NCBI GenBank assembly: GCA_947456525.1
Contig: CANGRI010000002.1
Location: 1-45,479 of the forward strand
Length of the DNA: 45,479 nt
Direction of reading: 5' to 3'
Origin: Opitutia bacterium
GTDB taxonomy: Bacteria; Verrucomicrobiota; Verrucomicrobiia; Opitutales; UBA953
Within the stretch, counting starts at the first letter, position 1; each line of letters opens with the position of its first letter. This document shows positions 1-45,479 of this stretch, piece by piece. Both the position numbers and the translations under genes were made by a program. The notes under the pieces were generated by a model. The model saw only the letters and a list, made by a program, of their open reading frames with translations. It ran no database searches and was not told where the DNA came from.

Positions 1-969
1 CCCCTTGGGCACGACGGTACCGATACCCGGCCAGGGGAGATGGAAGCCGAAGGCACGGCTCTTTTCCTTGGCCATGCGGGCGAAGAGTTTCTTGCGCGTC
101 TTGACGGCGGTCTCGGGATCATGGTCCATGGCGACGGTCCAGCCGACGTTGTCGAACATGAGCACGTGATGATGGACGACGTCGCTGATGTGGACCAGCG
201 ATTCGTCGCCCGAACGGATCTCGAAGCAGGCGTGCCCGTCGGTATGGCCCGGGGCGGCGATCAAGGTGACGGCATCATGGAAGAGCTTCTGGCCGTCCTT
301 GGCGATGACGAGCTGGTCCTTGAGGATGTCAAAGTTGCGACAGACGGTCTTCACCATCGCGGGCAACGGTTTCTTATCGCGCTTGGACTTGGAGAAATCG
401 GGGTTCGGCCCGCGCCAGAAATCATATTCTTCCTGCAGCAGGTAGATCTTGGCGTTCGGGAAGGCCGGCTTGCCGTTGTCGACGAACCCGTCGAGGTGGT
501 CCGAATGCGAATGGCTCAGGAAACCGGTCGTCACCTGCTCGGGCTTGATGCCGAGCTGACGCAGGCCTTCGGCCAGCCAGCCGAAATTGGGGTTCGGGTG
601 ACGCTCGCCGAAACCGGCGTCAATCAGGGCGACCTCGTCACCGATTTTCAGGCCCATGATATTGACGTAGAGCGGCAACGCATCGAGGCGCTCGCGATTG
701 AAGACCAAGGCGTCCTTCATCGTCGGACGGTCGGCCTCGGGCCACATCAGTTCGAGCCCCTGGCGGAAGAGCATATGTCCGTCGCTGATCGAGAAGGCCT
801 CGATCTTGCCGATGTTGAACTTGTAAACGTAGGGATTCGGAGGGCGCTTCACCGGCGCCTTGGGCGCATCGGCCGCGGCGATACGGGAAGCCGTCGCGAG
901 ACCGGCGAGAGCGAAGGCCGCGGCTCCGAGGAACTCACGGCGGGAAGAAGGCTGGATTTCGGAAGCCAT
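1..969 (-). CDS. Tat-exported MBL-fold metallo-hydrolase (3' end cut off)
   Basis: The reading frame is open from the ATG at 969 to the window edge: 323 residues with no stop, so the C-terminus is missing. The N-terminus has a twin-arginine signal (SRREFLG, residues 9-15) followed by a hydrophobic Ala/Leu stretch, so export in folded form is likely. The zinc-binding signature HSHSDH is at residues 153-158, with later metal-site-like motifs PGHTDGH and HISDVVHH. These define the metallo-beta-lactamase fold, a broad hydrolase family; substrate cannot be told from this. A long plus-strand frame over the same bases is only its shadow. The gene runs in the same direction as the peptidase upstream of it (1066-3252), with a weak possible terminator between them. 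Confidence 0.9.
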   Translation of the reverse strand, partial: MASEIQPSSRREFLGAAAFALAGLATASRIAAADAPKAPVKRPPNPYVYKFNIGKIEAFSISDGHMLFRQGLELMWPEADRPTMKDALVFNRERLDALPLYVNIMGLKIGDEVALIDAGFGERHPNPNFGWLAEGLRQLGIKPEQVTTGFLSHSHSDHLDGFVDNGKPAFPNAKIYLLQEEYDFWRGPNPDFSKSKRDKKPLPAMVKTVCRNFDILKDQLVIAKDGQKLFHDAVTLIAAPGHTDGHACFEIRSGDESLVHISDVVHHHVLMFDNVGWTVAMDHDPETAVKTRKKLFARMAKEKSRAFGFHLPWPGIGTVVPKG

Positions 970-1016
970 GGCGAGACCCGCAATCTACCCGCCACCACCC
1001 CTTGCTCCAGCCCAAA

Positions 1017-1044
1017 CGAAGAAGGCGACCTTGCGGCCGCCTTC
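1017..1044 (-). terminator. weak candidate terminator after the peptidase gene
   Basis: On the minus strand a 7-bp stem (gaaggcg/cgccttc, 1021-1027 with 1038-1044) and a 10-base loop are followed by TTCGTTT. It lies 22 bases after the peptidase stop and before the MBL gene. The stem is short and the T tract is interrupted, so this is only a candidate. Confidence 0.35.
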
Positions 1045-1065
1045 GAAACGTAATCCCGAAGAGGA

Positions 1066-3252
1066 TCAGGGCACGTAAGCCGGGAGCGACACCGAGGCGC
1101 TGAACGGAATGTTATGCGTCAGGTCGTAGGTGTAGCCAGGGTAGGAAACGCTCGTCACGGTGAACACCAGGTTGCCCGTCGTCGTGTTGCGCTGCTTGGG
1201 CATGTTGATGGTCACGAAACCGTTCGCATCGGTCTTGGCGGCAGCCAAGCCGGACGCCGCACCGCCCACGCTGACATTGACGACCGCATAGCGGAACGGC
1301 TGGCCATACTGGTCGACGACCTGGATAGAGGCGGAGCCAGCCACCTCGACATTGGTCATGCGGACCCAGGCGGCGGTCATCGAAGCGAGTCGGAGCGAAG
1401 GCGGCAGGGCCGTACCGCTGACGGCGATGACCTTCTGGGCGGCCGACGAGGGGTTACCCTGATTATCCGTGACGACCAAGGTGGCCGTATAGTTCCCAGG
1501 TGCACCCGAGTAGGTGTGCGTCGGGCTGGCGAGGGTGGAGGTATTCGCCGTTCCCGAACCGGGGTCGCCGAAGTTCCAGCTATAGCTAGCGACGAAGCCA
1601 TCGGGATCGGTCGAAGAGCTGCCGCTGAAAGCGACGGTCACCGGACGGACCCCGCCGGTCTTGTTGGAAGTGATGATGGCGGTGGGAGCCTGAATGTAAG
1701 GCTGCCAGCTACCGGTGACGCCGTAGCGCCCGAGCGAGCCATAGTTGGTGAAGCCAGTGGAAGTGCCGATGACGGTTCCCGTCACGCCCGTGTTGGTCCA
1801 GACCTGATTGGCGCCGGTCTTGGACGGGTCGTAGCCCAGGCCGTTCACCTTGATGTAATAGTTTCCTCCGGTCGTGACATTGTAGGTCAGCGTCGCGCCC
1901 ATGCTGTTGGTCGGATAGGCTTTGGCGACGGTGACACCCGCGGAATTGAGGAGCGAAAGGCCGATCTTCAGGTTGCCGTTGAGATTGCGGTACTTGAGAT
2001 GGGGCGTCGCGGTGAGCGTCAACGCGCCGACACCGGGCGTGATCTTCATCAGGTCGACGTCGGTGCTGTCGGCGATGATCCCTCCGGCGGTGATCGAAGT
2101 GCCGGAGACGACCGTAGCCGTAGCGAGGGTGTCGCCGTGGTCGTCATTGGCGCCGACGAGCTTCGTGGCATAGGTCGAGATGATCGCGATGTCATCCTGG
2201 GTGCCTCCGGACGTAGCGGCGTAGGCGAAGGGATAATCTCCCTTCGACCACTGGTTCAGGTTGCAGGCATTAGGCCAGCCAGGAAGCGCACTGTTACCCA
2301 TGATCGGGCAGACGTTCGCGACGCCGGTATAACCGGTGACGGTATGTCCGCGGGTGTAGGAAGCGCCGGTTCCCGAAGAGGTCTCGCCCCAGTGGTTGAG
2401 CCCGACGGTGTGGCCGACCTCATGGGCGACGCAAAGGATCGTGACCTCGTAGTTCGAGGTGGTAGGATTCAGGGAAGTATCCGTCGCACCGCTGGACGGG
2501 TTGCTGCAATCGATGAAGACGAAGTTATTGCAGTCATTGCCGTTGAGACGGTTATTGCCGTAAAGGGAATTGCCGAAGGAGCCGATCATCGCGATGCCCA
2601 TGACACCGAAGGAGCCGACAACCGCATCCTGACGGCCACCCACGACGCAACGCAGGCCTGGCTTGGTGGAGATCCCGGTGCTATCCGTCGTCACGTCAAT
2701 GTCCCAGGCGGCGAAGTCCTCGGAGACATGCAACCAGATGTCGCGGATGGCATTGAGGTTGAGCTGATCCGTGGCGGAAGTGGTGCCGCTGAGCTTGAAC
2801 GCGGGGATGGTGATGGAACTGATCGACCAAAGGCCAGCGGGCGTAGTGTGCCCCTTGAAATCAAGATACAAGGTCTTGGCGGCACCCGGACGGCTATGTA
2901 ACTGGAAGGCCGTGGTGGCAGTAACGGTCGGAGGGACGCCGGTATAGGTGGAAGTGTCGGGACCCGTCTGAATCTGAGCCGAGCCGCCGCCGGAGGGAGC
3001 AGTCATCGGGGCCTTGAAGGTACAGGCGTAGAACAGACGATTGTCAGCCGTGACATGCAGGTCGCTGTCGCGTGCGGCGATAGCCTTGGCCCGCTCCAGG
3101 CTCCACCCAATCTTGGCGGCAGCTGCGGCAAGCCGGTCGTCTGAAGCCTGGGCGGCGATGGCCGAGCCTTCAAGTTTGCCGGCCATACCGGCGCCGAAGG
3201 CGGACGCCACTAGGAGTAGCAGCATCGACAGGGAACTGAAGAATTTAGACAT
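1066..3252 (-). CDS. secreted metzincin-type zinc peptidase with PPC-like and PKD domains
   Basis: 728 residues. A signal peptide (MSKFFSSLSMLLLLVASAFG) sends it out of the cytoplasm. The zinc site HEVGHTVGLNH (H277, E278, H281, H287) is the extended HExxHxxGxxH metzincin motif, and CPIMG near residue 318 fits the Met-turn. Residues about 372-500 resemble a pre-peptidase C-terminal (PPC) domain (DDHGDTLATA and later beta strands). Residues about 520-612 are a PKD domain (WNFGDPGSG, HTYSGAPGNYTATLVV). The last about 110 residues look Ig-like. By family it should cleave extracellular protein; the target is unknown. It is divergent from the sulfatase at 3405, and the shared 152-base gap contains a perfect dyad. 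Confidence 0.85.
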   Translation of the reverse strand: MSKFFSSLSMLLLLVASAFGAGMAGKLEGSAIAAQASDDRLAAAAAKIGWSLERAKAIAARDSDLHVTADNRLFYACTFKAPMTAPSGGGSAQIQTGPDTSTYTGVPPTVTATTAFQLHSRPGAAKTLYLDFKGHTTPAGLWSISSITIPAFKLSGTTSATDQLNLNAIRDIWLHVSEDFAAWDIDVTTDSTGISTKPGLRCVVGGRQDAVVGSFGVMGIAMIGSFGNSLYGNNRLNGNDCNNFVFIDCSNPSSGATDTSLNPTTSNYEVTILCVAHEVGHTVGLNHWGETSSGTGASYTRGHTVTGYTGVANVCPIMGNSALPGWPNACNLNQWSKGDYPFAYAATSGGTQDDIAIISTYATKLVGANDDHGDTLATATVVSGTSITAGGIIADSTDVDLMKITPGVGALTLTATPHLKYRNLNGNLKIGLSLLNSAGVTVAKAYPTNSMGATLTYNVTTGGNYYIKVNGLGYDPSKTGANQVWTNTGVTGTVIGTSTGFTNYGSLGRYGVTGSWQPYIQAPTAIITSNKTGGVRPVTVAFSGSSSTDPDGFVASYSWNFGDPGSGTANTSTLASPTHTYSGAPGNYTATLVVTDNQGNPSSAAQKVIAVSGTALPPSLRLASMTAAWVRMTNVEVAGSASIQVVDQYGQPFRYAVVNVSVGGAASGLAAAKTDANGFVTINMPKQRNTTTGNLVFTVTSVSYPGYTYDLTHNIPFSASVSLPAYVP

Positions 3253-3273
3253 AAGGGATTTAAAGCGGGGTTA

Positions 3274-3295
3274 GACTTAATGCCTAGATTAAGTC
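3274..3295. promoter_or_regulatory. 8-bp perfect dyad in divergent intergenic region
   Basis: gacttaat (3274-3281) and attaagtc (3288-3295) are exact reverse complements around a 6-base centre. The site is AT-rich in a GC-rich setting and lies 22 bases upstream of the peptidase start, between it and a divergent sulfatase. An operator is plausible; it could also be a small hairpin in the peptidase leader. Confidence 0.45.
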
Positions 3296-3404
3296 AGGGC
3301 GTTTTACTGACAAACCCAATTTCCGTCGTTCGGCAGGTTTTCGGCTCATTGCCCTTGAGGAAAGCACGTGGAAAGATTACCTCCACCCCACCCCCTTTAG
3401 ACCC

Positions 3405-4841
3405 ATGTTGCGCCCATTTTTGCTATCCCTTTTGGGACTCACCGCCCTTTTCGCCGCCGAATCGACCCCAGGCCGCCCGCCCAACGTGATCGTGGTCCTG
3501 GTCGATGACATGGGCCTGACCGACCTTTCCTGCTACGGCAGCCGGTTCTACGAGACACCCAATGTCGACCAGCTCGCCAAGGACGGCGTCCGCTTCACGA
3601 ACGGTTACTCCGCCTGTACGGTGTGCTCCCCGACCCGGGCCGCCTTGCTGACCGGCAAGTACCCTGCCCGCCTGCACCTCACGGACTGGATCACCGGACA
3701 TGAACGTCCCCACGCCAAGCTGAAGATCCCCGACTGGCAGAAGTTCCTGCCGTTCGAAGAGATCACGCTCGCCGAACAGTTCAAGGCCGCCGGCTATGCG
3801 ACCGCGAGCATCGGCAAATGGCACCTCACGCCCGGACTGAAGGAAGGCGACGAAGCTTACTATCCCGACAAGCATGGCTTCGACGTGAACATCGGCGGCT
3901 ATCATCGCGGCCAGCCTCCCCGTTACGTCTCCCCCTACGGCATCCCGACCCTGAAGGACGGACCCGCGGGCGAATTCCTCACGGACCGCGAGGCGAGCGA
4001 GGCGGTCAAGTTCATGGAGGCCAACAAGGACAAGCCGTTCTTCATCTACCTCCCGCATTACGCCGTCCACCAGCCGATCGCCGGCAAGCCCGACGTGATC
4101 GCGAAATTCAAGGCGAAGGCGGAGAAGACACCGGACCTGAAACAGAAGAACGCGACCTACGCGGCCTTGGTCACGAGCGTCGACGACGCGCTGGGCACGA
4201 TCCGCGCCGGCCTGAAGAACCTGCACCTCGAAGATAACACGATCATCGTCTTCACCACCGACAACGGCGGCCTGCTGCCGACGACCGACAATTCCCCGCT
4301 ACGCGCCGGCAAAGGCTCCGCCTACGAAGGCGGCGTCCGCGTCCCGCTCATCGTCTACTGGCCCGGCGTCACGAAGGCAGGCGTCGTCGAAGCCACCCCG
4401 GCGATGTCGATCGACCTCTACCCGACCCTGCTGGAGATGACGGGAGTCAAGCCGCTCCAGTCCCTCGTCGACGGCGTCAGCCTGGCGCCGCTGCTCAAGT
4501 CCGGCACGAAGCCCGACCGCGAGGCGATCTTCTGGCACTACCCGCATTATCATCCCGGAGGCGCCACGCCTTACAGCGCGATCCGCCTCGGCGACTTCCG
4601 CCTCGTCCACTTCTACGAAGACGGCCGCGACGAACTCTACGACCTGGGCAGCGATGTCAGCGAATCCAAGGACCTCGCCGCGGCCCAGCCCGAACGCGCC
4701 AAGGCGCTGCGCACGCGCCTCGACGCCTGGCTTAAATCCGTCGACGCCCAGCTGCCCACGCCCAACCCGGCCTTCGACCCTGCCGCCGACAATGCCGGCA
4801 AGGCCAAGGGCAAGAAGGCCGCGGCTAAGGTCGGCGAATAA
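3405..4841 (+). CDS. secreted type I sulfatase (arylsulfatase family)
   Basis: 478 residues with a signal peptide (MLRPFLLSLLGLTALFAAES). VVLVDDMG supplies metal-binding aspartates D34 and D35, and CSPTR (C74-R78) is the CxPxR signature whose cysteine must become formylglycine. GKYPARL and the later TTDNGG block also fit the alkaline phosphatase-like sulfatase fold. It should remove sulfate esters, most likely from polysaccharide, in the periplasm or outside. No formylglycine-generating enzyme is seen in the window. The C-terminus ends in a lysine-rich tail (about residues 462-478). A C/T-rich leader without Shine-Dalgarno precedes the ATG. Its stop lies 3 bases from that of the convergent second sulfatase. 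Confidence 0.92.
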   Translation: MLRPFLLSLLGLTALFAAESTPGRPPNVIVVLVDDMGLTDLSCYGSRFYETPNVDQLAKDGVRFTNGYSACTVCSPTRAALLTGKYPARLHLTDWITGHERPHAKLKIPDWQKFLPFEEITLAEQFKAAGYATASIGKWHLTPGLKEGDEAYYPDKHGFDVNIGGYHRGQPPRYVSPYGIPTLKDGPAGEFLTDREASEAVKFMEANKDKPFFIYLPHYAVHQPIAGKPDVIAKFKAKAEKTPDLKQKNATYAALVTSVDDALGTIRAGLKNLHLEDNTIIVFTTDNGGLLPTTDNSPLRAGKGSAYEGGVRVPLIVYWPGVTKAGVVEATPAMSIDLYPTLLEMTGVKPLQSLVDGVSLAPLLKSGTKPDREAIFWHYPHYHPGGATPYSAIRLGDFRLVHFYEDGRDELYDLGSDVSESKDLAAAQPERAKALRTRLDAWLKSVDAQLPTPNPAFDPAADNAGKAKGKKAAAKVGE

Positions 4842-4916
4842 GCCTTACTTGGCTTCGGGGGCTTTCCCGGCGTTAGGGCCCTTGCCCTTCCCCTTGCCCT
4901 TACCCTGGCCTTGGCC
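4797..4916. other. self-complementary 3' ends of two convergent sulfatase genes
   Basis: Gly/Lys-rich tails of the two convergent genes give complementary DNA. The left stretch at 4797-4814 contains aagggcaag. Its reverse complement cttgccctt occurs at 4881-4889 and 4893-4901, and ggccaagg/ccttggcc also pair. RNA from either strand could fold here. It may act as a two-way terminator, or be a by-product of both proteins using GGC and AAG codons. Confidence 0.4.
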
Positions 4917-6431
4917 GGGTCGCTTCTTTTCGCCGGTGGCATATTCGTCTTCGACGGCAGGCTCCTTGAATTCGACGCGGAGCTTCTGCAGGCGCGACTC
5001 AAGGTCGGCCTGGACCGCCTCATACCCGGGTTGGCCGAAATAGCTGCGCAGCTCGAGCGGATCCTTCTCGCTGTCGAACAGGTCGGTCTCGTCGCGACCG
5101 GTGCCGTAATAATGCACCAGCTTGTAACGGTCGGTCACGATGCCGTAGTGCGGCGAAACATGGTGCGGCTGAGGGTATTCGTAGTAGTGATAGTAGAACT
5201 CCTTACGCCAGTCGGCGGGTGTCGCGCCCGCGAGGATCGGCTTCAGGCTGCGACCCTGCATTTCGGCGGGGATGGCGACGCCGGCGGCATCCAGGAAGGT
5301 CTCGGCGAAATCCAGGTTGGAGACGAGGTCCTTGCTGACCGACCCCGGCTTGGTCACTCCGGGCCAGCGGACCAGCAAGGGCGTGCGGATGGACTCCTCG
5401 AAGATCCAGCGCTTGTCGAACCAGCCGTGCTCGCCGAGATAGAACCCCTGGTCCGACGCATAGACGACGATGGTGTTCTCGGCGAGTCCGTGCTGCTCGA
5501 GGTACTTCAGGACGCGGCCGACGCTGTCGTCCACCGACTTCACCGTGGCGAGGTAATCATGCATGTAGCGCTGATAGCGCCAGCGCACCAGGTCCTTGCC
5601 GGAAAGATTTGCCTTACGGTAGGCTTCGTTGCGCGGGCCGTAGTAAGCATCCCAGACGCCGGCCTGCTCGGCGTCGAGCTGCGGCGGGCGGACGAGCTTC
5701 ATGTCCTTCTCCGTGATCGTCTTCTCCAGGCTCATGTCGTTGTCGGCGACGGCCTTCGCGCGATTGGCATAGTCATCGAAGAGCGACGGCGGCTCGGGAT
5801 AGACGCGGTCCTTGTCGAAATCGAGGTCCTTGATGTTCGGCTCCCATTCGCGATGCGGGGCCTTGTGCTGGCACATGAGGAGGAAAGGCTTGGTCTTGTC
5901 GCGCTTTTCCAGCCAGCCGAGCGAGAGGTCCGTGATGATCTCGGTCACATACCCCTGGGTCTTCACCGTGCCCTGCGCATTGATCATCGGCGGGTTGTAG
6001 TAGACGCCCTGCCCAGGAAGGACCTGCCAGAAATCGAAGCCGGTGGGATCGCTGCCCAAGTGCCACTTGCCGATCATCGCGGTCTGGTAGCCCGCCTTCT
6101 GCAGGAGTTTCGGGAAGGTCACCTGGGCTCCGTTGAACAAGGAATTCGTGTTGTTATAGAAACCGTTGAGATGGGAATACTTGCCGGTCAGGACGACGGC
6201 GCGGCATGGTCCGCAGATCGAGTTCGTCACGAGGGCGCGGTCGAAGCGCGTCCCCTCCTTGGCGATACGGTCGATGTTCGGGGTCTGGTTCAGCTTCCGG
6301 GCGTCGCCATAGGCGCTGATCGCCTGATAGGCGTGGTCATCCGAGAAGATGAAGACGATGTTGGGCTGCGTGGCGGGCGCGGCGGATAGCAGGCCACCGA
6401 CCAGACAGAGAAGAAGTGCCAGGAGTCTCAT
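4845..6431 (-). CDS. secreted type I sulfatase with Gly/Lys-rich tail
   Basis: 528 residues from the ATG at 6431; an upstream ATG in the same frame would add 14 residues before an otherwise normal signal peptide ([19 protein letters not shown]), so I reject it. FIFSDDHAY gives metal ligands D31 and D32, and CGPCR (C73-R77) is the formylglycine signature. The domain end ([27 protein letters not shown]) is typical of iduronate- and N-sulfoglucosamine-sulfatase relatives. The last about 25 residues are Gly/Lys/Gln repeats of low complexity, perhaps a polyanion-binding tail. The substrate is not known. It is convergent with the sulfatase at 3405 (3 bases between stops) and divergent from the DUF5722-like gene. 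Confidence 0.9.
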
Positions 6432-6524
6432 GGGGTTATGAGGATTAATTAAGGCGCACCCCCCATCGGTCAATCGGCAACCTTTTGATTGAAACCTTCC
6501 CTTACCGAACCTGTCTCTCCGCTC

Positions 6525-7799
6525 ATGCGCCTCCTGTCTCTCGCCATCCTGTGCCTGTCCGCGATGGCATCAGCCGGGCCGGATCAGACGCCCTACCCGA
6601 GCACGAGCAGCCCCAAGGGCCTTCAAGTCCAGATGATTCCCGACGCGCTCGAGCTCGGCATCCATCACGCCGGCATCAACCTCAGGCTCAACGCGCTGCT
6701 CTCATCCGAAAAGGAAGCCAAACCCGGCCAACCCACCGCTTCGGCCGATGGCTTCACGTTCGCGATCAACCAAAAGGGCGTCGAGGCGATGGACCGACAG
6801 ATCAAACCCCTGAGCGACAAGGGCGTCGTGGTCACGCTCATCATCACCACCGTGCGCTCGCCCGACGAACGCATCCGCAAGCTGACCATCCACCCGAAAG
6901 CAGACCCGGTGAAAGGCATCACGATGGCCGCCGACACGGTGACGCCGGAAGGACGGGCCTGCTACAAGGCCCTCACGGATTTCGTCGCCCAACGCTGGTC
7001 AGCCGGCGACACCACGTACGGACGCGTCTGGGGCTGGATCATCAGCAACGAGGTAAACTCCCATAACGAATGGCACCAGATGGGACCGGCGACGGCCGAA
7101 GAAGTCGCCACGCAATACGAAGACCAGGCACGACTGGCCTGGGAATCCCTTCGCCGGCATTCGGCCCACGCCCGCGTCTATCTCTCATTGGAGCACAACT
7201 GGACAGCGAAGAACCACCCCGACCCGCTCCAAGCCTGCCCCGGACGCACCTTGCTCGAACTGTTCGCGAAGCACGCCCGCGAACGGGGTGACTTCGACTG
7301 GAACCTGGCCTTCCACCCTTACCCTTGGAATCTCCGCGACCCGCGTACCTGGCTGGACAAGGTGACGTTCGATGACAGCACGCCGAAGGTGACGTTCAAG
7401 AACGTCGAAGTTCTCACGAAGAAACTCTCCACGCCCGAAATGCTCTATGCCGGCAAGCCGCGCCGTCTCAGCTTCACGGAACAAGGCTTCGATGTGAGCA
7501 AGCGCCCCGAAGCCCTCGTCGAACAGGCCGCGGCCTACGCCTATGCCTGGGAAAAGGTCTCGCGCCTAGGCGATACCATCGACGCCTTCCACTATCATCG
7601 GCACGTCGACAACGCCAAAGAAGGCAGCCTGCGCTTCGGACTCTGGAGCAACAAGGAAGGAACGATCTCGGAGCCGGACCAGAAGCGTCCGATCTGGTTC
7701 CTATTCCAGGCCGCCGATACTCCGCGATGGAAAGCCGCCGCCGAACCTTACCTCAAGACCTGCGGCCTGAAGAGTTGGGATGAACTGAATCCCAAGTAA
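6525..7799 (+). CDS. exported DUF5722-like protein, probable TIM-barrel enzyme
   Basis: 424 residues from the ATG at 6525, which starts a clean signal peptide ([19 protein letters not shown]). A TTG 36 bases upstream is in frame but would spoil it. The N-terminal block [20 protein letters not shown] and the later [18 protein letters not shown] resemble DUF5722 proteins, which have a glycoside hydrolase-like barrel. SLEHNWT, FHPYPWN and FTEQGFD could carry acidic catalytic residues, the last like a strand-7 glutamate. I infer a secreted carbohydrate-active role beside the sulfatase; family assignment is from memory of conserved blocks. The 93-base gap to the divergent sulfatase should hold promoters for both. 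Confidence 0.75.
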
Positions 7800-7802
7800 G
7801 GA

Positions 7803-7830
7803 GCGGTAAGCGGATAGCGGTTGGCGGTTA
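7803..7830. repeat. four tandem heptamers, consensus gcggtWR
   Basis: Directly after the DUF5722-like gene come four perfectly phased 7-mers: gcggtaa, gcggata, gcggttg and gcggtta. Non-coding. It forms the first half of a 158-base intergenic region that also has a second heptamer array. Confidence 0.7.
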
Positions 7831-7882
7831 GTATGCCCCAAGACCTCGTCGTCCTCGGCGCTTCAGCTCGTGCCCAGTTACT

Positions 7883-7917
7883 TCCATCTGTCATCTGCCC
7901 TCCGTCATCCGTCATCC
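7883..7917. repeat. five tandem heptamers, consensus gtcatcY
   Basis: Units in register are tccatct, gtcatct, gccctcc, gtcatcc and gtcatcc. The array lies between the DUF5722-like gene and the FGGY kinase. The same core (tcatcc every 7 bases) returns before cysD at 45090, which argues for a dispersed repeat type instead of chance. Not a CRISPR: there are no spacers. Confidence 0.7.
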
Positions 7918-7957
7918 ACTCTTGCCCCAAGGCCCCCTTCCTCCCCATAACCCCGAA

Positions 7958-9244
7958 ATGCACGGCTTCGTCATCGGCCTAGACCTCGGCACCTCCGGCG
8001 TGCGCGCCGTGGCCGTCGATGCATCCGGAAAAATCCTCGGACTCGGCTCGGCGACGCTCCCCGCGACCAAGGCCAACGGCGCCCGACGCGAACAATCGCC
8101 CGAAGACTGGTGGAATGGTTGTCGCACGGCCTTGGATGAACTGAGCCGGCAGCTCGACCTTTCGGGTGCGAGGGCGATCGCCGTCGATGCTACCTCCGGC
8201 ACGATCCTCCCGGTCGACAACCATAACCGCCCGCTGGCCCCGGCCCGCATGTATGATGACGCCGACACCGGCGATCTCGCCGCGAAGATCAAGTCGCTCG
8301 CCCCACGGGAAAGCGCCGCGCACGGCGCCACGTCTCCAGCGGCACGCGCCCTGCAATGGGCCAAGCTCCCCCGCCTTCACTGCATCGTCCATCAGGCCGA
8401 CTGGATCAACGGCTGCCTAGGAGCGACGAACTGGCAGACCGACGAGAACAATGCGCTGAAGACCGGTTACGATCCCGTCAGCCGCAGCTGGCCGGACTGG
8501 CTGAGTGCGTTCGGACTCTCTCCCGGCCTCCTCCCGGAAGTCGTCCCGGTCGGCACGCCGATCGGACACGTCTCCGCCCAGGCAGCCATCGCCCTCGGCA
8601 TCCCCGAAGGCATCACGATCGCGGCCGGCACGACCGATGGGTGCGCGACCTTCCTGGCCAGCGGCGCGACCGAACCGGGCGAAGCCTCCACGGCGGTCGG
8701 CTCGACTATCGTGCTGAAGTTGCTCAGCGACCGCCCGGTCTTCGCTCCCGAACTTGGCATCTATAGCCACCGTATCGGCGACACCTGGCTCGCCGGCGGG
8801 GCCTCCAACTGCGGAGGCAAGACGCTCTTGCAGCACTTCTCGCCCGAACAGCTGGTCGCCCTGGAGCCCTCGCTCAACCCGCAGAAGCCGACCGGAACCG
8901 ACTTCTACCCCCTGCCTTCCGCCGGAGAACGCTTCCCGATCTCCGACGCCAAGCTCGCGCCGCGACTCACGCCGCGTCCGGCTTCCGACGCCGAATTCCT
9001 GCAAGGCATCTATGAAGCTTTCGCACGCATCGAACAGACCGGATTCGCGAAGCTCCGGGAACTCGGCTGCCCGTCCTTGCGCAACGTGCGCCATGCCGGC
9101 GGCGGCGCCCGCAGCGCCGCCTGGATGAGCCTGCGCGCCGCGGCCCTCGGCGTACCGCAAATTCCGGCCTGGAGCGAAGAAGCCGCCGCGGGGGCGGCGC
9201 GTCTCGCCTGGCGATCGCTTGGCCACGAAATCACCTTCGCATGA
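7958..9244 (+). CDS. FGGY-family carbohydrate kinase
   Basis: 428 residues from the ATG at 7958, chosen because VIGLDLGTSGVRAVAVD, the first ATP-binding block of the sugar kinase/Hsp70/actin fold, starts four residues later. An in-frame upstream start would add 12 poorly conserved residues. AAGTTDG near residue 225 and HAGGGARSAAW near residue 380 are the second-domain phosphate and adenosine motifs. It phosphorylates a sugar or polyol in the cytoplasm. The protein is somewhat shorter than typical xylulo-, glycero- or gluconokinases (about 490-520), so substrate cannot be assigned. It shares ATGA with the next gene, a HAD phosphatase, so translation is probably coupled. Confidence 0.85.
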   Translation: MHGFVIGLDLGTSGVRAVAVDASGKILGLGSATLPATKANGARREQSPEDWWNGCRTALDELSRQLDLSGARAIAVDATSGTILPVDNHNRPLAPARMYDDADTGDLAAKIKSLAPRESAAHGATSPAARALQWAKLPRLHCIVHQADWINGCLGATNWQTDENNALKTGYDPVSRSWPDWLSAFGLSPGLLPEVVPVGTPIGHVSAQAAIALGIPEGITIAAGTTDGCATFLASGATEPGEASTAVGSTIVLKLLSDRPVFAPELGIYSHRIGDTWLAGGASNCGGKTLLQHFSPEQLVALEPSLNPQKPTGTDFYPLPSAGERFPISDAKLAPRLTPRPASDAEFLQGIYEAFARIEQTGFAKLRELGCPSLRNVRHAGGGARSAAWMSLRAAALGVPQIPAWSEEAAAGAARLAWRSLGHEITFA

Positions 9245-10083
9245 GCGCACTTACGTCCATCGCCGGACTCTCCGAAGTCGCCGCCCAATACGGCGCCCTG
9301 CTCGTCGACCAATTCGGCACGCTGCACGACGGCACCGTCGCGTATCCGCATGCCGCCGAGGCCCTGCGTCGCTTCCGCGAGAGCGGCGGCAAGGTCGCGG
9401 TGCTTTCCAATTCCGCCAAGACCGGCGCCGACAACGTCGTACGCCTCGCGAAGTTCGGCTTCGGCCCCGAACACTTCGACGCCGTGGTCACCTCCGGCGA
9501 CGCCGCGCAGGCCTCGATGCGCGCGGGCGCCCTGGGCGACGGCTTCCGCCGCGGAGCCAAGGTACACATCTCCGGCAAGCCGGGCGACGATTACGGCTTC
9601 GGCGACCTCGGCTTCTCGCTCACCTGGCCCGACGAGGCCGACGGCATCATCCTCGCCGCCTGCCAGGAACCGGACCGCAACTGGCGCGAACAGATCCGTG
9701 ACCTGACGCAGGCCGCCCGTCGCGGCGTGACGATCGCGGTCTGCAACCCCGACCTCGAGATGCTCACGCCCAAAGGCGTCCGCCCTTCGGCCGGCGCCAT
9801 CGCCCTCGAACTCGAACGCAAAGGCGCCGTCCTCCGTTATTTCGGCAAACCGCACCGGGACATCTACCACACCGCGCTGGCCGCCTTGGGCAACCCGCCG
9901 CCGATGACGGTCCTGGCGATCGGTGACAGCCCGGAGCACGATATCGCCGGCGCCGCCGGCGCAGGCCTCGACAGCCTCCTGCTCCGCACGGGCATCCTGG
10001 GGGGTGCGGATGACATGACCCTGCAAGGCCGACTACCGAAGGGCGCCCGCCGGGTCTTCAGCCTGTCGGAACTACGCTGGTAA
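9241..10083 (+). CDS. HAD-IIA family hydrolase (TIGR01459-like)
   Basis: 280 residues. LLVDQFGTLHDG (D23 is the expected nucleophile) is HAD motif I of the class IIA group. VLSNSAKTG is motif II, and AIGDSPEHDIAGA near residue 220 is motif III/IV. The cap lies between motifs II and III, as in NagD/p-nitrophenylphosphatase relatives. It should remove phosphate from a small cytoplasmic metabolite. The start overlaps the FGGY kinase stop by 4 bases, suggesting that both act on the same sugar-phosphate pool; this is inference. The stop is 3 bases from the convergent trhO stop. Confidence 0.88.
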   Translation: MSALTSIAGLSEVAAQYGALLVDQFGTLHDGTVAYPHAAEALRRFRESGGKVAVLSNSAKTGADNVVRLAKFGFGPEHFDAVVTSGDAAQASMRAGALGDGFRRGAKVHISGKPGDDYGFGDLGFSLTWPDEADGIILAACQEPDRNWREQIRDLTQAARRGVTIAVCNPDLEMLTPKGVRPSAGAIALELERKGAVLRYFGKPHRDIYHTALAALGNPPPMTVLAIGDSPEHDIAGAAGAGLDSLLLRTGILGGADDMTLQGRLPKGARRVFSLSELRW

Positions 10084-10086
10084 CGC

Positions 10087-10947
10087 TCAGGCCCCGCGCT
10101 GGGCGGTATTACCCCGGCCCTTGGGCTTTCCGTCCACGCAGTGACGGCACGTCTTCTCATAGACGTAATCCGGGCGGCGCTGGTCCTCGACCGTGAGCGG
10201 CATCTGGCAGTTGAAGCAGATGACCGAACCCGTCTCGCGCAGGTCGGGCCCCACGCCGACGCGCTCGTCGAAGACGAAACATTCGCCGTCGTAATGCGCG
10301 CCGCCGACTTCTTCGAAATACTTCAGGATCCCGCCGTCGAGCTGCAGCACGTCGGTATAGCCTTTCATCGCCATGAACGGACCGGCCTTCTCGCAGCGGA
10401 TGCCGCCGGTGCAGAACATCACGACCGGTTGAGACTTCAGTTCGGCCGGTAGGTTCTCGACCGCGGCGGGGAAATCGCGGAAATTCCAGATCTTCGGCAC
10501 GACCGCGCCCTTGAAGGTCCCCATCCGCACTTCGTAATCGTTGCGCGTGTCGAGCAGCGTGACGGGCCGCCCTTCGTCCAACCACTGCTTGAGCTGCTTC
10601 GCCGAGATCTTGGCGGAAGGACGACGGGCCGGATCCACGCCTTCGACCCCGAAGGCGATGATCTCCTTCTTGATCTTCACCAGCATGCGCTTGAACGGCT
10701 GGGCGGAACTCGGGCTCTCCTTCGGCTGGATGCCGTCCAGCCCGGGGACGGCGCGGATGACTTCGAGCATGACCGCGAGCTGCGCTCGCGTGCCGGCGAG
10801 GAAGAAGTTGATCCCCTCCGGCGCCAGCAGGATGGTGCCCTTGAGGCCTTGCGCCTGCGAGACCTCCTGCAGGCGGGCCCGCAATTCCTCGAGCCCCTCC
10901 AACGGAGCGAACTTATAGCACGAAAGATTGATGACCTCGGCGGACAT
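10087..10947 (-). CDS. trhO: tRNA uridine(34) hydroxylase TrhO (rhodanese family)
   Basis: 286 residues from the ATG at 10947 ([13 protein letters not shown]). A longer frame upstream runs into the trmO region and is not real. The N-terminal acylphosphatase-like part includes [16 protein letters not shown]. The rhodanese domain has [18 protein letters not shown] and the active-site loop [11 protein letters not shown] (C179). The C-terminal part has CFNC and CRHC pairs that may bind zinc. By family this is the YceA/TrhO enzyme that makes 5-hydroxyuridine at the wobble base using molecular oxygen, in keeping with an aerobic host. It is divergent from trmO, another tRNA-modification gene. Confidence 0.92.
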
Positions 10948-11011
10948 TGCGGCCAACACGGCTAATGACGGCCAACGTCCAAGACAATGAATCTTTGCCT
11001 TTTGCCCTGCG

Positions 11012-11023
11012 AGGCCTAGGCCT
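11012..11023. promoter_or_regulatory. 12-bp perfect palindrome upstream of trmO
   Basis: aggcctaggcct equals its own reverse complement. It sits in the 75-base gap between divergent trhO and trmO and touches the first base of the possible TTG start at 11023. It could be an operator; short palindromes also arise by chance. Confidence 0.35.
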
Positions 11024-11841
11024 TGGTCATCTTGGATCCGGGACTCACCATCACGCCCATCGGCTTCATCCGCTCCGGTAAGCCGTTGAAGTTCGACGCC
11101 CGTCACCAGCCCGACGAGAAGCAGGCCGAGACCAACGTCCTGGAGATGCTGCCCGGGGACAAATACCAGAAGGCCCTCAAGGACCTGCAAGGGTTCGACC
11201 GTGTCTGGCTCATCTGGTGGTTCCATCGCAACACCGACTGGCGGCCCGAAGTGCTCCCGCCGCGCGGCCCCTCGAAGAGACGCGGCGTCTTCGCGACCCG
11301 CTCTCCGCATCGCCCCAATCCGATCGGCATCACGCCGGTGCAGCTGCTCGAGATCAAGAAGGGCAAGCTGATCCTCGGTCCGTGCGACCTCGTCGACGGC
11401 ACGCCGGTCTTCGACATCAAGCCTTACATCCCGGCCTACGATTCGTTCCCCGACGCCAAGGCGGGCTGGATCGACGAGGTCGACGCCGCGCTCAACGCCC
11501 CGCCGGCCTTTACGGTCACGTTCTCACCGCAGGCGGCGGAGCATATGGCGTGGCTCAAGCAGGAATGGTCGGTGGACTTCGAAGCCCGCCTGCTCGAGAT
11601 CCTCAGCCGCGATCCTAGTCCGCATCGGACGCGCCGTATCCGCAGCCGCCACGGCGACCTCTTCGACATCGGCTGCGGCGCCTGGTATGCGGTGTTCGAG
11701 GTCAAGGGATCGATCGTGAGCATCCTGCACCTGAAGCCGGCCTTCCCGCTCAAGTTCCTGACGGACCCCGCCCGACCGGTGATTCCCGACAAGGATGCGC
11801 AGCTCGCCTTTCGGGCCCGCTGGCCGCAGTTCGCGGACTGA
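11023..11841 (+). CDS. trmO: TrmO/TsaA-type tRNA methyltransferase
   Basis: Up to 272 residues. Start uncertain: TTG at 11023 or TTG at 11032, both just before [10 protein letters not shown], the typical beginning of the family; no ATG is available. [18 protein letters not shown] (about residues 87-104) is the signature of the TsaA beta-barrel that binds S-adenosylmethionine. [18 protein letters not shown] is the second conserved block. The C-terminal about 110 residues match the extra domain of E. coli TrmO (235 residues). By family it N6-methylates t6A at position 37 of threonine tRNAs. It follows a 75-base divergent gap with trhO and is followed by an inverted repeat. Confidence 0.85.
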
Positions 11842-11850
11842 TTTTCGGCA

Positions 11851-11879
11851 GGCCGTTTAATTGACCGAAATTAAAGGCC
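11851..11879. terminator. inverted repeat after trmO, possible terminator
   Basis: ggcc(g)tttaatt at 11851-11862 pairs with aattaaaggcc at 11869-11879: 11 base pairs with one bulged G and a 6-base loop. It begins 10 bases after the trmO stop. No T run follows, so a factor-independent terminator is doubtful; it could instead be a regulatory dyad for the 1440-residue gene. Confidence 0.4.
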
Positions 11880-11957
11880 ATCCGCTGGCAACAACTTCCG
11901 GGCCGCGAGGTCGAAAGTCGCCTCGCCATATCCCTGAAACCCTTTTCCAATCCTGAC

Positions 11958-14900
11958 ATGCCCCGCTTCCCCACCCTGCTGGCCCTTTGTGCCCTCATCG
12001 CTTTCCAGCCGAACACCCAGGCCGCCGGCGAGAACCGCAAGCTGACCCTCGAAGACGGCGACCGCGTGCTGCTGATCGGCGACGTGCTGATCGAACGCGA
12101 AAATAATTACGGCCTGCTCGAGGCCAAGATGCGCCAGGAATTCCCCGGCAAGAAGTTCGCTGTCCGCAACCTCGGCTACTCCGGCGACACTCCCCTCGGA
12201 GCTTCGCGCGCGAGCTTCGATCCGGCCGCCAAGGGACTCGACCAACTCAAGGAACAGCTCGCCGTCGTGAAGCCTACGGTGGCGATCATCGGCTACGGCA
12301 TGGCCGCTTCCTTGGAAGAACTCACTTATCGCAAGAATGACCCGGCGCTGAATCCCGACCCCGCCCGCTACGGCACCGAGCATACGCCGGCGCGCCTGAA
12401 GCGCGAAGTCGCCCAGCTGATGGACCTCATCAAGGAAGCCAGCCCCTCTGGTAAAGTCCGCTTCGTCATCCTCGGCCCGATCGCGCACGAAGACCTCCGC
12501 GGTTCCCGTCCCGGCCTGCCCGACCCCTCCGAACACAACCAGATGCTCGCCGCCTATGGCCGCAGCCTCGCCGAACTCGCGGCGGAAAAGAACGTGCCCT
12601 TCGTCCAAGCCGAATGGAAAACCCAGGGCATCGCCTTGGACCACGGCACCGACAACGGCATCCACCTGACCGAGCGCGGCTATCGCGCCCTCAGCGAAGG
12701 CGTCGGCGCCCAGCTCGGCTGGAACCTGAATAAGGAAGGCTGGGACAAGCCGACCGCCGCCGCCGAAGCCCTGCGCGGCTCGATCCTCCGCAAGAACTCG
12801 CTCTTCTTCCACCGCAGCCGTCCGGCCAACTACACCTACATCTTCGGCTTCCGTAAGCGCGAACAGGGCAACAACGCCGTCGAGATCCCGAAGTTCGACC
12901 CGCTGATCGACAAGGCCGAAGCCGACGCCATCGCGGTCTCCGCCGGCCAGCCGAGCACGCTGCCGCCCGAGCCCAAGACGCCCGCCAAGCTCACGGTTCA
13001 GCCTTCGTTGCCCACCCCGGACTTCAAGCTGTCCGACGGACTCCGCATCTCGCTCTTCGCCGAGAACCCGCTCCTGGAGAAACCCGTGCACATGAACTGG
13101 GACACCTCCGGCCGGCTCTGGGTCGCGACCTCCAACACCTACCCGCAGGTGAACCCCGAAGACCTTGCCGCGCAGATGGCCGGCGACTCCGCGAAGTTCG
13201 GTCCTTCGACCGGCAACGACAAGATCATCCTCCTCGAGGATACGCACCACACCGGCGTGGCCGATGTCTCGCGCATCGTCGCCGACCGCCTGCTGATCCC
13301 CTCCGGCGTCGCTCCCGACAATCTCGGCGGCGTCTACGTCGGCGCGAGCACCGAGCTCCTCCACCTCACCAAGCCGAACACCGACGGCGTGCTCTCCGAC
13401 CGACGCATCGTGCTGAGCGGCTTCGGCACCGAGGACACTCACCACATCGTCCACACGCTTCACTGGGGCATCGATGGCCGTCTCTATTTCCACCAGACGA
13501 TCTACATCCACTCGCACCTCGAGACCCCGTGGGGCCTCGTCCGCGCCAACTCCGGCGTCGCCTTCGCCTACGACCCGAACACCGAGCGCCTCGAAGTCCA
13601 CTCCAAGGGCCTCGTCAACGCCTGGGGCCAGCAGGAAGACCTCGCCGGCCAGACGTTCCTGACCTCGGGCGCCGACAGCTCCGGCGTGCACTGGGCTTTC
13701 CCCGGCGCCACCTTCCCGCCGTCCGAAGGCGCCCGTCGCCTCGTCGGCAGCATCAGCCCCGGCTCCTACCCGAAGTTCAGCGGCCTCGAGCTCATCAACA
13801 GCCCGCTCTTCGGACCTGACTGGCAGGGCAACGCGATCACCTGCGACTTCCGCGCGCACCGCATCGTGCGCTTCGGCTTCAACGATTTCAGCACGCTGGA
13901 AACCGCCAAGTCCGGCTACGTGACCAAGGAGCTGCCTGACGTCGTCCGCACGAGCGACGTGTCCTTCCGCCCGATCACCCCGAAGATGGGCCCCGACGGC
14001 GCGCTCTACTTCGCCGACTGGACCAACCCGATCATCAACCACGGCGAAGTCGACTTCCGCGACGCCCGCCGCGACAAGCTCCACGGCCGCATCTGGCGCA
14101 TCCTGCCCGAGAACGCCAAGCCGCTCGCCTGGCAGCCGGTGCTCGGCAAGCCGACGTCGGAACTGCTCGCCAACCTGCTCTCGCCCAACCGCTGGACGTT
14201 CGAACAGTCCCGCCGCGAACTCGCTAAGCTGCCCGTCGCCGAACTGCAGGCCGCGCTCGCCGGCTGGGCCAAAGATGACATCACCCGCCGCCACGCCGCC
14301 TGGCTCCTCAGCGGCCGCACCGCCGACACGGCCCATCTCGCCGAAATCCTCAAGAGCAACGACCCCGCCAGCATCCAGGTCGGCCTCCGCGAACTCGGCA
14401 AGTCCCTCGGCGCCCGCAACGTGACCGACATCAGCCTGATCGTGCCGTTCCTCTCGCACGCCAATCCGCGCGTACAGCTCGAAGCCCATCGCGCCCTCGC
14501 CCGAGTGCGCACGCCGGAGAGCGCCCGGGCCGTGCTCACGCATCTCCCGAAGAACACCGAAGACACGTTCCTCGATTTCGCCGCCTGGACGAGCATCAAC
14601 GAACTCGCCCGCCCTTGGCTCGAAGACGTCGCCGCCCAGCCCTCGAGGGTCGAAGGACAGGAAGCCGCCCTCGATGCCATCGTGAAGGCCATCGACCCCG
14701 GCATCGCCACGCCCTACGTGCAGCGCCTCTTCGTCGGACGCAAGATCGACGCCGCCGGCACGGGTCCGTGGATCGAACTCATCGGCAAGGCCGGCACCTC
14801 CGAGGAAGCCTCCCTGCTCTTCCAGGCGCTCATCAACGACAAGTCCCTGCAGCCTGGCACCCGCCTGCGCGTGGCCAAAGCCCTCTCGGAAGCCGGCACC

Positions 14901-16280
14901 CGCAACGTGCGTCCGAACGGCGACCTCGCCGGACTCGGCGCCCTGCTCAATTACCAGACCGAAGGAAAACTGCTGATCGAATGCGTCCGCCTCGCCGGCC
15001 AATGGAAGCTCGTGCAGTTCGTCCCCGCGATCGGCGACTTCGCCGGCCGCGAAAAGGAAGCCGCCCTTCGCCAGACCGCCATCGGCGCCCTGCGCACGAT
15101 CGGCCAGCAGGCCTCGCTCAATGCGCTCCGCGGCCTGACCGCCGAAACCCGTCCGGCCGTGGTCCGGAGCGACGCCCTTCCCGCCCTGGCCGCCCACGCG
15201 CCGGCCGAAGCCTACAAGGCCATCCCGTCGGTCTTCGCGCAAATCAAGTCCAAGGACGTCGCCGTGGCGGTCTGGACCAACCTCTTCCAGCTCGGCGGCT
15301 TCTCCCAGCGCCTCGCGAAGGATTTCCCCAAGGGCCTGAGCGCCGACAACCTCGCCGCCGCCCTCAAGGGCGCCCGCTCGCTCGGTCGAGGCGGCGTCGC
15401 CTTGGTCAAGACCCTCGAACCGCTCACCGGGGCGAAGACCGGCCCGCGCAACTATGAGGCGGAAATCGCCGGCATCATCGCCAATATCAAGAACGGCGCC
15501 GACCCGGTGGAAGGCGAACTGCAGTATCGCAAGTCCGGCTGCACGCTGTGCCACGCCATCGGCGGCGCCGGCGGCAAGCTCGGGCCCGACCTCAGCAGCA
15601 TCGGCGCGAGCGCTCCGCTCGACTACATCATCGAGAGCGTGCTCAACCCCGCCGCCAAGGTGAAGGAAGGCTACCACGCCTTCTCCTTCAAGATGAAGGA
15701 CGGCTCCCTGATGACCGGCATCCCGGCCCGCGAGAACGCAACCGAGCTGTTCATCCGCCCCGGCCCCGGCGTCGAGATCCCGATCCTCAAGGCCAACATC
15801 GTCAGCCGCGACAACATCGGCAGCATCATGCCTGCCGGCCTCGCCGACGGCATCGTCGGCGTCTCGAAGCGCAACTTCTTCGCCTTCCTCGGCGAGATCG
15901 GGAAGCCTGGTCCGTTCGACGCCAGCAAGGGCAACGTAGCACGCCTCTGGGTCTTCGACGACCAGCCGCCCGGCGCGCTCGCCAAGTCCGCCGCGCCGAC
16001 CCCGGTCTACACGCTCATCAACGGCCAGCTGACCAAGGAGTTGAACCCCGGGCGTCTCTACGCCACCGCTCGCTTCACCGCCGCCGCCAAGACCGCCAAG
16101 CCGCTCATCCTCACCGGCGTCAAGGCCGCCTGGCTCGACGGTAAGGCCATCGACCTCGCCAAGGACGGCAGCTACGCCGTCACGATCGCCGCCGGCAACC
16201 ACGTGCTGACGGTCGAAGTCGACGGCAACGCGCCCTACTTCAAGGCGCAGTGCGACGACGCGAGCTTCCTCGGCGACTGA
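11958..16280 (+). CDS. secreted SGNH hydrolase - PVC dehydrogenase - HEAT - PVC heme-domain fusion
   Basis: 1440 residues with a signal peptide ending near residue 22 (TQAAGEN). Residues about 25-260 resemble an SGNH/GDSL-type domain (LLIGDVLIERENNYG; late DNGIHLTERGYRALSEG holds the Asp/His-like block). Residues about 355-715 are the PVC 'membrane-bound dehydrogenase' propeller (GLRISLFAENPLLEKP, DGRLYFHQTIYIHSH, DGALYFADWTNPIINHGE). About 740-1170 are HEAT-like helical repeats. CTLCH near 1194-1198 is a single c-type heme site with the family sequence KLGPDLSSIGA, and MPAGL near 1290 may hold the distal methionine. An extra about 120-residue C-terminal part follows. It probably oxidises a sugar or alcohol outside the cytoplasm; substrate unknown. 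A TPR lipoprotein gene overlaps its stop. Confidence 0.9.
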   Translation: MPRFPTLLALCALIAFQPNTQAAGENRKLTLEDGDRVLLIGDVLIERENNYGLLEAKMRQEFPGKKFAVRNLGYSGDTPLGASRASFDPAAKGLDQLKEQLAVVKPTVAIIGYGMAASLEELTYRKNDPALNPDPARYGTEHTPARLKREVAQLMDLIKEASPSGKVRFVILGPIAHEDLRGSRPGLPDPSEHNQMLAAYGRSLAELAAEKNVPFVQAEWKTQGIALDHGTDNGIHLTERGYRALSEGVGAQLGWNLNKEGWDKPTAAAEALRGSILRKNSLFFHRSRPANYTYIFGFRKREQGNNAVEIPKFDPLIDKAEADAIAVSAGQPSTLPPEPKTPAKLTVQPSLPTPDFKLSDGLRISLFAENPLLEKPVHMNWDTSGRLWVATSNTYPQVNPEDLAAQMAGDSAKFGPSTGNDKIILLEDTHHTGVADVSRIVADRLLIPSGVAPDNLGGVYVGASTELLHLTKPNTDGVLSDRRIVLSGFGTEDTHHIVHTLHWGIDGRLYFHQTIYIHSHLETPWGLVRANSGVAFAYDPNTERLEVHSKGLVNAWGQQEDLAGQTFLTSGADSSGVHWAFPGATFPPSEGARRLVGSISPGSYPKFSGLELINSPLFGPDWQGNAITCDFRAHRIVRFGFNDFSTLETAKSGYVTKELPDVVRTSDVSFRPITPKMGPDGALYFADWTNPIINHGEVDFRDARRDKLHGRIWRILPENAKPLAWQPVLGKPTSELLANLLSPNRWTFEQSRRELAKLPVAELQAALAGWAKDDITRRHAAWLLSGRTADTAHLAEILKSNDPASIQVGLRELGKSLGARNVTDISLIVPFLSHANPRVQLEAHRALARVRTPESARAVLTHLPKNTEDTFLDFAAWTSINELARPWLEDVAAQPSRVEGQEAALDAIVKAIDPGIATPYVQRLFVGRKIDAAGTGPWIELIGKAGTSEEASLLFQALINDKSLQPGTRLRVAKALSEAGTRNVRPNGDLAGLGALLNYQTEGKLLIECVRLAGQWKLVQFVPAIGDFAGREKEAALRQTAIGALRTIGQQASLNALRGLTAETRPAVVRSDALPALAAHAPAEAYKAIPSVFAQIKSKDVAVAVWTNLFQLGGFSQRLAKDFPKGLSADNLAAALKGARSLGRGGVALVKTLEPLTGAKTGPRNYEAEIAGIIANIKNGADPVEGELQYRKSGCTLCHAIGGAGGKLGPDLSSIGASAPLDYIIESVLNPAAKVKEGYHAFSFKMKDGSLMTGIPARENATELFIRPGPGVEIPILKANIVSRDNIGSIMPAGLADGIVGVSKRNFFAFLGEIGKPGPFDASKGNVARLWVFDDQPPGALAKSAAPTPVYTLINGQLTKELNPGRLYATARFTAAAKTAKPLILTGVKAAWLDGKAIDLAKDGSYAVTIAAGNHVLTVEVDGNAPYFKAQCDDASFLGD

Positions 16281-16975
16281 TGACGCGTTGCGCGCTCATC
16301 CTGCTGGCGGTCGTCTCGGCAGGCTGCCACGACGCAGCTCTCCCCATCAACGACGCCGAAGCCTTGCGTCAACGGGCGGCCCTCTGCCGTAGCGAAGGCA
16401 AGTCGGGGGAAGCCTCCGAACTGCTGACCGCGGCGATCGCCAAGCAACCGACGGCGACGCCGGAAGACCGGGCCGCGGCCGCGGACCTGCGACGGGAACT
16501 CGCGAGCCTACGGATGTCTTCCGACGACCTTGCCGACGCGGAGAAACTCTACCGCGAGGCTCTCGCCTTGCTCGAATCGACGCCGCGAGGTTCCGATGCG
16601 GCCGTCATCAACCTCCGCACCCAGCTCGCCGGCCTGTCCTATCGCCAGTCACGCCTCGACGAGGCCGCCGAATTGTACCGCAAGGTCTTGGCCCTGGAAG
16701 TCGTCTCGCTCGGCGAAGGCCACCCCGACCCCCTCGGCACGATGAGCATCCTCGGCGGACTCGAACTGAAACGCGGCAAGCTCGCCGAAGCCGAAGCCTT
16801 GTTCCGCCGCCAACTCACCGGCGTTCAGAAGCTCCATGGAGCCGAAAAACGCGAGACCACCACGGTCTTGGACAATCTGGCCGAAGCGCTGGACAAGCAG
16901 GGTCAGACCGCCGAAGCCACCCGACTGCGAGAAGAAGCCAAGCGGATCCGCCATAAGCTCTGCGACGAGTGCTGA
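16280..16975 (+). CDS. TPR-repeat lipoprotein
   Basis: 231 residues from the ATG at 16280, which overlaps the upstream stop as TGATG. A further upstream in-frame ATG would put 10 charged residues before the signal. MTRCALILLAVVSAGC is a lipoprotein signal with cysteine at residue 16. The rest is alpha-helical, with TPR-like units such as DLADAEKLYREALALLE, RLDEAAELYRKVLALE and KLAEAEALFRRQL, close to kinesin-light-chain-type TPRs. It is probably a membrane-anchored scaffold, co-translated with the giant heme protein and possibly its partner. Partner and function are not shown by the sequence. Confidence 0.85.
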   Translation: MTRCALILLAVVSAGCHDAALPINDAEALRQRAALCRSEGKSGEASELLTAAIAKQPTATPEDRAAAADLRRELASLRMSSDDLADAEKLYREALALLESTPRGSDAAVINLRTQLAGLSYRQSRLDEAAELYRKVLALEVVSLGEGHPDPLGTMSILGGLELKRGKLAEAEALFRRQLTGVQKLHGAEKRETTTVLDNLAEALDKQGQTAEATRLREEAKRIRHKLCDEC

Positions 16976-17092
16976 AGGAGGCCGGCCCCTTGCGAAAACC
17001 ACCCCCTACGGCATAACGGGGGAACGCCCTATCGCCGATTGGGAATTATTTACGTTTGCCCCGCCCCACTTGACAGACACCCCTTGACAACC

Positions 17093-18958
17093 GTGGCCCG
17101 TATTTCCCGCAGATCGATCGATGAGCTCCGCCAACGGGCAGACATCGTCGCGCTCGCCGGGGACTACACCCAGATGAAGCAGCGCGGACGCGACTGGTGG
17201 GGCCTCAGCCCCTTCAAGTCCGAGAAGAGCCCCTCCTTCAAGGTGAACCCGGAGACCGGCCTCTGGTATTGCTTCTCCACCCAGCAAGGCGGCGACGCCT
17301 TCAAACTGGTGATGAACCGCGAAGGCCTCGATTTCCCGGAGTCCGTCGAACGCGTCGCCAACCGTTTCGGCTTCAAGCTCGACTACGAGAGCGGCGGCGA
17401 CGGCAAGAACGAGAAATCCTTCCGCGGCCAGTTGCTCGAAATCCATGAGCTTGTCACCGACTACTGGCGCCGTTGCTTCCTAGAAGACCCGGTGCACGGC
17501 GAATGGATCCGCGACTACTGGACCCGCCAGCGGAAGTTCTCGCCCGAGGTCGCCGACGATTTCGGCATCGGCTTCGCGCCCGTCGACGACTCCAAGCTCA
17601 TCCCCGGCCTGCTCGCCAAGGGCTACGGCAAGGACGCCCTCGCGCAGACCGGTCTCTTCTTCGGCGTCGACCGGGTGCCGGATCCGCTCCGCTGGCGCTG
17701 CCGTTTCCGCGGCCGCCTGATCATCCCGATCCGCGACATCCAGGGACGCGTCATCGCCTTCACCGCGCGCCAGCTCGACATCACCCCGCAGGACGACCCG
17801 TCCCGCGAGGCCAAGTACGTCAACTCGCCCGAGACCGAGCTGTTCAAGAAATCCCGCACGGTCTTCAACCTCGACCGCGCCCGCATGACGCGCAAGGAGG
17901 CCGACCCGTTCGTGCTCGTCGAGGGCCAGCTCGACGCAATCCGCTGCCACTCGGCCGGCATCCCGGGCGCCATCGCCGCGCAAGGCACCGCGGTCACGGA
18001 AGAGCACATGCAGCAGCTCCGCCGCTTCACGCAGCGCCTGATCGTCTTCCTCGACTCCGACGCCGCCGGGCAGAAGGCCGCCCTACGCCTCCTGCCTATC
18101 GGACTGCGCGAAGGCCTCGACATCCGCTTCCTCTCGCTGCCTGGCGGCAAGGACCCCGATGAGTATTTTTCGACGCACGACGCCGCCGGGTGGGCGGGCC
18201 TCGTCGCCGGCGCCCGCAGCGCCATGCAGTTCTGCGTCCAGTCGCTCGTCCCGGAAGGCTCCGTCAACCTGCCCCTCACCAGCCGCCTGAGCCTGCTGGA
18301 AGCCATCTTCCCCATCGTCGAGCAGGCCGGCGCCGAGGAGATCGTCCGCGAAGCCCTGAACGAGGCTGCCCGCCATGCCGGCATCGGTATCCGCGAGATG
18401 CACATGGCCTACGAACGCCACCGGGCCCAATCGCAGGCCCAACGACCCGCCGCCCAGCTCGGCGGCCCCGTCGACCCGACCCCGACCCCGGTTGTCAAGG
18501 GGGGGGGCTTGACAACGCTGGAGGAGGATTTGATACTGTTCCTCCTGCGGCATGATTCCTACTTCGTCCCCATCGCCCAGTCGCTGCCGCTCGAGTGGAT
18601 CGACCAGTCCGGCCGGGGCGGCCAACTCCTGATGGCCCTGCTCAACGAAGCCGCGCACGGCCATTTCGCCGGGCTCCGCGAAGCCATCAGCGCCCTGGAC
18701 GACGAGATGCGCACCGAAGCCGCCCGCCTCTCGGCCGAAAGCTACGCCGGCCGCGACGACGAGAAGGACATCCTGCCCCGCGCCAACACCATCCTGAAGT
18801 CCTTCCACGGCCGCCACGTCCAAGCCCTCATGCGCAGCCTCGACGCGCGCATCGCCGCCACTCCCCGCGACGACGTCGCCGCGCTCAACCGCCTCCAGTC
18901 GGAAAAGATCGCCCTGCGCAAGTCGCACGCGACGCCACCGACCCTCACCGACGCCTGA
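17093..18958 (+). CDS. dnaG: DNA primase DnaG with degenerate zinc finger
   Basis: 621 residues from the GTG at 17093 ([19 protein letters not shown]); this fits the family start better than the upstream TTG. DnaG makes RNA primers for replication. The zinc-ribbon position reads [12 protein letters not shown]...[11 protein letters not shown]: against the usual C-x2-H...C-x2-C only C60 is kept, and the others are S39, K42 and T63. The TOPRIM centre is intact ([12 protein letters not shown] near 275 and [11 protein letters not shown] near 320). Residues 465-621 form the helicase-binding part, after a Pro-rich linker coded by a run of eight G flanked by inverted repeats. rpoD follows 10 bases later. 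Confidence 0.93.
18491..18516. repeat. 9-bp perfect inverted repeat around eight G inside dnaG
   Basis: gttgtcaag (18491-18499) and cttgacaac (18508-18516) are exact reverse complements separated only by eight G. The stretch uses GTT, GGG, TTG and ACA, which are rare in this C-ending-codon gene. Losing one G would create TGA within a few codons; gaining one would end translation about 15 codons later. The right arm holds TTGACA, and the core cttgacaac also occurs at 17083-17091 just before the dnaG start. Confidence 0.7.
18509..18537 (+). promoter_or_regulatory. candidate internal promoter for rpoD within dnaG
   Basis: TTGACA (18509-18514), a 17-base spacer and GATACT (18532-18537) match the sigma70 pattern: full -35 and 4/6 for the -10. 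The -35 lies in the arm of the 9-bp inverted repeat. The -10 lies in the loop of a second dyad (aggagg 18522-18527, cctcct 18541-18546). It would start transcripts about 420 bases before rpoD. Promoters for rpoD inside dnaG are known in E. coli; here it is inferred from sequence only. Confidence 0.5.
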
Positions 18959-18968
18959 TTTTCCCAAG

Positions 18969-21034
<2,066 letters not shown>

Positions 21035-21038
<4 letters not shown>

Positions 21039-21415
21039 ACGCCGTCCGCCCAGTCTGTCTGCTGCTCGCGCTGCTGACAGGCTGCGCCACGCCCAAGGCG
21101 CCGACCGCCGAGGAGCCGAATCCGTTCGCGCTCCCGGCCGGTTCGCCGCGCAACGTGCGCATCGGCTTCGTCCAAGGCTACCCGCTAAGCAGCCTTTCCG
21201 TGCCCATCATGCTGATTCCGGGCACGGTGGCCCAGGAGAAGATGACCGTCGTCTCCCGCGACCCGTACCTCCACCCGACGGCGGTCCTTGAGATCACCGG
21301 CGTCAGAGGCCGCATCGCCGTGGCCCGCATCGTCCGCGGCCAGCCTCAGCCCAAGGACGAAGTCGTGCTTCCTTCGGTCGACCTCAGCGAACGCTCCCAG
21401 GATCTCCCGCCCTGA
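21035..21415 (+). CDS. small lipoprotein of unknown function
   Basis: 126 residues from the GTG at 21035, overlapping the rpoD stop by 4 bases (GTGA). The start [17 protein letters not shown] is a lipoprotein signal with lipobox LTGC (C17). The mature part has a short beta-rich domain ([21 protein letters not shown], cut here before the conserved-looking [15 protein letters not shown] and [20 protein letters not shown]). I do not recognise the family. Its position suggests readthrough from dnaG-rpoD, though this may only reflect compact packing. Confidence 0.75.
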
Positions 21416-21463
21416 GCGCCGGCTCTTGACCTCGGCGGGGCAGATGCCCACGTTGCACCTTCC

Positions 21464-22573
21464 ATGGCAAAGACCCAGGCAGGCATCGTCGGACTTCCCA
21501 ACGTGGGCAAGTCGACCCTCTTCAACGCCCTCACGCGCTCCCGCAAGGCCGAGGCGGCCAACTACCCTTTCTGCACCATCGAACCCAACGTGGGCGTGGT
21601 GCTGGTGCCCGATGACCGCATGCTGAAGCTGCAGCAGATCGCCGGCACCAAGGTCGTCATCCCCGCCACGATCGACATCGTCGACATCGCTGGCCTCGTC
21701 GCCGGCGCATCCAAGGGCGAAGGCAAGGGCAACGACTTCCTTTCCAACATCCGCGAGTGCGACGCGATCATCCACGTGGTCCGCTGCTTCGACAACGACG
21801 ACATCGTCCACAGCATGGGCAAGGTCGACCCGGTCCGCGACATCGGCGTGATCGAGACGGAACTCATCCTCGCCGACATCCAGTCCGCCGAACAGCAACT
21901 CGACCGCAACCAGAAGAAGGTCCGCAGCCAGGATAAGGACGCCATCGCCAACGTCGAGCTGCTCACCCGCCTGGTGAAGCACCTCAACGAGAACCTGCCC
22001 GCTTCGTCGATGGACGTCACCGACGACGAACGCGCCCGCCTCAAGGCCTACAACCTACTCTCCTCCAAGAAGGTCCTCTTCGCGTGCAACGTGGCCGAAG
22101 CCGACCTCGCCGATCCTTCCAAGAACAAGCATGTCGCCGCCGTCGCCGAACTCATCGGCAAACGCCACGGCTGCGAGCACGTCGTGATCTGCGCCCAGGT
22201 CGAAGCCGAGCTCTGCGACCTCTCCCCCGCGGAAGCCACCGAATTCCTGCAGTCCCTCGGCGTCACCGACTCCGGCGTCTCCTCGCTGATCCGCGGCGCC
22301 TATCACCTTCTCGGCCTGGCCACCTATTTCACCGCCGGTGAAAAGGAAGTCCGCGCCTGGACGTTCCGCAGCGGCATGACCGCTCCGCAGTGCGCCGCGG
22401 TCATCCATACCGACTTCGAAAAGGGCTTCGTGAAGGCTGAGGTGGTCTCCTACGAAGACCTCGTGAAGAACGGCTCGGTCGCCGCCGCGCGCGACGCCGG
22501 CCGCTACCGCCTCGAGGGCAAGTCCTACCTCTTCAAGGACGGCGACGTGGCCCTCTTCCGCTTCACGGACTAA
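21464..22573 (+). CDS. ychF: YchF-type ATPase (Obg family)
   Basis: 369 residues, the normal length. Walker A is GLPNVGKST (about residues 10-18). DIVDIAGLVAGASKGEGKGN is the G3/switch block, and NVAE replaces the usual GTPase NKxD, in keeping with the ATP preference of YchF. The C-terminal TGS domain starts near 280 (AYHLLGLATYFTAGEKEVRAW, IHTDFEKGFVKAEV). It is a universally conserved ribosome-associated ATPase linked to stress responses. It is read alone, after a 48-base gap, and ends at a strong terminator. The start has a C/T-rich leader without Shine-Dalgarno. Confidence 0.95.
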   Translation: MAKTQAGIVGLPNVGKSTLFNALTRSRKAEAANYPFCTIEPNVGVVLVPDDRMLKLQQIAGTKVVIPATIDIVDIAGLVAGASKGEGKGNDFLSNIRECDAIIHVVRCFDNDDIVHSMGKVDPVRDIGVIETELILADIQSAEQQLDRNQKKVRSQDKDAIANVELLTRLVKHLNENLPASSMDVTDDERARLKAYNLLSSKKVLFACNVAEADLADPSKNKHVAAVAELIGKRHGCEHVVICAQVEAELCDLSPAEATEFLQSLGVTDSGVSSLIRGAYHLLGLATYFTAGEKEVRAWTFRSGMTAPQCAAVIHTDFEKGFVKAEVVSYEDLVKNGSVAAARDAGRYRLEGKSYLFKDGDVALFRFTD

Positions 22574-22605
22574 GGACCGGCCTGAACCCCGCCCCACCCC
22601 CTCGA

Positions 22606-22635
22606 AAAGGACGCCGAAAAGCGTCCTTTCTTTTT
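22606..22635 (+). terminator. rho-independent terminator after ychF
   Basis: A perfect 9-bp stem aaaggacgc/gcgtccttt (22606-22614 with 22621-22629), 6-base loop, then CTTTTT, 32 bases after the ychF stop. It is the clearest intrinsic terminator in the window. Confidence 0.85.
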
Positions 22636-22687
22636 GCCATGGACCGACTGCCCGCAACCATAGGCGTCGGACCTTGTCCCACCCCTC

Positions 22688-23314
22688 ATGCGCCCCATCC
22701 TCATCCTCTCCGCGTCCCTGCTCGCCTTCGGCTGCAAGCCTGCCCCGCAGGTCGCCCGCTACGAAGTGAAGTCCGACGCCGCTCCTGCCCCCGCCGCCCA
22801 GGCTCCGGCTCCGGCCGCCCCCGCCTCGGTCGGCGTCGCTCCCGCGCCCGCCCCGATGGTCGCTCCGGCTTCGATGAAGGCCGAAGCCGCTTCCTTCGAC
22901 GCCCCGAAGTGGGCCAAGCTTCCGACCGGCTGGTCCGTCGGACCGGAGAACGCGATGCGCAAGGCCACTTGGATCGTCGCCGGACCGAACGGCAGCAAAG
23001 CCGAGATCGCCGTGACGGTCTTCCCCGGCAGCGTCGGCGGCCTGACCGCCAACGTGAACCGCTGGCGCGGCCAGCTCGGCCTCGCCCCTGCGGGCTCCGA
23101 TGAGATCGCCGCCTCCGCCAAGACCGGCAAGGTCGGCGGCATCGACAGCCAGCGCTTCGTGATGACTTCCGCCGACGGCAAGAAGACGCTCGACGCGTTC
23201 ATGACGCCCAAGGACGGCGCGACCTGGTTCTTCAAGATGAGCGGCGAATCCGCCGCCGTCGAAGCCAACGCCGCCGCCTTCGCCGCGTTCCTCGCCGAAT
23301 CCAAGCTTCCGTGA
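22688..23314 (+). CDS. Ala/Pro-rich lipoprotein of unknown function
   Basis: 208 residues. MRPILILSASLLAFGC is a lipoprotein signal (C16). Residues about 30-65 are a disordered Ala/Pro-rich spacer. The remaining about 140 residues form a compact domain (KLPTGWSVGPENAMRKATW, EIAVTVFPGSVGGLTANVNR, DAFMTPKDGATWFFKMSGES) that resembles exported verrucomicrobial/planctomycete proteins found near cytochrome biogenesis genes; I cannot name it. The stop overlaps the GTG of the cytochrome c synthase by 4 bases, so a role in heme or cytochrome maturation is a fair guess from context. Confidence 0.8.
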   Translation: MRPILILSASLLAFGCKPAPQVARYEVKSDAAPAPAAQAPAPAAPASVGVAPAPAPMVAPASMKAEAASFDAPKWAKLPTGWSVGPENAMRKATWIVAGPNGSKAEIAVTVFPGSVGGLTANVNRWRGQLGLAPAGSDEIAASAKTGKVGGIDSQRFVMTSADGKKTLDAFMTPKDGATWFFKMSGESAAVEANAAAFAAFLAESKLP

Positions 23315-26300
23315 ACACCGCAGAATTCGAAAAGAAGGCCGACAGCGGCCGACGTCTCGTCGACACGCTGGCGTCGCTCAGGCTGACGGTCTTCCTGCTG
23401 GTGCTCTCCATGATCCTCGTGCTGCTCGGCACGCTGGAGCAGGTCCACTGGGGCGTCTGGCACGTGCAGAAGGTCTACTTCAGCTCCTGGCTCTGCTTCT
23501 ACCCGATGGACGCCACCGCGGCGTTCCGTTTCCCGCTCCCGGCCGGATTCACCATCGGCGCCCTGCTCATCATCAACCTGGCCTTCGCGCACTTCCGTCA
23601 CTTCAAGGCGACTTCCGCAAAGATCGGCATCAGCCTGATCCACTCGGGACTCCTGCTCCTGCTCGTCGGCGGCTTCATCACGGCGATCTATCAGGAAGAA
23701 TCCGCGATGATCATCCCGGAGGGCGAGAAGCGAAATTACTCCGAAGCCTTCCGCGACTTCGAGATCGCCCTCGTCGAGAAATCCGGCGCGACGGATGCGG
23801 TCGTCGCCGTACCCGACTCCCTCCTGCGCGACATCGCCGACAAGAAGGCCCCCGCCGTCGTCGAACTGCCGGGCACTCCCTACTCCCTCAACGTGCTCAC
23901 GTTCCACCCGAACGCGATGCTCCGGGCGAAGTCGCAGATGCCCGAAGGCCTCGACCTCAAGGCCACCCAGGGCATCGGCGCCCGCACGCAGCTCGCCTAC
24001 AAGCCGCTGCCCGAGAGCTACGATGACAACAAGCCCAACGCCCCGACCGCCATCGTCGAGCTGAAGACGAAGGACAAGTCCCTCGGCACCTGGGCCCTCA
24101 ACCTCAACCTGACGGAATCGTTCGACGCTCAGACGTTCGAAGACGCCGGCAAGACCTACGAGCTCTCGCTCCGCCGCACCCGTCATTACATGCCGTTCAC
24201 CGTGCAGCTGGACAAGTTCACCCACGAGAAGTACCCCGGAACCGAGACGCCCCGCCGCTTCGCCAGCGACGTGACGATCAAGGAAGGCGCGAGCCAGTTC
24301 GCCTATAATATCTCGATGAACCAGCCGCTGCGCCATGCCGGCCTGACGTTCTTCCAGTCGAGCTTCGGCAGCACCAAGGAAGGCAAGAACCTCAGCGTGC
24401 TCCAGGTCGTCCGTAACCCCGGCTGGCTCCTGCCGTACATCTCAGTCTCGATCATGTCCCTCGGCCTCTTCTGGCATTTCGGCTTCTCGCTGCTGCGCTT
24501 CCTCCGCGGCCGCGCCGCCAAGGCCGCCGCCGTCCTCGCGCTCGGCATGCTATCCGTCACGGCCGACGCCGCCGACGCTACCTGGAACACCCGCGAATTC
24601 GGCGAGATCCCCGTGCAGAGCGGCGGACGCATCGTACCGATCGAGACCCTCGCGACCGGCTCGCTGCTCCAGATGCGCTCGCGCACCTCGATCAGCCTGA
24701 CGAAGCTCGAACGCGTCGCCTTCGGTCAGCGGCCCTCGACCTGGACCAAGGAAGAGCGCGCCGAGATCGCGAAGGAGCTCCCCGCCCTCGACGACAAGCT
24801 GCAGGCGATGCTCGAGAAGCGTCCCGTGCGCCTCACCGGCAGCGCCATCGGCTCCGTCGACTGGCTCATCGAAGTCTCCTTCCGTGCGCCCATCGCCCGC
24901 CATCTGCCGACGTTCCGCGTCGAGCACCCCAACGTCCTCAAGCGCGTCGGCGGCAATCCGGAGAAGAGCCTCTACGTCAGCTGGGACGGCATCCTCAAAA
25001 ACAGCGCCGAACTGAGCAAGGCCGCCGAACAGGCCCGTGGCCGCGCCCAGGCCGACCGCGACTCCGAGGACCGCGCCCTCCTACAGCTCGAGAGCGCCGC
25101 GCGCCAGTACGCGACGCTGAGCATGACCTTCATCCCCGGCGATCTCCCGGCGGACGTCACCCCGCGCCGCGAGTACGGCGCTTGGATCAGCGCGCTCAAT
25201 CGCGCCCTCACGGAGATGAACGCCAGCGGCTCGGGCAAGGCCTTCGACCCTGAGCTCCAGAAGACCGTGCGCACGTTCGTCGAGCGCTATCAGGACTTCG
25301 AACGCGAAGGCAGCATCGGCCTCCTCCCGCCCAAGGACCCGGCCTCGCTGGAGCGCTGGGACAATCTCGGCGGCTCGCTCCTGGGCATCATCAAGGACCA
25401 GAAGGCCCATCGCGCCGGCCTGGCCGAAGACGGCATCATCACCCGTTACGCCGACTTCTCGATGGCTTGGCGCGAAGGCAAGGATGACGACTGCTCGCGC
25501 CTGAGCACCGCCATCGCCGCTTCGCTCAAGGGTCCGTGGTCCGCCAAGGCCGAGTCCGAAGCATGGTTCGGCCGCATGCAGCCCTTCTACTGGCTGCTCA
25601 TCGCCTACGCCCTCACCGTGCTCATGGTCTTCGCCGCGTGGCTGACCTCGTCCGAAGGCGTGCGCGTGTGGGCCTACCGCCTTCTGCTGGCCTGCTTCAT
25701 CCTGCACACCGCCTCGCTCGGCTATCGCATGTGGCTCCACGGCCGCCCGCCGGTCACGAACCTCTACTCCTCCGGCATCTTCGTCGCCTGGGGCGCCGTC
25801 GCCCTCGGCATCCTGCTCGAACGCGTCTGGAAGAACGGCATCGGCGCCGCGGCCACCGGCCTCTGCGGCTTCGTCTCGCTGATCATCGCCCATAACCTCG
25901 GCCTCTCCGGCGAGGACAACCTCGAGAGCGTCCGCGCGGTGCTCGACTCGAACTTCTGGCTGTCGACGCACGTCACGACGGTGACCCTCGGCTATTCCGC
26001 CACGTTCGTCGCCGGCCTGCTCGGCGCCCTCCACCTCGCGCTCCGCGCCTTCAAGAAGGATTACAACTGGGGCGACAGCGTCGCGCGCGCCGCGTACGGC
26101 ATCCTGGCCTTCGCGGTCCTGGCCAGCTTCATCGGCACGATGCTCGGCGGCATCTGGGCGGACCAGAGCTGGGGTCGCTTCTGGGGCTGGGACCCCAAGG
26201 AAAACGGCGCGATTCTCATCGTGCTCTGGTGCGCCATCTGCCTCCATGCCCGCTGGGGCGGACTCGTCCGCCGCGAAGGGCTCATGCAGCTCCTCGTCTT

Positions 26301-26478
26301 CGGCAACATCGTCACGGCCTGGTCTTGGTTTGGCACCAACCTCCTCGGCGTCGGCCTGCACAGCTACGGCTTCACGGAATCCGGCTTTTTCTGGCTGATG
26401 GTCTTCTGGGCTTCGCAGCTCGCGATCATCGCGCTCGGCTGGCTGCCTGAACGTTCCAAGTCCGCCCAGGCCGCATGA
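23311..26478 (+). CDS. ccsBA: fused ResB-CcsA cytochrome c synthase (System II)
   Basis: 1055 residues. The start GTG overlaps the preceding stop. Residues about 15-390 are ResB-like: membrane segments near 20-50, 75-100 and 105-130, a large extracytoplasmic loop, then another segment near 370-395. Residues about 410-740 are mostly extracytoplasmic (FGEIPVQSGGRIVPIETLA). Residues about 750-1050 are CcsA-like with many membrane helices, the heme-handling WWD block GRFWGWDPKENGA near 955-967, and conserved histidines such as LHTASLGYRMW. It moves heme across the membrane and links it to CxxCH in apocytochromes. A likely client in this window is the protein at 11958. A NusG-like gene overlaps its end. 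Confidence 0.93.
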   Translation: MNTAEFEKKADSGRRLVDTLASLRLTVFLLVLSMILVLLGTLEQVHWGVWHVQKVYFSSWLCFYPMDATAAFRFPLPAGFTIGALLIINLAFAHFRHFKATSAKIGISLIHSGLLLLLVGGFITAIYQEESAMIIPEGEKRNYSEAFRDFEIALVEKSGATDAVVAVPDSLLRDIADKKAPAVVELPGTPYSLNVLTFHPNAMLRAKSQMPEGLDLKATQGIGARTQLAYKPLPESYDDNKPNAPTAIVELKTKDKSLGTWALNLNLTESFDAQTFEDAGKTYELSLRRTRHYMPFTVQLDKFTHEKYPGTETPRRFASDVTIKEGASQFAYNISMNQPLRHAGLTFFQSSFGSTKEGKNLSVLQVVRNPGWLLPYISVSIMSLGLFWHFGFSLLRFLRGRAAKAAAVLALGMLSVTADAADATWNTREFGEIPVQSGGRIVPIETLATGSLLQMRSRTSISLTKLERVAFGQRPSTWTKEERAEIAKELPALDDKLQAMLEKRPVRLTGSAIGSVDWLIEVSFRAPIARHLPTFRVEHPNVLKRVGGNPEKSLYVSWDGILKNSAELSKAAEQARGRAQADRDSEDRALLQLESAARQYATLSMTFIPGDLPADVTPRREYGAWISALNRALTEMNASGSGKAFDPELQKTVRTFVERYQDFEREGSIGLLPPKDPASLERWDNLGGSLLGIIKDQKAHRAGLAEDGIITRYADFSMAWREGKDDDCSRLSTAIAASLKGPWSAKAESEAWFGRMQPFYWLLIAYALTVLMVFAAWLTSSEGVRVWAYRLLLACFILHTASLGYRMWLHGRPPVTNLYSSGIFVAWGAVALGILLERVWKNGIGAAATGLCGFVSLIIAHNLGLSGEDNLESVRAVLDSNFWLSTHVTTVTLGYSATFVAGLLGALHLALRAFKKDYNWGDSVARAAYGILAFAVLASFIGTMLGGIWADQSWGRFWGWDPKENGAILIVLWCAICLHARWGGLVRREGLMQLLVFGNIVTAWSWFGTNLLGVGLHSYGFTESGFFWLMVFWASQLAIIALGWLPERSKSAQAA

Positions 26479-26999
26479 CCGAAGCCGTCGGCCCGATCTG
26501 GTTCTGCATCAAGGCCAAGCCCCGGCAAGAGGCGGTGGCGGTGCAGAACCTTCGGGCCATCGGCATCGGCGAGCTCGTCTTCCCACGCCTACGACGGACG
26601 CGCCGCGGACACGATAAGAACAAGGTGGTCGTCGAACCGCTTTTCCCGGGCTACGTCTTCGCCCGGTTCGACCCGATGGAGTTCCAGTCCGCGATCCGCA
26701 GCACCCGCGGCGTGCTTCATCTGGTCAGCCGCGACGGCAAGCCGGTCGACGTCGAACAGGGCGTCATCGACGAACTCAACGCGCTCGGACCCGACGCGAT
26801 CCTGTCGATGCTCGACGAGGAACTGAAGGTCGGCGCAAAAGCCCGCGTGATCCGCGGCATCTTCACCGGCTCCGAAGGCGAGGTCATCCGCCTCGAGTCC
26901 CCGCAGAAACGCATCGCGCTGCTTCTCTCGATCCTCGGCTCCGACCAGCCGGTCGAACTGCCCCTCGACGACGTCGAAGGCCTCCCCGAGGAAGGCTAA
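26475..26999 (+). CDS. NusG/RfaH-like transcription elongation factor paralogue
   Basis: 174 residues; the start shares ATGA with the cytochrome c synthase gene. The N-terminal NGN domain has WFCIKAKPRQEAVAVQNL and PLFPGYVFARFDP. The C-terminal KOW domain has KVGAKARVIRGIFTGSEGEV. It binds RNA polymerase and changes pausing or termination. The main NusG gene normally sits in the secE-rplKAJL region, so I read this copy as a specialised RfaH-type paralogue; that is inference, since the ribosomal region is outside the window. Nothing shows which transcripts it serves. Confidence 0.85.
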   Translation: MTEAVGPIWFCIKAKPRQEAVAVQNLRAIGIGELVFPRLRRTRRGHDKNKVVVEPLFPGYVFARFDPMEFQSAIRSTRGVLHLVSRDGKPVDVEQGVIDELNALGPDAILSMLDEELKVGAKARVIRGIFTGSEGEVIRLESPQKRIALLLSILGSDQPVELPLDDVEGLPEEG

Positions 27000-27025
27000 G
27001 CATCCTACCCCTGTCCCTTTTCGTC

Positions 27026-27487
27026 ATGATCCTCGACCAACTCTCCGCTTCCGCCGCCTACGAAGGACTGCACCCGCTCTTCCCGAAGGCTTTCGCCTAC
27101 CTACGTTCCTTCGACCCGAAGACCGCCGACGGAAAATATGAACTGCAGGGCCTGGACTTGGTGGCCATCGTGCAGCGCTATCAGACCGCCCCTTCGGCCG
27201 ACAAACTCTGGGAAGCCCATCAAATCTACGGCGACATCCAGGTCGTCTATCAAGGCCTGGAACATTGCGGTCACGCGGACCAGAAGACGCTCACGATCAC
27301 CAAGCCCTACGTACCCGAGAAGGACGTCGAGAAATACGCCGCGCCTTCGGCGCCGTCCGCCTTGCTCACGCTCGGCCGCGGCAACTTCGCCATTTTCCAC
27401 CCGCAGGACGGCCATCAGCCCGGGGTGCAGATCGGTGGGCCGGCCGAGATCCTGAAGGTGGTCATCAAGTTCCGGCTGAAGGCCTGA
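27026..27487 (+). CDS. YhcH/YjgK/YiaL-family protein
   Basis: 153 residues, the usual length of this cupin-like family (DUF386). YELQGLDLVAIVQRYQT, WEAHQIYGDIQVVYQGLE and NFAIFHPQDGHQPGVQIG are family blocks; the last contains histidines that normally bind a metal. Members are linked to sugar metabolism, including sialic acid and YiaL-type operons, with activity mostly unproved. No sugar catabolic genes adjoin it here; esterase genes follow on the same strand after 45 bases. The leader before the ATG is C/T-rich. Confidence 0.88.
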   Translation: MILDQLSASAAYEGLHPLFPKAFAYLRSFDPKTADGKYELQGLDLVAIVQRYQTAPSADKLWEAHQIYGDIQVVYQGLEHCGHADQKTLTITKPYVPEKDVEKYAAPSAPSALLTLGRGNFAIFHPQDGHQPGVQIGGPAEILKVVIKFRLKA

Positions 27488-27532
27488 GCAGGGAACCTTG
27501 CCCCCTCGGGAAGGTCGGTTAGGCATCCCCCT

Positions 27533-28474
27533 ATGCTGCCCCGCCTCACCCTCGCCTGCCTGGCGCTCATCTGCGCCGGCTCCGTGCGCGCCGAAGACCC
27601 CGAGCGCGTTCGAGATGTCATCTATGCGAAGCATGATGGCGTCGCCCTGACCATGGACGTCTTCAAGCCGGCCAAGCCCAACGGCGCCGCGGTCATCAAG
27701 ATCATCAGCGGGGGCTGGAAATCCAACCACAACGGCATCAGCGACGGCACCTGGCCGAGCCACGGCTACACGACGTTCGTGGTCGTGCATGGCACGCAGC
27801 CACGCTTCCAGGTGGAAGAAATCGTCGCTGACCTCAACCGGGCGGTCCGTTTCGTCCGCGCCCATGCCGCGGAGTATGGCGTCGACCCGCACAAGATAGG
27901 CGTCACCGGCGGCAGCGCCGGCGGTCACCTCAGCCTCATGCTCGCGACGCGTGGCGCCCCGGGCCAGCCGACCAAAGACCCCGTCGACATCCTGAGCAGC
28001 CGCCCTGACGCCGTCGCCTGCTTCTATCCGCCCACGGATTATCTCAACTGGTTCGAGCCCGGCGACAACGCCGTCGGCATCGGCAAACTCGCGGAATACG
28101 CCCCGGCCTTCGGGGTCAAGGCCACCACGGCCGAAGGCCGCGAGACGCTTGGCCGCGCGCTTTCGCCCCTCTACTGGGTGCACAAGGAACAACCGCCGGT
28201 CTATATCGTGCACGGCAACGCCGACCCCGGCGTCTCGGTCACGCAGTCGTTGCGTTTCCTCGCGAAGTGCCACGAGGTCGGAGCGACCTGCGAACTGACG
28301 ATCCGCAAAGGCGCCGGCCATGGCGGCTGGGCCGAGATGCCCGATGACGTGAACCGCATGGCCGAGTGGTTCGACCTGCAGCTCCTCGGCAAGCAGCCCG
28401 CGAGGGCCTTCAACTTCGACCAATCCACGCTGCCGAGCACGCCGGCCGCCAAGAAGCCGGCGACGAAGAAGTGA
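27533..28474 (+). CDS. exported alpha/beta hydrolase (esterase), copy 1
   Basis: 313 residues with a signal peptide (MLPRLTLACLALICAGSVRA). The nucleophile elbow GGSAGG places the serine at residue 128. HGNADPGVS holds the acid and GAGHGGW the histidine. IISGGWKSNHNG replaces the usual HGGG oxyanion block. It likely removes ester groups such as acetyl, methyl or feruloyl from polysaccharides outside the cytoplasm; the substrate is unknown. The next gene is a paralogue of identical length, and the two share a 74-base identical block. The C-terminal tail (TPAAKKPATKK) is Lys/Ala/Pro-rich like other proteins in the window. Confidence 0.9.
   Translation: MLPRLTLACLALICAGSVRAEDPERVRDVIYAKHDGVALTMDVFKPAKPNGAAVIKIISGGWKSNHNGISDGTWPSHGYTTFVVVHGTQPRFQVEEIVADLNRAVRFVRAHAAEYGVDPHKIGVTGGSAGGHLSLMLATRGAPGQPTKDPVDILSSRPDAVACFYPPTDYLNWFEPGDNAVGIGKLAEYAPAFGVKATTAEGRETLGRALSPLYWVHKEQPPVYIVHGNADPGVSVTQSLRFLAKCHEVGATCELTIRKGAGHGGWAEMPDDVNRMAEWFDLQLLGKQPARAFNFDQSTLPSTPAAKKPATKK
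27638..27711 (+). repeat. 74-base exact repeat, first copy (esterase pair)
   Basis: The stretch is identical, base for base, to 28632-28705. Over the surrounding about 129 bases only four differences are seen, while flanking parts of the two genes differ much more. Both copies are coding, in the same codon phase. Confidence 0.9.
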
Positions 28475-28526
28475 TGTCGCTTGCCCCGTCCGCCTGATTC
28501 GCCGAAATCTCCCTCAACCCCACCCG

Positions 28527-29468
28527 ATGCGCACTCCCCTGCTCCCCCTCCTCGCCTTGGCGCTCACCTGCGCGTTCGGCTCCGCCCAGGACGTCACCCG
28601 CACGTCCGACGTCATCTACGCGAAGCATGACGGCGTCGCCCTGACCATGGACGTCTTCAAGCCGGCCAAGCCCAACGGCGCCGCGGTCATCAAGATCATC
28701 AGCGGCGGCTGGAACTCCAACCACAACGGCATCAGTGACGGCGGCTGGCCCAAGCACGGCTTCACGACCTTCGTCGTCGTGCACGGCACGCAACCCCGCT
28801 TCCATATCGACGAGATCGTCGGCGACCTCCAGCGCTCGGTGCGCTTCATCCGCGCCAACGCCGAGAAGTTCGGCATCGACCCGAACAAGATCGGCGTCAC
28901 TGGCGGCAGCGCCGGCGGCCACCTCAGCCTGATGCTCGGCACGCGCGTCATCCCGGCGAATCCTAAGGCGACCGACCCGGTCGACCGCGTGAGCTCGGAA
29001 GTCAATGCCGTGGCCTGCTTCTACCCGCCGGTGGACTTCCTCAGCTGGGCCAAGGAAGGCGACAGCAAGGAAGGCGTCGGACCCCTGACCACCCGCGCCC
29101 CGGCGTTCGGCCCGATCGTCACCACGGCCGAAGGACGTGAACGCGCCGGCCGCGAACTTTCGCCGCTCTTCTGGATCAGCGACAAGACCCCTCCGACCTA
29201 CATCGTCCAAGGCGACGCCGACCCGCTCGTCCCCGACTCCCAGGCCCGTCGCTACCTCGCCCGCGCCAAGGAAGTCGGTGCCAAGGCCGAGGTCCTCATC
29301 CGCCTCGGCGGCGGCCATGGCGGCTGGACCGAAGTGGCCGACGACAACGTCCGCATGGCCGAATGGTTCAGCCTCCACCTCCTCGGCCAGCAGCCGGCCA
29401 AGCCCTTCAATTTCGACCTCTCCTCGCTCCCGAGCACGCCGGCGCCGAAGAAGCCTGCGAAGAAGTAA
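28527..29468 (+). CDS. exported alpha/beta hydrolase (esterase), copy 2
   Basis: 313 residues, the same length as copy 1, with signal peptide MRTPLLPLLALALTCAFGSA. The catalytic serine is at residue 128 in GGSAGG, the acid is in QGDADPLVPD and the histidine in GGGHGGW. It differs most from copy 1 in the cap region (about residues 145-200) and C-terminal half, so substrate choice may differ. The end (TPAPKKPAKK) is again Lys/Ala/Pro-rich. It is 52 bases downstream of copy 1, and the two are probably read together. A 12-bp hairpin lies after it and reaches into pyrF. Confidence 0.9.
   Translation: MRTPLLPLLALALTCAFGSAQDVTRTSDVIYAKHDGVALTMDVFKPAKPNGAAVIKIISGGWNSNHNGISDGGWPKHGFTTFVVVHGTQPRFHIDEIVGDLQRSVRFIRANAEKFGIDPNKIGVTGGSAGGHLSLMLGTRVIPANPKATDPVDRVSSEVNAVACFYPPVDFLSWAKEGDSKEGVGPLTTRAPAFGPIVTTAEGRERAGRELSPLFWISDKTPPTYIVQGDADPLVPDSQARRYLARAKEVGAKAEVLIRLGGGHGGWTEVADDNVRMAEWFSLHLLGQQPAKPFNFDLSSLPSTPAPKKPAKK
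28632..28705 (+). repeat. 74-base exact repeat, second copy (esterase pair)
   Basis: Identical to 27638-27711, including third codon positions. See the tandem-duplication finding. Confidence 0.9.
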
Positions 29469-29499
29469 GGCGGACTGACGGGTGATTTACGCTGGCGGG

Positions 29500-29535
29500 G
29501 AAGCCATGCCGTTTCCATAAAGTCGGCATGGCTTC
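29500..29535 (+). promoter_or_regulatory. 12-bp perfect hairpin enclosing the pyrF start codon
   Basis: gaagccatgccg (29500-29511) is the exact reverse complement of cggcatggcttc (29524-29535), with a 12-base loop. The right arm holds the pyrF ATG (29528-29530). In mRNA the start codon would be paired. The left arm begins 32 bases after the esterase stop. No T run follows, so it is not a standard terminator. Confidence 0.65.
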
Positions 29536-30232
29536 GCCTTGCCGACTCATCCTCGCCCTCGACGTAGAGACCAAGGAGGAAGCCTTGGCGCTCGCCCGTC
29601 CGCTCGCCGGCAACCTCGCCTGGGTGAAGCTCGGCCTCCAGCTCTTCACGCGTCACGGACCGGGCATCGTCGACGAATTCCATGCGCTCGGCTTCAAGGT
29701 CTTCCTCGACCTCAAGTTCCACGACATCCCCAACACGGTGTCGTCGGCGATCAAGAGCCTCAAGGGCCGTCCCTGTTCGCTCCTGACCATCCATGCTTGC
29801 GGCGGACCTGAGATGATCGCCCGCGCCGCCGAAGCCGCCAAGGCCACGCTGCCTGACTGCACGGTGCTCGGCGTGACGGTGCTGACTTCGATGGATCAGG
29901 CCCAGCTTTCCGCCACGGGCGTCGCCCGCACCCCCGAAGAACAGGTCCGCCTCCTCGGCCGCATGGCCATCGGCGCCGGCATCGGCGGCTTAGTCTGCTC
30001 TCCGCTCGAGCTGCCGATCCTCCGCAAGGACCTCGGCGCCGGCCCGACGCTCGTGACGCCGGGCATCCGCTACCCCGACGCGGCCGGCGACGACCAGAAC
30101 CGCGTCATGACGCCAGCCCAGGCCGCCGCCGCGGGCGCCAGTTTCATCGTGGTCGGTCGTCCGATCCTCAAGGCCAAGGATCCGGCGGCCGAGACGCTCC
30201 GCATCCGTCGCGACATCGGCGAGATCGCATGA
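29528..30232 (+). CDS. pyrF: orotidine 5'-phosphate decarboxylase
   Basis: 234 residues. RLILALDVETKEEAL starts the barrel, and FLDLKFHDIPNTV is the catalytic DxKxxD signature. VTPGIRYP and ASFIVVGRPIL are the phosphate-binding loops. It converts OMP to UMP, the last step of de novo pyrimidine synthesis, in the cytoplasm. The ATG is the start expected for the family but is sealed in a 12-bp hairpin and lacks a Shine-Dalgarno, so translation may be controlled. ispD overlaps the stop by 4 bases; the pair has no metabolic link that I know of. Confidence 0.95.
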   Translation: MASPCRLILALDVETKEEALALARPLAGNLAWVKLGLQLFTRHGPGIVDEFHALGFKVFLDLKFHDIPNTVSSAIKSLKGRPCSLLTIHACGGPEMIARAAEAAKATLPDCTVLGVTVLTSMDQAQLSATGVARTPEEQVRLLGRMAIGAGIGGLVCSPLELPILRKDLGAGPTLVTPGIRYPDAAGDDQNRVMTPAQAAAAGASFIVVGRPILKAKDPAAETLRIRRDIGEIA

Positions 30233-30933
30233 ACACCGCCGACGACATCCTGGTGCTCCTCGCCGCGGGTTCCGCGCGGCGCATGCAGGCGGTCGTCGAC
30301 GACAAGATCACCGCGCTCCTCGCCGGCAAACCGGTCTTCGTCCATTCGTTGCAATCCTTCCTGAGCACGGGACTCATCGGCCGCGTGGTCATCACGTATC
30401 GCGACGAAGCGCAGCTCTCCAAGCTGAAGGCCCAGCTCGCAGGGTACGCTCCGGCCGGCACCGTCATCGATTTCGTCCCCGGAGGCGAATCGCGCCAAGA
30501 CTCGGTCCTCGCGGCGCTCAACTCCTGCGAAGGACACAACGGGCTGGTGCACATCCATGACGGCGCCCGCCCGCTGGTTTCACCCGAGGCCATCCGCAAA
30601 GTCCGCGAGAAGGCCAAGGAGACCGGCGCCGCCATCCTCGCGGGCCGCGCCGCCGATACGGTCAAGATCGCCAAGGCCGACTCGGCTTCGGTCGACACCT
30701 CCCCCGACCGCGGGCTCGTCTGGACGGCGGAGACTCCGCAGGTCTTTCGCACGGCTATCGTGCTCAAGGCCTACCGCAAGGTCGCGGAACTCCAGCGCAA
30801 GGTCACCGATGACAGTTCAGCCGTCGAATTCGTCGGCCAGGACGTGTCGTTGGTCGAGAATCCTTCGGTCAACCTGAAGCTGACGCGCCCGGCGGACTTC
30901 GTGCTGGCTGAAGCGATCCTAAAGACGCGCTAA
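30229..30933 (+). CDS. ispD: 2-C-methyl-D-erythritol 4-phosphate cytidylyltransferase
   Basis: 234 residues, normal length. VLLAAGSARRMQ is the nucleotide-binding loop, a little altered from the usual AAGxGxRM. HDGARPLVSPE, RAADTVK and TAETPQVF follow in the family order. The 'PK' after the loop reads DDKITALLAGK, with a lysine still available. It joins CTP to MEP in the non-mevalonate isoprenoid pathway, which also feeds the menaquinone side chain. The start shares ATGA with pyrF. The stop is 4 bases from the convergent small gene at 30938. Confidence 0.9.
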   Translation: MNTADDILVLLAAGSARRMQAVVDDKITALLAGKPVFVHSLQSFLSTGLIGRVVITYRDEAQLSKLKAQLAGYAPAGTVIDFVPGGESRQDSVLAALNSCEGHNGLVHIHDGARPLVSPEAIRKVREKAKETGAAILAGRAADTVKIAKADSASVDTSPDRGLVWTAETPQVFRTAIVLKAYRKVAELQRKVTDDSSAVEFVGQDVSLVENPSVNLKLTRPADFVLAEAILKTR

Positions 30934-30937
30934 GTGC

Positions 30938-31408
30938 TCAGTAGCCGGCCTGACGGAGCGCGGCGTCCAGCTTGACCTGGAAGTCGGTGATATCCTGCGG
31001 CGTCGGGCGATAACCAGGCGTACGCGCGGCCATGCCGGGACGACCCTGATGGTCGATATACCAGTCGGCCTTTTCGCCGTCGGAGAAAGTGACGTGTCCG
31101 CTGACCATGGCGTGCGGCTGCGCGATCGTGTCGACCTCGACGGTCACGACGCCGGCGCCTTGGGCCGTCGGAGCGGGAGCGGCAGCGGCGTCAGCCGGCG
31201 CGGCATCGGCGACAGGCTCCTCGGGCTTCTTCGGCTCTTCCTTTTCGACGAGGGCGAGGTTGAGGTCATCCACGAGGAAACGGACGTCCATGTAGGTCAT
31301 CGCGACTCCAAGCTTGGAAGAAAGCTGCTCCTGAACCTGGGAAAGCGTGGCACCCTCGGCCACCCAGGCAGAAACCTTGGAAATCTGTTCGGGAGTCAGT
31401 CGGGCCAT
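30938..31408 (-). CDS. conserved-looking hypothetical protein with HTH-like N-terminus
   Basis: 156 residues. The first about 55 residues (LTPEQISKVSAWVAEGATLS, followed by a second helical stretch) resemble a short helix-turn-helix. Next is a Glu/Pro/Ala-rich linker (about 58-83). The last about 70 residues have VTVEVDTIAQPHAMVSGHVT and SDGEKADWYIDHQGRPGM. I believe similar proteins occur widely in Verrucomicrobiota but know no function. There is no signal peptide, so it is probably cytoplasmic. It is divergent from menB, with a 91-base gap. Confidence 0.8.
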   Translation of the reverse strand: MARLTPEQISKVSAWVAEGATLSQVQEQLSSKLGVAMTYMDVRFLVDDLNLALVEKEEPKKPEEPVADAAPADAAAAPAPTAQGAGVVTVEVDTIAQPHAMVSGHVTFSDGEKADWYIDHQGRPGMAARTPGYRPTPQDITDFQVKLDAALRQAGY

Positions 31409-31499
31409 AGGCGGGTAAAGTGTGGGAGCGTCCGCCGATTTTCAAGCGTCTCGTCGCTTATTCGTTGGAAAAGACGGCCCTGCCCGCCAAGTTAGCCCC

Positions 31500-32332
<833 letters not shown>

Positions 32333-32345
<13 letters not shown>

Positions 32346-32917
32346 ATCCGATCCGCGTCACCGAGCGCGCGCAGAAGCTCGCGACCGAGATCCTCCGCCC
32401 CGGCGACATCGCCGTCGACGGCACCGCCGGCAAGGGACGCGACACCGCCTGCCTCGCTCAGGCCGTCGGCCCCTCCGGCCACGTGCACGCGTTCGACATC
32501 CAGCCGGAAGCCATCGCCTCGACGCATAACCTGCTCGAAGTCGCCGGCCTGCTCGGCCGCGTCTCGCTCCATCAGCGCAGCCACGCCGAGCTCGCCGACG
32601 TGCTCACGCCTGACCAGCGCGGCAAGATCGGCGTCGCGATCTTCAACCTCGGCTACCTGCCCGGGGGCGACCAGGACATCATCACGCAGCCAGACTCCAC
32701 AGACCGCGCGCTTCGCGCGGGCTTCGAAAATCTCCGGCCCGGCGGCAGGCTCATCTGCGTGGCTTACACCGGCCACCCCGGCGGCCCGGAGGAATCCGAC
32801 ATCGTCCTGACGTTCGCCGAGCAACAGGCCCAAGCCGGACTTCACGTCGAGAAGATCGGCTATTACCCGACCCCGGGTAAGCCTTGGATCCTCGTGGTGA
32901 ACAAGCCGGCGGCTTGA
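32333..32917 (+). CDS. MnmM/YtqB-like SAM-dependent methyltransferase
   Basis: 194 residues from the TTG at 32333, inside the end of menB; no better start is present before the family block. [20 protein letters not shown] is the SAM-binding loop. [11 protein letters not shown] and [15 protein letters not shown] are typical of the YtqB family (old name rRNA methylase, PF06962). Some members (MnmM) methylate the tRNA wobble modification nm5s2U; I infer the same type of role, cytoplasmic, but not firmly. The 13-base overlap suggests coupling with menB. Confidence 0.85.
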
Positions 32918-32948
32918 ACTCGCCGCCATTCCTTCCAATCTGCGAAGG

Positions 32949-33848
32949 ATGACCGCCCGACGACGCATCATCCTCACCGGAGCCACGGGGCTCATCGGCA
33001 AGGCTCTGTCCAAGCGGCTTACCACCCTAGGCTACGACGTCGTCCCCTTCCGTTCGCGTCATGACGGACCCGGAGGCATGAACCACCTCACCGGCAAGAT
33101 CGACCGCGAGGGCCTCGAAGGCGCCTATGCCGTCATCCACCTCGCGGGCGAATCCATCGCCCAACGTTGGAATGAAGCCGCCAAAGAACGCATCCTCGTC
33201 AGCCGTCGCGACGGCACCCGCCTGCTCGCGAGCGCCTTGGCCGGCCTGAAGCAGAAACCGGAAGTCTTCGTCTCGATGTCGGGTATCAATCGCTACGGCC
33301 TGCGACGGACGGAAATACTGGACGAGTCAGCCGCCGTTTCCGCCGAAGGCTTCTTGCCTGCGGTGACCGAAGCATGGGAAACCGCGACCCTACCGGCCAG
33401 CGAGGGAGGCATTCGTACGGTCCTGCTCCGTACTTCCCTCGTACTTTCCTCCACCGGAGGCGGACTGAAGAAGATGCTTCCGGCCTTCCGGCTCGGACTC
33501 GGCGGCCCGATCGGCGGCGGACGCCAACAGATGAGCTGGATCGGCCTGCCCGACCTGGTCGAACTCATCGTCTGGAGCTTGGATAATCCCCGCATCCGCG
33601 GCCCGCTCAACGCCGTCGCGCCCCAACCGGTCACCCAAGCCGAATTCGCCCGCACGCTGGGCGCCGTCCTGCGCCGTCCGAGTTTTCTCCCGATGCCAGG
33701 TTGGGCGATCGGCCTGCTCTTCGGCCAGATGGGCCGTGAAACCGTGCTGGGCGACCTCGCCGTCCGGCCGGCCGTCGCGCTGGACGGAGGTTTCCGCTTC
33801 GCGAAGCCCGACCTTGCCTCGGCCCTCCGCGAGGCCCTCGGGGAATGA
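32949..33848 (+). CDS. TIGR01777-family NAD(P)-binding epimerase-like protein
   Basis: 299 residues. IILTGATGLIGKALSKRL is the Rossmann-fold nucleotide loop of an extended short-chain dehydrogenase. VIHLAGESIAQRWNEAAKER is the signature of the YfcH/SDR39U1 group. The C-terminal DUF1731-like part includes GPLNAVAPQPVTQAEFARTL and LGDLAVRPAVALDGGFRF. Reaction and substrate are not known for the family. The YxxxK-like active site is not evident. It follows the methyltransferase by 31 bases and may share its transcript. Confidence 0.9.
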   Translation: MTARRRIILTGATGLIGKALSKRLTTLGYDVVPFRSRHDGPGGMNHLTGKIDREGLEGAYAVIHLAGESIAQRWNEAAKERILVSRRDGTRLLASALAGLKQKPEVFVSMSGINRYGLRRTEILDESAAVSAEGFLPAVTEAWETATLPASEGGIRTVLLRTSLVLSSTGGGLKKMLPAFRLGLGGPIGGGRQQMSWIGLPDLVELIVWSLDNPRIRGPLNAVAPQPVTQAEFARTLGAVLRRPSFLPMPGWAIGLLFGQMGRETVLGDLAVRPAVALDGGFRFAKPDLASALREALGE

Positions 33849-33890
33849 TTTTGGATTGAAGGAACTAAGGCGGACGGAGATTGTGCGCCC

Positions 33891-34616
33891 ATGGTTCGCG
33901 CTGTCTTCGTCTTCACGGTCCTGCTGCTCGCCGGTTGCGACGATGGTTCGCGCGCCGACTCCCGCACCCTCGACGTCGACGATCCGGAATTCCGCCAGGG
34001 TCAGACGTTCCATAAGCAGGGCGAGATCCGCAAGGCCCTGGAGTGCTACCTCAAGGTCATCGACAATCGCAAAGGCGCCGCGGAATCGCACCTCGAAGCC
34101 GGACGCATGTACCTCGAACTGCAGGACCCGCTGCCGGCGATCTACCACTTCAACCAGTACATCCGCCTCAAGCCGACTTCCGAGCAGGCTAACATCGTGC
34201 GCCAGCTGATCAAGACCGCCGAGAAGCAGTTCATGCAGCAGCTGCCCGGTCGCCCGATGGAGCCCGATGCCCTCGGCGGTTCCGACCTCAACGCCAAGCT
34301 CCGCAACCTCCAGCTCGAGAACGAGAAACTGAAGCGCGAGCTGGCCGATTATAATCGCACCCAGAAGGCCCTCGTCCTGCCGCCCAAGACCACGAGCGAG
34401 AAGACGCCTGACGCCCCGAAGACGGGAGATGAGCCGGCCAAGCCCCAGCGCTTCCGCCAGTACACGGTCGCCAAGGGCGACACCCTGAACTCGATCTCGA
34501 AGAAGAACTACGGCGACACCGCCCATGTCTCGGCCATCTTCAACGCCAACCGCGACAAGATGACGTCGGTCAACAGCCTGCCGAAGATCGGCACGGTGAT
34601 CCTCCTCCCGGAATAA
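33891..34616 (+). CDS. TPR lipoprotein with coiled coil and C-terminal LysM
   Basis: 241 residues. MVRAVFVFTVLLLAGC is a lipoprotein signal (C16). Residues about 35-115 have TPR-like helices (GQTFHKQGEIRKALECYLKV, HLEAGRMYLELQDPLPAIYH). Residues about 135-155 are a short coiled coil (LRNLQLENEKLKRELADYN). Residues about 190-241 form a LysM domain (YTVAKGDTLNSISKKNYGD), which binds peptidoglycan. It probably ties the outer membrane, or a complex in it, to the cell wall. recF begins 3 bases after its stop, so the two are likely co-transcribed. Confidence 0.88.
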   Translation: MVRAVFVFTVLLLAGCDDGSRADSRTLDVDDPEFRQGQTFHKQGEIRKALECYLKVIDNRKGAAESHLEAGRMYLELQDPLPAIYHFNQYIRLKPTSEQANIVRQLIKTAEKQFMQQLPGRPMEPDALGGSDLNAKLRNLQLENEKLKRELADYNRTQKALVLPPKTTSEKTPDAPKTGDEPAKPQRFRQYTVAKGDTLNSISKKNYGDTAHVSAIFNANRDKMTSVNSLPKIGTVILLPE

Positions 34617-34619
34617 GCC

Positions 34620-35681
34620 ATGCGCCTGACGCGCATCCGGGCCGCCGACTTCCGTAACCTGACCTTCGCGGACGTCTCCACGGACGCGCCTCGCGTCTTC
34701 CTGCTGGGCGACAACGGCCAGGGTAAGACGAACCTGCTAGAGGCCGCCGCCTTGGTCTCTTCGTTCCGTTCATTCCGGACCACCGACATCTCGCCGCTCG
34801 TCCGCTCAGGCTGCGTCGAAGCCCGCCTCCGCCTCGACGTGCGCCTCTCGCCCGAAGAGAACGCCGAGATCGAGATCCGCCTAGCGAAAGGCTCGCGCAA
34901 GGCGCTGCTCAACGGCACGCCCGTCGCTTCCGTCGCCCAGCACCTCGGCCAGTTTCCGACGATCGTCTTCTGCTCCGACGACCTGCGCCTCGTGCGAGGT
35001 TCTCCTTCGAATCGCCGTCGCTGGCTCGACGCCGCCATCGGCGGCACCGATGCGGCCTACCTCACCGCGGTCCGCGACTACGGCCGAGCGCTCGACGGGC
35101 GCAACGCCCTGCTGAAAGCCGACGTCCGCTCCGACGAAGAACTGCGCGCCTTTGAGAAGGCGATGCTCGCGCCGGCCCACCTGATCGCCACGACCCGGGC
35201 ACGTATCTTGCCCGAACTCGCCGCCACCCTGCGTGACGCGTGCGCTCGCGCCGGCTTCCCCGACAAAGGCGCCGACCTCGTCTATCAGCCCGACGTCGCC
35301 GCCGGTCAGCTCGCCGAAATCTGGACGAAGACTCGTACCGCCGACCTTGCCACTGGCACGACCTTGCGCGGCCCGCAACGCGACGACTTCGGGATGCTCT
35401 TCGCCGGCAAGGATGCCTGCGACTACGCCTCCGAAGGCCAGCAGCGCCTCCTTGTCCTGGCCCTCTGCCTCGCCCGCCTCCAACGCGACACCCTGCTCGC
35501 CCCGACGCCTCCCGTCATCTTGGCGGACGATGTCCTGGGCGAACTCGACGAGACCCGCCGCCGGGCCTTCTGGAACGAAGTCGGCGAAAAGCATCAGGTT
35601 ATCGCGACGGGTACCGTTCCCCCGCCTTCCGGCGACTGGCTGACCTACCGGGTGGCCGGGGGAAGCTACCTGCAGGCCTGA
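34620..35681 (+). CDS. recF: DNA repair protein RecF
   Basis: 353 residues, typical length. RIRAADFRNL is the family start. Walker A is GDNGQGKTNLLEAA (lysine at residue 36). The ABC-like signature is YASEGQQRLLVLALCLARL. Walker B and D-loop are PVILADDVLGELDETRR. RecF loads RecA with RecO and RecR at single-strand gaps. In many bacteria recF follows dnaA-dnaN; here dnaN and gyrB are absent from both sides, so the classic origin cluster is broken in this lineage. secG follows after 43 bases. Confidence 0.95.
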   Translation: MRLTRIRAADFRNLTFADVSTDAPRVFLLGDNGQGKTNLLEAAALVSSFRSFRTTDISPLVRSGCVEARLRLDVRLSPEENAEIEIRLAKGSRKALLNGTPVASVAQHLGQFPTIVFCSDDLRLVRGSPSNRRRWLDAAIGGTDAAYLTAVRDYGRALDGRNALLKADVRSDEELRAFEKAMLAPAHLIATTRARILPELAATLRDACARAGFPDKGADLVYQPDVAAGQLAEIWTKTRTADLATGTTLRGPQRDDFGMLFAGKDACDYASEGQQRLLVLALCLARLQRDTLLAPTPPVILADDVLGELDETRRRAFWNEVGEKHQVIATGTVPPPSGDWLTYRVAGGSYLQA

Positions 35682-35724
35682 TTTTGGCGTTGTTTTATGG
35701 GAAACTGACCCCTTGGATGGGGGC

Positions 35725-36201
35725 ATGTCGGACTTCCTTCTCTACGCCTCCGTGGTGGCCCTCTTCCTCGTCTGCATCCTCGTGGTCCTCGTGATCCTGA
35801 TGCAGCGCCCCAGCGCCAACGCCGGCATGGGCTCGGCCCTCGGTGGCGGCGCCGCTGAGACCGTCTTCGGTGGTGAATCCGCCAACGTCCTGTCGAAGAT
35901 GACCACGACCCTCACCGTCATCCTCTTCATCCTGAGCTTCGGCCTCTACCTCGGCTTCGTCGCCCGCGAAAAGCCGGTCACCAAGGCCCTCGACGCCAAG
36001 GCCACCGCCCCTGTCGCTGCGCCCGCCGCTGCTCCGGCTGCCACGACCGCCCCCGCTGCCCCTGCCGCCGCCAAGGCCGCTGCTCCGGCCGCTGCCGCTC
36101 CTCCTGCTCCCGTCACCGCTCCGGCCGCCAAGCCCCAGTCCACACCGGCTCCCGCCGCGACGACTCCGGCTAAGCCTGCCGCTCCGGCTCCGGCCAAGTA
36201 A
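35725..36201 (+). CDS. secG: SecG translocase subunit with Ala/Pro-rich tail
   Basis: 158 residues from the ATG at 35725; a TTG 12 bases upstream is in frame but unneeded. Two membrane segments (about residues 5-25 and 52-72) flank the conserved LMQRPSANAGMGSALGGGAA and FGG loop. SecG helps the SecYEG channel move proteins out. Residues about 80-158 are a tail of almost only Ala, Pro, Lys and Thr; usual SecG has little or no tail. SecG ends are both thought to face the periplasm, so the tail would lie there. Confidence 0.92.
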   Translation: MSDFLLYASVVALFLVCILVVLVILMQRPSANAGMGSALGGGAAETVFGGESANVLSKMTTTLTVILFILSFGLYLGFVAREKPVTKALDAKATAPVAAPAAAPAATTAPAAPAAAKAAAPAAAAPPAPVTAPAAKPQSTPAPAATTPAKPAAPAPAK

Positions 36202-36207
36202 GTCCGA

Positions 36208-37044
36208 GTGAGAACCCGCCTGCTCAGCCTGTCGGTCCGCTGGGTGGCGTGCCTCCTCACGTTAGGGTCCCTTGCGCAGTCGCGGGTGCCTTCTTCACCC
36301 GACCTCGATAAGCTGTCGGCCGAACAGGCGCAGGCCTTCCTCGCCGGGTTCCGCACCTCGCGGCTCAACGGCGACCTCTGCCTGCGCTTCGAGATCGTGC
36401 ATAAGCCGCGCCAAGGCGAATCCCTCCCCGCTGTCCAAGGCACGCTCTGGGCCTCCAGCCAAGGCGAAGCGCAGCTGCTAAGGGGAGAAATCAGGGACGC
36501 CCAAGGCAAGCCCTCGCTGAGCTTCCTGACCGTGAAGTCGGCCAAGGAAACCCATGTGTGGATTTCCCGTCGCGGAGCGCCCGCCCAGGAACTTGACGAC
36601 AAAGCGCCGCTGATCCCGCTAGCCGACGGGTTGATCCTCTCGCCCTTCGATCTCCAGCTGCCCTTCACGCACTGGACGACGACGACCTACGTCGGCACCG
36701 AACGCCGCCGCCGTCCGGTCCATGTCTTCGATGCGCTCAACCTCGCCGGGCACGAACCCGCGAAGGTCAACTTCGCCATCGACAGCGTCTACGGCGTCCT
36801 GATCCAGGCGACCTGCTTCGACGCCGACGGCAAGAAGAGCCGCACGACGCAGGTCGAGGAGTTCTCCAAGATCGACGACCAGTGGATGCTGGCCGCGTGC
36901 AGCGTGCGTGACGAGAAGACCCGCGACGCCGACCTGCTGCGCATCACCGAAGCCGCCCACGCCGACCGCTTCAAACCCGAGACCTTCGAACCCGGCACGC
37001 TTCCCCTCGCCGCCCAGACCCCGGCCGATTTCAAGAAACTGTGA
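36208..37044 (+). CDS. exported LolA/LolB-like outer-membrane lipoprotein-sorting-type protein
   Basis: 278 residues from the GTG at 36208. The N-terminus (LLSLSVRWVACLLTLGSLAQ) fits a signal peptide. The rest is beta-rich: LNGDLCLRFEIVHKPRQGES, TLWASSQGEAQLLRGEI, SFLTVKSAKETHVWISR, then VHVFDALNLAGHEPAKVNFA. This order resembles verrucomicrobial outer membrane lipoprotein-sorting (LolA-fold) proteins. It may carry lipids or lipoproteins across the periplasm; this is inference, and it lacks a lipobox. It overlaps the Nif3-like gene by 4 bases (GTGA). Confidence 0.75.
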   Translation: MRTRLLSLSVRWVACLLTLGSLAQSRVPSSPDLDKLSAEQAQAFLAGFRTSRLNGDLCLRFEIVHKPRQGESLPAVQGTLWASSQGEAQLLRGEIRDAQGKPSLSFLTVKSAKETHVWISRRGAPAQELDDKAPLIPLADGLILSPFDLQLPFTHWTTTTYVGTERRRRPVHVFDALNLAGHEPAKVNFAIDSVYGVLIQATCFDADGKKSRTTQVEEFSKIDDQWMLAACSVRDEKTRDADLLRITEAAHADRFKPETFEPGTLPLAAQTPADFKKL

Positions 37045-37802
37045 AGACCACCGTCACCGCGGCCCAGGTCGCCCGCTACTGCGACCTCCTCACCAACGGC
37101 AAGAACATCGCCGACTTCGAAGGCTCCCGCAACGGCCTGCAGCACAAAGGCACGCGCCCGGTCCGCAAGGTCGGCGCCGCCGTCGACGCGGGTGCCCAGG
37201 TCTTCGCCGAAGCCGCCCGTCGCGGCGTCGATTTCCTGATCGTCCACCACGGGATGTACTGGCGCCCCGTCTCGCCCGAACGCGTGGTCCGTGCGCTACG
37301 CAAGGCCGCCCTGAAAAAGACCGGCCTCTCCCTCTACTCCAGCCACCTGCCGCTCGACGCGCATCCGGCGATCGGCAACAACGCGCTCATCGCCCAGGAC
37401 CTCGGCCTGAAGGTCGTGGATTGGTTCGTGGATTACGAAGGCCTGCCGATCGCCTGCATCTGCCGAGGCATCCCTCGCGCCACGCTGCGCAAACGCCTCA
37501 AAGCCTCTTATCCACAGACCTACAAAGGCATCGAGTTCGGTGCCGCCAAGCCGAAGAAGATCGCCATCCTCAGCGGCAGCGGACGTAGCGCTCTCGGGCA
37601 CCTCAAGGCCGAAGGCTGCGACACGCTCATCACCGGCGAGCTGCGCGAAGAACATTTCAACGAAGCCCACGAGCAAGGCTGGAACCTCTACCCTTGCGGC
37701 CACTACGCCACCGAGACCTGGGGCGTGAAAGCCCTCGCCGCCGCGGTGGCCGCGGAGTTCGGCGTGACGTGGGAATTCATCCCCACGGGCAACCCGCTCT
37801 GA
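37041..37802 (+). CDS. Nif3-like dinuclear metal protein
   Basis: 253 residues from the GTG at 37041, overlapping the preceding stop. GSRNGLQHKG, DFLIVHHGMYW (metal histidines), YSSHLPLDAHPAIGNNALIA and LITGELREEHFNEAHEQGWN then PCGHYATETWGVKAL are the five conserved blocks. Members form hexamers with two metals per subunit; E. coli YbgI is the model. A GTP cyclohydrolase type I-like activity has been suggested for some, but function is unsettled. The last base overlaps the gluQ start (TGATG). Confidence 0.93.
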   Translation: MKTTVTAAQVARYCDLLTNGKNIADFEGSRNGLQHKGTRPVRKVGAAVDAGAQVFAEAARRGVDFLIVHHGMYWRPVSPERVVRALRKAALKKTGLSLYSSHLPLDAHPAIGNNALIAQDLGLKVVDWFVDYEGLPIACICRGIPRATLRKRLKASYPQTYKGIEFGAAKPKKIAILSGSGRSALGHLKAEGCDTLITGELREEHFNEAHEQGWNLYPCGHYATETWGVKALAAAVAAEFGVTWEFIPTGNPL

Positions 37803-38644
37803 TGAGCCGCGGACGGATAGCCCCGACCCCGACCGGCTATCTCCACGTCGGCCACGCCCGGACGTTCGCGCTGGCCGCCGACCGCGCCGCGTCAGGCACG
37901 CTCGTCTATCGGACCGAAGACCTCGACGCCGGGCGCTGCCGACCGGCGTTCGCCGCCGCGGCGATCGAAGACCTGCGCTGGCTCGGACTGAAGTGGACCG
38001 AAGGTCCCGACGTCGGCGGCCCGCACGCCCCGTATGTCCAATCCCAGCGGCTAACGTGGTTCCGCGACGTCTGGCAACGCCTGCAGGCGACGGGCGCAAT
38101 CTATCCATGCGACAAGTCCCGCAAGGACGTCGAACGCAGCCTGACCGCCCCGCACGCCGAGGATGACGCCGAGCCGATCTTCCCTACCGCCCTACGCGCC
38201 CCGCTTGGCGCCGGCCAAGACGTCCGCGAGCCCGGTCCGACCAACTGGCGCTTCCGCGTCCCGGACGGCGAGACGATCGCGTTCGTCGATGCGTTGCAAG
38301 GCCCGCAGCCGTTCGTCGCGGGACGTGATTTCGGCGACTTCCTCGTCTGGCGTAAGGACGGCTTCCCTGCCTACGAACTCGCCGTCGTCGCCGACGACCA
38401 CGCCATGGGCATCACCGAAGTCGTCCGGGGCGCCGACCTGCTCCTCTCGACGGCGCGCCAGCTGCTGCTTTATCGGGCGCTTGGGTGGGCGGCTCCGACC
38501 TGGGCCCATGCGCCGCTGATCGTCGACGCCGAAGGCAAGCGCCTCGCCAAGCGAAGCGCCGGCCTCTCGATCCGGGAACTCCGCCAAAAAGGAAAGACGC
38601 CGGAGGAAGTCCTCACGGCGCCTTTGCATCAGTTGCTCGGATAA
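37802..38644 (+). CDS. gluQ: glutamyl-Q tRNA(Asp) synthetase
   Basis: 280 residues from the ATG at 37802 (MSRGRIAPTPTGYLHVGHA); longer upstream frames lie in the Nif3-like gene. The HIGH-type motif is GYLHVGHA, and the KMSKS equivalent is KRLAKRSAG. The protein stops after the catalytic core, with no anticodon-binding domain, which separates GluQ from GltX. It attaches glutamate to queuosine in tRNA(Asp). The insert that binds zinc in E. coli GluQ keeps only YPCDKS. Its stop is 3 bases from that of the convergent thioredoxin operon. With trhO, trmO and the MnmM-like gene it is the fourth tRNA-modification gene here. Confidence 0.93.
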   Translation: MSRGRIAPTPTGYLHVGHARTFALAADRAASGTLVYRTEDLDAGRCRPAFAAAAIEDLRWLGLKWTEGPDVGGPHAPYVQSQRLTWFRDVWQRLQATGAIYPCDKSRKDVERSLTAPHAEDDAEPIFPTALRAPLGAGQDVREPGPTNWRFRVPDGETIAFVDALQGPQPFVAGRDFGDFLVWRKDGFPAYELAVVADDHAMGITEVVRGADLLLSTARQLLLYRALGWAAPTWAHAPLIVDAEGKRLAKRSAGLSIRELRQKGKTPEEVLTAPLHQLLG

Positions 38645-38647
38645 GAC

Positions 38648-39457
38648 TTAAGCGCCCTTCTTCGGGTCGACGGCCGCCTTCGGGGCGGCCGGGGCGCCGG
38701 AAGAGATCTTCTCGCGGTAAGCCTGGAAGGTCTTGGTCATGGCGGCATCGCCGGCGGAAGCAGCGAGGGCTTCGTCGAGGTACTTCAGCGCCTGGTCCTT
38801 GGCGGACGGATCGATCTGCAGCAGGATACGGGCCTTGTTATAATAGAAGACGCCTTTGCGCGGGCCGGTGACATCGGCGAAGATCTCGGTCAGCGCGGCT
38901 TCGGCAGCCTTGAAGTCCTTGGCCGCGATAGCGTCGTTGATCTTCTGGCCGAGGACGCGGCTCTTGGACGAGCGGGTCGATTCGGCCTTCAGTTCCTTTT
39001 CCAGGGCCGCCTTGCCTTCGGGCGTATTCTTGAACGAGGCGAGCTTATCGAGGTATTCCTTGGCGGACTGTCCGCCGAAGCCGACGGTCTTGCCGAAGAC
39101 ATCGCCCGACCTGGCGTCGAGCAGCAGCACGGTCGGGAATCCGGTGATGCCGAACTGCTTCGAGAGTTCGGCGTTCTTCGCCTTCAGTTCCGGAGCCTGC
39201 GTCTTGGTGCGGGGATAATCCAGTTCGACGAGCACGTACTTGGACGCGACGGCCGCGAACTCGGCGGACATGAAGACGTTCTTATGGAGCGCCTTGCAAG
39301 GCGGGCACCAGTCGCTGCCGGTGAAGTCGACGAGCACGGGCTTGTTCTCTTTCACGCCCTGCGCCTTGGCGGCATCGAGGTCGGTGAGCCAGACGGGCTC
39401 GGCGGCGAGGGCGGCGACCGCGACGAACAGCGAGAAGACGGAGGCGAAGAGACGCAT
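38648..39457 (-). CDS. exported thioredoxin-like protein with CPPC and helical tail
   Basis: 269 residues from the ATG at 39457; a longer frame lies over the neighbour gene. Signal peptide MRLFASVFSLFVAVAALA. The thioredoxin domain has WLTDLDAAKAQ, VLVDFTGSDWCPPC (C51, C54) and cis-proline FPTVLLL. Residues about 160-269 are helical, TPR-like (AEAALTEIFADV, ALKYLDEALAAS). It probably reduces or swaps disulfides in the periplasm. It is the third gene of a three-gene operon of paralogues, 1 base after the middle gene. Confidence 0.9.
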   Translation of the reverse strand: MRLFASVFSLFVAVAALAAEPVWLTDLDAAKAQGVKENKPVLVDFTGSDWCPPCKALHKNVFMSAEFAAVASKYVLVELDYPRTKTQAPELKAKNAELSKQFGITGFPTVLLLDARSGDVFGKTVGFGGQSAKEYLDKLASFKNTPEGKAALEKELKAESTRSSKSRVLGQKINDAIAAKDFKAAEAALTEIFADVTGPRKGVFYYNKARILLQIDPSAKDQALKYLDEALAASAGDAAMTKTFQAYREKISSGAPAAPKAAVDPKKGA

Positions 39458-39458
39458 G

Positions 39459-39920
39459 TTATTTCTTCGCGGGAGCGGCGACCTTGCCCTTCTTGCCGGC
39501 GTCGGTGAACTTGGCGAGATAGGCTTCGGGACCGGTGCCGGGACCATAGCCGGACTGGCGGTTCAGCTCCTTGCCGCCGGCGGAAAGGATAATGACCGTC
39601 GGGAATCCGTTGACGCCGAACTTCTTGGACGCGGCCTGGTTCTTCGCCTTCTCGGCGGCCGGCTGTTCCTTCTTCTTCGGGAAATCCAGTTCCACGAGGA
39701 CGTAATCCTTGGCGAACTTCTCGAAGTCCTCGGTCGCGAACACCTCCTTGTGCAGCATGATGCAATAGCCGCACCAGTCGCTGCCGGTGAAATCGACCAG
39801 GATCTTCTTGTTGTCCTTGGCGGCGACCTTCTTGGCCTCGTCGAGGTCGGTCAGCCAGGTGAGTTCGGCGCGCGCCGTGACGGTCGCGAGCAGCATCAGG
39901 GTGAGGATGAGCTTCTTCAT
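39459..39920 (-). CDS. exported thioredoxin-like protein with CGYC
   Basis: 153 residues, the short member of the trio. Signal peptide MKKLILTLMLLATVTARA. WLTDLDEAKKVAA and ILVDFTGSDWCGYC (C50, C53) are followed by KEVFATEDFEKFA and cis-proline FPTVIIL. It stops soon after the thioredoxin fold and lacks the helical tail of its two neighbours. DsbE/thioredoxin_7-like periplasmic redox role inferred. It lies 5 bases after the gene at 39926-40720. Confidence 0.9.
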   Translation of the reverse strand: MKKLILTLMLLATVTARAELTWLTDLDEAKKVAAKDNKKILVDFTGSDWCGYCIMLHKEVFATEDFEKFAKDYVLVELDFPKKKEQPAAEKAKNQAASKKFGVNGFPTVIILSAGGKELNRQSGYGPGTGPEAYLAKFTDAGKKGKVAAPAKK

Positions 39921-39925
39921 GGAGA

Positions 39926-40720
39926 TTATTTCTTGTCGGCCGCAGGAGCCTGGGCGGCGGCGACCTGGGCGCGGAACTGCTTGAGCTCGCCGGTGAGTTC
40001 GGCGGGGTTTTCGGCGATGATCTCATCGATCACCTTGAGCACGGCGGCGTTATCACCCGGTTTGCAGGCCTGGACGCTGCCCACGCGGGCGTTGACCGAA
40101 AGGGTGACCTTGGCGGCGCCGCTGACGGCCTTGTCCTTAAGGAACTTCGCGATAGCCGCCTCGGCGGACGCCAGGTCCTTCTTCTCGAGATGCGGAGCGA
40201 GGAGTTTCTCCAGTTCCTCGCCATAGCCGCGCACGAGGACTTCGTCCTTCTTGCCCTGGGCGAACTTGGCCTTTCCTTCGGGCGTGTTGGCCTTCCGGAG
40301 TTCCGCGAGATGGGCGAGGTACTTGGCCGGTCCGCCTTCCTGATAGCCCGTCTGGGCGAACGGCTGGCCATCGGAGTCGAGCAGCATGATCGTCGGGAAA
40401 CCTTCGATCGCGAACTTCTCGGCCAAGGCCTTGTTCTTGGCCTTCTCCTCGGCGCTCTGCTTTTTCTTCTGAGGGTAGTCGAGCTCGACGAGGACGAAGT
40501 CCTTAGAAGCAGCGGCGAACTCCTTCTGGTCGAAGACTTCCTTCTTCAGGCGGATGCACCAGCCGCACCAGTCGCTGCCGGTGAAGTCGACCAGGATGGC
40601 CTTCTTGTCGGCCTTGGCGACCGCAATGCCTTCATCGAGGTCGGTCAGCCAGCCTTCGGCGGCGGAAAGAGAAATGACGCTCAGGCAGAGAGTGACGACG
40701 GCGAGGAATCGGCGGGGCAT
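39926..40720 (-). CDS. exported thioredoxin-like protein with CGWC and helical tail
   Basis: 264 residues. Signal peptide (RRFLAVVTLCLSVISLSA). ILVDFTGSDWCGWC (C52, C55), KEVFDQKEFAAAS, LDYPQKKK and cis-proline FPTIMLL define the thioredoxin fold. Residues about 155-264 form a helical tail similar in type to that of the gene at 38648. It is first in the operon of three. The 91-base gap to the divergent chelatase gene should hold its promoter and contains short repeats. Confidence 0.9.
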   Translation of the reverse strand: MPRRFLAVVTLCLSVISLSAAEGWLTDLDEGIAVAKADKKAILVDFTGSDWCGWCIRLKKEVFDQKEFAAASKDFVLVELDYPQKKKQSAEEKAKNKALAEKFAIEGFPTIMLLDSDGQPFAQTGYQEGGPAKYLAHLAELRKANTPEGKAKFAQGKKDEVLVRGYGEELEKLLAPHLEKKDLASAEAAIAKFLKDKAVSGAAKVTLSVNARVGSVQACKPGDNAAVLKVIDEIIAENPAELTGELKQFRAQVAAAQAPAADKK

Positions 40721-40728
40721 GCCACTAG

Positions 40729-40752
40729 GAAACGAGGCCTCCGAAACGAGGC
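40729..40752. repeat. 10-base direct repeat in divergent gap
   Basis: gaaacgaggc occurs at 40729-40738 and 40743-40752, 14 bases apart, just upstream of the thioredoxin operon start. It could be a pair of regulator sites or chance. Confidence 0.35.
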
Positions 40753-40770
40753 AACCCGCAATCGGCCAAC

Positions 40771-40791
40771 CCTGCGTTGCAAATACGCAGG
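40771..40791. promoter_or_regulatory. small inverted repeat upstream of the CbiX-like gene
   Basis: cctgcg (40771-40776) and cgcagg (40786-40791) flank 9 AT-rich bases, 20 bases before the chelatase ATG. A 21-base dyad of this shape fits an operator, but six pairs are weak evidence. Confidence 0.35.
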
Positions 40792-40811
40792 TTATCCCTC
40801 ACTTAAGCCCC

Positions 40812-41783
40812 ATGGCCGGCACGCGCATCCTCCTCATCGACAACGGTTCCCATGAGCCCGCCGCGACCTTAGCCCTCCGCGACCTGGCCAAGGAAGCCGC
40901 CCGGCTGATCGGCCAGGAAGTCCGACCGGTCTCGACGATGCATTCGACGAAGATCGACCCTGCCCTGCTCGGCGGTCAGCCGGCGGTCATCTTCGAGCAA
41001 GCCGTGCAGCAAGCCAAGGCCGACGGCATCGACGAGCTGGTCGTCCTCCCGCTCTTCATCGGACCGAGCCGCGCGATCACGGAGTATCTGCCCAAAGTCT
41101 TCGCCGATGCCCAGCCGGGGGCGATGAAGCTGAGCATCCGCGAACCGCTCTTCGGTCCTGAACTTACGGGCATGCTGATCGACAACCTCAAGTCGACCGG
41201 CTGGGCCAAGGGAAGCGGCACGATCCTCCTCTGTGACCACGGTTCGCCGATTCCCGAAGTCACGCGCTGCCGCAATTTCTTCGCCGTCTCCCTCCGCAAC
41301 CAACTCGGACTGAAAGAGGACGAACTGATCGCGTGTTCGATGGAACGACGCGAAGGCGCCGAGTATGACTTCAACGAGCCGCTGCTCGAGCATGCGCTGC
41401 AAGACGCCAAGGGCGACGCCGTCATCCTGATGCTCTTCCTCCTGCCTGGTCGTCATGCCGGAGCCGAGGGAGACGTCGCCACCATCGCCAAGGAGCATGC
41501 GCCGGACGATCTTCGCTGGAAGCTCAGCCCGCTGCTCGGCACGCACCCCGCCCTGCCGGCGCTGCTCTTCCGTCGTCATCTCTACTCGCCAGGCTTCAAA
41601 CTGACCAAGATCGCCGCCATCATCACGGTGGTTTCCGTATGCCTGCTCCCTGCGTTGATCGGCGCGCTGGCCCCTAAAAGCCTAGGCATGCCTGAACGCT
41701 TCATGATCTGGGGCGGCGGTGTCGCGACCATCTTCACCGCCCTCTTCTGCTTCCTGAAAGCGAAGGTCTGGAAGAAGGCCTGA
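40812..41783 (+). CDS. CbiX-like two-domain chelatase with C-terminal membrane segments
   Basis: 323 residues from the ATG at 40812; the longer frame upstream lies over the divergent thioredoxin gene. Domain 1 (about 1-125) and domain 2 (about 135-260) are CbiX/SirB repeats. Domain 2 keeps both catalytic-type histidines, H143 in LLCDHGSP and H215 in LLPGRHAG. Domain 1 has N11 (LLIDNGSH) and no histidine in PLFIGPSRAITEYLP. Residues about 265-287 and 297-315 are hydrophobic, so the protein is probably held at the inner membrane. It likely inserts iron into sirohydrochlorin, making siroheme for the nearby sulfite reductase. Convergent with the SUMT gene; stops 2 bases apart. Confidence 0.8.
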   Translation: MAGTRILLIDNGSHEPAATLALRDLAKEAARLIGQEVRPVSTMHSTKIDPALLGGQPAVIFEQAVQQAKADGIDELVVLPLFIGPSRAITEYLPKVFADAQPGAMKLSIREPLFGPELTGMLIDNLKSTGWAKGSGTILLCDHGSPIPEVTRCRNFFAVSLRNQLGLKEDELIACSMERREGAEYDFNEPLLEHALQDAKGDAVILMLFLLPGRHAGAEGDVATIAKEHAPDDLRWKLSPLLGTHPALPALLFRRHLYSPGFKLTKIAAIITVVSVCLLPALIGALAPKSLGMPERFMIWGGGVATIFTALFCFLKAKVWKKA

Positions 41784-41785
41784 AC

Positions 41786-42553
41786 TCAGGCAAACGCCGC
41801 GATGCGGCCCATCAGGCCGGCATGACGAGGCGGAGCGACGACCGCGCCGACGACCGCGATGAGCGGCGTGGGCAGCACGGAGACATCGACCTTGCCTGAA
41901 GCGAGGTCGGTCAACGTAGTCAGCACGTCGGACGCGCCGTCCTGCGAGACCTTCGAAAGCAGACGGATCGGGAGATCCTCCTTGGCGCCGGCGGCGATGA
42001 GCTTCACGGCGACGGACGGCAGCGACTTCGCGCCCATGTAAAGGCAGAGGGTCGCACCCGTCTCGATGTGGGCCTTCCAATTCTGGTCGCTGCCATCGGC
42101 GCAATGGCCGGTGAGGAACGTGACGGAGGCGGCCTTACCGCGATGCGTCAGCGGGAATGCGGCATCCGCGCCGGCAGCCGTCGCGGCGGTGACGCCCGGG
42201 ACGACCTCGAAAGGAATTCCATGCGCGGCGAGATGATCCATCTCTTCGCCGAGACGGCCGAAGACGCCGGGGTCGCCGCCCTTGAGACGGACGATCAGCC
42301 CACCTTGGCGCGACTCGCGCACCAGGACGGCGTTGATTTCGTCCTGCGTCATCGAGTGCACGCCACAGCGCTTGCCGACCGGGACTATCTTCGTGGTCGC
42401 CGGAATCTCCTCCAGCAAGGCGTCGCCCGGCAAGGCGTCATGGATGACGACATCCGCCTGCTTGAGCAGACGCAGGCCCCTCACGGTGATCAGGTCGGGG
42501 GCGCCCGGTCCTGCACCGACGAAGGCCACCCGGCCGATGTCGCAATTTACCAT
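41786..42553 (-). CDS. cobA: uroporphyrinogen-III C-methyltransferase (SUMT)
   Basis: 255 residues. VAFVGAGPGAPDLITVRGL, VVIHDALPGD, IVRLKGGDPGVFGRLGEE and VVPGVTAATAAGADAAFPLT are the family blocks in order. It adds two methyl groups to uroporphyrinogen III to give precorrin-2, the first step to siroheme and cobalamin. It is a stand-alone SUMT: the CysG dehydrogenase/ferrochelatase half is missing, and no Met8-like gene is seen here. Divergent from the sulfite reductase gene over a 58-base AT-rich gap, which suggests shared control by sulfur supply. Confidence 0.93.
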   Translation of the reverse strand: MVNCDIGRVAFVGAGPGAPDLITVRGLRLLKQADVVIHDALPGDALLEEIPATTKIVPVGKRCGVHSMTQDEINAVLVRESRQGGLIVRLKGGDPGVFGRLGEEMDHLAAHGIPFEVVPGVTAATAAGADAAFPLTHRGKAASVTFLTGHCADGSDQNWKAHIETGATLCLYMGAKSLPSVAVKLIAAGAKEDLPIRLLSKVSQDGASDVLTTLTDLASGKVDVSVLPTPLIAVVGAVVAPPRHAGLMGRIAAFA

Positions 42554-42573
42554 TTATTTAAACTTGACCCCTA

Positions 42574-42601
42574 TTTATGTAATCCTAACCCATCTTATCA
42601 A
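42574..42601 (-). promoter_or_regulatory. candidate promoter for cobA in AT-rich divergent gap
   Basis: Read on the minus strand: TTGATA (42601-42596), a 16-base spacer and CATAAA (42579-42574), which is 5/6 and 4/6 of the sigma70 boxes. It lies 20-50 bases before the cobA ATG. The whole gap (42554-42611) is far more AT-rich than its surroundings. No equally good pair was found for the sulfite reductase direction. Confidence 0.4.
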
Positions 42602-42611
42602 GTATTAAATC

Positions 42612-44363
42612 ATGGACCCTACCTCCGGCAAGCCCCTCGCAAAGAACGAACTCCTGAAGGCCGACAAGCCCGACCTTTCCGGCACGATCCGCGAAACCCT
42701 CGCCAACCCCGCGGCTGATCGCTTCAGCGGCGATGACGAGCAGTTCATCAAGTTCCACGGCATCTACCAGCAGGACGACCGCGACAAGCGCAAGGTCGCC
42801 AAGGAATACTCCGTGATGGTGCGCACGCGCCAGACCGGCGGGATCGTCCCGGCCGCCCAGTATCTCGTCTACGACGAGCTCTCCGGTCGCTTCGCCAACG
42901 GCACGCTCCGCATCACCTCGCGCCAGACCTTCCAGTTCCACGGCGTACTCCAGCAGGGCATCGGCAGCCTGATCAAGTCGATCAACGAAGCCCTCTCCTC
43001 CACCCTCGCCACGTGCGGCGACGTGAACCGCAATGTCACCGCTCCTTCCAATCCTCCCGTCGACGCGATCACCCAGGCGATCGAGGACGACTCCTTCACG
43101 CTGACCCGCGCGCTGCTGCCGAAGACGACTTCGTACCACTCCATCTGGGTGGACGGCGTCCAGCTCGACCTCGGTCTCGGCGACAAGATCGCCAAGGCCC
43201 GCGCCTCGGTCGACCAGGCCAACCCGTACATGCCGCCGCCCGCCGACCTCGACGAGTCCGGCGCCCCGACGGACAAGCTCTACGGCAAGACCTACCTGCC
43301 GCGTAAGTTCAAGACCGGCTTCGCCCTGCCCCCGAACAACGACATCGACGTCTTCACCAATGACATGGGCTACGTCGCCATCGTCGAAGGCGGCAAGCTC
43401 GTCGGCTACAACCTGCTCGTCGGCGGCGGCCTCGGCACCTCCCACGGCAACAAGGCCACCTACCCGCGCCTGGCCGACGTCATCGGCTTCCTCACCCGCG
43501 AACAGGTCGTCGCCGTCGGCGAGGCCGTGATCAAGATCCATCGCGACTGGGGCGACCGCACCGACCGCAAGCACGCCCGCATCAAGTACGTGCTGCAGGA
43601 AAAGGGCGTCGAATGGTTCAAGGGCGAGCTCGCCAAGCACCTCGGCGCGCCGCTGCCGGCCGCCAAGCCGTTCCTCTTCGTGGGCCAGGGCGACGCCTTC
43701 GGCTGGACGAAGCAGTCGGATGGCAAGTGGTTCCTCGGCCTCTTCATCGAGACCGGCCGCGTCAAGGACGCCGGCGACTACAAGCTCAAGACCGCTCTCC
43801 GCACGATCGCCGAGAAGTATTCCCCGACCTTCCGCCTCACCGCGACGCAGAATCTGATCCTCTCCGACATCAAGGAAGCCGACAAGGCTGCCATCGAGAA
43901 GACGCTGCATGACCACGGTTGCGGCATCGTCTTCAATCCCGGTCTCGTCAAGGGACGCGGCATGGCCTGTCCGGCTCTGCCGACCTGCGGCCTCTCCCTC
44001 GCCGAATCGGAACGTGTCTTCCCGAAGATCCTCGCCAAGATCGAGGACGCGCAGGCCGAAGCCGGCTTCCCCGGCGAAGAACTCGTCGTACGCATGACGG
44101 GCTGCCCCAACGGCTGCGCCCGTCCGTACAACGCCGAGATCGGCTTCGTCGGCAAGGCCCCGAGCAAGTATAACCTCATGCTCGGCGGTAACCGCGAAGG
44201 CACCCGCCTCGCTCGCCTCTTCAAGGAATCCGTCCACGCGGACGAGATCCCCGTCGTCGTGGGCGCCCTGTTCCAGCAGTATGCCAAGGAACGCAAGGCC
44301 GGCCAGGCCTTCGGCGATTGGGCTGACCAGGCCGCCATCTGGCCCGCCACGCCCGCCGCCTAA
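42612..44363 (+). CDS. cysI: assimilatory sulfite reductase hemoprotein (CysI type)
   Basis: 583 residues, close to E. coli CysI (570). SVMVRTRQTGGIVPAAQYL and LRITSRQTFQFHGVLQQGI are the N-terminal substrate/siroheme block; ITSRQTFQFHG matches the NADPH-type subunit better than the plant ferredoxin type. C453-x5-C459 (ACPALPTC) and C498-x3-C502 (GCPNGC) bind the 4Fe-4S cluster joined to siroheme. It reduces sulfite to sulfide in the cytoplasm. No cysJ flavoprotein is in the window, so the electron donor is unknown. cysH follows after 8 bases. Confidence 0.93.
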   Translation: MDPTSGKPLAKNELLKADKPDLSGTIRETLANPAADRFSGDDEQFIKFHGIYQQDDRDKRKVAKEYSVMVRTRQTGGIVPAAQYLVYDELSGRFANGTLRITSRQTFQFHGVLQQGIGSLIKSINEALSSTLATCGDVNRNVTAPSNPPVDAITQAIEDDSFTLTRALLPKTTSYHSIWVDGVQLDLGLGDKIAKARASVDQANPYMPPPADLDESGAPTDKLYGKTYLPRKFKTGFALPPNNDIDVFTNDMGYVAIVEGGKLVGYNLLVGGGLGTSHGNKATYPRLADVIGFLTREQVVAVGEAVIKIHRDWGDRTDRKHARIKYVLQEKGVEWFKGELAKHLGAPLPAAKPFLFVGQGDAFGWTKQSDGKWFLGLFIETGRVKDAGDYKLKTALRTIAEKYSPTFRLTATQNLILSDIKEADKAAIEKTLHDHGCGIVFNPGLVKGRGMACPALPTCGLSLAESERVFPKILAKIEDAQAEAGFPGEELVVRMTGCPNGCARPYNAEIGFVGKAPSKYNLMLGGNREGTRLARLFKESVHADEIPVVVGALFQQYAKERKAGQAFGDWADQAAIWPATPAA

Positions 44364-44371
44364 GCCAGTCG

Positions 44372-45082
44372 ATGGCCGACCTCGACCCAGCCCGCATCCC
44401 GGAACTCGACGCCCGTCTCGCGACGCTGGCGCCGGTGGACCGTCTGCGCTGGGCCTACGAGACCTTCGGCGCCCGCGCCGGCATCGGCACGAGTTTCCAG
44501 CCCGCCGGCGTGGTCATCCTGCACCTCGCCAAGACCGCCGGGCTGCCCATCCAGGCCTTCACGCTGAACACCGGCCTGCTCTTCCCGGAGACGCTTGAGT
44601 TCAAGGCGAAGCTCGAAGCCCACCTCGGCATCAAGGTCGAGGAAGTGCTTCCCGCGCAGACCGTCGAACAGCAGGCCGCCCAATACGGCGCCGAACTCTG
44701 GAAGCGCGATCCCGAGAAGTGCTGCGAACTCCGCAAGGTCGACTCCCTCGGCAAGAAGCTCTTCGACCTCGACCTCTGGATCACCGGCATGCGCCGCGAC
44801 CAGAGCGCCGAGCGTTCCGTCACCCCGCTCCTCTCGCTCGCCGCGCGTCCTGACAACTCCGACGTCTGGAAGCTCAACCCGCTCGTCGACTGGAGCCGCG
44901 ACCAGGTCTGGGGCTACCTCAAGGAGCACGGCCTGCCTCACAACGTCCTGCACGACCGCGGCTACCGCTCGATCGGTTGCCTCCCCTGCACGCTGCCGAC
45001 TTCCGGCGGCGACGAACGCGGCGGACGCTGGCCCGGCTTCGAGAAGAAGGAATGCGGCCTGCACACGCGCACCAAGAAGTAA
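44372..45082 (+). CDS. cysH: adenylyl-sulfate (APS) reductase, thioredoxin-dependent
   Basis: 236 residues. GIGTSFQPAGVVILHLA is the nucleotide-binding start. KCCELRKV (C117, C118) plus GCLPCT (C203, C206) supply the four cysteines of the 4Fe-4S cluster found in APS reductases of plant, Pseudomonas and Bacillus type, not in the E. coli PAPS enzyme. ECGLH (C228) is the catalytic cysteine near the C-terminus. So APS is probably the substrate, and no APS kinase need be used. It makes sulfite for the reductase encoded just upstream. The 63-base gap to cysD holds heptamer repeats. Confidence 0.93.
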   Translation: MADLDPARIPELDARLATLAPVDRLRWAYETFGARAGIGTSFQPAGVVILHLAKTAGLPIQAFTLNTGLLFPETLEFKAKLEAHLGIKVEEVLPAQTVEQQAAQYGAELWKRDPEKCCELRKVDSLGKKLFDLDLWITGMRRDQSAERSVTPLLSLAARPDNSDVWKLNPLVDWSRDQVWGYLKEHGLPHNVLHDRGYRSIGCLPCTLPTSGGDERGGRWPGFEKKECGLHTRTKK

Positions 45083-45089
45083 GCCTCCG

Positions 45090-45137
45090 GTCATCCTTCA
45101 TCGTTCAACCGACTCTCCATCCTTCATCCGTCTTTCA
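45090..45137. repeat. degenerate heptamer repeats between cysH and cysD
   Basis: tcatcct, tcatcgt and tcaaccg at 45091-45111, then after a phase slip ccatcct, tcatccg and tctttca at 45117-45137. The unit resembles gtcatcY at 7883-7917. It fills nearly the whole gap up to the cysD start. Confidence 0.6.
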
Positions 45138-45145
45138 TTCAGCCA

Positions 45146-45479
45146 ATGTCCCGCAACGCCCAAAACGATCACCTCACCCGCCTCGAGCAGACGTCGATCC
45201 ACGTCTTCCGCGAAGCCTTCGCCAACTTCCGCTCCGTCTGCATGCCCTGGTCCATGGGCAAGGACTCCAACGTCCTCATCTGGCTCGCCCGCAAGGCGTT
45301 CTGCGGCAAGATCCCCTTCCCGCTCCTGCACATCGACACGACCTACGAAGTCCCGGAGATGTATGAGTTCCGCGAGAAGGCCAAGGTCATCCATGGCATC
45401 GACCTAATCGTCCGCGTCAACGAAGACGCCATCCGTCGCGGCATCGGTTACGCCACGCACGACCCGGTGACCGTCACCC
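45146..45479 (+). CDS. cysD: sulfate adenylyltransferase subunit 2 (3' end cut off)
   Basis: The first 111 residues are visible from the ATG at 45146. LTRLEQTSIHVFREAFA is the typical start. WSMGKDSNVLIWLARKAF carries the PP-loop (SxGKDS), and HIDTTYEVPEMYEFRE follows. With the GTPase CysN, expected next, it makes APS from sulfate and ATP, the substrate of the CysH encoded upstream. Frame is open to the window end. The leader is C/T-rich, repeat-derived and lacks a Shine-Dalgarno. Confidence 0.93.
   Translation, partial: MSRNAQNDHLTRLEQTSIHVFREAFANFRSVCMPWSMGKDSNVLIWLARKAFCGKIPFPLLHIDTTYEVPEMYEFREKAKVIHGIDLIVRVNEDAIRRGIGYATHDPVTVT

Follow-up and report, generated by a model that had tools for sequence, protein, structure and literature searches.

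An inverted repeat with a G-rich centre lies within the coding sequence of the DNA primase gene dnaG in an uncultured freshwater Opitutae bacterium, and its right arm coincides with the -35 box of a predicted promoter facing rpoD, the gene of the primary sigma factor. We consider it probable, judging from the comparison of sequences, that this part of dnaG is a cis-regulatory site controlling rpoD transcription, comprised of a promoter and a predicted operator, and that dnaG and rpoD are controlled together. The window, that is, the whole stretch of DNA analysed, spans 45,479 nt (GCA_947456525.1, contig CANGRI010000002.1, positions 1 to 45,479, forward strand) of a draft genome of 1.8 Mb. In this window rpoD/sigA starts 10 bp downstream of dnaG, and the repeat occupies dnaG codons 468-474, between the Toprim region and the C-terminal domain, where it encodes the residues V-K-G-G-G-L-T outside the Pfam catalytic domains. 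The features are collected in Table 1.

Table 1. Coordinates of the dnaG-rpoD features in the window
Feature	Position	Strand	Remarks
Direct repeat CTTGACA-N7-CTTGACA	17069..17089	+	Directly before the dnaG start codon; second copy within CACCCCTTGACA
dnaG (DNA primase)	17093..18958	+	GTG start; assigned from ORF and relatives; Pfam Zn_ribbon_DnaG, DNAG_N, Toprim_2
Left arm GTTGTCAAG	18491..18499	+	Constrained core TGTCAAG, 18493-18499
Invariant 24-nt element TGTCAAGGGGGGGGGCTTGACAAC	18493..18516	.	TGTCAAG-GGGGGGGG-CTTGACA-AC; in 45 distinct same-genus dnaG
Nine-G homopolymer	18499..18507	+	10 G in genomes G004 and G002
Right arm CTTGACAAC	18508..18516	+	Constrained core CTTGACA
-35 box TTGACA of intragenic rpoD promoter (predicted)	18509..18514	+	10/12 match; conserved across the order
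Second dyad	18522..18546	.	AGGAGGA 18522-18528 / TCCTCCT 18540-18546; imperfect in relatives
-10 box GATACT (predicted)	18532..18537	+	17-bp spacer; ATA bias at codon 481
Codon 487 CAT (His487)	18551..18553	+	Invariant 45/45; -1 frame TGA 18553-18555; ATG 18552-18554
rpoD/sigA (primary sigma factor)	18969..21038	+	Pfam Sigma70 regions 1.1, 1.2, 2, 3, 4

An invariant inverted repeat within dnaG

The first-pass annotation had described a perfect 9-bp inverted repeat around eight G, and both arms are present as described, the full palindrome (18491-18516) reading GTTGTCAAG-GGGGGGGG-CTTGACAAC. The G homopolymer itself, however, counts nine bases rather than eight, because the last base of the left arm is also a G. 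This tract is the only homopolymer of at least 7 of any base in the 45-kb window, and the palindrome is single-copy in its own 1.8-Mb draft genome. Constraint is limited to the inner 7 bp of each arm (TGTCAAG/CTTGACA); the two outer bases of the left arm vary across the genus alignment, which contains GTT, CCT, GAT, CTT, TTT, GCT, ACT and ATT. Its single copy, its G tract as the sole homopolymer of this length and its invariance in the genus put the inverted repeat far beyond chance. The further dyad that had been pointed out after the palindrome does exist in the window, but it is not conserved in relatives; we set it aside as a functional part and regard it as probably incidental.

A pattern search for TGTCAAG-N-CTTGACA over 55 same-genus genomes recovered the element in 48, among them every one of the 22 genomes with a completeness of 90% or more. 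Each of the 48 has a single copy, always in dnaG, except for draft genome G046, in which two copies lie on two contigs, both with dnaG. The genomes lacking the element look incomplete at this place, since most of them gave no dnaG match.

The codon alignment of 45 distinct dnaG sequences from the genus shows how narrowly the constraint is confined. The 24 nt of the element form an unbroken invariant run, while the next longest invariant run in dnaG measures 5 nt, and the element is letter-for-letter the same in 45/45 sequences, even though amino-acid identity in the domain around it drops to about 50%. Synonymous change over codons 467-474 amounts to 0.0 of expectation, compared with a gene mean of 0.84 and a minimum of 0.60 among the 8-codon windows not overlapping the element. 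Immediately outside this stretch the values are normal again, with codon 481 (0.30) and codon 487 (0.0) as exceptions. Apart from Trp and Met codons, no more than ten codons have an unvarying third base: codons 467-474, an Ala codon (GCC) and His487 (CAT). Specifically, codon 467 encodes Val, Pro, Asp, Thr, Ile, Leu, Phe or Ala, and its wobble T is kept under these eight different codons; a codon that changes its amino acid yet always ends in T points to selection on the nucleic acid and not on the protein. The symmetric arms are conserved at the level of bases, independently of amino acids, as looked for in an operator.

These data bear directly on the earlier proposal that rare codons in the element reflect selection on DNA or RNA. 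The codons are rare indeed, with genus-wide dnaG usage of 9% for GTT, 16% for GGG, 8% for TTG and 7% for ACA, and the retention of the element in every distinct sequence strongly supports the proposal. Relatives that encode the same residues by ordinary codons and lack the repeat are absent among the 45 distinct sequences of the genus.

A predicted rpoD promoter and a leader copy of the motif

The first pass had missed both the recurrence of the motif before dnaG and the identity of the right arm as -35 box of a predicted rpoD promoter shared across the order. TTGACA together with GATACT is the only sigma70-like site in 2.3 kb; the predicted promoter lies inside dnaG, co-directional with and upstream of the adjacent rpoD. 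To place this site in a wider frame, we compared the dnaG genes of 67 further order members, all from other genera. An in-frame TTGACA followed 16-17 bp on by a TAnnnT -10 box is present at the homologous dnaG position in about 17 families of the order. At this site Leu-Thr is written TTG-ACA in 41/45 cases, against 2/136 for Leu-Thr pairs at other places in these genes (Fisher p about 1e-33), and TAnnnT or TTTAAT stands at 16-17 bp in 36 of the 41, against 5.6 +/- 2.1 expected from synonymous shuffles. Downstream of most boxes rpoD was detected, and short flanks limit the remainder. At two loci (L082 and L091) rpoD was not found downstream and the box is also absent; families f14, f74, f75 and f76 keep rpoD and have no TTGACA box at this site.

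Within the genus, the two hexamers are likewise conserved at sigma70 spacing beyond coding need. Ile481, which falls in the -10 box, is encoded by ATA in 33 of 35 Ile cases, while ATA makes up 4% of the Ile codons in the gene. The -10 box is weaker in some clades, where it has degenerated to AGTCCT, AGCCCT or AATTAG, and the palindrome is perfect there; this promoter alone therefore does not account for its conservation. TTGACA with its -10 box bears the signature of an order-wide intragenic sigma70 promoter facing rpoD, and this signature suggests that Leu-Thr is written TTG-ACA here for promoter reasons. We infer that this promoter fires.

The other arm leads to the dnaG leader. On the minus strand the left arm together with the G tract gives CCCCCCCCCTTGACA, the same 10-mer that recurs as CCCCTTGACA just before the dnaG start codon. 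This 10-mer is nearly confined to the dnaG locus, and its two matches in the own genome both lie there; TTGACA occurs 5 times in the 45-kb window, 4 of which belong to dnaG. The direct repeat of the leader reads CTTGACA-NNCACCC-CTTGACA in the window, and the pattern CTTGACA-N7-CTTGACA is found in 43/55 genus genomes, once per genome and at dnaG only. We inspected the leader copies of TTGACA as candidate dnaG promoters. They are not simply promoters, because no -10 box lies at 16-18 bp, and transcription from them would start inside the gene.

A search for the motif at other promoters found it again before dnaG and revealed no consistent target elsewhere in the genomes. The copies of CCCCTTGACA outside the locus have no shared context; one of them lies in sequence reading like a dnaB helicase motif, PLDMVVIDYIQL. 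A dispersed repeat or a regulon was rejected, given that the own genome holds no second copy of the palindrome.

Regulatory site, slippage and other readings

In this genus the predicted -35 box has become one arm of an unchanging palindrome centred on G9. We propose that CTTGACA with the flanking C/G tract is recognised by a protein, probably a dimer. Bound over the -35 box, this protein would block or modulate transcription of rpoD by RNA polymerase; bound to the leader copies, it would adjust dnaG. Were both sites bound, primase and the main sigma factor would be set together. The V-K-G-G-G-L-T residues, outside the catalytic domains, may tolerate such a demand of the DNA. The palindrome and CCCCTTGACA would then be a putative operator of dnaG-rpoD, served by a dedicated regulator. 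The search for further targets in the genomes came back empty, which leaves no regulon from which this regulator might be named. The length of the G tract also speaks against an operator, as binding by a dimer would not plainly call for all nine G.

The G tract has properties of its own. Two of 50 tract copies have 10 G, those of draft genomes G002 and G004, and all other copies listed have 9 G. The two 10-G copies lie on contigs CAIWNE010000060.1 and CAIKRN010000259.1. A tenth G shifts the frame, and in both genomes the C-terminal frame is still open over 149-150 codons, which fits slippage, a polymorphism (recent change) or an assembly error. The frame claims made for the window hold: one G fewer leads to KGGA-stop, and one more to 19 residues followed by a stop. 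Across the genus the other frames stop early in 45/45 sequences, either as KGGA-stop or after 8-19 residues. Thus a conserved homopolymer of at least nine bases is combined with early stops in the other frames, as in dnaX-type slippage. Codon 487, the source of the -1 frame TGA in the window, is always CAT although CAC is preferred. As a pure -1 frame stop, this codon is a weakened candidate: CAT is kept in 9 sequences with an earlier -1 frame stop, and may therefore serve something else. Additionally, in the stretch CATGA (18551-18555), the ATG opens a +1 frame ORF of 26 aa in 34/45 sequences, and its position is just past the point where rpoD transcription is predicted to begin.

Programmed slippage would account for these observations by letting RNA polymerase or the ribosome slip on the nine-G run, so that a fraction of the primase made would end just past the tract and lack the C-terminal domain, which is presumed to bind the helicase. 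Thermus thermophilus dnaX, which slips on nine A near its 3' end, offers a precedent (PMC1088944). The invariance of G9 where GGG is not the preferred Gly codon, the immediate or early stops of both wrong frames, the fixed CAT487 and the two 10-G genomes with their intact C-terminal frame all speak for slippage; yet it leaves the frozen arms and the leader copies unexplained, TTGACA is kept order-wide without any G run, CAT487 persists where an earlier stop makes it redundant for this purpose, and the 10-G cases could be assembly errors. We regard slippage as the chief function of the element as unlikely. That a single 24-bp site does two jobs, as a regulated rpoD promoter and operator and as a nine-G slippage switch for a second, helicase-uncoupled primase, we hold to be improbable; if it were true, primase form and sigma supply would be set at one frozen, genus-wide site. 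Control at the level of RNA is distinctly unlikely in our view. Here the leader of the dnaG mRNA, CCCCUUGACA, would pair with the internal UGUCAAGGGG, or the internal hairpin would signal pausing, processing or translation control. About 10 nt of complementarity between the leader and the left arm with its G tract persist across most of the genus, each of the two parts is all but limited to the dnaG locus, and the computed duplex in the window species reaches -32.5 kcal/mol, compared with -11.6 for the hairpin alone. The two sites are, however, 1.4 kb apart in a translated mRNA, the internal site of sister genus g15 has the opposite sense (CCCCCTTGACA) with no leader partner seen, and no Rfam family matches at E up to 1. 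Both RNA partners are invariant and so present no covariation to test, which also counts against pairing.

The remaining readings have far less in their favour. Phase variation, raised in the first pass, would have replication slippage in G9 switch full-length DnaG off reversibly. The two 10-G genomes could be read this way, but dnaG is expected to be essential, nearly all tract copies of the genus have exactly 9 G rather than varying in length frequently, the downstream frame is intact even with 10 G, and arms and leader motif go unexplained; we consider phase variation highly improbable. A site-specific recombination or attachment site is barely conceivable. It has in its favour only the geometry of inverted arms around an 8-bp core and the single copy per genome, and against it stand the order-wide promoter box in one arm, the return of the motif as direct repeats in the dnaG leader, and the absence of the exact element from viral contigs; a loose pattern gave many unrelated matches when a phage link was sought, and the exact element gave none in viral contigs. 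Chance or codon bias with shared ancestry could appeal to the small size of the element and to nothing else, and it carries virtually no weight: it is already refuted by the invariant run and by 8 adjacent codons without a synonymous change in 45 sequences. We accordingly retain regulation of dnaG and rpoD through a promoter and putative operator as the preferred reading.

Related genomes and known systems

Neither the left arm with its G tract nor the leader arrangement was found outside the genus in searches of the class and of other order members, and a search for the palindrome with up to 3 mismatches elsewhere in the class returned nothing except two chance-like matches. On the sequences compared, the left arm and G tract were gained at the level of the genus, and the right-arm promoter box is older. 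Sister genus g15 carries CCCCCTTGACA at the -35 site, and CCCCTTGACA occurs once in each of three g15 genomes tested, again at the -35 site. Genus g149, the closest other genus, is without leader motif, internal promoter box and palindrome.

A regulated primase-sigma locus of this kind has partial counterparts. In size and layout the element, with arms of 7-9 bp inverted about an 8-bp centre and a predicted promoter next to it, resembles the CIRCE operators of HrcA, which have a 9-bp inverted repeat and a 9-bp spacer; it differs in arm sequence, in its invariant spacer and in having one target locus only. An rpoD promoter inside dnaG is itself a known arrangement, as E. coli and B. subtilis have one: in the macromolecular synthesis operon the gene order is the same, and the rpoD/sigA promoter (a heat-shock promoter in E. 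coli) lies inside the upstream dnaG (PMC2824700). In contrast to these cases, TTGACA-16/17-TAnnnT occupies one homologous codon pair across the order, and in the genus the predicted promoter is joined to an unchanging palindrome with G9 at its centre. The dnaX A9 tract of T. thermophilus likewise runs to nine identical bases towards the end of a replication gene, and the two alternative frames soon reach a stop (PMC1088944), whereas here the tract is G9, the inverted arms are frozen and overlap a promoter, and slippage is only a candidate.

Our literature search found no paper combining sigA, dnaG, promoter and Verrucomicrobia. Promoters of rpoD inside dnaG were described decades ago in model bacteria. 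Here a promoter signature fixed at one codon pair in about 17 families emerges from comparative data alone, and one genus adds a site of 24 bp in which no change is tolerated, a constraint tighter than anywhere else in dnaG. The site offers a handle on the balance between replication (primase) and transcription capacity (sigma), and on why a nine-G run persists in a presumably indispensable gene.

Several relatives show further variants of the locus. At the internal dnaG site of two g15 loci (L144 and L145), GGGGAACTCCCCC/GCGGGAACTCCCCC lies directly upstream of the -35 box and forms a different small dyad. At locus L271 of genus g149 (genome G398), rpoD still follows dnaG. A deep clade (L022, L025 and L063) has no direct repeat, and an inverted pair, TGTCAAGGG(G)...CCCCTTGAC, stands about 130 nt upstream of dnaG. 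Additionally, two database entries hold a dnaG of this Opitutae genus under titles that look wrong: CALPIW020000025.1 (L035; 96% identity) is titled Polynucleobacter meluiroseus, and CALQLO010000001.1 (L047; 88% identity) is titled Akkermansia muciniphila.
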